Notes under the pieces: model-generated
Told to the model about the DNA's origin: nothing
The model's input: the letters and a program-made list of their open reading frames with translations, nothing else
Databases searched by the model: none
IMG/VR virus record: IMGVR_UViG_3300044621_001857
Span: 1 to 40,119 of that record
Strand: one strand, 5' to 3'
DNA length: 40,119 bases
Origin: a virus
Position numbers and translations under genes: made by a program
Part shown: piece by piece, positions 1 to 40,119 of the stretch
How positions within the stretch are numbered: the stretch's first letter is position 1
How the letters are laid out: each line of letters begins with the position of its first letter

Positions 1-1
1 G

Positions 2-214
2 GCACTATCAACAGCTCCTGCGCCCATGGGTAGCCCCATGACGGAAGAAGGGGGTATGTCAGGCAGCGCAGCGGTATCAGAAGGCTTAAACCGTGGAACA
101 CCACAGGGAATTTCTTTTGGTCCTGGCCGCGCTGTGCGTGCTACTGAAGGAGAATCTGTAGGATCTCCTGCTTACCAGCAGATGATTGCTCGTATTCGTC
201 AAGAGATGGGCTGA
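2..214 (+). CDS. C-terminal part of an unknown protein, cut by the window edge
   Basis: The reading frame is open from the first bases of the window to a TGA at 212-214, so the visible 70 residues are the tail of a gene that begins upstream. The ATG at 26 is internal, not a convincing start. The sequence is rich in Gly, Ser, Ala and Pro and finishes with a short helical-looking stretch (AYQQMIARIRQEMG). No family is recognised. The stop overlaps the next gene's ATG (TGATG), so the two are probably co-translated. Its position just before terL would fit a small terminase subunit or a virion protein, but nothing in the sequence proves either. Confidence 0.6.
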   Translation, partial: ALSTAPAPMGSPMTEEGGMSGSAAVSEGLNRGTPQGISFGPGRAVRATEGESVGSPAYQQMIARIRQEMG

Positions 215-378
215 TGGCAAAAGGTAAGATGCCTCCGCAATTTCTTGAATACCTCAAGAAAAAAGAAGCAAAGAACAAAGATGGGTCTGAGATGTCAGAC
301 AAAGAAAAGCGTAAAGCAGCTTTAGATAAAGCTCAAAAGTACCAAGAAGAAAAGCGAAAGCAAAAAGAAAAAAAATAG
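214..378 (+). CDS. Small lysine-rich protein, unknown function
   Basis: A 54-residue gene whose ATG overlaps the TGA of the preceding gene. It is extremely basic: about 18 Lys plus Arg, with a C-terminal half that reads as one charged helix (KRKAALDKAQKYQEEKRKQ). No hydrophobic segment and no recognised domain. Basic micro-proteins of this kind are common beside phage packaging genes and may bind nucleic acid, but that is inference. It sits 33 bases before terL, separated by a perfect inverted repeat. Confidence 0.6.
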   Translation: MAKGKMPPQFLEYLKKKEAKNKDGSEMSDKEKRKAALDKAQKYQEEKRKQKEKK

Positions 379-380
379 GG

Positions 381-407
381 TAGTATTTAGAGATACGTTA
401 AATACTA
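381..407. repeat. Perfect 9-bp inverted repeat before terL
   Basis: TAGTATTTA (381-389) and TAAATACTA (399-407) are perfect reverse complements around a 9-base loop, ending 3 bases before the GTG start of terL at 411. It can form an AU-rich hairpin in the mRNA or act as a dyad operator. There is no following T tract, so it is not a standard terminator. Confidence 0.6.
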
Positions 408-410
408 GTC

Positions 411-1937
411 GTGCCTTCGTATCTTCACTTAACACACAGGCGAAATGCAAAGGCAGCTGCTAAGAACCAACAACTTAGAAAACCAAAAAACGAAGATTCT
501 CTTGCGTTAGCGCGAGAAGATTTTAGTTTTTTCTGTGAGTACGTAGCCGATAAGCCTCCTGCGAAGCACCACAAGGAATGGCATCGTCACTTCGTTACAG
601 GGGAAGATAGTAATTGTCTGACCAAAATTGCTGGCCCCAATATTGATCTACTGGCGCCCAGGGGTAGTGCCAAATCCACAAGCTTGGGTTTGTTCACAGC
701 ATGGGCAATTGGCGTGCATACCACAGCCAAGATGCCACTACAGATTCTTTATCTGTCGTATACGGTTGATATTGCACGCTCTAAGTCGGCAACCATTAAA
801 CGGATCATTGAGAGCAAGCGATATCAAGAGGTATTTCCAAAGGTACGTCTTCTCAAGAACGTAACCAGTAATGAGTACTGGTCAATTGACCATCGCTTTG
901 CTGGCATTGAAACCACAGGTGACGAACAGTTCACGCTCTGTGCAGCAGGCCTAAAAGGTTCGGTGACTTCCAAGCGTAGTCATCTGGTCTGTATCGATGA
1001 CGCCATTAAAAGTTCGGCGGACATCGCAAACCCTGACATCAGAAAGATGATGCAGGAGAACTGGAACGCAGTGATTGCACCAACTATGTTTGAAGGGGGA
1101 CGGGCTATCTGCCTTGGAACTCGCTTCCGACATGATGACATTCACGCAACTACTTTCAACGAACAGAACAACTGGACGCAGATTGTTCTTTCTGCAATCC
1201 AAAACGATCCCGTCACAGGAGACGAGGAGTCCTATTGGCCTGAGATGTGGTCCCTTGATTACCTCAAGGAAAAGAAAAGGCAGGCACCAATTGCTTTTTC
1301 ATTCCAGTACATGAATCAAGTCATCAGACAGAACGAGCTGTCCCTGGCACCAGAGCTAATTGTTAAAGCTGAAATCTCAACTGAATTTGACGCTCTTGGC
1401 ATTGGTGTTGACCTGTCTGCAGGCATCAAGGAAAAGAATGACTACACCGTAATGGTGCTAGGTGGTCGCGTTGATGATCGCATACACATCATTGATTATC
1501 GCCGCATTCGCGTAATGGGCAACCTGGAAAAACTTGACGCAATGAAAGAGCTACTCAATGATTGGTCTATTCTTGGTCGCGATGATAACGGGAATTACTT
1601 TCCGACTTATTCAACTTGCGACATCTGGTCGGAAGCGGTCCAATACCAAGCGTCTCTAGAAGCGGACTTCAAGAGAGTCTGCCTAAGCAACGAAGGTCTT
1701 TATAATTTACTGTGGCATCCAGTTAAGGGCTTCAGGGCAGATAAATTGGCTCGCTTCCGTGGAATTATTGGCATGTTTGAGGATCGCAAAATTATCTTTA
1801 ATCGTTACCGCAACTTTACAAACATGTTTGAAGAGCTGACGAACTTTGGTGTCAGTAGTCACGATGACACGGTCGACGCGTTAGTATGGTTAGTCAATGG
1901 CCTTGCTCGCAAAGGGCAGCTTCATCTTGATTACTAA
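411..1937 (+). CDS. terL: Terminase large subunit
   Basis: Packaging motor and headful/unit-length nuclease that pumps genomic DNA through the portal into the prohead. The 508 residues show an N-terminal ATPase with a Walker A-type loop at residues 81-90 (LAPRGSAKST) and a Walker B at 192-197 (LVCIDD). The C-terminal RNase H-like nuclease has a first acidic residue in GVDLSAG (D334) and a last cluster in SSHDDTVDAL (D485, D486, D489). Length is normal for the family. Translation starts at a GTG directly after the inverted repeat at 381-407. No terminase small subunit is recognised in the window. The function is secure; the subfamily is not assigned. Confidence 0.95.
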   Translation: MPSYLHLTHRRNAKAAAKNQQLRKPKNEDSLALAREDFSFFCEYVADKPPAKHHKEWHRHFVTGEDSNCLTKIAGPNIDLLAPRGSAKSTSLGLFTAWAIGVHTTAKMPLQILYLSYTVDIARSKSATIKRIIESKRYQEVFPKVRLLKNVTSNEYWSIDHRFAGIETTGDEQFTLCAAGLKGSVTSKRSHLVCIDDAIKSSADIANPDIRKMMQENWNAVIAPTMFEGGRAICLGTRFRHDDIHATTFNEQNNWTQIVLSAIQNDPVTGDEESYWPEMWSLDYLKEKKRQAPIAFSFQYMNQVIRQNELSLAPELIVKAEISTEFDALGIGVDLSAGIKEKNDYTVMVLGGRVDDRIHIIDYRRIRVMGNLEKLDAMKELLNDWSILGRDDNGNYFPTYSTCDIWSEAVQYQASLEADFKRVCLSNEGLYNLLWHPVKGFRADKLARFRGIIGMFEDRKIIFNRYRNFTNMFEELTNFGVSSHDDTVDALVWLVNGLARKGQLHLDY

Positions 1938-1968
1938 GAATTAGAATTAATAAAAAGCGTTTGCAGTC

Positions 1969-2262
1969 GTGGGACCAGAGTACTTAGCCCTTGGTTTGAC
2001 AGCGGTAATTTCCGCGTTTACAGGGGGGTCTTGGGTTGCCAATAAAATATTAGGCCGCACATACGAACGTATGAAACAATTGCGTGACATAATGACAGCG
2101 CAAGAGAACAAAGTGACTTCTCTTGAAAATCAAGTCAATCGCATGCCGCTTGAATATGTCTTGAAAGTGGACTTCCTTAGGGAGATCCAGGAAATGCATG
2201 ACAACTTTAACCAGATCAATATTAAGCTTGATAAGCTTATTGAAAAGCTTTTGACAAAATGA
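1969..2262 (+). CDS. Small membrane-anchored coiled-coil protein
   Basis: 97 residues from a GTG start. Residues 4-24 form a single hydrophobic segment (LALGLTAVISAFTGGSWVA), followed by a basic stretch and a long heptad-type helix from about residue 35 to the end (QENKVTSLENQVNRM, INIKLDKLIEKLL). This is a plausible N-in or N-out single-pass membrane protein with a cytoplasmic or periplasmic coiled coil. Such architecture occurs in holin-like and i-spanin-like lysis proteins, but the position between terL and portal does not settle it. The ATG of the next gene overlaps its TGA (ATGA at 2259). Confidence 0.7.
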   Translation: MGPEYLALGLTAVISAFTGGSWVANKILGRTYERMKQLRDIMTAQENKVTSLENQVNRMPLEYVLKVDFLREIQEMHDNFNQINIKLDKLIEKLLTK

Positions 2263-2441
2263 GTTACATCCTGGAAGTACAAGAGGACGAAAACGGAGAT
2301 AGTTTTATCTTGCTGCCAGACGAAGCAATCGAAGAACTTGGTTGGGAAGAGGGTGATATTCTCGAGTGGAATTTAAAAGGAAATGGAATTATATTGAGTA
2401 GACTGAATGACATAGCAGGTTACGAAGTACTGGAGGATTAA
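2259..2441 (+). CDS. AbrB/SpoVT-type swapped-hairpin small protein
   Basis: A 60-residue protein whose pattern of short beta strands around PDEAIEELGWEEGDILEW is typical of the AbrB/MazE/SpoVT swapped-hairpin fold, where two chains interlock to make a DNA-binding barrel. The usual basic DNA-contacting residues are scarce here and the protein is very acidic, so it may not bind DNA directly. It overlaps the upstream gene by four bases and its stop at 2439-2441 touches the next ATG, so three genes are translated as a chain. Fold assignment is moderate; role unknown. Confidence 0.7.
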   Translation: MSYILEVQEDENGDSFILLPDEAIEELGWEEGDILEWNLKGNGIILSRLNDIAGYEVLED

Positions 2442-2816
2442 ATGATTCGTTACTATAACGGTGATTATGGTTTTCCTGCAGGCAATCCTGCAGGTGTAGC
2501 AAGTGACGCAAACATGCTTGCTGGATCGCCAGGTTACATGCCATCAAGTAGAGATATTGAGAATCGCCTGTTTGATTACGGTATGCAAAATACTAACAGG
2601 GGGCGCCAAATAGAAGAAAATATTAAAAAAATTCGAGAATCTTTACCAGCTAGCTTGCGTGGTGTTAAGGCAGCTCAGGCTATTCCTGTGCCAGGCGCAC
2701 AACCCATGCTTCCTCAAGCAATGGGTGGATTCCAAGGTGGCGTCCCCACGGGTAATGCTGCCTTCTTCCCTGGTGGACAGCTCCCCCAAGGTTTTATTGA
2801 TAAGACAGTTGTCTGA
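2442..2816 (+). CDS. Unknown Gly/Pro-rich protein upstream of the portal
   Basis: 124 residues beginning immediately after the preceding TAA. The N-terminal third contains MIRYYNGDYGFPAGNPAG and a predicted helix near residues 48-78 (ENIKKIRESLPASLRGVKAA); the C-terminal third is rich in Gly, Pro and Gln (PGAQPMLPQAMGGFQGG). No family is recognised. The location between an AbrB-like protein and the portal suggests a head-assembly or connector accessory, which is inference only. Confidence 0.65.
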   Translation: MIRYYNGDYGFPAGNPAGVASDANMLAGSPGYMPSSRDIENRLFDYGMQNTNRGRQIEENIKKIRESLPASLRGVKAAQAIPVPGAQPMLPQAMGGFQGGVPTGNAAFFPGGQLPQGFIDKTVV

Positions 2817-2855
2817 TTTATTGTTAGTATTAACAGAACAAGGGGTAAATAGTTA

Positions 2856-5216
2856 ATGGCTGTAGACGCTAAATCACGCCTGAAAGAAATCGTCGACTCG
2901 TACCTCGATAAAGACGGCGGCGTGTCTATTGACACTGGTATCGTAGCGTCACACCTTTCACAGATGAAGCTCTTTGGCATCCGCCAAGGTGTTGAATTTT
3001 TTCCTGCACAAGACAACTTCGGCAATCAACGCAAAGACTTTATTGATCGCGTAGTCAAATACAATCAGATCGACACACGCCTGGATTCAATCTGGGACTA
3101 TTTCATGTGTGATGGCCAGGGTATCTTTTATATCCGGCCCACGCAAAACAACTATCGCCTTTATTATTTCAGGCGTCACGAATATCGTTCTTTCTACAAC
3201 ATCGACGGCGAGCTTGACGAAGTTGTAATCATCTATAGCTACAAGGTCCGTCAGGGTCTTGGCTTCCAGCAGGACATTGCAAGTGACAAGCTTACAGGCC
3301 CTGCTTATATGGGACAAGGCGGAGCAAAACGCTACATCCGACTTTCGATCAAACGGCGAACAATTGAGGAGACTCATTCGGAAGGTGAACTTTCTTTCGA
3401 TACTGTTTACCAAGCAAATCCAGGTAAAACTAAAACGTTCAAGAATACGCTTGGATTCATTCCCTGCGTTGAGATCTTCAATAATCCCAAAGGCTTCTCA
3501 ACTGAAGGTGTTGGTGAGTTTGAAGCGTTAGCCAACCACATCTGCACGCATGATGAAATGGTCCGCACCATGCGGAAGAACGTGCAGTTCTTTGGTAACC
3601 CAACCCTTCTTTCGTCTCGTCCCAAGACCGACCTGATGGAGGCCGGTGGTGATGTGGCTGTACAGCGTCCGTCTATTGCTGCTAACTCAGGCTTTACTGG
3701 CATGGGTGCATTGAGCCAGTCAAGGTTCAAAGCAGACCCAATCTCCCGTGGTGTTGACGGTCAGATCCGCGTGCCTAGGGTGATCGCAAACCTGGAACCT
3801 AACGACCGTGTTGGTTACATTGTCCCAGATGCCATCACTGGTGACCAGAATTCTTTCGCACGTCAGTACCGAGAAGAAATCCGTACAGCTTTAGGCGGTG
3901 TGGATGAACTTTCCATTTCTGCAGGCGTGACAGCTACGGAATACAAGTCTCTGTTTGGACGTGTTTCCGCAACATCGAAGAAAAAAGCAAACGCTATTTA
4001 CACCTATGGTGTGTGCCGTTGCCTGGAACTTATTATTTACCAGGAAGAGCGCTTGTTCCGAGAGACGTTAGCGGCAGCTGCAGGACTAGAGAAACCCCTG
4101 GAACTACCAGAGACTGCATCTGACGCAGACATTGCCGCATACAACGATGCAATGCGTGCGTTTGAAGAGCAGGTCAAGCAATTGATGATGGCTTGCTTAA
4201 AGACTCAGCAGATTCCACCCGGTGTACTTGGGTTGATTCCAGACGGTGATGTCACGATGCAGTGGCGTTGGCTGGGACCTGTATACGAAGATTCTACGCA
4301 AGATGTACTGAACAACTCCATTGTTGTTCGCAACCTGCAAGAATTAGGTGTTGATAGCATTGAAGCACTGAAGTACCTCTTCCCGTCTAAGACGGATGAA
4401 GAAAGGGCCGGGATGCTATCAGGTTTCCCGTTCAGGATGGTGAATGAATTGCAGGGTGCTTACTCTCAATTTGCTCGCCTGGTGGGTGGAATGATGCAGA
4501 CCCCCCATCCGCAATCACCGGACTTACCGATGGCTGCAGATCCGCGATTGGATTTAACCCCATATCTGTATCGCACTTTAGAAGCTCTACAAAAGGAGAT
4601 GAGTTATGCAGGACGCTACCGTCCAATCGATCCCACAGACGAGCCAAGCACCAGCGGCCGTCGCTCCGAGCAGTTACGTGATGGCAGCTCCGGCTCCTCA
4701 GGCAACTCCGGCCAGCTACCAGGCGGCTCCAGTGGCTTATCAGGTGGGTACCAGCTACCCCCAAGCGGTACCTCAGGCGATCCCCAGCTACCAATCAGCC
4801 CCTACTCAGTACGCCCCCCAATCCCAACCGGCGGACCAGGCGGGGAATCCTTGGGAATCGGCGTTCAACAAGGTGGTGAACCTGCTGAGCGCTCCAGTTC
4901 AATCCCCGTTCCAGGGAGCACCCTCGCAGGCTCCGACAGCGTATACCCCAGCCAACTACGGCCTGGCCAGCAGCCCCAATACGCAACAATCGGTTCCGCA
5001 GACTTGGTCTCCCAACCAGGAATACTCGCCCAACTATTCCCAAACCTCCTCCAGTCCGTCCTTGGCGGAGATCGCGGATTACCTGGATCTGAGCCAGGAA
5101 AGCCGGATGGTAATCGACGCGTACGGGGTGGAAGCTCCGGCTCTGCTGAACAACTACGCCCTGAATCTGGAAGGGATGCTGGACAGCGCCGTCGCGTGGG
5201 GAAACCGCGCCGCTGA
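2856..5216 (+). CDS. Portal protein, with a long C-terminal extension overlapping the next gene
   Basis: The dodecameric portal forms the DNA entry vertex and head-tail junction. The recognisable portal body runs from residue 1 to about 585: mixed alpha/beta wing, a loop containing FVRQ-type charged segments, and the long stem-helix region around DSIEALKYLFPSKTDEERAGM. Beyond position 4606 the frame stays open for another 203 codons that overlap the scaffold-like gene in a different frame; this extension is almost wholly Gly, Ser, Pro, Gln and Arg and looks like a by-product of the other frame. The stop at 5214-5216 is the first one available. Either the portal really carries a disordered 190-residue tail, or the boundary is shaped by overprinting. 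Portal identity rests on size, fold pattern and the terL-portal-scaffold-MCP order. Confidence 0.85.
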   Translation: MAVDAKSRLKEIVDSYLDKDGGVSIDTGIVASHLSQMKLFGIRQGVEFFPAQDNFGNQRKDFIDRVVKYNQIDTRLDSIWDYFMCDGQGIFYIRPTQNNYRLYYFRRHEYRSFYNIDGELDEVVIIYSYKVRQGLGFQQDIASDKLTGPAYMGQGGAKRYIRLSIKRRTIEETHSEGELSFDTVYQANPGKTKTFKNTLGFIPCVEIFNNPKGFSTEGVGEFEALANHICTHDEMVRTMRKNVQFFGNPTLLSSRPKTDLMEAGGDVAVQRPSIAANSGFTGMGALSQSRFKADPISRGVDGQIRVPRVIANLEPNDRVGYIVPDAITGDQNSFARQYREEIRTALGGVDELSISAGVTATEYKSLFGRVSATSKKKANAIYTYGVCRCLELIIYQEERLFRETLAAAAGLEKPLELPETASDADIAAYNDAMRAFEEQVKQLMMACLKTQQIPPGVLGLIPDGDVTMQWRWLGPVYEDSTQDVLNNSIVVRNLQELGVDSIEALKYLFPSKTDEERAGMLSGFPFRMVNELQGAYSQFARLVGGMMQTPHPQSPDLPMAADPRLDLTPYLYRTLEALQKEMSYAGRYRPIDPTDEPSTSGRRSEQLRDGSSGSSGNSGQLPGGSSGLSGGYQLPPSGTSGDPQLPISPYSVRPPIPTGGPGGESLGIGVQQGGEPAERSSSIPVPGSTLAGSDSVYPSQLRPGQQPQYATIGSADLVSQPGILAQLFPNLLQSVLGGDRGLPGSEPGKPDGNRRVRGGSSGSAEQLRPESGRDAGQRRRVGKPRR

Positions 5217-5580
5217 TGCACTGACCGGTTACGCCAACTTTGCGGTCAACGAGCACCAGGAGAACCTGGCCTACAACGAGATTCTGACCAACCCCGATGT
5301 GCTCAGCGATTACACGCTGAAGTTCTTTGGCCCTGAAGGTCCGTATCCTGTGTACGAAAACGAAGCTCAATTAGAGACTCGTGGCTACCCGACCCAGGCC
5401 CTGGGACAACCGCAACTTGGTCAGTTCCCTGCACCTCCCGCCGCTGCTGCTCCCCAAGCTCCTGAAAACTTCTGGGGTTCTTTCGGTGAGCAAATGGCCC
5501 GTGATCCCCAGAACGCTTGGCGTCTCCTGAACCTAGCCCAGCCTCAAGTTGTTGCAAACAAACTGTTTGTGATGGAGTAA
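4606..5580 (+). CDS. Probable scaffold-type protein, Pro/Ala/Gln-rich N-terminus
   Basis: 324 residues starting at an ATG preceded by AAAGGAG, a good ribosome-binding site at 4593-4599. Residues 1-150 are low-complexity with many APS-Y and PQ repeats (for example PASYQAAPVAYQVGTSYPQA); residues 150-260 are helical and acidic (SLAEIADYLDLSQESRMVIDAYG, EGMLDSAVAWGNRAADALTG); the end is again Pro/Ala-rich before a final helix. Disordered plus helical composition and placement between portal and MCP are typical of capsid scaffolding proteins; no protease domain is visible. It overlaps the portal reading frame by 611 bases. Scaffold function is inferred from order and composition, not from a motif. 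Confidence 0.75.
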   Translation: MQDATVQSIPQTSQAPAAVAPSSYVMAAPAPQATPASYQAAPVAYQVGTSYPQAVPQAIPSYQSAPTQYAPQSQPADQAGNPWESAFNKVVNLLSAPVQSPFQGAPSQAPTAYTPANYGLASSPNTQQSVPQTWSPNQEYSPNYSQTSSSPSLAEIADYLDLSQESRMVIDAYGVEAPALLNNYALNLEGMLDSAVAWGNRAADALTGYANFAVNEHQENLAYNEILTNPDVLSDYTLKFFGPEGPYPVYENEAQLETRGYPTQALGQPQLGQFPAPPAAAAPQAPENFWGSFGEQMARDPQNAWRLLNLAQPQVVANKLFVME

Positions 5581-5584
5581 GGCG

Positions 5585-6121
5585 ATGCGTAATCGCTTAA
5601 AAGTAGGCGTACCTCTTGCCGCTGGTTTGGCTGCGGGTGGGTACGCCCTTTCTCAAGGGGAAGATCCCGGCACTTCTGCTCTTGCTGCAGGTGCCGGTGC
5701 GCTGGGTGGAGCGGCTGGTTTACTTGGAGCACGTAATATTGCTTTAGCTGGTAAATACGGCGGGCAATTTACGCAGCAAGCACAAGGTTTACTTGGCAAA
5801 GCCGAAGACCGGTTATCTCGCGCAAGCTACGGCGCGAAGAATGACTTGGTGTCTAATGTTCTATTAGATCTTTCTACCGCGGCTGGAAATGTTGCCGAGC
5901 GAATCACGCCACGGGGAATTGGAAAAATCATGGCTGCAGGAGCAGTTCCTGCGGGGGCGCTCACTGCTGGTTTAGGTGGTGTTGCCCTTGGTGCTATCCC
6001 GGCATCTATGGGTGTATACGGTTTCCAACAAGGTGTGATTGCCAATCCTGAAAAGCAGGGTTCTAGTAATACACCAGGGGCGCGTGCCAGTACTAAAACG
6101 GCCTCACTGCAGTACACGTGA
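5585..6121 (+). CDS. Gly/Ala-rich probable membrane-interacting protein
   Basis: 178 residues with two Gly/Ala-rich hydrophobic regions: residues 8-52 (VPLAAGLAAGGYALS, ALAAGAGALGGAAGLLG) and 118-150 (IMAAGAVPAGALTAGLGGVALGA). The spacing of Gly residues resembles glycine zippers found in membrane-inserting or virion ejection proteins. Four bases separate it from the scaffold-like gene, so they share a transcript. Possible roles are a minor head protein or a protein ejected with DNA; neither is shown by a motif. A run of eight T residues follows the stop. Confidence 0.6.
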   Translation: MRNRLKVGVPLAAGLAAGGYALSQGEDPGTSALAAGAGALGGAAGLLGARNIALAGKYGGQFTQQAQGLLGKAEDRLSRASYGAKNDLVSNVLLDLSTAAGNVAERITPRGIGKIMAAGAVPAGALTAGLGGVALGAIPASMGVYGFQQGVIANPEKQGSSNTPGARASTKTASLQYT

Positions 6122-6228
6122 TTTTTTTTAAATTACCAACTGCTAAAATTTGTGTTAGATAAGACACACTGATGTCTGAATCTTTTACCCGATAAAACAC
6201 TTCCTGCGATATTGGAGGATAAAACAAA

Positions 6229-7395
6229 GTGTTTCTTGATACCGACTTTCCAAAGATCCTTGGTGCGGAACTTTACCGTCCCCACCCTGCCTACATTGCC
6301 GAGATGGCAGTGGAGCCTGTGGTTGTCCACGACTTCACCCGCCAACCCGGTCAAACCGTTCAGTTAGACCGCTATAAGTTCTGGGGTACCCCTGGTACTA
6401 AGGACAGCCGTGAGCGTATTGCCGACCAAACGATCGGTACCGCTAACAGCCGTAACATCACCAAGGAGAAAGTCCTGGTGGTGCTTAAGGAATACACCGG
6501 TCCTGCAGACCCGGGTGATCCTACCCAGCCTTCGACCTTCAAGATTGCCCGTGAGACCCTGGTCACTGCTCAGCGCCTGCTGCTGGACACCGGCAACCTC
6601 AACATGTTCCACCAGTCCATCGGTAGCCTGACGCTGCTGGATGACTACCGTCGTTGGCGCGACCGCGTGTTCATTGATGAACTCGCCAAAGCCGAAGCCA
6701 ATGGTGCCGCTTCTACGACCCAAGGTGGTTACTACTTCGCTGGTGGCAAGGTCAAAGATTCTTCTGGCCGTATTGCCTACACTTCCACCGAGTACGACAA
6801 CGAAGTTCAACAGTTCCAGGTGCGTACCGACCTGCTGACCGTTGTCAAGGACCTGCGCAAGCGCAACGTTCCTACTTACGCTGATGGTCTGTATCGCTGC
6901 ATCTGCGATCCTACCTTCATGATGCACCTGCGTCGTGATCCCGACTTCCGCGAGATCGCTCGTTACGCTGGTAATCCTGGCCAGGGCATGTACATGGGCA
7001 ACCCCATGATGCCTAACAACGCCAGCTTCTTCCAAGGTCCCCAGGCTGGCCAAGCTTACTTCCTGGCTGGTGAACCTGTCATGCCTACCGGCGTGCAGTT
7101 TGAAGGCGTTAAGTTCTTCGAGTCGACCAACTTCCCGACCAAGAGCATCAGCACCTCCTTCGCTGGTACTGGTGGCACCTACGCTTCCAAGGAAGTGGCT
7201 CAGGGTTACTTCTTCGGTCCTCAAGCCATTGGCGTGGGTATCGGCGGCCCGAACGCTCAGGTGCTCATCAACAACAACGACGACTTCAGCCGTTTCATCA
7301 TCCTGATCTGGCAACTGTACGCCGGCTTCGAAATCCTGAACAAGGACTTCGTGACCACCGCGTTCAGCTATGTGCAGGACGACGGCAACATCTGA
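6229..7395 (+). CDS. Major capsid protein
   Basis: 388 residues starting at a GTG with a strong ribosome-binding site (TTGGAGGAT at 6212-6220). The N-terminal half has the long-arm/helix pattern of HK97-fold capsid proteins and the C-terminal half contains DPTFMMHLRRDPDFREIARY, AGEPVMPTGVQFEGVKFFE and NTD-type segments that resemble the N4 gp56-like capsid group; that subgroup call is from memory. Codons end mostly in C or G (CTG, ACC, GGC, AAC), unlike most neighbours, as expected for the most abundant virion protein. Placement directly after portal and scaffold supports the call. A 316-codon open antisense frame lies over it and is a codon-bias shadow. Confidence 0.88.
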   Translation: MFLDTDFPKILGAELYRPHPAYIAEMAVEPVVVHDFTRQPGQTVQLDRYKFWGTPGTKDSRERIADQTIGTANSRNITKEKVLVVLKEYTGPADPGDPTQPSTFKIARETLVTAQRLLLDTGNLNMFHQSIGSLTLLDDYRRWRDRVFIDELAKAEANGAASTTQGGYYFAGGKVKDSSGRIAYTSTEYDNEVQQFQVRTDLLTVVKDLRKRNVPTYADGLYRCICDPTFMMHLRRDPDFREIARYAGNPGQGMYMGNPMMPNNASFFQGPQAGQAYFLAGEPVMPTGVQFEGVKFFESTNFPTKSISTSFAGTGGTYASKEVAQGYFFGPQAIGVGIGGPNAQVLINNNDDFSRFIILIWQLYAGFEILNKDFVTTAFSYVQDDGNI

Positions 7396-7429
7396 TCAAT
7401 AAACAATAACTAAACTATAGGAAAAATAA

Positions 7430-8233
7430 ATGACCTATTTGTCCGCTAAAAAAATCTATCCCGGCAACTGGGCTGAACCCCTGAATGGCTGGTATAAGAA
7501 CATTGATGCCGATTATGCCGGCACTGATGACGGCTCTAAGGGTGGCCCCACTTCGGTGCTGGCCCTCCCTGGCTACCGCTACTTCCAGCAACGTGGTTAT
7601 GTAGCAGTTACTGCTACCTCTGGCTCTGGTCCTGTTTCTTCGGCAAGCGTGATCGTTCCTTCCCCCTACCGGAATGACGACACTCGTACCGACATCACCG
7701 GCATGGTGATCTCTGGTAACAGCACCCTGCCTGCTTACGTGTACCGTACTGCTATCTCCGTGGCCTCTGGCTGGGGTGATGGCCGCGTGGCTTCTGGTGT
7801 GTACGCTGCCACCGGTAACGTGATCTCGTTCGGTCGCGTAAGCTCCAGCAACCCCACCGCCGCTTCTGGCGTGGGTGAGGGCGTGATTCAGGCCAACCTG
7901 ACTTCTACCGTCTCTGGCACCCAGGCTGGCGAAATCTACTTCGCTGGTGGCACCGCAGGTTTTGGTACCAACCCCTTCCTGACCATCACCGGCGCTACTG
8001 GCGTTGCTCCTGGCACTGTTAACTACTCTGTTACTTCTGCTACCACCCTTCGGGTGTTTGCAAAGGAAACCGCCAACAGCACCACCACTTCCGGTGGCTT
8101 CTACATCTCCAGTGGTGATGCAAGCGCAGGCCGCACCGGTTACCTGGTCGTGGAAGTGTGCTACATCCAGCCCGATGAAGCTCCTGGTTACGAAGACATC
8201 GACGGCTACCTGACCGGTCGCACTGTCAGCTGA
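7430..8233 (+). CDS. Probable abundant head protein (decoration/cement candidate)
   Basis: 267 residues, rich in Ser, Thr, Gly and Val with a beta-strand pattern throughout (YVAVTATSGSGPVSSASVIV, GTVNYSVTSATTLRVFAKE), no helices of note and no enzyme motif. It is the only other gene in the head block that shares the MCP's strong preference for C-ending codons, which points to very high expression. The position right behind MCP, 34 bases away, is where head decoration or cement proteins usually lie. A candidate promoter box AAACTATA lies at 7412-7419, 11 bases upstream. The decoration role is inference from codon use and order. Confidence 0.7.
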   Translation: MTYLSAKKIYPGNWAEPLNGWYKNIDADYAGTDDGSKGGPTSVLALPGYRYFQQRGYVAVTATSGSGPVSSASVIVPSPYRNDDTRTDITGMVISGNSTLPAYVYRTAISVASGWGDGRVASGVYAATGNVISFGRVSSSNPTAASGVGEGVIQANLTSTVSGTQAGEIYFAGGTAGFGTNPFLTITGATGVAPGTVNYSVTSATTLRVFAKETANSTTTSGGFYISSGDASAGRTGYLVVEVCYIQPDEAPGYEDIDGYLTGRTVS

Positions 8234-8246
8234 TTAGGGTAAACTA

Positions 8247-8271
8247 GGACCAGAGATTAACTCCCTGGTCC
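8247..8271 (+). promoter_or_regulatory. Hairpin between candidate SD and start codon of the HhH gene
   Basis: GGACCAG (8247-8253) and CTGGTCC (8265-8271) form a perfect 7-bp stem with an 11-base loop, ending two bases before the ATG at 8274. The only Shine-Dalgarno-like AGGA (8246-8249) lies at the foot of the stem, 24 bases from the ATG. Folding would both mask part of it and bring it next to the start. There is no T run, so a terminator is less likely. Confidence 0.5.
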
Positions 8272-8273
8272 TT

Positions 8274-8684
8274 ATGTTGTATCAGCACAAAAAAACAGGC
8301 GCCCGCGTCAAAGTTGTAAGTGAGTTTGATAACGGTGATTGGTTCATGGTTGAAGACCAGGACGGACGCCTTTACACCGCCTACAAAAACGAGTTACTGC
8401 CTGATGAGACAGCCACTAAAACGGTAAAGACTCTTCAGGTAAAAGATAAAGCCGCAAAAGAAGAGCCCCGTGCTTTTCCTCCTGACAATCGTTTGAATAT
8501 TAATTCCGCTACCGCCCAAATGATCGCTGATCATATCAAGGGTATCGGTCTTAAAACTGCCCGAGAAATCAAGGATCTACAGATGTCTTTATCGGGTGAG
8601 CGATTCAATAACTTGGAGCAACTCAAACAGATTAAAAGAGTGGACTGGGGAGCAGTTCTTGCGGCTGATCTGATTCGAGTGTGA
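8274..8684 (+). CDS. Helix-hairpin-helix protein
   Basis: 136 residues. The N-terminal 45 residues form a small beta barrel-like segment (GARVKVVSEFDNGDWFMVED). Residues 66-136 are a ComEA-like helix-hairpin-helix pair: LNINSATAQMIADHIKGIG with the hairpin glycines, then LKTAREIKDLQ and a second helix near LEQLKQIKRVDW. HhH units bind DNA backbone without sequence preference. Position between head genes and a strong terminator suggests a head completion or DNA-contact role in the virion. A single HhH protein in this place is unusual for textbook phages. Confidence 0.75.
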   Translation: MLYQHKKTGARVKVVSEFDNGDWFMVEDQDGRLYTAYKNELLPDETATKTVKTLQVKDKAAKEEPRAFPPDNRLNINSATAQMIADHIKGIGLKTAREIKDLQMSLSGERFNNLEQLKQIKRVDWGAVLAADLIRV

Positions 8685-8697
8685 TACACAAAATAAG

Positions 8698-8721
8698 CCC
8701 CTGGTTTTCCAGGGGTTTTTT
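8698..8721 (+). terminator. Rho-independent terminator after the HhH gene
   Basis: CCCCTGG (8698-8704), loop TTTT, CCAGGGG (8709-8715) and then six T residues (8716-8721). The stem can extend by three pairs using the preceding AAG. It closes the MCP transcription unit 14 bases after the stop at 8684. Confidence 0.9.
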
Positions 8722-8747
8722 GGTTTTAAAATAAAAAGAAAAGGACA

Positions 8748-9407
8748 ATGGCGGGCATATTTTCTGCTGGTAGAGTAGCGCATCCCAAGGAAGATGTTTT
8801 TCCTACTACGGGTGAACACCTTGACGTGCGTGTAATACCCCAGTTTGGACCTCAAAAAGGAAACCCGGTTAACCCTAGAAATGCAAGATCTATTGTTCAA
8901 AACGTTTTAATTGGTGATCAAAGAACTCCTTTAGTTCAGCCACAAGGAAAAGGATGGAAATGGAACTTTCCAGTTACTTCTGAATTTGGTCAGCGAATAG
9001 CCCCTACTAAGGATGCTTCTACTTTTCATAAAGGCCTAGATATTGGGTTGGCTGCTGGAACTCCACTTGCATATCGTGGCTATGGAACGTATAGGCCCGA
9101 TCATGGTTATGGCTCTATCATGACTACGGATGCGCAGGGTAATCCCTACGAAATTCGTCTTTTACACACAAAACCAGGGAAGGCGTCAGCTGTTGGACCT
9201 ACCGTGGCCCCACCCCCACTTGCACTTCCTGGTGATCAAAGTCAAGATGTTAACGTAGCAACTGAAACGGTTAACAAATCAATTAGAGATGCATTAATGG
9301 GAAGTTTATTGGAACAAGCTTTCTTAAAAAGAAACGAAGGGGCGTCTCAAGCCAACCCTTATTCCCAGGCATTTATTACCCAAGAAATGATTAATGAGTT
9401 TGCTTGA
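8748..9407 (+). CDS. M23-like peptidase-fold virion protein, metal site possibly incomplete
   Basis: 219 residues. Residues 76-145 match the LytM/M23 metallopeptidase core: VTSEFGQRIAPT, then FHKGLDIGLAAGTPL with the first zinc ligands H94 and D98, a beta-rich middle, and RLLHTKPG (H140) where active enzymes have an HxH pair. Only one of those two histidines is visible, so zinc binding and catalysis may be lost. Active M23 proteins cut peptidoglycan cross-links; in virions they help DNA cross the cell wall. The N-terminal 70 residues and C-terminal 75 residues show no domain. It is the first gene after the terminator at 8698-8721. Confidence 0.7.
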   Translation: MAGIFSAGRVAHPKEDVFPTTGEHLDVRVIPQFGPQKGNPVNPRNARSIVQNVLIGDQRTPLVQPQGKGWKWNFPVTSEFGQRIAPTKDASTFHKGLDIGLAAGTPLAYRGYGTYRPDHGYGSIMTTDAQGNPYEIRLLHTKPGKASAVGPTVAPPPLALPGDQSQDVNVATETVNKSIRDALMGSLLEQAFLKRNEGASQANPYSQAFITQEMINEFA

Positions 9408-9446
9408 TTACACCAATTTATAATTAAACTATGCTGAGGATTTTAG

Positions 9447-9908
9447 GTGCAGTTATCGGATTTCGATAAAAGCAAAGTCAGGTATCATTTAGGATACTTC
9501 ACTGTGTCTGTACCTGCGGGCGACTATGCTCGCTTGGAAGAGGCAATGAATACTATTCCTGACTCTTATTTTTATGATAAGATTTCAATTCAACTTGGTC
9601 GTTGTGACACAGCTGAAAAGAAAACAGAAGTAGCAACTTCGCCCTCTACACGTCTTGAAAGTATTGCAGGTGACGTGGATCGTACGATCCGCTCCAGCAA
9701 TGCCAAAGAAGCACTAAAGGTTTGGGACGAGATCTATCTCTACGAAACCAATAGGTTGGCACAGATTCTTTATGTGCCTAACTACAAAGATCCGTTCCAG
9801 GCCCGTTATCGCTACGAACGTTCTGGCGCTGAATTTATCCAGGCTTTACCTGGTCCTGCCGATACAGCAGTCGGTTCCCGTATTTATTTACATGAGGTTT
9901 GGCGATAA
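9447..9908 (+). CDS. Possible head-tail adaptor or connector protein
   Basis: 153 residues from a GTG with GAGGA about 9 bases upstream. N-terminal LSDFDKSKVRYHLGY and the helix YARLEEAMNTIPDSYFYDKI are followed by a helical pair around DRTIRSSNAKEALKVWDEIYLYETNRLAQIL. The short all-helical layout and the location after the head block resemble gp6-type head-completion adaptors, but no signature motif decides it. A candidate promoter box AAACTATG lies at 9426-9433. Its TAA overlaps the next ATG (TAATG). Confidence 0.6.
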   Translation: MQLSDFDKSKVRYHLGYFTVSVPAGDYARLEEAMNTIPDSYFYDKISIQLGRCDTAEKKTEVATSPSTRLESIAGDVDRTIRSSNAKEALKVWDEIYLYETNRLAQILYVPNYKDPFQARYRYERSGAEFIQALPGPADTAVGSRIYLHEVWR

Positions 9909-11320
9909 TGAATAAGCTTTTTCAAAAACTTTTACAGCAAGCTAGATCTAGCGTTCCACCCCAAGCAGTACGTAGCGTTCAAGGATTTGCCAACGACTTA
10001 GTAGCTCCTGTGCTTCGAGGGGTAGGAACCCAAGCGGAAAATGCGTTAGTAAAATCTGCCGGAGTTATACAAGATGCGGTTGTTCGTCCAAACAATCGGA
10101 TTTCTCAAAAATATCTTGCCAACCCAGGTGTTGGTTCTCCCCGTACTTTTCCGGCTGGATTTGCTGGTCAAGTCCTGATGGGCAAACAAATAGGACAATA
10201 TACTCCCAGCATTCCTCTCCCAGAAAGTTTTAATAATCCAAAATACACTCTTGATGGAGCCCAACGTTTCCTGAAAGAGTTTGGCGGTAACGTTACTTCA
10301 AGTGCACAACGAGCTACAACATCTCTCACCCCTGGTCCCACGTCTGTTCAGTTTCCTTTTGACGATTCTTTAGAATTACTAAAGGGTAAAGCTAAATACC
10401 TTCAGCGTCAAGCACAAGCTGGCATCAACACTTCTCAAGGAGCGCTTCGCAACCTTCAAAGTCTTGGTCCAACGGCATGGAATCCTCTTGCAACAAGCAC
10501 TCCGACTACATTACTTGGCAAAGTGGGTAAATTTGTAAATCCACTTAATCCTATAAATGCCGGAGGCATTGCGGCAGGGCTTGTTGTTGATAATCTTTTT
10601 CCCGAAGAAATTCGCAACACAGCAAATGCAGGGTTGATTACCCCTGGCCCTATTCCTATCAAAGCACTTGCCGCAGGTCTTTATGACACGTTCCTAAATG
10701 AACGTAATGCAGGTGTTGGATTAGCCACTGGAACATTGCGAGACAATGATCCGATGAGGTACGCTGGTATACAAGCTTTACAGAATATTAAAAAACAAAA
10801 CGCGCAGCGACCTGTTGGCACTTTGTCTCAACTTAATGGAAAAGAAGTTGAGTGGAGAGGGCCAGGGTTAGGGTGGCAACGGACTTATTTGGAAGATGGT
10901 GGTGATTCGCCGCCACCGTCTGCACCTGGTTTTTCCGCACCTGCTGAAATTCAACCAGGGCCACGAACCGGACGACAGGCTCCTCCAGCACCCACACAAT
11001 TAGGACCTGGAGTTGTGTCTAACGGGGCCGGTGTTCCCGCACAACGACAAAATGTTCAAGAACGCGCACGCTCTCAAGAAGTACTTAATGCTGCTCAGCA
11101 GTACGCTGCTCCTACAGGTGTCCCCCTTTCTTCCTTCTATGAGGGCCAGCAGCAACTGGGTAGGAGCATGATGCAGAAAGGTACCTTGGTGAGCGAACTG
11201 CAAAGCTTGGGTGGCGCGACGGGTATGGAGCCGACAGCTTTCAAACAGTGGGCCCAGGCGAATCCCGGCCTGGCTTATCGCGAGTTGTTGAAACTTCGTC
11301 AAAACCCTACCCCACAGTAA
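9908..11320 (+). CDS. Probable virion structural or internal protein
   Basis: 470 residues. The ATG at 9908 overlaps the previous TAA and is preferred to an in-frame TTG at 9899. Residues 1-90 are amphipathic helices (NKLFQKLLQQARSSV); residues 205-265 contain a Gly/Ala/Ile-rich hydrophobic stretch (NAGGIAAGLVVDNLF, IPIKALAAGLYDTFL) that could contact membrane; residues 330-400 are a Pro/Gly-rich linker; the last 80 residues are helical and Gln-rich. The motif VEWRGPGLGWQ looks like a small beta unit. No catalytic motif. Together with the wall hydrolase genes on either side this suggests an ejected internal virion protein. Confidence 0.6.
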   Translation: MNKLFQKLLQQARSSVPPQAVRSVQGFANDLVAPVLRGVGTQAENALVKSAGVIQDAVVRPNNRISQKYLANPGVGSPRTFPAGFAGQVLMGKQIGQYTPSIPLPESFNNPKYTLDGAQRFLKEFGGNVTSSAQRATTSLTPGPTSVQFPFDDSLELLKGKAKYLQRQAQAGINTSQGALRNLQSLGPTAWNPLATSTPTTLLGKVGKFVNPLNPINAGGIAAGLVVDNLFPEEIRNTANAGLITPGPIPIKALAAGLYDTFLNERNAGVGLATGTLRDNDPMRYAGIQALQNIKKQNAQRPVGTLSQLNGKEVEWRGPGLGWQRTYLEDGGDSPPPSAPGFSAPAEIQPGPRTGRQAPPAPTQLGPGVVSNGAGVPAQRQNVQERARSQEVLNAAQQYAAPTGVPLSSFYEGQQQLGRSMMQKGTLVSELQSLGGATGMEPTAFKQWAQANPGLAYRELLKLRQNPTPQ

Positions 11321-11325
11321 ATATA

Positions 11326-12054
11326 ATGGCCCCCCGTACTGTTTCTGATATTTTTGGCCTTAAGCCAGAAGAGGTAAATGCTCTAGCTATTGTTTCTGGA
11401 CTAGAAGGATATCGTGGGGCGAGCGGTAAGGATGTCGCCGCTGTTGCCGCAAATTTACTTAACCGCCGTCTTCATGGTGGTTGGGGAGGCCGCGATATTA
11501 GAAACATCGCAACTGCACCTGGGCAATACGAAGCTATCTTTAGCAGAAAGCTTAGTATGAAGGATTTAGCTGATCCTGCTACAGGGGCAAGGTTATTGGG
11601 GGGCCCAGCGCAATTTGAACTAATTCGCAATACTGTAAATAACGCGCAGTTGGTTGGCGGCGAATTTGATCGCATGAAGGGTGCACAATCCTTCAAGGGC
11701 GTCAGTCAGTATGCAAATCGCAAACCGGAAGATTACACGCCTGTTCCAGGTAAAAGCAATTTTTATCATGGTACGGACCCGAATGTTTATAAACGGGGCC
11801 GCGCATTGTTTGGTTCACAAACACCAGCAAGTTCCCCTGGGACTACCCAAGCTCCTCCTGTTGCCACACCAAGGGAAAAAGGGAACAACCTTGGCAATAC
11901 TTTTTTACAAAGTATGATTAAGAGTTTTGTCCCTGCGCTTATTCGGCAACGATCGGAGGCGACAACCAATCCATACGAAGGTGTTGCAAGTCTTGATTCA
12001 AGTATTTTAAATGCTGATGATGAACTTGTATCTTATCTACAAGGCATAAGTTAA
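11326..12054 (+). CDS. SleB-like cell-wall hydrolase fused to a virion segment
   Basis: 242 residues. The ATG at 11326 is chosen over an upstream in-frame ATG at 11248 that lies inside the preceding gene. Residues 18-75 match the SleB/CwlJ family (Hydrolase_2): LAIVSGLEGYRGASGKDVAA with probable catalytic Glu27, followed by NLLNRRLHGGW and TAPGQYEAIF. The family's C-terminal motif may correspond to SNFYHGTDPNVYKRG near residue 145. These lytic transglycosylase-like enzymes cut the glycan strand. The last 80 residues are Pro/Thr-rich and helical. In a structural operon it is most likely a virion-associated lysin used during entry. Its TAA overlaps the next ATG. Confidence 0.75.
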   Translation: MAPRTVSDIFGLKPEEVNALAIVSGLEGYRGASGKDVAAVAANLLNRRLHGGWGGRDIRNIATAPGQYEAIFSRKLSMKDLADPATGARLLGGPAQFELIRNTVNNAQLVGGEFDRMKGAQSFKGVSQYANRKPEDYTPVPGKSNFYHGTDPNVYKRGRALFGSQTPASSPGTTQAPPVATPREKGNNLGNTFLQSMIKSFVPALIRQRSEATTNPYEGVASLDSSILNADDELVSYLQGIS

Positions 12055-12371
12055 TGGCAAACCTTAGAAGCCGGCAAACTTATCTAGGTTCAGATTACAC
12101 CCCTGGGGAAGTATCTGAGCTACTTAAGGGAGAACGCTACACATCCTTTGGTGATCTCCCCTATTCTTTCGGTGACCTAACCGGCAAGGATCAGCCAACA
12201 TACACAAGTGTTGGCTTTGATCGCTTGAGTAAGTTCAAGTCGGAACAGAAAGATCCTGGGAGCATGTTCCAGCGTTTCCTTGCGTTGCAAAATAATCCCA
12301 CATCTTTAGTTGAAAGCAAAATGCGTTTGCCGACAGGTTTTAACCAGGCTTACAATTTGGCTTCATTTTAA
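12054..12371 (+). CDS. Unknown small virion-block protein
   Basis: 105 residues, start overlapping the stop of the SleB-like gene (TAATG). It contains many aromatic and Gly residues early (RQTYLGSDYTPGEVSELLKG, FGDLPYSFGDLTGKD) and a helical middle (SMFQRFLALQNNPTSLVESK). No family is recognised. Translational coupling suggests it acts with the SleB-like protein, perhaps in the same virion substructure. Confidence 0.6.
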   Translation: MANLRSRQTYLGSDYTPGEVSELLKGERYTSFGDLPYSFGDLTGKDQPTYTSVGFDRLSKFKSEQKDPGSMFQRFLALQNNPTSLVESKMRLPTGFNQAYNLASF

Positions 12372-12396
12372 GCAAAGAAAAATATTGTCCATTAGA

Positions 12397-12453
12397 ATGG
12401 GTTTACAGAACACCAGCGGCCTAGCGCAAAAGGCTGAATACCGGAAGCAGTAA
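12397..12453 (+). CDS. Possible 18-residue leader ORF
   Basis: ATG at 12397 to TAA at 12451-12453, encoding MGLQNTSGLAQKAEYRKQ. The TAA is directly followed by the ATG of the next gene, an arrangement that would couple translation. There is no clear ribosome-binding site upstream. It fills most of the 82-base gap, which otherwise shows nothing I can name. Confidence 0.35.
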   Translation: MGLQNTSGLAQKAEYRKQ

Positions 12454-13239
12454 ATGTCATCAACCTCAACCAATAAGCAGCCCTTGCTTGTTGATCGCCC
12501 TTTATATGACACCGTCCGAGTCACGACTCAAACGGTAGGTAGTGCTGCAACCAATACTTTGTTTGTGCAAGGTGGTCAGGCACCGTCTATCCTCGTAGAC
12601 ATGGACGCCGAATTAAGCGAAGATAGTAACAGTGGCGGTGTCGTTGATTCAATCACCATTACACGTAACGATTTCTACCGTTCTCCCGACTACACAGTAA
12701 ACGCAACTACCTCTGGTACTTCCATCTCACTTGTCAGTGGACAGATTGTTTTAATCACAGCAACTGGTTCCTTGACCGGTGGTGGCGCACCCTTCAGTGG
12801 CTATGGGTATTACACCTACACAGGTGCAGCTACCCTCACTGGAATCAACACTGCACTTAACTACTCTGGTGGCATTGCATCGGGCTTCACATACAACGGT
12901 GTTGCTTACGGTTATCAGCAAGCTGCAACCTTTGTGTTTTACCAGACGCGTGGCACCACGACTCCAATCCCTGGCTCTGGTGATTACAGACTTATTTTTG
13001 CAAAGACTCTTCCCGCAGGCAGCGGCACTGTCGATTGTTCTGACGTAATGCCTCAGCTTGCAGTACCAAATGTAAACGCTGGCAACACTACTGGCTTAGG
13101 CTCCACGGCTCCGCTGCGTAACAAGGGCATCTACCTGGAGCGTGGCGACCGTATTTACGTGGGTGTATTCCCCGATGGCCCTAATAGTTCTGGTTATATT
13201 CCCGGCGTGCATGTAATTGCACAGGGCGGTTTCTTCTAA
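12454..13239 (+). CDS. Beta-rich probable tail or head structural protein
   Basis: 261 residues, rich in Thr, Ser, Gly and Tyr with alternating strands (TVNATTSGTSISLVSGQIVL, GYGYYTYTGAATLTGI, GIYLERGDRIYVGVF). No catalytic motif and no transmembrane segment. Composition resembles phage virion proteins with jelly-roll or Ig-like folds. Three bases separate it from the next structural gene. Specific role unknown. Confidence 0.6.
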   Translation: MSSTSTNKQPLLVDRPLYDTVRVTTQTVGSAATNTLFVQGGQAPSILVDMDAELSEDSNSGGVVDSITITRNDFYRSPDYTVNATTSGTSISLVSGQIVLITATGSLTGGGAPFSGYGYYTYTGAATLTGINTALNYSGGIASGFTYNGVAYGYQQAATFVFYQTRGTTTPIPGSGDYRLIFAKTLPAGSGTVDCSDVMPQLAVPNVNAGNTTGLGSTAPLRNKGIYLERGDRIYVGVFPDGPNSSGYIPGVHVIAQGGFF

Positions 13240-13242
13240 GGC

Positions 13243-14805
13243 ATGTCTCCTAAAGGGGGCGATAAATTTGGATCTTTTGTCAAAGCAAGTGACGCTGATC
13301 CTTTTCGCCTAAGACCAATTACAACAGAGTTTTCTGCTGGTGGCGTACCAAACTCACTTACGGTCGTCAACAGAGAGTCTGCATGGTCTAGATGGCGACG
13401 TGGCTACGAAATTGCCACCGCATGTTTCTATGACAACGCATATGAATATCCGTTTAGCTACGTAATTCCAGTGCCAGCTGGAACACCGGCTTCCGTTGCA
13501 GCAGCACAACCAACCATCCCTGGAACCTTCGTAGGGTTCCCCACTAAGAACAAAGAGTTTGGCATGCACTGGGCTGGGGCTCGTTTGGCGGGATCCTTGC
13601 GGTGCGATAACTTGGTTGACAAGACGACAGGCACCAGACTTTACATTGAAATGGTGACGGAAGATTCGTCGTACTGGTACGTCAAGCTGGCCGGGAACTG
13701 GAGTACGAGCAATCCACTACCCCCACCGTTTTACGTGGCCCTTCCTGGCGTTCCTAACGGCCTTAGAGCGATTAATGGCGAGGTCCTGGAGGACCGGGTC
13801 ATAACTGTTGGTGCACCTCCGATCACCAAAGAAACAATTGACCCAGCAACGCAGAAACGATACGGCTACATCCAAGCTGTCATCGTAGAGACGTATCCGT
13901 TTACTGGAATCCTAAAGCTTCGTAAGTCGGGTTCTGTTGAAGCTACACCAGATGCGGCGCTGATCACACCAGCAACCAAAGGGCCTAGTCTTAATAGATA
14001 CCTAATAACTGGTGCAAGATACTGTTGCTCTTGCCAAGACTTTACGCATCGTGATTACTCGTTCATGAATAATCTTGGCGAGAGTAACAAGAAGATGTTT
14101 CCGCGAACAAGCCTTGCGTCTGTTAAGCCTGGTCGATATGAGAAAACAAGATTAAACGGAAAGTTAAATAACAATGCGATGACAAGTGCAACGGTTGATC
14201 GCAAGATGGATATTATTACACCCTCGGCACAGTACAGCGTTCCACCTGAAGTAAACACAACATCAACGGTAGATCCTGATGCGACCAGGGATTTTGCTGG
14301 AGTCTTTCGTGAGTTTGGTGCTACATACCTAAGAAGTACAACTAACCCTTCCATCCCTGGCTCTAGGGCAGAAGGGATGCCTACATATGAAGACTATACT
14401 TCGGCCAATGGCCAGATTACTTCGATTACAGATTTCTGGGCACCGCTATTAGATGAGATGCGTTACTGCAAACACATCTATGCCATGAAGTTTGCAGAAG
14501 GTAATTTCCCGCCAGAACCGTCTGATTTTCCAGTGGAAGTAGGAAGCATGGCTGCGTGGGAGCAAAGGTTGGTTGATCAAACTGAAAATGAACAGCAAGA
14601 GTTAATTGCAGCGGACTTGTCAAGAACATCTTTGGCAATGATGGATGTACCCCCATACAATTGCCAATCACCAATGATGATGCCAATGATGCAGAAACTG
14701 TTTAATATTCCCGCTAACTTTGTCATGATGAGAGGTTTTACAATGTATGACAAGGATGGCACTGCATACAAGCCATCACTAGGCCAATTGCCAGCATCGT
14801 CATGA
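13243..14805 (+). CDS. Large unknown virion protein
   Basis: 520 residues. Notable pieces are a Pro/Ala loop after FDNAYEYPFSYV-type strands near residue 65, a cysteine-rich turn around residue 265 (GARYCCSCQDFTHRDYSFM) that could bind metal or form a knuckle, and a C-terminal helical region with many Met residues (QSPMMMPMMQKLFNIPANFVMM). No enzyme signature. The gene is tightly packed (3-base gap upstream, ATGA overlap downstream), so it belongs to the late virion operon; a tail or baseplate-like component is plausible. Confidence 0.65.
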   Translation: MSPKGGDKFGSFVKASDADPFRLRPITTEFSAGGVPNSLTVVNRESAWSRWRRGYEIATACFYDNAYEYPFSYVIPVPAGTPASVAAAQPTIPGTFVGFPTKNKEFGMHWAGARLAGSLRCDNLVDKTTGTRLYIEMVTEDSSYWYVKLAGNWSTSNPLPPPFYVALPGVPNGLRAINGEVLEDRVITVGAPPITKETIDPATQKRYGYIQAVIVETYPFTGILKLRKSGSVEATPDAALITPATKGPSLNRYLITGARYCCSCQDFTHRDYSFMNNLGESNKKMFPRTSLASVKPGRYEKTRLNGKLNNNAMTSATVDRKMDIITPSAQYSVPPEVNTTSTVDPDATRDFAGVFREFGATYLRSTTNPSIPGSRAEGMPTYEDYTSANGQITSITDFWAPLLDEMRYCKHIYAMKFAEGNFPPEPSDFPVEVGSMAAWEQRLVDQTENEQQELIAADLSRTSLAMMDVPPYNCQSPMMMPMMQKLFNIPANFVMMRGFTMYDKDGTAYKPSLGQLPASS

Positions 14806-15032
14806 CAACACCAAACTTTGGAGATGTTGTAGATACAAACTTTATTTACTCACAAGAACAAGATGATGTTCGCAAGTACGGTTTTAGTGAGTTCCAGGTA
14901 AGTGGTCGGCCTACCATCTATCATGCCGGTGACGTCGTACACTTACCTTTTGCATCTGGTGAACTATCGACAATTGAAGCTGTGGGACTTGCCTGGTCTG
15001 GTTATGTGAATGGTATACCGCCAGAAGAATAG
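14802..15032 (+). CDS. Small unknown acidic protein ending the head/tail operon
   Basis: 76 residues, ATGA overlap with the large virion gene. Sequence is acidic and aromatic (VDTNFIYSQEQDDVRKYGFSE, GDVVHLPFASGELS). No known domain. Translational coupling suggests a partner of the 520-residue protein. It is the last plus-strand gene before a strand switch and terminator. Confidence 0.6.
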   Translation: MTTPNFGDVVDTNFIYSQEQDDVRKYGFSEFQVSGRPTIYHAGDVVHLPFASGELSTIEAVGLAWSGYVNGIPPEE

Positions 15033-15042
15033 ATAAAACAAA

Positions 15043-15062
15043 AGCCCCGCGTTGACGGGGCT
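15043..15062 (-). terminator. Terminator for the HTH gene, possibly bidirectional
   Basis: AGCCCCG (15043-15049), loop CGTTGA, CGGGGCT (15056-15062) form a perfect 7-bp GC-rich stem. The T-rich tract lies on the minus strand side (complement of ATAAAACAAA), so it best ends the leftward HTH gene whose stop is at 15083. The convergent plus-strand operon also ends here, so it may serve both. Confidence 0.8.
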
Positions 15063-15082
15063 CATGCACTCAAGTGTGTTTA

Positions 15083-15301
15083 TTACACAGCCATGAGTTG
15101 TTTCTCAATTTTATCAAGGCGCTTGCGGACAGCAGCAACGTTCCAACGGTAGCTATCCCTGGAACGGGTCTCAGGAAAAGCAGCATAGTGGGGACCAAGC
15201 TTCAGAGTGCCGTCGTCGCGGTACTGGAAGAGGGTCTTACGGTCAATACCGAGGAGTTCTTCCACACGTTGCGCGGAGACCCATCCAGGGTGCTTAGCCA
15301 T
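15083..15301 (-). CDS. Small helix-turn-helix DNA-binding protein
   Basis: 72 residues. WVSAQRVEELLGIDRKTLFQY reads as a helix-turn-helix of the MerR/excisionase-like type, followed by a wing (DGTLKLGPHYAAFPETRSRDSYRWN) and a C-terminal dimerisation helix (AAVRKRLDKIEKQL). It stands alone on the opposite strand between two late operons, with its own terminator and a doubled 8-base box in the leader. A transcriptional switch or autoregulated repressor-like role is likely; excisionase is less likely because no integrase is seen. Confidence 0.75.
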   Translation of the reverse strand: MAKHPGWVSAQRVEELLGIDRKTLFQYRDDGTLKLGPHYAAFPETRSRDSYRWNVAAVRKRLDKIEKQLMAV

Positions 15302-15335
15302 GGCTTGAGAAGCTGTCTACGTCACAAGCTTATCA

Positions 15336-15354
15336 GCCGTCAAGAGGCCGTCAA
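15336..15354 (-). promoter_or_regulatory. Tandem 8-base box upstream of the HTH gene (candidate operator)
   Basis: Read on the minus strand, TTGACGGC occurs twice in tandem separated by CTC, 35-53 bases upstream of the HTH start at 15301. TTGACG also resembles a -35 element. Two spaced copies on one face of DNA (11-base repeat) suit binding of a small dimeric regulator, for example the adjacent HTH protein. Confidence 0.5.
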
Positions 15355-15436
15355 CAGCTTTAATAAAGTTTTTATCTCTTTATTTTCTCTTCGAAAAGTG
15401 AGGTGAAATTAAAATAGGTTAACAGCACACAAGAGT

Positions 15437-15799
15437 ATGTTCAATTGCGAACAGGAACCCCTCGCCCTGCTCATTGAATTAACTCCGAAACTAGCAAAGA
15501 AACGTTACCGCCAATCTATATACGACGCCTGGAATTCAAAATGTGCTTATTGCGAAGAAGTTGCCACTTCCCTGGACCATATTGTCCCAAGGTTTAAATC
15601 CGGGTCTAGCAACAGGAATAATCTTGTACCCGCATGTCGCAGGTGTAACACTTCCAAGGCCAGTACCAAAGTGAATGAGTGGTTTGAAAAACAAGAATTT
15701 TTTACACAAGCTAAGATGGATAGGATTAACTCCTGGATCAAGCAAGAACCTATTGACGTTTTTGTTTATCAGGTAGATACATTATCGGTGGCTGTTTGA
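15437..15799 (+). CDS. HNH endonuclease
   Basis: 120 residues with a textbook zinc-stabilised HNH core: C36-x2-C39 (CAYCEEV), catalytic SLDHIVPR (D47, H48), the asparagine-rich loop SSNRNNLVPAC and C67-x2-C70 followed by N71. This family nicks or cuts DNA with a metal ion. Alone between a regulator and a large virion gene, it may be a homing endonuclease rather than a packaging HNH, which normally lies beside terL. The stop is one base before the next ATG. Confidence 0.9.
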   Translation: MFNCEQEPLALLIELTPKLAKKRYRQSIYDAWNSKCAYCEEVATSLDHIVPRFKSGSSNRNNLVPACRRCNTSKASTKVNEWFEKQEFFTQAKMDRINSWIKQEPIDVFVYQVDTLSVAV

Positions 15800-15800
15800 C

Positions 15801-18371
15801 ATGGGACTCTGGTATAACCCTACATCTAAAAAGTGGAATATCTCCTATGAGAAGACCGATTATCCTACAAATTTAAAAACAGATAATCCGACAAATCTTA
15901 CCAAAAGAGTTTCAGATGGCTGGGACCGTGTGTGCGAAGGTCCTTGGTACCGCCGGCGCTGCTCTGACGTTGAGAAATTTAAAGATGTTGACGATACAGA
16001 TGCCAACAATGCTAATAAGGCAATTAATGAAGCTAATCAACAAGAAAATAATAACAACGCAGCATTAAACACGCAAAATACATACAAAAACCAGGCTTAT
16101 GACGCAACTGTTGCAACTGCAGGTTCTACTAGGGGAGGTGACTATACTGCACAAAGGCAAATTGTTCGCAATTTAAGTGGCATTGATGACTCTTTAAAGA
16201 ATAAATTACAAGAAAGTTTTAAGACTTTTTACCAAACTGAAAAGCTACAGAGGTGGGATCCAGCATTGGGAGCAAAACCTCAGTATGGTAACTTTGACCC
16301 CAACTATTACAAACAGCAAAATCCAACAGTTTCGGCTGCATGGCAGAATGCTGTGGCCAATGATGATATTGATATTACCGAACGATATGGTGAGAACGGT
16401 TATTACCTGCAGCACTACACATCCCAGGGGAAGCAATCAGGGCTAAGAGGCAATGCCCCAGAGAAAACATCGGCCGCCCTGGGGTATACAGAAAAGAAGC
16501 CCACGGATGCGGATTTACAGCAGGTAAGAAACCTTCAATTAGGTGTGGATACCAATTCACAAACCCAACGTTTGCTGAATATTCCTGAGATTGCTGCTGA
16601 GTGGGAAAAGGCAAAGAATGGGGATCCTTACTGGGCACAGCAAGCAAAGGAGAAATATCTAAACCCCGACAAACCAGATGAATTTGCGGCGTTATTTAGA
16701 TTGTCAGAACGACAAGAAGATCAAATGGTGCGTTTACAGTACAACGCAAATGCTGGCTATGGCATAACAGAGCTAGAGGATGCAGTTAATGAAGCTGTTG
16801 GCGAAAAAGCAACAGTTGATGTCAAGCGGTTTGGCGCTTTGACACAAGACGCATTGAAGACCACCATCGCCGAAATGAAAAAAGCAAAAGGCAAGGAACA
16901 GGCCTTGAGTCTTTTGGGTGGTTTTGGTGGCTTCAGTGAGGTCAAGGACATCAACAAGGAGCTAACAAACAGCATCATGGGTGACTCTGGAGTTGGTGGC
17001 ATGCTTTCCTTTATGTCAGGAGGCAAAGCTGAAGAGTCCTTGGAAAAAAGCCTGCAAAATATCACAGGCGTAAAGAACAATGTTACATATAACTGGCAAC
17101 AATGGTTTGATAATACTCTTAAGAAAAAGTACGAACAAGACCTGGAATTAGGCTATACAGCGGGAGAAGCAAAAGAAGACGTAAAGATACAAGCTGACTT
17201 TGCACGCAACTTCATTGATAAATATTTGACTCCAAGATTTAACACTTCGCGTTCAATGGATGAATTTGTTGAATACTTGGATGTGCGTCAAGAAGAGCAA
17301 AACCCGTTCCAGACGCAAGACATGTTAAACGCAACAAATCAAGTTGCAAACCTAAGAGCGCAGATGTACCTGGACCAGCTAAAGGCATCTTCTGATCGTT
17401 ATTTCAACTCAGACTTTTACTTCAATCCAACAGGAGACAAGGCAAGGACTTCTAACTACGCAGAACAAGCGTCAACCGTAGCCTCTGACTGGGAAGCAGC
17501 TAAGAAAGGTGATGCGTACTGGGCGCAGCAGGCCTATCGTTTTGGTGTGGACCTTAACGACAAGGACGCCTTTGCACGTATGCATTTCCAGGTCAAGGGC
17601 CAAGGACGTGGATACGATGGGGCAGAAGACATTCTCAACGCTGGTAAGGTGCAAGATGAGATCTACTCAAATATTCTTCCGGCACTTAAGGATGAAGCTT
17701 TAAAGCAAGGTACTGTCTTTGGTCAGTTTGTAACACCAGAAGAGTTTACCGATGAATTACTTAAGGGCCTGGATCCAGCAGACAAAAAGTCTTGGGATGA
17801 GGTTCTTCAACGATACGGTATTACCGACTTCAAGGGCACAATCGATGAGCTTAAAGAGTACGTAACGGAGACACTGCGCACTGGATCGGCACAAAAAATT
17901 AGGGAAGAAATAAAGTACTTAAATGAAAAACGCAAGAAACCGACACAAGAAATACTTGGCTTAACTTACATTGAGCGACCCGAAGACTATAAAGATCAGC
18001 AGGCGAAACCATCGACTGAGCTGTATAAAACATTTCAGTCTGCTGGTTACCAGGGAACCGAGGATGAGTTTTACGAAAAGTTTTTCCCTGATCTAGACCG
18101 CTCAGAGCAAACGTTACTAACAAAAGCAGGCTCCGATTCGGCACTTAAGATACAAGGATTAGACATGAGTGACCCATTTGCCTCCCTTGGTACTATTGAA
18201 AGTTTCTTTGGTGAAGAAACACCATCTAAAAAAGAAACCACAACAACTAAAGATACTGATATGGATAGTTATTTTAAACTGGGATTAGATGACGACGAGG
18301 ATGAAGACTACAAGTCCAAAACCGGTAGTCAGATTCTTGGTGAGTTCACGTCCATGTTCAAGGGTCTCTGA
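15801..18371 (+). CDS. Large probable internal virion / ejection protein
   Basis: 856 residues, hydrophilic and mainly helical. Two internal repeats stand out: residues 264-281 (AAEWEKAKNGDPYWAQQA) and about 560-577 (ASDWEAAKKGDAYWAQQA). Near residue 165 FDPNYYKQQNPTVSAAW with HYTSQGKQSGLRG about 40 residues later resembles the short Y-x-NPDV ... HY-x-G-x-x-GR module seen in some secreted bacterial proteins. The C-terminus is acidic (LGLDDDEDEDYKSK). No transmembrane segment or catalytic motif is visible. Length, position after the head/tail genes and lack of a tape-measure pattern favour an internal or tail-tube protein. Confidence in a virion role is moderate. Confidence 0.6.
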   Translation: MGLWYNPTSKKWNISYEKTDYPTNLKTDNPTNLTKRVSDGWDRVCEGPWYRRRCSDVEKFKDVDDTDANNANKAINEANQQENNNNAALNTQNTYKNQAYDATVATAGSTRGGDYTAQRQIVRNLSGIDDSLKNKLQESFKTFYQTEKLQRWDPALGAKPQYGNFDPNYYKQQNPTVSAAWQNAVANDDIDITERYGENGYYLQHYTSQGKQSGLRGNAPEKTSAALGYTEKKPTDADLQQVRNLQLGVDTNSQTQRLLNIPEIAAEWEKAKNGDPYWAQQAKEKYLNPDKPDEFAALFRLSERQEDQMVRLQYNANAGYGITELEDAVNEAVGEKATVDVKRFGALTQDALKTTIAEMKKAKGKEQALSLLGGFGGFSEVKDINKELTNSIMGDSGVGGMLSFMSGGKAEESLEKSLQNITGVKNNVTYNWQQWFDNTLKKKYEQDLELGYTAGEAKEDVKIQADFARNFIDKYLTPRFNTSRSMDEFVEYLDVRQEEQNPFQTQDMLNATNQVANLRAQMYLDQLKASSDRYFNSDFYFNPTGDKARTSNYAEQASTVASDWEAAKKGDAYWAQQAYRFGVDLNDKDAFARMHFQVKGQGRGYDGAEDILNAGKVQDEIYSNILPALKDEALKQGTVFGQFVTPEEFTDELLKGLDPADKKSWDEVLQRYGITDFKGTIDELKEYVTETLRTGSAQKIREEIKYLNEKRKKPTQEILGLTYIERPEDYKDQQAKPSTELYKTFQSAGYQGTEDEFYEKFFPDLDRSEQTLLTKAGSDSALKIQGLDMSDPFASLGTIESFFGEETPSKKETTTTKDTDMDSYFKLGLDDDEDEDYKSKTGSQILGEFTSMFKGL

Positions 18372-18670
18372 TGTCAGACAAGCGTAAAAAGGCAGCCTCT
18401 GCCGCTAAGTTACATAAAGATTCAATGGCATGCAACAAACCCCGACGGACTCCTGGACACCCGACCAAGAGTCATGTAGTAAAAGCATGTGAAGGGGGCG
18501 AAGAAAAAATCGTGCGCTTTGGCCAACAAGGAGTAGAGGGAGCTGGTAAAAACCCCAAGACAGCAAAAGACAAAGCCCGTAAGAAATCTTATTACGCTAG
18601 ACATAATGCCCAGGATCCAAACCCAGACAAAATGTCAGCCAGGTACTGGAGCCACCGTGTAAAATGGTAG
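18371..18670 (+). CDS. Conserved-type small basic phage protein
   Basis: 99 residues, strongly basic, start overlapping the previous stop (TGATG). Contains KDSMACNKPRRTPGHPTKSH, a central KIVRFGQQGVEGAGKNPK and a C-terminal KMSARYWSHRVKW. I recognise this pattern from many marine and freshwater phages as a family of unknown function (DUF-type). Conserved Cys and His are too few for a zinc site. Positive charge suggests nucleic-acid contact, perhaps in the virion. Confidence 0.75.
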   Translation: MSDKRKKAASAAKLHKDSMACNKPRRTPGHPTKSHVVKACEGGEEKIVRFGQQGVEGAGKNPKTAKDKARKKSYYARHNAQDPNPDKMSARYWSHRVKW

Positions 18671-18688
18671 TGCCTCACTCAACTGCAA

Positions 18689-18811
18689 GTGGCAAAACCC
18701 AAGTCCAGCTTAGCTCTCAAGCCTGAGTCCAAACCTAAGAAAACTCGCCAAGGGCGGTCAAAAAGTACTAAGCTAAAGCAGGGTCAAAAAAAGTACCGTG
18801 GTCAAGGTTAA
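18689..18811 (+). CDS. 40-residue Lys/Arg-rich protein
   Basis: Starts at GTG 18689, ends TAA 18809-18811. The product contains PKSSLALKPESKPKKTRQG and ends in KQGQKKYRGQG, with about 13 Lys/Arg. The KKTRQG...KKYRGQG frame resembles tiny basic proteins I associate with cyanophages. It lies directly after the 99-residue basic protein and overlaps the start of the HNH gene by 14 bases, which suggests the endonuclease gene was inserted right behind it. Confidence 0.65.
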   Translation: MAKPKSSLALKPESKPKKTRQGRSKSTKLKQGQKKYRGQG

Positions 18812-19403
18812 ACATCTTTATGGTGCAGTTCCCGATTTAACAGGGAAAATCTACGGCCGTTTGACAGTTCTCGGTTACAGTCCCAGCGTGAAGCACCAGC
18901 TATCGCGCTGGGTTGTTTTATGTAAATGTGGTAAAAAGGGTACAATTTATGGCATGTCTCTTTCAAGTGGCAAAAGCCAGAGTTGTGGTTGCTTGCAAAA
19001 AGATAAATCAACTAAGCATGGTAATTCAAATCATCCTTTGTATAAAATATGGACTTCAATAAATTATCGATGTAACAACATTGCTTGTGCTGACTATTGC
19101 AACTATGGAGAGCGAGGCATAAAAAATTTATTCAGTTCTTTTGAGCACTTTTGCCAGTGTATGGGAGAGCGGCCTTTGGGCTACACTGTTGAGCGCTTGG
19201 ATGTAAATGGTCACTATGAGCCAAGCAACTGTGTTTGGATTGAAAACAAAAAACAATCTTTAAACAGAAGATGCAATATCCCTATTAAAACCAAAGAAAA
19301 AATTTGCGAGCTAGCAAAAACAATTACAAACAAATCTATGATAGCCAGATTGGCAGGAGTAGGTAGGACAAGCGTTGATAGGGTGCTTAAAAATTGTGTA
19401 TGA
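18798..19403 (+). CDS. Homing-type HNH endonuclease with C-terminal HTH
   Basis: 201 residues from GTG 18798. The N-terminal zinc-binding module has LTGKIYGRLTVLGY, C42-x-C44 and SCGCLQ (C63, C65). The catalytic region reads HGNSNHPLYKIWTSINYRC, NYGERGIKNLF and VERLDVNGHYEPSNCVW, the pattern of phage homing endonucleases with a degenerate HNH. The last 35 residues (KEKICELAKTITNKSMIARL plus VGRTSVDRVL) form an HTH for target recognition. It is more AT-rich than its neighbours. It sits immediately before lysozyme, a gene often flanked by homing endonucleases in other phages. Confidence 0.88.
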   Translation: MVKVKHLYGAVPDLTGKIYGRLTVLGYSPSVKHQLSRWVVLCKCGKKGTIYGMSLSSGKSQSCGCLQKDKSTKHGNSNHPLYKIWTSINYRCNNIACADYCNYGERGIKNLFSSFEHFCQCMGERPLGYTVERLDVNGHYEPSNCVWIENKKQSLNRRCNIPIKTKEKICELAKTITNKSMIARLAGVGRTSVDRVLKNCV

Positions 19404-19405
19404 TT

Positions 19406-19427
19406 GGGAGTAACTATAGTTGCTCCC
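19406..19427 (+). promoter_or_regulatory. RNA hairpin directly before the lysozyme start
   Basis: GGGAGTAAC (19406-19414), loop TATA, GTTGCTCCC (19419-19427) pair over nine positions with one G-U, and the stem ends exactly at the ATG (19428). The only Shine-Dalgarno-like GGGAG is inside the 5' arm. This layout matches translational control hairpins known before T4 gene e (lysozyme). Confidence 0.65.
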
Positions 19428-20087
19428 ATGTCAGATCTTTCTCGTGCGATTAACTTAATTCGCAAGTACGAGGGCTTTAACGAAAAAGCCTACCCAGATC
19501 CGATTACGGGCGCAGAACCTTACACAATTGGATACGGAACTCAATTCTACCCAGATGGATCTGCTGTTAGACGTGGGCAGTTCTGTACCATGGAAAAAGC
19601 ACTGGAATATCTATTCAATGAAGTCAGTATTATTGAAACGCAGTTAGATAAATTAAACCTTGGCCTTGACAGCGTGATGCGTCAGGCATTGATTTCGTTC
19701 ATTCATTCGATTGGCTGGGAGCCTTTCCTTTACAGTCACGTAATTGACTGTGTTGAAAACGAAGACTTCTGTGCAGCAATAGAAGAAATGGGCCAGTGGA
19801 TTTTTGATGCCGACCATCACGTCGTTGGTAACCTTCTGGACCGACGCAGGGAGGAAATTAATTTGTTCCTGGAAGATTTGGATGAACGCCCTTGGCCCTC
19901 TAGTGAAATCCTTCTTGGTGCCTTCAGGAATTATTCAGCTTCTCAGCATGAGATTAACGCGATTCAGAAGCTGGAAGAACGGATCAGTCCTTACATCCTT
20001 TCTGAATTTGCCAATGAGTTTTGCAGTGGCAACAACCAATGGCTAGACAATCCTGCAAAGGACTACGATTCGGTCTTTAGCAGCTAG
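19428..20087 (+). CDS. T4-type lysozyme (GH24 endolysin)
   Basis: 219 residues from ATG 19428; an in-frame TTG at 19404 would place the hairpin inside the gene and is less likely. The glycoside hydrolase 24 core is clear: IRKYEGFNEKAYPDP with catalytic Glu15 and Asp24, then YTIGYGTQF with Thr38, then SFIHSIGWEPFLYS. It cleaves the glycan backbone of peptidoglycan. The last ~60 residues beyond the usual core (RPWPSSEILLGAFRNYSAS onward) are helical and may bind the wall or a partner. No signal peptide or SAR segment, so it needs a holin or other release. Confidence 0.9.
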   Translation: MSDLSRAINLIRKYEGFNEKAYPDPITGAEPYTIGYGTQFYPDGSAVRRGQFCTMEKALEYLFNEVSIIETQLDKLNLGLDSVMRQALISFIHSIGWEPFLYSHVIDCVENEDFCAAIEEMGQWIFDADHHVVGNLLDRRREEINLFLEDLDERPWPSSEILLGAFRNYSASQHEINAIQKLEERISPYILSEFANEFCSGNNQWLDNPAKDYDSVFSS

Positions 20088-20098
20088 GCTTAGAATAA

Positions 20099-20413
20099 AT
20101 GAAAGAAAGCATGAACAGCCGAATGGAGCGTTCAGTTGAACCACGGGAATTTGAACTTCCCTTAGAGCTTCAGTTCTCCATGCGCAAAGCTGAGCTTGCG
20201 GCTCAAGAGATGACCTGGGACGACCTGTATGCAGCTCTCCTAAACCTCTACCATCAACGCCTGATGGAGTGGTATGCGGTCAAAGAGATCATGGCGGCTG
20301 AAAATATTGAGATTGACTTCGACATTCCCACTGACCTGGAGCTAGCAGAACTCGCCGCCGCATGTATATACGACGACGAGGACGAGGATGAAGACAATCT
20401 TCAGCCGTTCTGA
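20099..20413 (+). CDS. nblA: NblA-like phycobilisome degradation adaptor with acidic tail
   Basis: NblA dimers bind phycobiliproteins and recruit the host ClpC/ClpP protease to dismantle the light-harvesting antenna. Residues 17-65 carry the family pattern: FELPLELQFSMRKAELAA, EMTWDDLYAALLNLYHQRLM, with the conserved Leu-Glu-x-Gln-Phe and Leu-Tyr-x-Gln spacing. Host NblA is about 55-65 residues; this one has a 40-residue acidic C-terminal extension ending in DDEDEDEDN. Several Met codons near the start (20099, 20111, 20123) leave the N-terminus uncertain. Viral nblA is known from Microcystis and Planktothrix phages and marine cyanophages. Next to lysozyme, it implies late action on host light harvesting. 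Family call is from pattern reading, not a search. Confidence 0.75.
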   Translation: MKESMNSRMERSVEPREFELPLELQFSMRKAELAAQEMTWDDLYAALLNLYHQRLMEWYAVKEIMAAENIEIDFDIPTDLELAELAAACIYDDEDEDEDNLQPF

Positions 20414-20619
20414 GTTTCGTTGACAGTAATTAGGCGGTCCAAGTACCACTGTGCTTTCTTAAGGTCTTGCACACCGCCTTTGTTACGCCAACGCCACGTG
20501 TACTTGACGCAATTCCCACGTAGGTAGCCCTGAAACTCCTCTGCGGTTAGCTGCGCTTCAATCGCATCGATGCATTCGATGGCGCCTGTTTCAGAATAAT
20601 GAGGCGGATGGTTAACCAT
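20401..20619 (-). CDS. DUF3310 family protein
   Basis: 72 residues from ATG 20619, preceded by AGGAAG. The whole protein is the DUF3310 domain: VNHPPHYSETGAIECIDAIE, then FQGYLRGNCVKYTWRWRNKGG and DLKKAQWYLDRLI. These small phage proteins are often labelled nucleotide kinase-like, but the reaction is unproven. The frame stays open upstream to an ATG at 20898; that longer form would add a Gly/Ser-rich stretch and overlap the next gene by 196 bases, so I prefer the short form, although residues just upstream (VCPVPWATKEEPPVLQED) look protein-like. Its 3' end overlaps the NblA-like gene by 13 bases, tail to tail. Confidence 0.8.
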   Translation of the reverse strand: MVNHPPHYSETGAIECIDAIEAQLTAEEFQGYLRGNCVKYTWRWRNKGGVQDLKKAQWYLDRLITVNETQNG

Positions 20620-20702
20620 GTCTTCCTGGAGCACAGGAGGCTCTTCTTTGGTGGCCCAGGGAACTGGGCAAACACCATCCTTGCACTCAGTCGACTCGCT
20701 AA

Positions 20703-21044
20703 TTATCGGCGCAAACCACGGCGCTTCAGAGATTCTTCCATCATCTCCTCGTTGGGTTCCCCCAGGGCCAGCACTAACGCCTTGGGTTTCGGTGATGCTC
20801 CCATCTCCAGACCCTGCTCCATTGTTGGAATATATCCCGTTGCTCCAGGCCGTCCCCCCTCGATTGCCAAGTTTGTCCGTTCCCTTCCGTCCTGACATAA
20901 GGTCAACCCTCTGTTGTACTGATCCATTAATGGTACATCAGCTTTTTCGTTGGCGAGAGGTGCGCCAAAATCATCTTCATCAAGACAACGACACTGCAGT
21001 TCGTCTTGAACAAAGCTATCTAAAAAACCAGCGGCTCCATGCAT
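20703..21044 (-). CDS. Unknown acidic protein upstream of DUF3310
   Basis: 113 residues starting at ATG 21044. Reads as a normal protein: CRCLDEDDFGAPLANEKADV, YNRGLTLCQDGRERTNLA, GLEMGASPKPKALVLALGEP and a helical C-terminus EEMMEESLKRRGLRR. No recognised family. A competing frame (the extended DUF3310) covers its second half. I favour this frame because it has ordinary amino-acid use and a start before the DUF gene. It would be co-transcribed with DUF3310. Confidence 0.55.
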   Translation of the reverse strand: MHGAAGFLDSFVQDELQCRCLDEDDFGAPLANEKADVPLMDQYNRGLTLCQDGRERTNLAIEGGRPGATGYIPTMEQGLEMGASPKPKALVLALGEPNEEMMEESLKRRGLRR

Positions 21045-21085
21045 GGTAGTATCTGGGCTTGATTTATTCCTACTACAATCATACT

Positions 21086-21460
21086 ATGGCAGATTTATTT
21101 AACTCTAATTACGATCCTCGCCAGCTATCAGGAACTTCTGGGGCTGAGGTATCAGACTTGCGTCCTGAGCAAGCGTATGACACTGACCTCAGACGTGTAG
21201 ACGAAAGTGAAAGGGGTTCAGCAGAATCCTTGAACGACAATCAAAATCGTGTCGCCAAGTACATGCGTGCTGCCAAAAGCGCAGGTAAATTTCGGCAAAG
21301 TGCTGGTATTGATGAGCCAAGCATCCGAGGTAAAACGCCACGGTCAGAAGCGTCTATCAACGGGACAGTGCTGCCGAGCTTAGGCGATTCAGGTGGGCGC
21401 TCCGGCAGTACCGGATACGCCCGTAAGCCTCAGCCACAGTTCGGCAAACCGTTTGTTTAG
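21086..21460 (+). CDS. Unknown disordered protein
   Basis: 124 residues from ATG 21086 (an in-frame TTG at 21059 is possible). Rich in Ser, Gly, Arg and Asp with no hydrophobic core (DPRQLSGTSGAEVSDLRPEQ, SRGKTPRSEAS-like stretches, final RKPQPQFGKPFV). It is probably intrinsically disordered. It converges with the dCTP deaminase gene and the two stops overlap by four bases. No function assigned. Confidence 0.55.
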   Translation: MADLFNSNYDPRQLSGTSGAEVSDLRPEQAYDTDLRRVDESERGSAESLNDNQNRVAKYMRAAKSAGKFRQSAGIDEPSIRGKTPRSEASINGTVLPSLGDSGGRSGSTGYARKPQPQFGKPFV

Positions 21461-22044
21461 ACCTGGCTGTACACAACCTCATAGGGCTGGTTCTGGTACT
21501 TACCCTTGCGATCTTGATAGCTCGTCTCGCAGGGCTCGCCACGATAAAACAAAAGCTGTGTAATGCCTTCGTTGGCGTAGATGCGGTTGAACAAACCGGT
21601 GCAGTTGCTGATCTCAAGTGTCAGGTGCCCCTGCCAAGCAGCTTCTGCAGGCGTAATATTTACCAAGATACCCGATCGTGCATACGTAGATTTGCCAACG
21701 GCTACTACGGTCACGTCGCGAGGCAGCTTAATATGCTCCATTGCCACGCCCAAGCAATAGCCGTAAGGAGGGAGAAGAAAATACTCGCCCTTCTCGTCTT
21801 CCAATAGCTCGGCAGGCTTCAGGATGTTTTCGTCAAAATTCTTGGGGTCACAATCCCCCGCTTGAATCTTGCCAAAGATTAAGCATTGCTTGGGGGACAG
21901 GCGAATGTCATACCCGTATGAACTCAGGCCATAGCTCAAAAGCTTCCTGCCATCCTCTTTGCTGATCAAGCGATCAACAAACGGCGAAATCATATCATGC
22001 TCTTCGGCAAGTTGTTTGATTTCCCAGTCAGCAAGGACGCTCAT
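21457..22044 (-). CDS. dcd: dCTP deaminase
   Basis: Converts dCTP to dUTP (or dUMP in bifunctional forms), feeding thymidylate synthesis. 195 residues from ATG 22044, chosen over 22056 because SVLADWEI is the normal family N-terminus. Signatures: SSYGYDIRLSP (41-51), GKSTYARSGI (117-126) and AWQGHLTLEISN with probable catalytic Glu144. A trimer is expected. The upstream 33 bases contain, on the minus strand, TTCCGTATACT, similar to a box in the inverted repeat at 33066-33251. Last gene of a coupled minus-strand cassette. A thymidylate synthase is not in this window. Confidence 0.93.
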   Translation of the reverse strand: MSVLADWEIKQLAEEHDMISPFVDRLISKEDGRKLLSYGLSSYGYDIRLSPKQCLIFGKIQAGDCDPKNFDENILKPAELLEDEKGEYFLLPPYGYCLGVAMEHIKLPRDVTVVAVGKSTYARSGILVNITPAEAAWQGHLTLEISNCTGLFNRIYANEGITQLLFYRGEPCETSYQDRKGKYQNQPYEVVYSQV

Positions 22045-22077
22045 GGTGCTCAGCAATCGTTCTTTAGTATACGGAAC

Positions 22078-22665
22078 TTACGAAAGGATATGGCCCTTTT
22101 CAGCGTATAAGTCAATAAACTTTTCTACGGCGGCACCAGAGCTGTCCACTGGAGGCAGATATACAACAAGTGACGTGCACGTAGGTTGTTGCTTAACTTC
22201 ATCACCAACGACTTTTAGCAGCTTTGGCGCGGTTCGCAAGATACATATAGGAAAGCTAAAGATTCGTGGGTCGTAACGAATCATGTCAGGGCAGTTGGTA
22301 AAATACAGGCCCTGCTTAATCTCCTTACTGAGCCAGGCATTGTACATGCGTTTAAACCAAACAGCATGTGACGATCTAAGCGTAGGGGAAGACCCTCGCG
22401 TAAACTTCCAGCGTTCGTTTGGTTTGTCCCAGTAATACGTGCCATTCGGTGGAAACAGGTAGGCGTTCCCGTGCCATTGCTGGGCATTTAGTCCGTCATC
22501 GCTAGGAGTAAAAAACTGTGTTGCCCCCACATACTTATTTGCAATCTTGGAACTCGCCACATCAAGATCAATGCCACCCATCAGGGCATGTGCTGAAGCC
22601 ACCAAGTCTGGGCTCGTGATCAGCTCATTGTTTTCTGTGTAGCCAGGGCGGAATGTTTTCCCCAT
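22078..22665 (-). CDS. Dam-like phage N6-adenine methyltransferase, atypical catalytic motif
   Basis: 195 residues matching the Phage_Dam family: ELITSPDLVASAHALMGG, then GIDLDVASSKIANKY (31-45; usually LDPAS), TPSDDGLNAQQWHG and a motif IV position reading LFPPNG (70-75) where active enzymes have N/D-PP-Y/F/W. The substitution of the aromatic residue by Asn may weaken or alter activity. Such enzymes protect phage DNA from host restriction. It overlaps its upstream neighbour ATGA-style at 22665 and is 33 bases from dcd. Confidence 0.82.
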   Translation of the reverse strand: MGKTFRPGYTENNELITSPDLVASAHALMGGIDLDVASSKIANKYVGATQFFTPSDDGLNAQQWHGNAYLFPPNGTYYWDKPNERWKFTRGSSPTLRSSHAVWFKRMYNAWLSKEIKQGLYFTNCPDMIRYDPRIFSFPICILRTAPKLLKVVGDEVKQQPTCTSLVVYLPPVDSSGAAVEKFIDLYAEKGHILS

Positions 22666-23051
22666 CAGCTCTCTGCAGTTTTCTGGTAATCAACTTCAAA
22701 GTAACGCATGCCGTCCTTGTCGTTAATGATGTAACCAGCTTTTTCTAATGGGTTGATTTTTTGTGCAGCGGCAAGAATGCGCCTAAAGCTTTCGGCCATG
22801 TCCCCATCATTCTCACGTTCGCACTCCTCCTGGGCAGAGTGAATCTCTTTGAGCGTCAAAAAGAACATAGAACGGGATTTGTCCTGGGGCTGGAACACCA
22901 TTACGCCGGGTCCCTCTGTATCCCAAAATTTGCAATATTGTTGCCCCAAGTCACCAAGAATCAGCTTTATGGTGGCATCAAGCATCTTGGCCTTTGTATC
23001 GTCAGCTTCCAAGCCAATGACTGAAGCGATTAATTTTTCACGGCGATTCAT
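22665..23051 (-). CDS. Unknown protein in the methyltransferase cassette
   Basis: 128 residues, helical at the N-terminus (REKLIASVIGLEADDTKAKM) and mixed later (GPGVMVFQPQDKSRSMFFLT). The last third, KINPLEKAGYIINDKDGMRY, looks like a small alpha/beta unit. No motif recognised. Both ends overlap neighbours by ATGA-type junctions (23048-23051 and 22665-22667), so it is made in fixed ratio with them. Function unknown; DNA metabolism by association. Confidence 0.65.
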   Translation of the reverse strand: MNRREKLIASVIGLEADDTKAKMLDATIKLILGDLGQQYCKFWDTEGPGVMVFQPQDKSRSMFFLTLKEIHSAQEECERENDGDMAESFRRILAAAQKINPLEKAGYIINDKDGMRYFEVDYQKTAES

Positions 23052-23506
23052 GGTTTAATCAGTCCTTGGCGAGAAAGTGCATCAATAAGCTTGGGCAAAG
23101 GTTTGTAGATCACTACAAGTTTTCCAAGGATGCCACGTTTTTTTACCAGCTTACCCCGTTCGTCACGTAATTTGTCAAATTCCCCTGAACGGATAAGGTA
23201 TTCGGCCACGCAACGAAGCCTACGTTTCAAAGGCAGCTCAGCAAGCGGAAATTTACCACAAATTGTATCTGGAACCATGTCCCTAAACGCCATGCGCAAG
23301 CGATTGGCAAGTGTCATGTTTGAATTTTCGTCTTCTTCTTCATAATTTTTTAAGATCTCCAGGTACCTTCTTAGGCACTTGTCGTCAAATGAGCCTTCGG
23401 GTGGCAAGAAGATTGCAACCTGATTAACCAACGACTCCGGCAAAACCTCTACGTGGTTTGCAACCGTTACTTTCTTGATTTCAACATTGGCAAAGCGGTG
23501 TGACAT
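23048..23506 (-). CDS. Unknown basic protein in the methyltransferase cassette
   Basis: 152 residues. ATG 23506 overlaps the stop of the HTH gene; a GTG one codon earlier is also possible. The middle is charged helix (YLEILKNYEEEDENSNMTLA) and the C-terminal half is rich in Lys/Arg (FPLAELPLKRRLRCVAEYLI, RDERGKLVKKRGILGKLV), with a winged-helix-like feel at RRLRCVAEYLIRSGEFDKL. DNA binding is possible, not shown. No named family. Confidence 0.65.
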   Translation of the reverse strand: MSHRFANVEIKKVTVANHVEVLPESLVNQVAIFLPPEGSFDDKCLRRYLEILKNYEEEDENSNMTLANRLRMAFRDMVPDTICGKFPLAELPLKRRLRCVAEYLIRSGEFDKLRDERGKLVKKRGILGKLVVIYKPLPKLIDALSRQGLIKP

Positions 23507-23922
23507 CACTGAAACTCCTTAAACCGCTCGGGGATTTGGTATAAGCGTGCGTCTTTGCGGAGATCCAGGATATCAACTTTTTTATTCTTGGCAAATGCTT
23601 GGATCAAATGGTTCCACGGGATACGAATCACCGGTTTTTTCATGTCACCAGGAGCGATATTCACATAATGAATGCCCTCTTCCCACCCTTTATCCACATT
23701 TTTCTTGCCAACGGTAATCCAGTTTCTAATCGTTTGATCAGATATGTTTAGGCGCCTTGCGCATTCTTCTGTAGAAATGTATTCATCTGCGTATGCCTCT
23801 GGATTTAGCATGTCCGTTTCTCCGTTGGAATAACGACTGTGCCATAGGGACGCAAGGATATTTCGAATCCCTTTCAGTTCCCATGCAATGTCTTCAAGAC
23901 CTTTCCTAATACCGTGGGTCAT
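23506..23922 (-). CDS. Helix-turn-helix DNA-binding protein heading the cassette
   Basis: 138 residues. After a helical N-terminus, residues 48-70 (YISTEECARRLNISDQTIRN) are a clear helix-turn-helix of the excisionase/MerR type, followed by a wing (GWEEGIHYVNIAPGDMKKP) and a final basic helix. The first gene of a five-gene minus-strand run linked by overlapping starts and stops (23922 to 21457), so it may regulate its own operon from the 51-base divergent gap at 23923-23973. Regulatory role is inferred. Confidence 0.75.
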   Translation of the reverse strand: MTHGIRKGLEDIAWELKGIRNILASLWHSRYSNGETDMLNPEAYADEYISTEECARRLNISDQTIRNWITVGKKNVDKGWEEGIHYVNIAPGDMKKPVIRIPWNHLIQAFAKNKKVDILDLRKDARLYQIPERFKEFQ

Positions 23923-23973
23923 ACGTCAATAATCTTTAAGTAGATGCTAGTGTGTGGAGAAAGCATTTGCATC

Positions 23974-24261
23974 ATGGAAGAGCAGGTAACTCCCAGTCAG
24001 CAACCTATGCCTAGTCAGATTACTGCCGAGCAATTGGCAGAGATGAAAGCAAGGGCTCGCGACATGGCCATACAGCAAACTATTGCACAGCAAGCAGCTG
24101 TTCCCCAGCAAAGGCCCCAGGTTGTTTACGTGCGGCGCAATTTGACAGTGGCAGAGTTGCTGCTGGTATTCCTTATTTCATGTGGCCTTGTCACAGGAGT
24201 ACAGGCTGCATGGCACTTTGCCTCAACTACATTGCCTCGCCTTGAAATCAAGGTTAAGTAA
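23974..24261 (+). CDS. Small single-pass membrane protein
   Basis: 95 residues from ATG 23974; an in-frame ATG at 23944 would add ten residues but lacks a ribosome-binding site. Gln/Pro/Ala-rich soluble N-terminus (QQTIAQQAAVPQQRPQ), a basic turn YVRRN, then one hydrophobic helix (LTVAELLLVFLISCGLVTGV) and a short tail. The layout is that of an anchored protein with the N-terminus inside. It could be a pinholin/holin or a tail-anchored factor; no motif decides. It opens the fibre/lysis block. Confidence 0.65.
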   Translation: MEEQVTPSQQPMPSQITAEQLAEMKARARDMAIQQTIAQQAAVPQQRPQVVYVRRNLTVAELLLVFLISCGLVTGVQAAWHFASTTLPRLEIKVK

Positions 24262-24314
24262 CTGGCTAGGCTCAGAGAAACTATAATTGATTTAGGAGTA
24301 CCTGTGCGTATACA

Positions 24315-26291
24315 GTGGCCAATCGTCGTATTTCTGAACTTCCGCTCCTAGCTGGGGCGGATGTAGCTGAGCAGGATCTGCTGACGATGGTCCACGTATT
24401 TGAAGTGGACCCTACTCTTAAAAACAAAAAGATTACAATCTCTGGTTTTGGAGATTACCTCTCAACTAAATACGTAACGACCACTGGCGGCACGGTAACT
24501 GGCAACGTCCTGGTACAAGGGAACTTAACTGTAACTGGCGTTACTGTTGTCAATGCATTTACTAGTAGTGGTCTTGGAACGTTTAGTGGCGTTTTAGTCC
24601 AAAACAACTTAACCGCAAGTGGCACGATCAGCGGCCAAACAATTACAGGTCAAGCACTTCAATCTGTAACAATTAACTCAGAAACGGGTACATTCACTAC
24701 GGTTACCGGGGCGACTTCAAACTTTGTAAGTGGGAATTTCAGTACCCGACTCTCGGGTGCAACCATTACTGGTAATACGCTTCAAGCAACGTCCGGACAA
24801 TTTAGTTACCTAAGTGGCGCCACAATTACAGGTGGTTTGGTCCAGGGTGTAAGTGGTATTTTTGGTACACTTGCTACGCCTGTTCTTGATGTAAGTGGCA
24901 ACTTGTCCGTTGCTAGTGGACTGACCGTTACTGGCCTTGCTCAATTTGCATCAGGAGTACAAGTCACTGGCACGTTATCAGGAACAACTGTCACTGGGAC
25001 AACGGCACGTTTTACTAGTGTCACTGGTGTAACTGGTGTATTTACAACTACGTTGTCAGGTGCATCCATTACAGGGACAACCGTTAACGCAGCATCAATT
25101 ACCGGTGTATCTGGAACATTTACAACAAGGGTATCGGGAGCAACCGTAACTGGTAACATAGGTTCCTTTGGCTCAGTTAGTGGGATTTCGGGCGTATTTT
25201 CTCAGGTTCTTTCCGGTGCTGTAATTACTGGAGACGTTGGTCAATTTACTGCAATCACCGGTGTGTCCGGTGTATATACCAATTTATCTGGCGCCACGGT
25301 CACTGGTGATACTGTTGCAGCCACAAATGTATCGGGTGTTTCCGGTGTATTTACTAGCCGTATCTCAGGTACTACCGTTACCGGCACCACTGCAGCTTTT
25401 ACAACCATTACAGGTGTCTCTGGTGTATTCACTACTCAGGTATCAGGAGCAACCATCACTGGTACCAGTGGTCAATTCACAAATGTAACGGCAGGCACTG
25501 GGGTCTTTACTCTTGTTTCTGGTACTACTGTCACGGGTAATACTGGTGCGTTTACTAACCTCACTGGTATTGCAGGTGTCTTTACCACCAGTGTTTCAGG
25601 TGCAACCGTAATAGGTACAACGGTTACCGGTGCGACAGGCATCTTTACCTATGTAACTGGCACCACGATTACCGGCGTTACAATCAATGCTGCTACTGGT
25701 GTATTTACCACACTTCAAGCAACAAACCTTAGTTTTACTAACACCACAATCTCAGGTGATTTAAACGTTGTTGGCTCTGGTTTTATTGGTTCTGGTTTGT
25801 CTGTAACTGGTACGATCAGCGGACAAACGGTAACCGGTACAACGGCAGCTTTTACCTCAGTCACTGGAGTGTCCGGTGTCTTTACTACGCGTTTATCGGG
25901 TGCAACCATTACGGGTAACACTGGATTATTTGCCAATACAACAGGTGTTTCTGGTGTATACACTTATATTTCGGGTACAACCGTTACGGGTGATACTGCC
26001 AGATTTAGTAGTGCAACTGGAATTAGCGGCACATTTACAACGCTTTTATCGGGTGCAACCATTACCGGTAACACGGGACAGTTTAGCAACATCACAGGTG
26101 TTTCCGGCACGTTTACTAGTACTCTTTCAGGCTCAAACATTTTCGGAACCAACGCAACTATCACCAACATCACCGGCGGAACACTTGCGATCACAACTCC
26201 GTCTGGTGCTACTCCCGCCATTGTTTGCTCAGGTGTTGTTTCTGGTAGTGCCAGTGGTTTTATAATCAAAGGCCCCTTGATTATTCTTTGA
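24315..26291 (+). CDS. Tail fibre/adhesin built from tandem beta repeats
   Basis: 658 residues from GTG 24315. Residues 1-55 form a distinct head (RRISELPLLAGADVAEQDLL, typical of virion-attachment ends). From about 60 to 640 the protein is a tandem array of roughly 26-residue units of the type SGATITGNTGQFTNITGVSG, expected to fold as a beta helix or long trimeric shaft. No intramolecular chaperone domain is visible at the end. A TATAAT-containing box lies at 24278-24287. Adjacent second fibre gene suggests a two-part receptor-binding apparatus. Thr/Ser/Gly/Val make up most of the sequence. Confidence 0.85.
   Translation: MANRRISELPLLAGADVAEQDLLTMVHVFEVDPTLKNKKITISGFGDYLSTKYVTTTGGTVTGNVLVQGNLTVTGVTVVNAFTSSGLGTFSGVLVQNNLTASGTISGQTITGQALQSVTINSETGTFTTVTGATSNFVSGNFSTRLSGATITGNTLQATSGQFSYLSGATITGGLVQGVSGIFGTLATPVLDVSGNLSVASGLTVTGLAQFASGVQVTGTLSGTTVTGTTARFTSVTGVTGVFTTTLSGASITGTTVNAASITGVSGTFTTRVSGATVTGNIGSFGSVSGISGVFSQVLSGAVITGDVGQFTAITGVSGVYTNLSGATVTGDTVAATNVSGVSGVFTSRISGTTVTGTTAAFTTITGVSGVFTTQVSGATITGTSGQFTNVTAGTGVFTLVSGTTVTGNTGAFTNLTGIAGVFTTSVSGATVIGTTVTGATGIFTYVTGTTITGVTINAATGVFTTLQATNLSFTNTTISGDLNVVGSGFIGSGLSVTGTISGQTVTGTTAAFTSVTGVSGVFTTRLSGATITGNTGLFANTTGVSGVYTYISGTTVTGDTARFSSATGISGTFTTLLSGATITGNTGQFSNITGVSGTFTSTLSGSNIFGTNATITNITGGTLAITTPSGATPAIVCSGVVSGSASGFIIKGPLIIL
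24490..26170 (+). repeat. About 17 tandem coding repeats of ~78 bases in the fibre
   Basis: The amino-acid unit SGATxTGxxxxFTxxTGVSG plus VFTT-type joint recurs about every 25-27 residues. At DNA level copies are diverged, with scattered near-identical segments (for example GGTGTATTTAC). Some units are shorter, such as the one at about 25590-25650, suggesting unequal recombination. Confidence 0.85.
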
Positions 26292-26338
26292 CTATAAGTT
26301 TTAAAAAGCTAGAATCGTAAAAAGGATTTGTTAAAACA

Positions 26339-28396
26339 ATGCCATACGGTGAAATTCGGGTTGATACTATTACCTTTACCAACGCGGGCGTCGATAAAAG
26401 CATTACCGTTTCTGGGTTATTTGCGTCTACCTCCGGTAATTTAACTGTTACTGGAACTGTTTCAGGTACGACGTTCACCGGGACAACCGCAAATTTCACA
26501 AGCGGTAACGTCACCACGTTTAGCGGTGGTACCTGCACTATTACTTCAGGTGTGTTTGCCTCTGGTACGGCAACAAACCCGTCAATCAGTTTTATTGCAG
26601 ACTCAAATACAGGGCTTTATTCTCCTGGTGCAGACCAATTTGCGATCGCAACTAATGGCACGGGGCGGCTTTTAGTAGACAGTTTGGGTAATGTGGGGAT
26701 TGGTACGAGTAGCCCTTTGAAAGAATTACATATTAACGCAACTACTCCAACAATTCGCCTAGAGGAAAATGGCGCAGGCTCTAAACGTCTTGAAATATCT
26801 ATTGACTCATCAGCTTTAGCAAGAATTGATGCACCGCAATCAAGCAGTCAACTTTTGTTTGGAACAGTTGGCACCGAACGCCTCCGCATCGACAGTGCCG
26901 GCCGCGTGGCGATTGGAACGAGTAGTCCAAGCACAGCAACAAAAATAAGCATCGTTGATTCAACATCGGCGGGCATTTATTTTTTGCGCACAGCTCAAGG
27001 TGAGACGGTTATTGAAAATACCGGCCCATTGACTATTCGCCAGTCATCTGGCAACGGTGCTAATCAAAACATTTTCTTTAAGACAGGGGCTTCTGTAGGA
27101 ACAGAAGTTACGGCTATGACCATTGATGGGTCACAGCGGGTGGGAATTGGAACGACTAGTCCAGGTTACAGCTTAGATGTTGTGAGCGCAGACACAACTG
27201 CAGGTGTTGGTTATGCAGTACGATTGCGTGCAAATGCGACCGCTGGTGCTACAGCGCTTCAATTTACTGACAATGGTGCAACAGCACAGTATGGGTATAT
27301 TGCATGCGATTCATCTTTAAATCTTAAGTTTGTAAATGGAACTACGGAACGCGTTCGCATCGACGACTCCGGTAGGTTGTTGGTTGGGATTTCTACGTCT
27401 GTAAGCACGCTTTCATCTATCGGGGCACTTTTACAAGTAAATGAAGGCTCTGGTGTTGCAGCGTCGTTATTGCGTTCTACTGATGACGTCTCCGGTGCAA
27501 ACCTAGTATTTCGCAAAACAAGGTCTACTACGCCAACAGGTGTAACAATTGTCCAAAACAACGACTATCTTGGTGCTGTGTCATGGATGGGCACCGATGG
27601 CAGCAACCCCATCCAAGCTGCATCAATTTCTGCGCAAGTAGACGGCACACCAGGCACTAATGACATGCCGGGCCGTCTGGTCTTTAGTACCACTGCCGAT
27701 GGCAATAGCAGCCCGACGGAGCGGATGAGGATTTCACAAAATGGTGTTGCAGGAATCGGAACTACTGATTCGGGGGGCAGCGTAGCCAATGGCATCGGTG
27801 CGCAGATTCATCCTGTTGGATACGCACAGTTTATTAGAAGTAACGCGACGCTATTGGTGCTTAATCGACGAACTGGCGATGGCAATCTTGTTGAGTTCTA
27901 TCAAGACGATACTCAAGAAGGAACCATCTCTGTTTCTGGTACTACTGTTAGCTATAACGGTGCCCACCTTTCGCGCTACTCCCAGTTTCCTGGAGGCATA
28001 GAACGCACCGAAATCTTGCGTGGCACTGTGCTGAGCAACATTGATGAGATGTGCGCTTGGGGCGAGGAAGCTAACGAGCAGCTAAACCGCATGAAGGTGA
28101 GCGACGTTGAAGGCGATCCAAACGTGGCTGGCGTTTTCCAAGGCTGGGATGACGATGACGACACCTACACCGATGACTTCTACTGCGCGATGACGGGTGA
28201 CTTCATCATCCGCATTGCCCAAGGTGTTACGGTGCAACGCGGTGATCTACTGATGTCTGCTGGTGATGGTACTGCCAAACCTCAGGGCGACGACATTGTT
28301 CGCAGCAAGACTGTTGCCAAGGTGACTTCAACTCACGTCACCTGCACCTATGACGATGGCAGCTACTGCGTGCCCTGCGTGCTGATGGCTTGTTGA
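26339..28396 (+). CDS. Second tail fibre with cyanophage-type C-terminal domain
   Basis: 685 residues. The N-terminus shares the TVSGTTFTGTTANF style of the first fibre. The middle carries several NVGIGTSSP-type turns (at about 120, 190, 270 and near 465), characteristic of phage fibre shafts. The last ~140 residues form a different domain, beginning SRYSQFPGGIERTEILRGTV, with an acidic loop (GWDDDDDTYTDDF) and a cysteine-bearing end (YCVPCVLMAC), as I recall from cyanophage fibres and related to autoproteolytic or trimerisation tail domains. No S74 peptidase motif is seen. Likely host receptor binding. Confidence 0.85.
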   Translation: MPYGEIRVDTITFTNAGVDKSITVSGLFASTSGNLTVTGTVSGTTFTGTTANFTSGNVTTFSGGTCTITSGVFASGTATNPSISFIADSNTGLYSPGADQFAIATNGTGRLLVDSLGNVGIGTSSPLKELHINATTPTIRLEENGAGSKRLEISIDSSALARIDAPQSSSQLLFGTVGTERLRIDSAGRVAIGTSSPSTATKISIVDSTSAGIYFLRTAQGETVIENTGPLTIRQSSGNGANQNIFFKTGASVGTEVTAMTIDGSQRVGIGTTSPGYSLDVVSADTTAGVGYAVRLRANATAGATALQFTDNGATAQYGYIACDSSLNLKFVNGTTERVRIDDSGRLLVGISTSVSTLSSIGALLQVNEGSGVAASLLRSTDDVSGANLVFRKTRSTTPTGVTIVQNNDYLGAVSWMGTDGSNPIQAASISAQVDGTPGTNDMPGRLVFSTTADGNSSPTERMRISQNGVAGIGTTDSGGSVANGIGAQIHPVGYAQFIRSNATLLVLNRRTGDGNLVEFYQDDTQEGTISVSGTTVSYNGAHLSRYSQFPGGIERTEILRGTVLSNIDEMCAWGEEANEQLNRMKVSDVEGDPNVAGVFQGWDDDDDTYTDDFYCAMTGDFIIRIAQGVTVQRGDLLMSAGDGTAKPQGDDIVRSKTVAKVTSTHVTCTYDDGSYCVPCVLMAC

Positions 28397-28445
28397 TTAA
28401 CAATCTCCATTAATAACCCTGTTAAACTAAAAGAAAACATTTGTT

Positions 28446-28769
28446 ATGGCTAACACCACTTGGGATATTGCACAGCTTGAGCGTCGTCTTCCCGATGGCG
28501 ATACTTGTCCTGATGGCGCTATCTACACAGTACACTGGACTGCATCCCTGGAAGAAGACGGCGAAACGGCAGGTGCATATGGCAGCATTGGCCTTGGTGA
28601 TCCCGACCCCTCCTCCTTTGTTCCTTTTGATCAACTGACCAAAGAAGAAGTTGTTAATTGGGCATTGTCTGCCCTGGGTGTGGATCAAGTTGTTTCTATT
28701 GAAGAAGCACTGCACAACCAAATCCAACAAAAACTTCATCCCACTTCTGCGGTTGGTGTTCCCTGGTGA
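28446..28769 (+). CDS. Small protein following fibres, possible fibre-associated factor
   Basis: 107 residues. WDIAQLERRLPDGDTCPDGA and YTVHWTASLEED are followed by a Gly-rich turn (AYGSIGLGDPDPSSFVPFDQ) and a helical end VVNWALSALGVDQVV with HPTSAVGVPW. I recognise this from many cyanophages as a conserved unnamed protein. Its place behind fibres is typical for fibre assembly helpers. AAACTAAA at 28424-28431 may belong to its promoter. Confidence 0.75.
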   Translation: MANTTWDIAQLERRLPDGDTCPDGAIYTVHWTASLEEDGETAGAYGSIGLGDPDPSSFVPFDQLTKEEVVNWALSALGVDQVVSIEEALHNQIQQKLHPTSAVGVPW

Positions 28770-28804
28770 TTGGTTGCTATACTTTTTGAAGTCACTTGTT
28801 TAAC

Positions 28805-28981
28805 ATGGCTTGCAAAAAGTCTGCTCTCGTCTCAGCTATTAACTCTTTTGGTGCTGCCCGTGCTACCGGCGATGGTAACCTCATTGCTTTTGCTGGTAAC
28901 TTAATTGGTCAACTCCTGGATACCCTTGAGTTTGAACCGGAAGAGCCCATTGAAACCACCGAAACTGAAGTCGTAGAGTGA
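28805..28981 (+). CDS. 58-residue conserved-type cyanophage protein
   Basis: ATG 28805 is chosen over a TTG three codons earlier. ACKKSALVSAINSFGAARAT and NLIAFAGNLIGQLLDTLEF form two amphipathic helices, followed by an acidic tail (EPEEPIETTETEVVE). Similar short proteins occur beside cyanophage fibre and lysis genes. Function unknown. The pattern of small, polar-then-acidic helices is compatible with a structural or adaptor peptide. Confidence 0.7.
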   Translation: MACKKSALVSAINSFGAARATGDGNLIAFAGNLIGQLLDTLEFEPEEPIETTETEVVE

Positions 28982-28995
28982 TTTGGTGCACCTGA

Positions 28996-29020
28996 TTTAG
29001 AGTTAGTAAAAAGCTCTAGG
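28996..29020 (+). promoter_or_regulatory. Hairpin covering the ribosome-binding site of the endolysin
   Basis: TTTAGAGTT (28996-29004) pairs with AGCTCTAGG (29012-29020) over nine positions including three G-U pairs, loop AGTAAAA. The 3' arm contains the only AGG-type Shine-Dalgarno, three bases before ATG 29024. It could keep the lysin untranslated in long transcripts. Confidence 0.4.
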
Positions 29021-29023
29021 TCG

Positions 29024-30136
29024 ATGTCTATAAAACTTGTTGAAGCGGCTCGGTACTTCAAAGAACAGCCACATCAAATTGATGCGTGGAATTGGCTCCA
29101 GGCTCAGATACCTTCTGAGACCCTGGAGTCTTTTGCTGTCAAATACCGCACAGCGCCAAAACCTGCGGAAACCTACCCTAATACTTGGGAAGGCGTGATG
29201 AAAGCAGGCAAGGACGCTGGGGCAAAATACCCTGAATGTGTTGCTGCTCAATGGGCGCTTGAATCAAGTTGGGGTAAACACACCTCAGGCACTAATAACT
29301 ACTATGGGCTCAAGGGATCTGGTACTACGGTCAACACTCAAGAATTCATTAACGGTCAATGGGTAACAATCAAGGCTGGGTTTATTGATTTTCCCGACCT
29401 GTACACATGCACTTGTTACTTGGTTGACCGCTGGTACAAAGACTACGGCACATACAAAGGTGTGAACCGTGCCACAAGTAGGAATAACTGCGCGCAACTA
29501 TTGGTTACCGAAAAATACGCTACAGATCCTGGCTACAGCACCAAGTTGATCCAGATTATGGACAAACAACTTGGCACTCCAGGTGTAAATACCGCTGATG
29601 TAACAGCATCTAAAACGCTGTCCGTACCTTATTTCTATCAGCTTGACAATCAGTCAGGCACGGGATATCGCGAGTGTTTTTCTTCGAGTTGTGCTATGGT
29701 AGCCGGTTATTACAACTTGGTAAAATCGGACGACGAATACAATAAAATCCGTGCTAAATACGGAGACACGACCAGCAAAGATGCTCAGCTTGCAGCTCTG
29801 CGTTCCCTGGGACTTAAAGCGACATTCATCACCAACGGTAATGCAGCCCTCCTAGAAAATGAAATTCGCAACGGCAGGCCAGTAGCCGTTGGTTGGCTGC
29901 ACCAGGGGAGCATTAACTACCCGACTGGTGGTGGACACTGGACTTGCTGCATCGGGTTTACGCCAGATACATTTGTACACAACGATCCAAATGGTGAGGC
30001 CGATATGTTAAATGGTGGGTACGTCAGTAATTCTGCTGCGCGCGGTAAAGGCGTCAAGTACAGCAGAAAAAATTGGTTGCGCCGCTGGGAATGTGACGGT
30101 AATAATACAGGTTGGGCAATTCTTGTATCAAAGTGA
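29024..30136 (+). CDS. Bifunctional endolysin: glucosaminidase plus C39-like peptidase
   Basis: 370 residues. Residues 1-45 are a helical lead (ARYFKEQPHQIDAWNWLQAQ) seen in cyanophage lysins. Residues 55-185 are a glucosaminidase domain: AAQWALESSWGKHTSGTNNY with catalytic Glu80 and YYGLKG. Residues 197-370 are a cysteine peptidase of the C39-like group: YRECFSSSCAMVAGYY (Cys218 the probable nucleophile), GGHWTCCIGF (His305) and HNDPNG (Asp321). It would cut both the glycan and peptide parts of peptidoglycan. No signal peptide. Its stop overlaps the next gene. This is the second lysis enzyme in the window. Confidence 0.88.
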   Translation: MSIKLVEAARYFKEQPHQIDAWNWLQAQIPSETLESFAVKYRTAPKPAETYPNTWEGVMKAGKDAGAKYPECVAAQWALESSWGKHTSGTNNYYGLKGSGTTVNTQEFINGQWVTIKAGFIDFPDLYTCTCYLVDRWYKDYGTYKGVNRATSRNNCAQLLVTEKYATDPGYSTKLIQIMDKQLGTPGVNTADVTASKTLSVPYFYQLDNQSGTGYRECFSSSCAMVAGYYNLVKSDDEYNKIRAKYGDTTSKDAQLAALRSLGLKATFITNGNAALLENEIRNGRPVAVGWLHQGSINYPTGGGHWTCCIGFTPDTFVHNDPNGEADMLNGGYVSNSAARGKGVKYSRKNWLRRWECDGNNTGWAILVSK

Positions 30137-30294
30137 AACGTAATAAAGATTTAAGAATCCGCATTAACATGTGCTGGGAGGTTGGCGACGAAAAAAAGTG
30201 CGCAACCCTCAGTAAAGAAGAGGCTTACGCAACAAGAAAGTGGGTTGAAGACAACGATGGTGTTGTGTTTTGGAGTCAGGTCTTACCTGATTGA
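30133..30294 (+). CDS. Small unknown protein coupled to the endolysin
   Basis: 53 residues from GTG 30133, overlapping the endolysin stop (GTGA). Basic N-terminus (KRNKDLRIRINMCWEVGDEK) and a helix (LSKEEAYATRKWVEDNDGV). No motif. An in-frame TTG at 30112 would extend it into the lysin gene. Coupled translation suggests a role in lysis or cargo to the same complex, though nothing proves it. It converges with a minus-strand gene that begins one base after its stop. Confidence 0.6.
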   Translation: MKRNKDLRIRINMCWEVGDEKKCATLSKEEAYATRKWVEDNDGVVFWSQVLPD

Positions 30295-30459
30295 TCAGCG
30301 TTGTTTGGCGCGACCGATCACTAAACCACCAATTTCAATTAACTTGTACAACTTACGGACGATCAGATCGTCTTTAGGCGTCGGGGTCAAAGCGCAAATA
30401 GCGGAACATGCCGCGTGAATAGCAAGGGCTACTTCTAAGTACTGGTTAAGGTGTGCCAT
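30295..30459 (-). CDS. 54-residue unknown protein
   Basis: ATG at 30459 with an AGGA ribosome-binding site upstream, stop TGA at 30295-30297 one base from the convergent gene's end. The product starts AHLNQYLEVALAIHAACSAI, a partly hydrophobic helix, and continues TPTPKDDLIVRKLYKLIEIG, ending basic. It might associate with membrane, but a transmembrane helix is not clear. No family recognised. Confidence 0.6.
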   Translation of the reverse strand: MAHLNQYLEVALAIHAACSAICALTPTPKDDLIVRKLYKLIEIGGLVIGRAKQR

Positions 30460-30477
30460 GGTTTTATCCTGTTTCCT

Positions 30478-30720
30478 TTATTCTACGAGACTTGATTTGT
30501 AAAAGAAAAAAGATTTGTGCTCATCTGAGATTTCCCATCTGGAATTCTCATGGCGCATAAACCATTTCTTCCACACTTGAAACTGTTTATCTGGTAATGC
30601 ACACTCACATTTCAAACAGATTGAATCCCCTGGTGGCAACTCAATAATCCATTGACGAACTTGACGAATGGCTAGAGCTTGAGTCTTAGGGCCAAACTTA
30701 CCGGTCAAAGATGAATCCAT
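30478..30720 (-). CDS. Unknown 80-residue protein
   Basis: Start ATG 30720; the longer frame upstream to 30903 runs over the next gene and is rejected. Sequence: an early charged part (GKFGPKTQALAIRQVRQWII), then CLKCECALPDKQFQVWKKWF with two or three Cys that could bind metal, then an aromatic tail. It overlaps the preceding gene by 23 bases. No function assigned. Confidence 0.6.
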   Translation of the reverse strand: MDSSLTGKFGPKTQALAIRQVRQWIIELPPGDSICLKCECALPDKQFQVWKKWFMRHENSRWEISDEHKSFFFYKSSLVE

Positions 30721-30913
30721 CTGGCGCACTCGTTTGTTCTTGCGCCTGTTCATCCAATCGTTGAGTTGTCTCCCAGAACGGGACACTGCCATGCTGGCTA
30801 ACCACACACAACCATTCGTCGTCTTGATCCAAGGGATCAAACGCAGTTTTAGGCGCATGTTCTGGGCTAAAAAAATCGTCCCAATCTTTTTGCGTCGCTT
30901 CATAAATAGTCAT
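30698..30913 (-). CDS. Unknown 71-residue acidic protein
   Basis: ATG 30913. Reads MTIYEATQKDWDDFFSPEHA, then FDPLDQDDEWLCVVSQHGSV, and ends SAPDGFIFDR. Acidic and soluble. It shares its first base with the stop region of the upstream 37-residue gene, so the run 31927-30478 is a dense chain of small minus-strand genes. No domain recognised. Confidence 0.6.
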   Translation of the reverse strand: MTIYEATQKDWDDFFSPEHAPKTAFDPLDQDDEWLCVVSQHGSVPFWETTQRLDEQAQEQTSAPDGFIFDR

Positions 30914-31026
30914 TAGTCTTCATAGATACGGCACTCTCGCGCCCAAGGATTATCTTGACAGTAAGTAGCAAAAGCTTTGGTGGGGTTGTGTTTTTTCTTC
31001 AGTAAATGCAAAATAAATTTGAACAT
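30913..31026 (-). CDS. 37-residue basic peptide
   Basis: ATG 31026 to stop at 30913-30915. FKFILHLLKKKHNPTKAFAT is an amphipathic basic helix, and the end QDNPWARECRIYED contains an NPWAxEC-type motif I have seen at the ends of small cyanophage proteins. A longer frame starting at 31104 overlaps the previous gene and is not preferred. Unknown function. Confidence 0.6.
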   Translation of the reverse strand: MFKFILHLLKKKHNPTKAFATYCQDNPWARECRIYED

Positions 31027-31030
31027 TTTG

Positions 31031-31927
31031 TTACGGGCGGTCAACAAGAGGCAGGAAAATTTCAGGTAGACGTGCATCGGGATCTCTTTCGCGTTTCCAT
31101 GCATCGGACCATTCCGTTAATGAATGTTCATGTTCTACATCTGTAGTGTAGCTGTCACTTGGCTCTAATTCAAATTTATCATCAGCTTCTGGTGACACAA
31201 ACCCAATAAACCAAGTTGAAGTGGCTGGTATTGTTACCGTTGCACCACTATCAATGGATGCTGCACTAAACGTATATGCATTAAACCCTACCGGTATTGA
31301 GTAGTTAACGTTGAAGTTTGGTCCAATGACAATAGTATTGGACAAGTCAAGTGTAGTCTCTGCAACCAAGAAGCTTCCATCTAGGTCTTCCAGTAAAATG
31401 AAAGAATCCAGGGCAGGAAATTCAACGACTAACCCCAGGGAATAATCAAGCGGTTCGTTCCTGGTACTAGAAATACAGAGTAAATAACTGCCCGCTTCCA
31501 AGATGAAGTAAAGATCGTCCCCTTTATTTAACGTGTAAGAGTTAAAGGTGTTTGCCAGATCAGAACCGGCCCCCATCGTGTGGCCAAGATAGGGATAAAA
31601 CTTTTCTCCGTCTGCATTGGTTGTTGAAACGCTGTCCGCTTGAAAGATCATGCGTCCTTCAATTGGAGTTTTATTTAAGTCGTATGTAGAAACTTGGATA
31701 TAGTTAGGGCGCGGTCCGCCTTTTTGTGTAATGATCCAGGCTGGACTAGTAACGTTGATCTGAAACCAATGGTTCATGGTGCCACCACCATAACCATTCA
31801 AACCCACTATATTTTTAGGCCCTAGCTTTCCCGTTAGATAGCGAAGTGATGTTTCGCTGAACGTACCCAGGACAAGGGGATTATCTTGGGTACGTTGCCG
31901 CTGACTTGTATTAGATACTCTGCTCAC
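31031..31927 (-). CDS. Beta-rich unknown protein, possible virion or surface component
   Basis: 298 residues from a GTG start. After a basic N-terminus the protein is rich in strands (IVGLNGYGGGTMNHWFQINV, SYLLCISSTRNEPLDYSLGL, ATVTIPATSTWFIGFV), with features of pre-peptidase C-terminal or adhesin-like beta sandwiches. No catalytic residues are evident. The acidic tail ends near WSDAWKRERDPDARLPEIFL. It lies outside the main structural block, on the other strand. A TCCGTATA motif is present at 31942-31949 upstream but points away from the gene. Confidence 0.6.
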   Translation of the reverse strand: MSRVSNTSQRQRTQDNPLVLGTFSETSLRYLTGKLGPKNIVGLNGYGGGTMNHWFQINVTSPAWIITQKGGPRPNYIQVSTYDLNKTPIEGRMIFQADSVSTTNADGEKFYPYLGHTMGAGSDLANTFNSYTLNKGDDLYFILEAGSYLLCISSTRNEPLDYSLGLVVEFPALDSFILLEDLDGSFLVAETTLDLSNTIVIGPNFNVNYSIPVGFNAYTFSAASIDSGATVTIPATSTWFIGFVSPEADDKFELEPSDSYTTDVEHEHSLTEWSDAWKRERDPDARLPEIFLPLVDRP

Positions 31928-31971
31928 TGCATGATACTAACTCCGTATATCCATTGTACTCGGAGCGTGTT

Positions 31972-33066
31972 TTAGGCATCCTCGTGGTAATCGGGGACAT
32001 CATTCACTTCGCAAGGATGCGCAATAGAAGGTTTGTAGTCACGTTCAATTAACTCCTGGGTTTTTTTCAGGCGTATCGCACTGCTTGCCGCCATTAGTTT
32101 TTGTGCGTCAAAGTGTGTATCAAAAGGTTCCAGGCGTTTTGGTGGCAGCCCGCGATTCCAACGAGAGAACATATGAAGGGGGTTGCCGCACCAAGGGTTA
32201 CCACACAATCTGGTCACTGACAAGAAGCCGACATCTCCCCATGCACACTGGTAGAGGAGCTTATGGAAGTTAACGTTCTCAGAAGTTTGGTCACTGTAAA
32301 ACGCCCTGTAGGAAGGGAAGCACACACGGCGGGGACTGACTTTCCCTGGGGCATTGATCTGCCAACACTCGTCTGGATGGCCGATCTCAACTTTCTCCCA
32401 CAACCGAAAGTACTTGTACTTGTACCGTTCGTTTAAAAAGTTAATGTCAAAGCCACATACGTTGGATTGAATTTTAATTGCACAGTGGTAGCACCAGTGC
32501 TCTTGACTGTTTCTGATGGTATGCCCATGGGCACATGGATACCCCTTGTAGTAACCAAGGGTTTTTAACTCTTCTTCTGATAGGGAGTCAATGTCCTTGA
32601 CGTAAGTAAAGAGTCCAGGCGCAGGTGGCTCTACGGAAGCGCCTATCAACTTGGGATCAATCATGGGTTCTAACTCGACAATAGTAGTGTTTTTTGATTT
32701 CAGTAGGCATGACTTGAGTCCCAGGCGGTTGTCCTTGTCCTCATTGGCTGTCGTATGGACAACGGCATGCTCATCAGGGCATAGACCGGTACGTAGATAG
32801 TAGACGATCCGGTGAGCCTGGTACTCCTGCCCGTCAATACAGACAATGTAGTGACCGGTTTTCTTGTGGATGCGCCCCGCTTGATCCCCCTGGTTGTAGC
32901 CAGCTTTGTCAACGAGCCATTCAAGGCCACTGGGGTACCGGACGGAAAGCTTGTACTGGCTTTCCAGGTGCCAGAGCGGAGGCATTTCCTTGTAGTTGCG
33001 CGGCATGGGTGGGATGCGTACCCCAGAATCATACACGAGCGACGGAGGGGATTCAGTTACATGCAA
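31972..33066 (-). CDS. Protein with two HNH-like modules and a zinc knuckle
   Basis: 364 residues if the TTG at 33066 is used; GTG 33036 and ATG 33006 are alternatives and may be the real starts, since the inverted repeat begins at 33066. Residues 45-120 resemble the AP2/HNH homing endonuclease core (AGRIHKKTGHYIVCIDGQ, EYQAHRIVYYLRTGLCPDE, then ANEDKDNR in place of DHxNGxxxDNR). Residues 175-196 form a zinc-ribbon-like C178/H180...C192/C195. Residues 225-300 are a second HNH_3-like module (PDECWQINAPGK, VNFHKLLYQCAWG, LCGNPWCGNPLHM). Key His of the first module is shifted, so one half may be DNA binding only. Confidence 0.7.
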   Translation of the reverse strand: MHVTESPPSLVYDSGVRIPPMPRNYKEMPPLWHLESQYKLSVRYPSGLEWLVDKAGYNQGDQAGRIHKKTGHYIVCIDGQEYQAHRIVYYLRTGLCPDEHAVVHTTANEDKDNRLGLKSCLLKSKNTTIVELEPMIDPKLIGASVEPPAPGLFTYVKDIDSLSEEELKTLGYYKGYPCAHGHTIRNSQEHWCYHCAIKIQSNVCGFDINFLNERYKYKYFRLWEKVEIGHPDECWQINAPGKVSPRRVCFPSYRAFYSDQTSENVNFHKLLYQCAWGDVGFLSVTRLCGNPWCGNPLHMFSRWNRGLPPKRLEPFDTHFDAQKLMAASSAIRLKKTQELIERDYKPSIAHPCEVNDVPDYHEDA

Positions 33067-33251
33067 AAATTCAGGATAAGGTTAAATTCTTTTTGATATA
33101 GGGATTAATGACACTTTTGCCATCTTATACGGAATTTTAACCAGCGCTTCACCCCTGTCTCACATGTGTTTCACTTTGCGAAATTCCGTATAAAAAGCTA
33201 AAAGTGTCATTTTTCCCATATCTAAAACAAAACGAGCTTATCCTGAATTTT
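33066..33251. repeat. Long modular inverted repeat in a 280-base non-coding gap (candidate origin or dual promoter)
   Basis: Left arm 33066-33137, right arm 33181-33251, centre 43 bases. Four matched boxes run in the same order and spacing in both arms: AAAATTCAGGATAAG (33066-33080 vs 33237-33251), GATATaGGG/GATATGGG (33095-33103 vs 33215-33222), AATGACACTTTT (33107-33118 vs 33200-33211) and TTATACGGAATTT (33125-33137 vs 33181-33193). The 14-, 3- and 6-base spacers differ in sequence but are identical in length in the two arms. A palindrome CACATGTG lies at 33161-33168 near the centre. Conserved boxes with conserved spacing point to protein binding, not to a simple hairpin. Confidence 0.8.
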
Positions 33252-33279
33252 GCCGACACTACTAATTGGTCGCGCTCTG

Positions 33280-33294
33280 GTCTCAACATGAGAC
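33280..33294. repeat. Short perfect inverted repeat
   Basis: GTCTCA (33280-33285), spacer ACA, TGAGAC (33289-33294). It lies between the long inverted repeat and the terminator of the glycosyltransferase gene. Could be an operator half-pair or part of the same control region. Confidence 0.4.
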
Positions 33295-33311
33295 TATGTT
33301 GCCAGTAAAAA

Positions 33312-33331
33312 GCCCCCGCCGAAGCGAGGGC
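33312..33331 (-). terminator. Terminator of the glycosyltransferase gene
   Basis: GCCCCCGC (33312-33319), loop CGAA, GCGAGGGC (33324-33331), one mismatch; on the minus strand it is followed by TTTTT (complement of 33307-33311). It ends transcription from the gene whose stop is at 33347. A second stem (GCCTGA 33330-33335 with TCAGGC 33347-33352) overlaps the stop codon. Confidence 0.8.
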
Positions 33332-33346
33332 CTGATTCCACCCTGG

Positions 33347-34630
33347 TCAGGCTACTGCGCCTACCAGTCGCTTCTTGCGTTTTTCTTTTTTCTTCTCTTT
33401 CTTGCTTACCGGTTCTTCCACCTGAGTCGAGTGTGCATCCCCATAGGAACCCTCTAGCACCTCCTGGAACAGCCCTGCAAACTGAGGTGCGATGTTGTCC
33501 CAGTCGTAGCAGGGGGAGGTGGCACGCTCGTAGCAGAGGCGTGCAGTCTCATCAAGTTTCTCACGGTTCTCATAGAGATCCGTCAAGATTTCGGCGAGGT
33601 GATCAGCTGATGGGCAAGGCATTTCCCGTGCGTAGTTCGTATCCACATCCACGTGGTCACAACGGATCAGGCGCCCAGCACCCTCAAAGATCTCCTTGGT
33701 ACTGGTATGGTCAGGCACCACCTGAGCAACCCGGCAGCCCGCATGCTCATGGTTGACCAGCCCGTGGCCCTCACCCTTGCAAGTATTCACACCTACGTCA
33801 GCTGCGTTATAGATCGCATTCAGGAAATCCACCTCTACATTTGGAGGCCCTTCTGTTTGCGCCGTAAGGATGATGCGTCCATTGGGATCCAACCCTTCCC
33901 GACCCATTGCCCTGGCAAACAGTGGCATCAAGTCCCAACCTTGATCTTTGAGTCCCATGTGTAGATACAGTTGCGTATCCGGTTTGTCCTTCGCGAACTT
34001 GGCAAAAGCCTCAACCGTAATGTCGATACGTTTGCGGAACTGGTTGCGGTTGCCGTTGAACACCACAAAGATGTCATCCGACAGACCAAGCCGCTTACGG
34101 GCCTCACTCTTATCCATGGGATAGAACTGACCCTTGGTGATACCGTGAGGAATCACAGCGATAGGCTTCTGGTAACCAGCAGCCACCACTTCTTTTGCAC
34201 CAAATTCCGTATAGCAGATGGACGCATCCCACTCATTCATGGTGTCAAGGATGCACCCAGTCCAGCCGTAGCTGTCCATGGGGTAGTAACCAACAAACTT
34301 GAAGGCACCAGTCTTATGGATGTCCTGGATCTGACGATACAACTCATTCAGAATCCACAAATCATTCATGATGAAGATAAGATCTGGCTTCTCTTTCTCC
34401 ACAATCTCTCGAATGCGTTGCTCACCAAACGGTGCGGTCTGATGCCGAGTGGACGAGGGATAAATTAGGTACTTATCACAGAGTGGATGTGGGTCACCCC
34501 ACCAGTTATTACCGAGCACTACAACTTCATAGTCATCACAAAGACGCTCAAGCACATTTTCTGTGACACGAGCAAACCCGGTCTTGGCGATGATGTCACC
34601 TGACCAGAGCAGTTTAGGTTTCTTGTTCAT
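33347..34630 (-). CDS. GT4-family glycosyltransferase
   Basis: 427 residues with two Rossmann halves (GT-B fold). N-terminal domain contains LLWSGDIIAKTGFARVTENV; the hinge is near IPHGITKGQF (160-169); the sugar-nucleotide half has NRNQFRKRIDI and the EX7E signature in KGEGHGLVNHEHAG (E287, E295), typical of retaining GT4 enzymes. The tail is highly basic (KKEKKKEKRKKR). Donor and acceptor are unknown: it could modify phage DNA bases, a virion protein or a host surface glycan. A single-gene unit with its own terminator. Inside it, AAATTCCGTATA (34202-34213) repeats a box of the inverted repeat nearby. Confidence 0.88.
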   Translation of the reverse strand: MNKKPKLLWSGDIIAKTGFARVTENVLERLCDDYEVVVLGNNWWGDPHPLCDKYLIYPSSTRHQTAPFGEQRIREIVEKEKPDLIFIMNDLWILNELYRQIQDIHKTGAFKFVGYYPMDSYGWTGCILDTMNEWDASICYTEFGAKEVVAAGYQKPIAVIPHGITKGQFYPMDKSEARKRLGLSDDIFVVFNGNRNQFRKRIDITVEAFAKFAKDKPDTQLYLHMGLKDQGWDLMPLFARAMGREGLDPNGRIILTAQTEGPPNVEVDFLNAIYNAADVGVNTCKGEGHGLVNHEHAGCRVAQVVPDHTSTKEIFEGAGRLIRCDHVDVDTNYAREMPCPSADHLAEILTDLYENREKLDETARLCYERATSPCYDWDNIAPQFAGLFQEVLEGSYGDAHSTQVEEPVSKKEKKKEKRKKRLVGAVA

Positions 34631-34697
34631 TTAATAGAGAACGTCTTGATCAACTATACAGAAAATTAAAGGAACGTAGACTAGAAAAAAACATATC

Positions 34698-35591
34698 ATG
34701 AATAGGCAAGAGCTTGCTGGCAAGTTTATGCAGCTCCAGCAGAATGAGTTATTTAACGAGTTTCAAGAAGGCTTGATGACCGGTATTCCAGCCGGCTTGA
34801 GCTTAATCGGCACTGATACATCCTTGCCTCAGGTGGCTCTTCAGACCGTTGGTGCTGTTGCCGGCGGCTTTGGCATTGGCATGTTAGGTAAATCAATAGG
34901 AGCACGCATTGGTAAACGTCTACATAAAGACGCGTTAACAAACCAAGGAGGACTTGCAGCAAATTTTGGTAGAGTTGCAGGCCAGAAAACACTTGCCCAA
35001 GGCGCTGCAGAAACAATGCGCCATATGAAAGGTCAAATGAAGCAAGAGATAAAACAAGAAACCTCTTCACAACTACTTAATGAAGCCCTGCAAAGCCCTC
35101 AAGCATTTGCATCTAAATATGGGGTTGATCCAGAAACGTTTAAAAAATATCATTCAGCTGTAGGCCAAGCAGGACAAGCGCGTGCTGTTCTGGAAACAGT
35201 TGAAAACTTATCACCCGAACAACGCAAGCAGATGGGTGCAGCAACTCAAACTTTAATGGATAAAGGTTTTAGTCAAGTTGAAAACCTGATTAACACCCAA
35301 GCTTCTGAATCTATTGATGCCAATATTACAAAAATGGCCTTAGAGTATAAGGGAAAAACAATACCTGGTACTGATACGGATGTGGGACAAATGTTTCAAT
35401 CACTGTTAAAGCAACCAAATGCAGTCACGGGAGAGCATGTCGGACGTGCGGTGGGTCGTTTTATTGGCGATGAAGTAGGCGTCGTTACCGGCATCGGTCT
35501 TACCGGTGCACTTGCGGGTTCCCTTGGAATGAAGACAGAGAAAGACAAAAAGATTGAAGAGTTACAACAACAAGTTGGGCGGCGTTACTGA
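34698..35591 (+). CDS. Helical protein with glycine-zipper segments, possible ejection protein
   Basis: 297 residues. Helical N-terminus (GKFMQLQQNELFNEFQEGLM), a Gly/Ala hydrophobic region at 45-70 (QTVGAVAGGFGIGMLGKSIG), long Gln/Ala-rich helices, and a second glycine-zipper near 265-285 (VVTGIGLTGALAGSLG). Such amphipathic, membrane-active designs are common in DNA ejection proteins. It stands alone on the plus strand between minus-strand units, and its 3' end overlaps speD by 30 bases tail to tail. Virion role is inferred. Confidence 0.6.
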   Translation: MNRQELAGKFMQLQQNELFNEFQEGLMTGIPAGLSLIGTDTSLPQVALQTVGAVAGGFGIGMLGKSIGARIGKRLHKDALTNQGGLAANFGRVAGQKTLAQGAAETMRHMKGQMKQEIKQETSSQLLNEALQSPQAFASKYGVDPETFKKYHSAVGQAGQARAVLETVENLSPEQRKQMGAATQTLMDKGFSQVENLINTQASESIDANITKMALEYKGKTIPGTDTDVGQMFQSLLKQPNAVTGEHVGRAVGRFIGDEVGVVTGIGLTGALAGSLGMKTEKDKKIEELQQQVGRRY

Positions 35592-35924
35592 TCGAGTCAA
35601 CTCTTTTTCTTCCGTTGCTTTGGCTTTAAGTTTTGTTTTTAAAAACTCAGCAGCTCGATGTGTTTGCGTTGTATCCCCACACGTATACAAATCGATTGCT
35701 GCATAACCAATCTCTGGCCAGGTGTGCACACTTGCATGGGACTCTGCCAGTAAGGCAAGTAGTGTCACACCTTGCGGTTTAAATTTTTCACCAATGATCC
35801 GTAGGATATTGGCTTTCGCTAGAACTAAAGAAGCCTCAAGCAACCGTTGAAGCTCCTCATAGTTATCTAACAACTCTGGGTCACACCCATAGAGATCTAA
35901 AATTAAATGCCGACCGTCACTCAA
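35562..35924 (-). CDS. speD: S-adenosylmethionine decarboxylase proenzyme
   Basis: Makes decarboxylated SAM, the aminopropyl donor for spermidine. The 120-residue bacterial/archaeal class 1b form: LLALLAESHASVHTWPE with the self-cleavage site Glu61-Ser62, where Ser62 becomes the pyruvoyl cofactor, processing His67, and YAAIDLYTCG with Cys82 as proton donor. The positions match the known short enzymes (Ser63, His68, Cys83 in Thermotoga numbering, from memory). Its ATG overlaps the primase stop (ATGA), so it is translated with the replication protein. Phage speD is known in marine cyanophages as an auxiliary metabolic gene. No speE or other polyamine gene is seen. Confidence 0.92.
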   Translation of the reverse strand: MSDGRHLILDLYGCDPELLDNYEELQRLLEASLVLAKANILRIIGEKFKPQGVTLLALLAESHASVHTWPEIGYAAIDLYTCGDTTQTHRAAEFLKTKLKAKATEEKELTRSVTPPNLLL

Positions 35925-38557
35925 AGCTCTGCCTCTGCAGATTCCATTGTCGCATCAGTCTTCTTATCTATGACATCGCCATAGTGAATACGCCATTCTT
36001 TTTTGTTCATGCCCACTTCAATAATGGAGGGGAACTTTGCGTATTTCTGGTCTGATGCCCTGCAGGCAACGTTGACTACACGCATGCCACGTGGATTCTT
36101 GAACTTGTAGACGTTCAAGCCAAGCTGGTGGATACACACGTCCATCAACAAGGTCTCAAAACGGCTACGCCCAAGGATATTACTGTTAGATGCACGGGCA
36201 AATTCACAGTAACTGGCATATAACCACGTATCCCAAGACACGTACACGTTTGAAGAACCAGCAGAAGAAGGTTTAGCCAGACCAATAGGAGTAGACACAC
36301 CTGGGTCAAACACCACACAATGATCAAGCCAATCCATGATCTGGTTGGATTTAAGGATCTGTTCACGGTGATGCTTAGCAAAGAAGCCAACTTTCTCATT
36401 GGTCTCCATCAGATACTCACGCATCTCAGCCTCACTCATATCTAAGACCCAGTTGACAAGCCCTGGGAGCAAGGACGCAAATTCACCAAAGGGACGACCA
36501 CGGTCATCCATATCAATTAACGTGCGTTGCTCAGCAGAGTTACCAGTGAACGGCTTGTCAAAAGGAATAGTGAGGCGACGACGTGCAAGACCTGAGGTTG
36601 GATCAGTTGTTTGGATGGGTTCGTTAGCCGTGATCATGACAAGGCCATTGAACTTAAACGGCTTCTGGGACCCCGTCTGAAACTTATGTTCGTTACGGAT
36701 TAAGTCCCGACCGGTAATAGCTTTTAACACAGAGACCGAACCGCCATAGCGCTCCACATCATTGAAGAGCAATAATTTTTTCTTATATAAGTTGGCGGTT
36801 TCAAATCGGTTTTTCTCAAGGTGCTCAAGGGATGAGATCATTGCGTTGTCATCACCAACCAAAGCATGTGCCAGGTTCGAGTACGTTGATTTACCAGATT
36901 TACCAGGTCCAACAATTTCAACAAACTTCTGAATATCAGAGTGACTTAAAAGGACGGCACGCAACCAAGCCCTCAACACTTGGACGCGACCCCAGTTATC
37001 ATCCTGTGTGTTCTTCAGCCACTTGACAATAGGCTCACAAGTTGCCCCTGGGTCATAGTCATAGGGCAGTTGTTGCGTGATGTGCATGCTCCTGCTGAAA
37101 GGCAGCAGTTCACGCGTATTGACGTTAAGGATACCGTTGGTAAACAGTAGGTGGTCGTTGCCTTCATACCAGTCATCAAAGATGAGACTGATGCGTAGCT
37201 GCTCGTACACATCGTTGACCAGCGTCATGCTGTAGCCATTCTTAAGGAAACCCTCCTTGATCAGGTCGAGCTGAGACTTGATCTCACTCTTCATCTCAGT
37301 CTCAGACAGACGAGACCACAAGCCCTTTGACCTGTGGTGCTCATAGATGAAGAATGCGTTGTGGGCTTGACTAAACTGCAGCCTTCCTCTATAAACCTGC
37401 AGGAGTACGTCAGCAACTGCGTCAGATGAAGGTCCTCTTGTTTGTTGTTCTTTTCCTTGCCCCCGTCCCTGCCTTTTCAAAGACTTACGATTCTCCTGAG
37501 GAGGCTGCACAGTATCTTCAGGAGATAACTCAGTCTCAATGGTCGGCATCAGTGCAGCCTCAATTTCTTCCAGTTGTTTGGACATGTGCTCAAGTGTCGC
37601 ATCATCAACACTCATCGCACGATGGTTCTGGGACATCTCCCAGCCATGCTCACGGGCAATGTGAATAAGAGAACCTAGACCACGGCCACCGCCTTTACTA
37701 AAGGACAACCAACGGCGGTGGCATTCGCCATCTCGATACTTATCCGATTGCTTGGACCACTCATCCCATTGATCCAGCAACGATTCATCCAGTGAGTGAA
37801 GCGATTGTCCAATCGTGATCCAGATGTCGTAATCGTCACAGGCCTCTGGCGGCAGTGCCCACATTGCTTCTGTTGCCAGCTGCATGTCCCGCTCTAGCGA
37901 GATCTCTGTGTTCACAGCAAATGTAGGACCAATTACCCTGGAGATTTCCTTGGCAGGAACCCCTTGCTTTACGTTCTTGTTGATGATGGCATTCAGCAGC
38001 CAGTCCGGAAACTCAGGCAGTTCCTGGACCCACTCAAATCCAGATTCTTCACCCGTGAAGTAACCATCGGTCTCAGGGTGCAAACCCATTAGCACACCTT
38101 GGTGCCGCTTCCAAAGAATCTCAAGTTTTTCTTTGTTCTCTTCCCCGTGCCAGGTGTACTTATTTCTAACGAAATGCTTGTGCTTTTCCCGTTTCAAGCG
38201 GTAAAGCTTGCGTTCACGCCCGATTTTGCCACTGAAAACGGTCAGCGTTTGGGGCAATGCTTCATTAAGAGGCAAGCCAGAGAGTTGTTCGATAAGTGGA
38301 TAGATGCTCGGTCCATCAACATCAACCCAGACCAGGCCATAAGGATAGTTGTAGACAGGCCCGCCAAGTAAACCGACAGCTTTGCACTTGCCGGTAAGGA
38401 TTTCCTCCTCAATTTCCTGTGTACTAAATGGCTTGTTTTGCCAACCTGATACATATGGATCCTTGTTTGCGCCAAGCGGCGTGAGCGGCCAATCCTTGGG
38501 GATGTAGTCAAGACGTACCTCGCCGGGCTTCAGGGTCAATTGTTGTTTGCTTGTCAT
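35921..38557 (-). CDS. Primase-helicase of the D5/PriCT type
   Basis: Large replication protein, 878 residues. The N-terminal region (about 15-180) has the prim-pol type acidic pair in GLVWVDVDG (D79, D81); residues 225-310 form a PriCT_2-like module (WALPPEACDDYDIWITIGQS, RRWLSFSKGGGRGLGSL); a basic linker follows (residues 350-375); residues 450-700 are a D5-type SF3 helicase: Walker A GPGKSGKST (550-558), Walker B LLLFNDVE (595-602), and motif C FNGLVMITAN (636-645) with arginine finger candidates at GLARRR. It likely primes and unwinds phage DNA. It overlaps both neighbours by ATGA. The catalytic histidine of the primase is not clearly located. Confidence 0.92.
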   Translation of the reverse strand: MTSKQQLTLKPGEVRLDYIPKDWPLTPLGANKDPYVSGWQNKPFSTQEIEEEILTGKCKAVGLLGGPVYNYPYGLVWVDVDGPSIYPLIEQLSGLPLNEALPQTLTVFSGKIGRERKLYRLKREKHKHFVRNKYTWHGEENKEKLEILWKRHQGVLMGLHPETDGYFTGEESGFEWVQELPEFPDWLLNAIINKNVKQGVPAKEISRVIGPTFAVNTEISLERDMQLATEAMWALPPEACDDYDIWITIGQSLHSLDESLLDQWDEWSKQSDKYRDGECHRRWLSFSKGGGRGLGSLIHIAREHGWEMSQNHRAMSVDDATLEHMSKQLEEIEAALMPTIETELSPEDTVQPPQENRKSLKRQGRGQGKEQQTRGPSSDAVADVLLQVYRGRLQFSQAHNAFFIYEHHRSKGLWSRLSETEMKSEIKSQLDLIKEGFLKNGYSMTLVNDVYEQLRISLIFDDWYEGNDHLLFTNGILNVNTRELLPFSRSMHITQQLPYDYDPGATCEPIVKWLKNTQDDNWGRVQVLRAWLRAVLLSHSDIQKFVEIVGPGKSGKSTYSNLAHALVGDDNAMISSLEHLEKNRFETANLYKKKLLLFNDVERYGGSVSVLKAITGRDLIRNEHKFQTGSQKPFKFNGLVMITANEPIQTTDPTSGLARRRLTIPFDKPFTGNSAEQRTLIDMDDRGRPFGEFASLLPGLVNWVLDMSEAEMREYLMETNEKVGFFAKHHREQILKSNQIMDWLDHCVVFDPGVSTPIGLAKPSSAGSSNVYVSWDTWLYASYCEFARASNSNILGRSRFETLLMDVCIHQLGLNVYKFKNPRGMRVVNVACRASDQKYAKFPSIIEVGMNKKEWRIHYGDVIDKKTDATMESAEAEL

Positions 38558-38742
38558 GCTTCTGTTTGCTGCTTGATCTCCACTTTAAAGTCCCGCTCAG
38601 GGAATGCCGTGTTTTTTACCAACATATATGCATGAAAATGCATGTCGGTAGGCAGACAAAAACAATCCCCGTCAGCCGCATTCATCATGAGGCTTTGGAG
38701 CGTATTTATCCACTCACCAACGGAAATAACATGGATTTCCAT
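38554..38742 (-). CDS. Unknown 62-residue protein upstream of the primase
   Basis: ATG 38742, ATGA overlap with the primase start. Mixed alpha/beta composition (EIHVISVGEWINTLQSLMMN, GDCFCLPTDMHFHAYMLVKN), ending in a charged strand (ERDFKVEIKQQTEA). No motif. Coupling to the primase suggests a small replication accessory. Upstream, 38743-38816 (74 bases) contains nothing I can name. Confidence 0.65.
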   Translation of the reverse strand: MEIHVISVGEWINTLQSLMMNAADGDCFCLPTDMHFHAYMLVKNTAFPERDFKVEIKQQTEA

Positions 38743-38816
38743 CGGGTGGTTGGGTTGTGTGTCTTCTTATCCTACGGCCGCCAATCCAGGAGAGCCATCA
38801 AGATTTTGTTAAATCA

Positions 38817-38999
38817 CTAAGTCTTATTAGACTCATACGAAAAATTCCACGGGTTCTTTTTATCGACCTCATCCCATTCGTCCATCAGTCTGTTGTAAAC
38901 ATCTACAGGATCCTGCCTAGTCTTAATGCAAGACGAAGTTGCGACAGACCAGGCAATACGCTTGCGTCTCTCCATGGGATCATCAGTATTCCAGGGCAT
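38817..38999 (-). CDS. Unknown 60-residue protein
   Basis: ATG 38999, stop 38817-38819. Basic and acidic mixture: DDPMERRKRIAWSVATSSCI, then DPVDVYNRLMDEWDEVDKKN and a short end. No family recognised. It lies three bases after the endonuclease VII-like gene, in the same operon. Confidence 0.6.
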   Translation of the reverse strand: MPWNTDDPMERRKRIAWSVATSSCIKTRQDPVDVYNRLMDEWDEVDKKNPWNFSYESNKT

Positions 39000-39002
39000 G
39001 GC

Positions 39003-39608
39003 TCAAATCAAATCAGGGTCATTGTGTTTTTCTAGATAATTTTTAGCTGCCTCAAAAAGTTTTGGATCATCATTTAAAAGTCCCAATGCGCAATTGCATT
39101 TTGCACATAATAAACCCCTGATTTTACCTGTTGTATGGCAATGGTCCACGGTAAAATAAGACCTATTCTTTCCAGGCTCATTTGTTTTGCAGATATAACA
39201 CACATTGCTTTGTTTACTTAGCATGATTTCATAATCTTGCGGTGTCATTCCATAGTTACGTTTTAAATCTTTTAGCCTACTTCTTTGTTTTGTTTTTTCT
39301 TTGTTGTTTTTATTCCACTGTTTTCCTTTTATACTTGAGCACGTTTTACAAAAAGAAGTGACACCTGTTTTGGAGCCGTTATTTCTATAAAAACTTTCAA
39401 AAGGTTTTAAAAGGTTGCAATTTGGACATAGTTTAGGCAAGGGATCGGGTGGTGTTTCTGTATGTTTTTGTATCTGCTGTTTATGATATTGGGCTGCATA
39501 TTTTTTTCCGCATTCCCTGCATCGGTTATTGTACCCATCTTTGTTTGCTGTTGCTTTGTTAAATGCTTCCAGGTGTTTGGAAATTTTACACACCCTGCAG
39601 ATTTTCAT
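39003..39608 (-). CDS. Endonuclease VII-like protein with two extra zinc ribbons
   Basis: 201 residues. The C-terminal half is the recombination endonuclease VII fold: YGMTPQDYEIMLSKQSNVCY, zinc C137-x2-C140 and C168-x2-C171, catalytic VDHCHTTGKIRGLLC (D155, H156, H158) and N172. The N-terminal half has two zinc-ribbon-like knuckles (C4/C7/C30/C33 and C61/C64/C87/C90). T4 endonuclease VII resolves branched DNA, but homologues are also free-standing homing endonucleases; AT-richness well above its neighbours and insertion in the replication operon favour mobile origin. Confidence 0.88.
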   Translation of the reverse strand: MKICRVCKISKHLEAFNKATANKDGYNNRCRECGKKYAAQYHKQQIQKHTETPPDPLPKLCPNCNLLKPFESFYRNNGSKTGVTSFCKTCSSIKGKQWNKNNKEKTKQRSRLKDLKRNYGMTPQDYEIMLSKQSNVCYICKTNEPGKNRSYFTVDHCHTTGKIRGLLCAKCNCALGLLNDDPKLFEAAKNYLEKHNDPDLI

Positions 39609-39626
39609 ATTTGTTTTATTTTTTTA

Positions 39627-40119
39627 TTAAAGCAAGTCTGCATCATAGACCCCACAGCGTTCGATCTGGCTGTAGTACTCTTCCACTACTTTCAGCCAGT
39701 CACCCCTCAATGAATCCAAAAACTTCCTGGAGATCTTGAAGACTTGAGTGCGGACAGGCGTGGACACCAAGATGGCTGCCTGCTGGACCCGCATCCCAAG
39801 AGTCTGCTCAATACCAAGATCGTACGCAGCAAGTTGCTTGCACGTCTTTTTAAATTTCATGTGCCCACCCAAGATGTCGCGCCACTCCATCGACCCCTTC
39901 TCCAGGTCCTTGGGCCACTTGCGACTGTAGGGTTTGACGCTGGTCTTAAGGTCGGCAAGCGTCAGTTTGTTCCCTACAACACCAATGATGTCAGGCGATC
40001 CAACCCAAGCCCTGCCCTCTTCATCATGTGCCCACACCCTACCGATACCATCGTCTGATAGTGTGAATTGATGTTTGTCGAGCAGAGGGGTTTCAGCCCA
40101 TAACACCTCGTCAAACTGA
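39627..40119 (-). CDS. PD-(D/E)XK nuclease, N-terminus cut by the window edge
   Basis: The frame is open through the right window edge, so the GTG at 40106 is not a reliable start. The visible 163 residues have GSPDIIGVVGNKLTLADLKT, where the acidic D and D-x-K of PD-(D/E)XK enzymes are placed correctly, plus a basic helix after it and a final helical region (RKFLDSLRGDWLKVVEEYYS). This fits the RecB/Cas4/exonuclease-like phage group that processes DNA ends during recombination or replication. It heads the primase operon in this view. Confidence 0.8.
   Translation of the reverse strand, partial: QFDEVLWAETPLLDKHQFTLSDDGIGRVWAHDEEGRAWVGSPDIIGVVGNKLTLADLKTSVKPYSRKWPKDLEKGSMEWRDILGGHMKFKKTCKQLAAYDLGIEQTLGMRVQQAAILVSTPVRTQVFKISRKFLDSLRGDWLKVVEEYYSQIERCGVYDADLL

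Follow-up and report, generated by a model that had tools for sequence, protein, structure and literature searches.

The gene directly downstream of the lysozyme gene in the stretch of viral DNA analyzed here (40,119 bases, referred to as the window) is best explained, with a probability of roughly 55%, as a phage-borne adaptor for ClpC proteolysis, which derives from NblA, belongs to the lineage of Synechococcus phage S-EIV1 and carries a new C-terminal targeting module. NblA proteins of phages are already known (PMC4103541, PMC9602691), and what is new here is an NblA-like family of the S-EIV1 lineage in which the C-terminus has been replaced.

The features of the gene and its surroundings are given in Table 1. 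The window also encodes a terminase, a virion structural protein, a dCTP deaminase, a tail fiber and a primase, and its gene arrangement resembles that of S-EIV1. The open reading frame at 20099-20413 on the plus strand is uninterrupted and spans 104 codons for amino acids, and the sequence-only reading of this DNA had placed the start at its first codon. However, the ATG at 20123 is kept across the family, with GTG used in a few divergent members, whereas the upstream in-frame ATGs at 20099 and 20111 are not conserved among the relatives, and the position of the TAGAAT box makes it likely that transcription begins no further upstream than 20099. Therefore, the true start is probably the ATG at 20123, which gives a protein of 96 residues.

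Table 1. Positions of the NblA-like gene, its parts and its neighbors in the window.
Feature	Position	Strand	Evidence or remark
NblA-like protein gene	20123..20413	+	Probable extent, 96 aa, MERSVEPREF...LQPF; start kept family-wide
In-frame stretch upstream, containing the start of the sequence-only reading	20099..20122	+	Probably untranslated leader; relatives in most clades have no ATG here
NblA-like helical hairpin	20153..20293	+	Matches to PF04485 and 1ojh; AlphaFold2 pLDDT 84-93
Family-specific module (residues 61-86): IEIDF loop and DIPT-capped third helix, in place of KxxWGL	20303..20380	+	
Acidic tail, disordered, ending in Pro-Phe (YDDEDEDEDNLQPF), SSB-tip-like	20369..20410	+	pLDDT <50 at residues 88-96
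TTAGAAT box (TAGAAT at 20091-20096), −10-like	20090..20096	+	About 26 nt before ATG 20123
Lysozyme/endolysin gene, directly upstream of the NblA-like gene	19404..20087	+	PF00959, E 8.6e-16; PHROG 7 endolysin
DUF3310 gene, convergent	20401..20898	−	Shares 13 bases at its 3' end with the NblA-like gene; PF11753, E 4.6e-20

An unannotated small NblA-like protein is carried by a large group of picocyanobacterial viruses. Scans of viral contigs with several queries yielded at least 588 confirmed relatives, and the family is thus present in at least 588 viral contigs as well as in the isolate S-EIV1. The S-EIV1 orthologue, AHV82245.1, is recorded as a hypothetical protein with no NblA annotation; it shares 65% identity over 78% with the window protein, likewise sits after the lysozyme gene and has an acidic tail ending in PF, although this tail is longer (DDDDDDIDDLRKELAPF). 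PHROGs contained no family matching the window protein, and its matches to DUF4030, HRD1 and PHF12 were disregarded because they look composition-driven. Table 2 of PMC5332604 gives no nblA for the S-EIV1 group, and no published assignment of nblA to this group was found in the literature covered, the scope of which excluded Nadel et al. 2019. A close relative of the gene is also carried by a record of 125,842 bases (IMGVR_UViG_3300042503_000838, G002); related complete-looking genomes are about 80-85 kb long, and the greater length of this record may reflect a larger relative or a duplication in the assembly.

On sequence comparison, residues 11-57 of the 96-residue protein (19-65 of the 104-residue version) are a remote but statistically supported homologue of NblA. 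In the PF04485 profile search that the sequence-only reading had proposed, the window protein alone gave E 0.0029 and 18.5-19.5 bits, which is below the gathering score of 25. The family-wide support is stronger, as PF04485 was matched without gaps by all 18 of the aligned family members, with a best E of 6.1e-6, and one relative (G027), taken with its frame context, reached 25.2 bits against the gathering score of 25. When the family profile was compared with PDB sequences, NblA (1ojh) was on top with E 6.5e-4, and the hhalign comparison of the family with three bona fide NblAs gave a probability of 82.5 and E 9.8e-6 over 48 ungapped columns with 33% identity. A fragment of Anabaena NblA scored 23.4 bits against the family profile, where 30,000 shuffled sequences reached at most 17.0, and the NblAs of phages Ma-LMM01 and PaV-LD were not separated from shuffled sequences by this profile. 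Therefore, the family is related to NblA, and it is not recognizably closer to the phage NblAs described before than to host NblA.

The AlphaFold2 model contains helices at residues 14-28 and 32-59, arranged as helix-loop-helix with pLDDT 84-93, and a third helix at 69-86. The predicted hairpin of a short and a long helix is the same as in cyanobacterial NblA (PF04485; Anabaena PCC 7120, 1ojh). The Foldseek search with this model returned no matching solved structure from the PDB, a short hairpin being hard to score. The best-kept part of the core is the N-terminal stretch, ELPLELQFSMR, which aligns without gaps to ELSLEQQFSIR of Anabaena NblA; in NblA, ClpC binding is assigned to this part (PMC4103541).

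The protein differs in length from host NblA, which has about 60 residues compared with 96 here; the 39 extra residues hold the third helix, an acidic run and a tip ending in Phe. Small proteins of the NblA family also occur in the cyanophages Ma-LMM01, MaMV-DC and PaV-LD, and those of Ma-LMM01 and PaV-LD are tailless and reach 45-52 bits with PF04485. The NblA-like genes of marine cyanopodoviruses and cyanomyoviruses attributed to Nadel 2019 are reportedly distant homologues recognized by profile methods, and the present family may overlap with them. With the settings used, PF04485 and the family profile found nothing in P-SSP7, Syn5, P60, S-RIP1, P-GSP1, P-SSP2, S-CBP2, S-TIM5 or S-SCSM1, in a search of cyanopodoviruses and cyanomyoviruses that included some reported nblA carriers; its family-profile part was run without a positive control. 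The distant NblA homologue of the marine cyanophage S-SCSM1 was likewise described through profile methods (PMC9602691).

NblA binds ClpC via a motif near its N-terminus and phycobiliproteins via a motif near its C-terminus (PMC4103541). The C-terminal motif, KxxWGL, is present in the NblAs of Anabaena and Ma-LMM01 and absent from that of PaV-LD, and it was found in 0 of 137 distinct proteins of the present family. In its place stands the module listed in Table 1, in which P69, T70 and E73 (96-residue numbering) are invariant in 49 diverse rows. Because this tested hallmark of NblA is missing, we call the protein NblA-like rather than NblA; the identification as a phage NblA in the sequence-only reading holds for the core, on the strength of the profile, profile-profile and shuffle comparisons, and does not extend to the phycobiliprotein-binding end.

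The 39 residues that follow the NblA-like region end in DDEDEDEDNLQPF. The observation that the core is followed by an acidic tail absent from host NblA is borne out, since the tail is missing from 1ojh (65 aa) and from the NblAs of Ma-LMM01 and PaV-LD. The extension is also not a chance feature, as a C-terminal acidic run occurs in every full-length relative examined; it is not peculiar to the phage of the window but is the norm in the S-EIV1 lineage. To describe it as an acidic extension is correct for this run and leaves out the conserved helix and the Pro-Phe end. It is plausible that the extension changes protease recruitment or the choice of target, and this idea can be sharpened, because what has been replaced corresponds to the substrate-binding C-terminus of NblA, and what has been kept is the N-terminal stretch to which ClpC binding is assigned there.

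The exact Pro-Phe C-terminus is found in 95 of the 137 distinct proteins, including that of the window, and these belong to the freshwater clade and that of S-EIV1. The Pro-Phe pair is unchanged in 104 distinct coding sequences, although seven different codon pairs encode it and each of the three stop codons is seen after it; the neighboring tail positions take five to nine different residues. The overlap with the DUF3310 gene was considered as the cause of the conserved PF and was ruled out, as the third positions of the codons and the stop codon itself change freely. Therefore, it is the protein that is constrained, rather than the overlapping gene. The 14 residues before PF consist on average of 61% Asp/Glu, with Q and L as the usual residues at positions −3 and −4. 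In other clades the protein continues beyond the Phe, with the ends DPFTPA, DPFEPV, ENCFL and HPFFV, and the marine low-GC clade does not end in PF. On the tree of the core, the tail types require only four changes. In one divergent clade (L214, L316-L319, L321, L324 and L326), the proteins end in HPFFV, QPIFG or PSIFA, or in GIPYPF in the case of L214; the acidic run and an aromatic tip are retained there despite the different last residues.

These features bear on the alternative that the protein is a plain phage NblA which degrades phycobilisomes like host NblA and whose tail is a feature for solubility or stability with no partner. The supported homology of the core, the bleaching of cells on expression of other cyanophage NblAs (PMC9602691, PMC4103541) and the Synechococcus host of S-EIV1 all agree with it. 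However, the motif for binding phycobiliproteins is missing in 137 of 137 proteins, and a passive tail needs neither the strong selection on the two residues of the tip nor the invariant P69, T70 and E73, which makes this alternative unlikely. As the phycobiliprotein-binding residues of NblA are not kept, the degradation of the antenna cannot be assumed, and the targets to which ClpC is brought may go beyond the light antenna or be different from it.

The form of the tip suggests one such set of targets. The tip of E. coli SSB (MDFDDDIPF) is likewise a disordered acidic tail with terminal Pro-Phe and a free carboxyl, and the acidic tails of the T7 gp2.5 type are comparable in being disordered and acidic. 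The T7 gp2.5-type tail has a terminal Phe. SSB-interacting proteins bind the terminal Phe of the SSB C-terminus (SSB-Ct) with its alpha-carboxyl, together with the upstream acidic residues (PMC10238739). The SSB that these phages themselves encode has PF as its last two residues in S-EIV1, as it does in 16 of 17 related records. Moreover, in two near-complete relatives of 84-85 kb (132 called genes in G001 and 134 in G009), PF ends are confined to two proteins, the SSB and the NblA-like one. The exception is the SSB of G027 (L260, G027:C1:50037-50663), which seemed to end in CFQLF like the CFL tail of its clade and so to point to covariation of tip and SSB; this was dropped, because comparison with a 97% identical relative (L278) indicates a frameshift at the 3' end of the gene, with DDNEHF as the in-frame end.

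In the alternative built on this resemblance, the hairpin would recruit ClpC, and the tail would dock on SSB-interacting proteins in competition with SSB, so that these are degraded or held. The candidate partners are host PriA, RecO and the RecJ/ExoI class, or the replisome of the phage itself. The mode of action of SSB-Ct, the terminal Phe with its preceding Pro and Asp/Glu run, and the restriction of PF ends to the SSB and the NblA-like protein in the two relatives are in its favor. However, compared with DDDIPF of E. coli SSB, the acidic residues are set back from PF, with L-Q in the place of D-I; the NblA-like protein has no OB fold, and the terminal Phe is not kept in some clades of the family. 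Covariation between the tip and the SSB was not found, as PF remains the end of the SSB in those clades whose NblA-like protein continues beyond the Phe. Since the resemblance is good but inexact and is accompanied by no covariation, mimicry of the SSB tip is held as a rival, to which we give about one chance in four.

The sequence-only reading had expected late expression from the position beside the lysozyme gene, which is weak evidence when taken alone. Better support comes from the box upstream of the gene. The heptamer (C/T)TAGAAT lies about 20-35 nt before the start in nearly all relatives examined, a few divergent members having a TAAAAT-type variant instead. The window contains five copies, all on the plus strand, and four of them stand just before plus-strand open reading frames (at 1941, 12392, 20090-20096 and 26309); besides the NblA-like gene, the box precedes the frame after the terminase, the frame 12454-13239 and the tail fiber. 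In the near-complete relatives, the heptamer is rare, lies directly before genes and marks a handful of late-strand genes. In G001 (84 kb), four of the five heptamers lie no more than 50 nt before a gene that is read from the same strand as the NblA-like gene, where 0.16 would be expected at random; apart from the one at the NblA-like gene, these precede genes of 97, 261 and 529 aa. The heptamer is thus a candidate promoter of this phage lineage, and the NblA-like gene probably has a late-type promoter of its own, with the transcript starting at or after 20099. The expectation of late expression is supported by a conserved box common to structural and tail genes on the same strand. Late-class expression would be unlike that of the nblA of Ma-LMM01, which is an early gene (PMC4103541).

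A late-type promoter box and a lysozyme neighbor would also fit a structural or lysis role, and, with the sub-threshold PF04485 score of the window protein and the lack of a structural match, they could point to a small helical protein of the phage, such as a factor in replication or virion assembly, whose two-helix hairpin resembles that of NblA by convergence; however, this is improbable, as the ungapped PF04485 matches extend to 18 of 18 members, NblA is also the top PDB match, and a real Anabaena NblA exceeds 30,000 shuffled sequences by 6 bits.

The hosts of these phages affect which cargo is likely for the proposed NblA-derived adaptor. The host of S-EIV1 is a Synechococcus, which we take to bear phycobilisomes. 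Small hli-type genes were found in phages of the window's clade, the S-EIV1 clade and the marine clade (G001, G002, G004, G016-G018, G023 and G031-G034); their presence in three clades supports cyanobacterial hosts. One clade of the NblA-like family has 29-35% G+C and could infect Prochlorococcus; with regard to the host of this clade, alternative oxidase was not found in a search run without a positive control, the tRNAs were uninformative, and hli is present. To our knowledge, Prochlorococcus has no phycobilisomes, and if it is the host of this clade, a cargo other than phycobiliproteins would be needed. A copy of the NblA-like gene also occurs on an S-EIV1-like phage contig (PAZU01000015.1, L149) that is binned in the MAG Euryarchaeota archaeon SP67; this bin also has three hli-like matches and so probably contains stray contigs of cyanophages or cyanobacteria, the one with the copy being probably a stray phage contig.

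For the adaptor that we favor, a course of action can be proposed. Going by the biology of NblA, the N-terminal part would dock on host ClpC, so that ClpCP is still recruited, and the new C-terminal module would set the substrate. Most likely, the phycobilisome would be attacked via the hairpin, and the acidic Pro-Phe tail would serve as a second docking site. The cargo would then be the host proteins selected by the hairpin and the tail together, among which phycobiliproteins are the likeliest in hosts that bear phycobilisomes; in the freshwater clades, SSB-interacting proteins could accept the tail in the pocket where they bind the SSB tip. Breakdown of the antenna would supply the phage with amino acids, and late control over replication or repair proteins is a possible further gain.

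The boldest form of these ideas, in which a ClpC adaptor with a copy of the SSB docking tip takes ClpCP to SSB-interacting proteins of replication and repair, or competes for them, is quite improbable. If it is true, the phage has converted an adaptor for phycobilisome degradation into a means of disarming the host's network of DNA repair and replication, or of taking it over. The reading preferred here would place an NblA-type proteolysis adaptor in a widespread cyanophage lineage, where it is now annotated as hypothetical, with its substrate-choosing part replaced and its presumed protease-binding part retained. The conserved Pro-Phe tip bears on the question of whether phages have put the SSB tip to use as a docking tag for proteins other than SSB.

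Follow-up and report, generated by a model that had tools for sequence, protein, structure and literature searches.

Organization of the two-armed element

A viral DNA stretch of 40,119 nucleotides (IMG/VR record IMGVR_UViG_3300044621_001857; hereafter the window), which covers part of the genome of a freshwater cyanophage of the S-EIV1-like group, carries at positions 33066-33251 a pair of mirror-image arms, and this raises the question of what such an element is for. A preliminary description of the sequence had offered three options, namely an origin of replication at which an initiator binds each arm, a pair of back-to-back promoters, and a control site for a phage regulator. The first of these is the best supported, by the place of the element, its matched boxes, a domain of the phage primase and the elements of other phages, and we consider it probable that the element is the phage origin of DNA replication.

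The element spans ~186 bp and consists of two inverted arms of ~72 bp around a centre of ~41 bp, with the same four boxes assigned to each arm by direct reading and repeat search (Table 1). The region 33001-33346 has an inverted-repeat score of 148, as against a mean of 30 (sd 6.5) and a maximum of 62 over 1000 dinucleotide shuffles of the same region, which confirms the two arms with four matched boxes in the same order. The spacers had been said to keep their lengths exactly. This holds, as they measure 14, 2 (3 by the box limits of the preliminary description) and 6 bases in both arms, and the sole length difference between the arms is one base that box 2 lacks in the right arm; the 14-base spacers themselves are identical at only 7 of 14 positions. 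A single 13-mer, AAATTCMKKATAA, recurs in variant form as boxes 1 and 4, so that the element has four copies of it, ~57 bp apart and alternating in orientation, and a pattern search of the window found no other exact match to this pattern. The counterpart of the left box 2 in relatives is the TATATAAAAGATA region.

The motif TRAGAC is enriched 8-fold in the element regions of 17 genomes; its 11-bp periodicity was seen by eye only, as exact pairs are too few for statistics, and the enrichment alone is robust. Several relatives have similar palindromes at the place corresponding to 33279-33293 of the window. A 12-mer, AAATTCCGTATA, at 34202 within the glycosyltransferase gene was set aside as a coincidence, being made up of codons of a conserved stretch.

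Table 1. Positions of the element, its parts and the neighbouring genes in the window.
Feature	Position	Strand	Basis or remark
HNH-type endonuclease gene, directly beyond the element	31972-33006	-	likely start ATG at 33006
Left arm of the proposed origin, boxes 1-4	33066-33138	+	sequence reading, repeat search, shuffle score
Box 1 left, AAAATTCAGGATAAG	33066-33080	+	13-mer at 33067-33079; putative initiator box
Box 2 left, GATATAGGGA	33095-33104	+	putative melting box
Box 3 left, AATGACACTTTT	33107-33118	+	sequence reading; best-conserved box among relatives, by eye
Box 4 left, TTATACGGAATTT (minus strand AAATTCCGTATAA)	33125-33137	-	second copy of the 13-mer
Centre between the arms	33139-33179	.	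minus strand: GTGAAACACAT GTGAGACAGGG GTGAAG, three direct repeats, 11 bp apart
Right arm of the proposed origin, boxes 4-1 inverted	33180-33251	-	sequence reading, repeat search, shuffle score
Box 4 right, AAATTCCGTATAA	33181-33193	+	repeat search
Box 3 right, AAAAGTGTCATT	33200-33211	-	sequence reading
Box 2 right, TCCCATATC	33214-33222	-	sequence reading
Box 1 right, CTTATCCTGAATTTT	33237-33251	-	repeat search
Palindrome GTCTCAACATGAGAC / GTCTCANNNTGAGAC	33279-33293	.	between element and terminator
Terminator-like hairpin of the glycosyltransferase transcript	33312-33325	-	terminator search
Glycosyltransferase gene, conserved neighbour	33347-34630	-	gene annotation and relatives
S-adenosylmethionine (AdoMet) decarboxylase gene	35562-35924	-	domain search
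Primase gene, proposed initiator	35921-38557	-	Prim-Pol, PriCT_2, D5_N and DUF5906 (profile search); predicted C-terminal winged helix

Genomic setting and conservation among cyanophages

Read along the minus strand, the order is primase, AdoMet decarboxylase, glycosyltransferase, terminator-like hairpin, element and HNH-type endonuclease, with 2.7 kb between the primase gene and the element. The two-armed element occurs 3' of the primase, AdoMet decarboxylase and glycosyltransferase genes in all 17 S-EIV1-like genomes examined (at ~7832-7968 of KJ410740 in S-EIV1). In 14 of them the element, flanked by the glycosyltransferase and endonuclease genes, has the highest score of all inverted repeats in the genome, 92-200, with runner-up repeats at 58-80, except in G015, where the runner-up is a second copy scoring 148; the arms in G009, G012 and G016 are recognisable but diverged. 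Among 79 cyanophage loci, 62 score at least 80 and 17 less than 80, and the element outscores every other scan window of its own locus in 63. At one locus (L005:7373-7685) there are three arms, one arm having been duplicated in direct orientation, and the loci L068-L081 have an additional gene after the glycosyltransferase gene, cupin-like by eye, and elements in which box 3 has diverged between the two arms. The glycosyltransferase is also present in S-CBS4, but within the structural module. In the window, the glycosyltransferase and AdoMet decarboxylase genes are separated by an ORF of 297 codons that runs the other way (34698-35591, plus strand) and has no Pfam match; S-EIV1 shows just a short gap at that place.

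The sequences of the boxes differ among relatives yet match between the arms of a genome, the median similarity being 0.73 for arm against arm in one genome and 0.30 for the same arm across genomes. Outer boxes of relatives include TTCCGACTATACC, CCGACTTTG, GCAGACTTTGGG and ACACAGAATAGG, the second box is TATA-like and the third is near ATGACACTTT or ATTACATTTTG. Spacers are of equal length in both arms in 88 of 114 cases despite their differing sequence, a count that is somewhat favoured by the gap penalty of the arm alignment. The preliminary description had proposed such a comparison with relatives, in which the two-armed layout recurs and the box sequences change. The scan of whole genomes for single arms that it had also proposed was run and found none elsewhere in any of the 17 genomes. 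An exact pattern search of viral contigs with boxes 3 and 4 returned four contigs with one arm-like match each, which we ascribe to chance, as no comparable two-armed element was found there.

A complete second copy of the element is present in one of the 17 genomes (G015), the other 16 having a single copy. Two copies in one genome, terminal inverted repeats and a short length are features of a MITE-like mobile element. The place of the element is, however, fixed in almost all relatives, nearly every genome has one copy, and the arms have diverged between relatives past recognition; such an origin of the element is extremely improbable.

The endonuclease of the window is a PHROG 1872 domain fused to an HNH_3-like domain, and in each of the 79 relatives whose sequence extends far enough a homologue comes immediately after the element, i.e., the gene is fixed beside the proposed origin throughout. 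Two loci (L002 and L004) have an additional HNH gene before the element, which is still ahead of the next HNH gene. The S-EIV1 endonuclease (KJ410740 7027-7725) apparently starts upstream of the annotated start of AHV82135, and a small opposite-strand CDS is annotated in the remainder of that region. The constant adjacency of this gene, taken with a symmetric, mostly single-copy element with repeats in its centre, would suit another cis site, serving partition, dimer resolution, packaging or recombination. We judge this highly unlikely: the terminase gene is far off (411-1937 in the window; ~30 kb from the element in S-EIV1, the shorter way round), and it is the primase and not the endonuclease that accompanies the element constantly in unrelated phages.

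Protein contacts, base pairing and promoters

The preliminary description had attributed the pattern to selection on protein or polymerase contacts in each arm and not on pairing between the arms. A function resting on arm pairing, in a structured RNA or in a cruciform, would accord with arms that are complementary and covary, and with the description of the pRN1 origin as a stem-loop whose integrity matters (PMC4234260). The spacers, however, are unpaired at equal length, mismatches between the two arms are not biased towards G-U on either strand (184 vs 200), which goes against RNA pairing, and there is no Rfam match in the window. Since the diverged spacers keep equal lengths, mismatches do not lean to G-U and no Rfam family is matched, contacts on duplex DNA are favoured over an RNA hairpin, and a function that depends on pairing is very unlikely. 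The original claim is nevertheless to be softened in one respect, as a DNA cruciform could form part of origin function.

Back-to-back promoters would here amount to a symmetric outward promoter/operator pair, with a phage regulator on each arm that mainly controls the adjoining endonuclease gene. The arm end lies 10-60 bp upstream of this conserved gene, and the outer boxes read outward contain -10-like hexamers in many relatives (TATAGT, TATTCT and TATCCT in the right arm), but the other arm, which is equally conserved, would fire into the end of a convergent gene. A promoter search found no -35/-10 consensus promoter in the outer boxes, the only promoter-like sites (33134-33163, minus strand) using other hexamers. 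A repeated promoter or operator is also disfavoured because the arms are not found singly elsewhere, no single arm standing ahead of any other gene in the 17 genomes, and phages without this endonuclease show the same layout behind the primase. Thus, promoter activity as the main function is unlikely, though the arm beside the endonuclease gene may act as a promoter alongside an origin, an added role that is possible for the right arm.

The primase and its predicted origin-binding domain

The primase of the window belongs to PHROG 1156 and matches the P4-family primase C-terminus model TIGR01613 at 1.1e-26, under that model's cut-off. An AlphaFold2 model of its C-terminal part, of good confidence only from about residue 100 onward, finds its best match in the origin-binding domain of phage P4 (1ka8), with a Foldseek probability of 1.00 but an E-value of just 0.0099. 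Structural alignment gives a Z of 9.2 and 3.2 Å over 94 residues, and residues 96-202 of the predicted model form the matching part. The next-best folds are the winged helices of RFX, ASFV PrimPol and ORC. On the best match, the C-terminus of the primase is predicted to be a P4-type winged-helix origin-binding domain. The P4 alpha protein is likewise multifunctional, combining primase and helicase with a winged-helix origin-binding domain at its C-terminus, whereas it has a bacterial, Toprim-type primase domain and the P4 ori uses repeats (iterons) and not a large mirror-image element (PMC4234260).

Elements of other phages and known origins

The primases of BPP-1-type phages fall in the same PHROG 1156 and have the same Pfam domains as the primase of the window, and a mirror-image element lies 3' of the primase in BPP-1, Acinetobacter phage 4316 and Burkholderia phage BcepC6B. 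Each arm of these elements has tandem boxes (TGCCTCGTT, GTGACGTTA and GGGACGATA, respectively), the spacers are unpaired and of equal or near-equal lengths, and the inner boxes are A/T-rich. Among viral contigs with relatives of the BPP-1 primase, 65 of 69 loci have an inverted repeat scoring at least 70 within ~850 bp downstream of the primase gene, and in 61 it is the best of the locus, though many of the 69 are mutually close relatives and so do not count as independent cases. In these repeats each arm typically holds ~9-bp boxes in tandem, and the spacers are unpaired. The repeat is only weak in Pseudomonas phage MR14, whose primase is 25% identical to that of BPP-1, and is missing from UFOVP1367, whose primase is remotely related (34% identity over part). 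The cyanophage and BPP-1-type elements showed no sequence similarity to each other, and may be either of common descent or convergent. The BPP-1 'endonuclease' bbp27, considered as the equivalent of the HNH gene in cyanophages, is an HTH protein of 78 aa, and we therefore claim no endonuclease in common.

The statement of the preliminary description that no named element has this layout was not quite right. The origin of pRN1 has been mapped to a ~100-nt stem-loop 3' of a Prim-Pol/SF3/winged-helix gene (Berkner et al. 2014, PMC4234260), and a similarly placed stem-loop origin has been proposed for BIP-1 and BPP-1-type phages (PMC4234260). The cyanophage locus shares with these a replication protein with Prim-Pol, PriCT_2 and SF3 (D5) helicase domains and a C-terminal winged helix (in the cyanophage a fold match of a predicted model), an inverted repeat beyond a terminator and 3' of the replication gene or operon, and a layout that is retained while the sequence is little conserved. 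It differs in the size and make-up of the element, with its long centre and matched boxes that alternate with unpaired, equal-length spacers, and in having the AdoMet decarboxylase and glycosyltransferase genes between primase and element, which places the repeat two genes past the primase. Origin function has been tested for pRN1, whereas the cyanophage element is a candidate origin identified by sequence. The best explanation of the cyanophage element is that it is a variant of this known but little-studied kind of origin.

Symmetric initiator sites beside A/T-rich DNA, on which two SF3 rings assemble as double hexamers, are a feature of the SV40 and papillomavirus origins, whose initiators lack a fused Prim-Pol domain. 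These origins have no sequence relation to the cyanophage element.

Proposed function in replication

Several observations favour origin function, viz., the constant place 3' of the primase operon with lineage-specific boxes matched between the arms, the lack of single-arm copies elsewhere, the P4-type origin-binding domain predicted for the primase, and the recurrence of this layout downstream of the primase gene in phages that infect other hosts. We infer that the origin-binding domain of the primase would bind the lineage-specific outer boxes of both arms, and that mirror symmetry and fixed spacing would place two helicase rings head to head. The rings may then melt the A/T-rich second boxes and the centre, with the Prim-Pol domain priming on the exposed strands and two forks departing in opposite directions. 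GC skew drops at the element, from a mean of +0.11 to -0.03, in the direction opposite to that of a simple bidirectional origin; since the step falls exactly at the end of the primase operon, where transcription explains it equally, it is unusable as origin evidence.

The Prim-Pol/SF3/winged-helix primases of phrog_1156 could more generally be paired with two-armed mirror origins of fixed geometry, whose lineage-specific boxes co-evolve with the origin-binding domain to give each lineage a private initiator/origin pair. We put this forward tentatively, as a possibility that falls somewhat short of being probable. No described origin for S-EIV1-like cyanophages was found in the open literature searched, and the element provides a precise candidate for this widespread freshwater lineage. 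A suggestion made in 2014 on one Bordetella phage group is now linked to about 150 loci. The element also offers a rule for locating origins in such phages, which is to take the highest-scoring inverted repeat downstream of the primase operon, and a system in which the specificities of initiator and origin may shift rapidly and in concert. The second complete two-armed element of G015 (L144:3151-3600) lies 34 kb from the first, has nearly the same arms, and is possibly a second origin.
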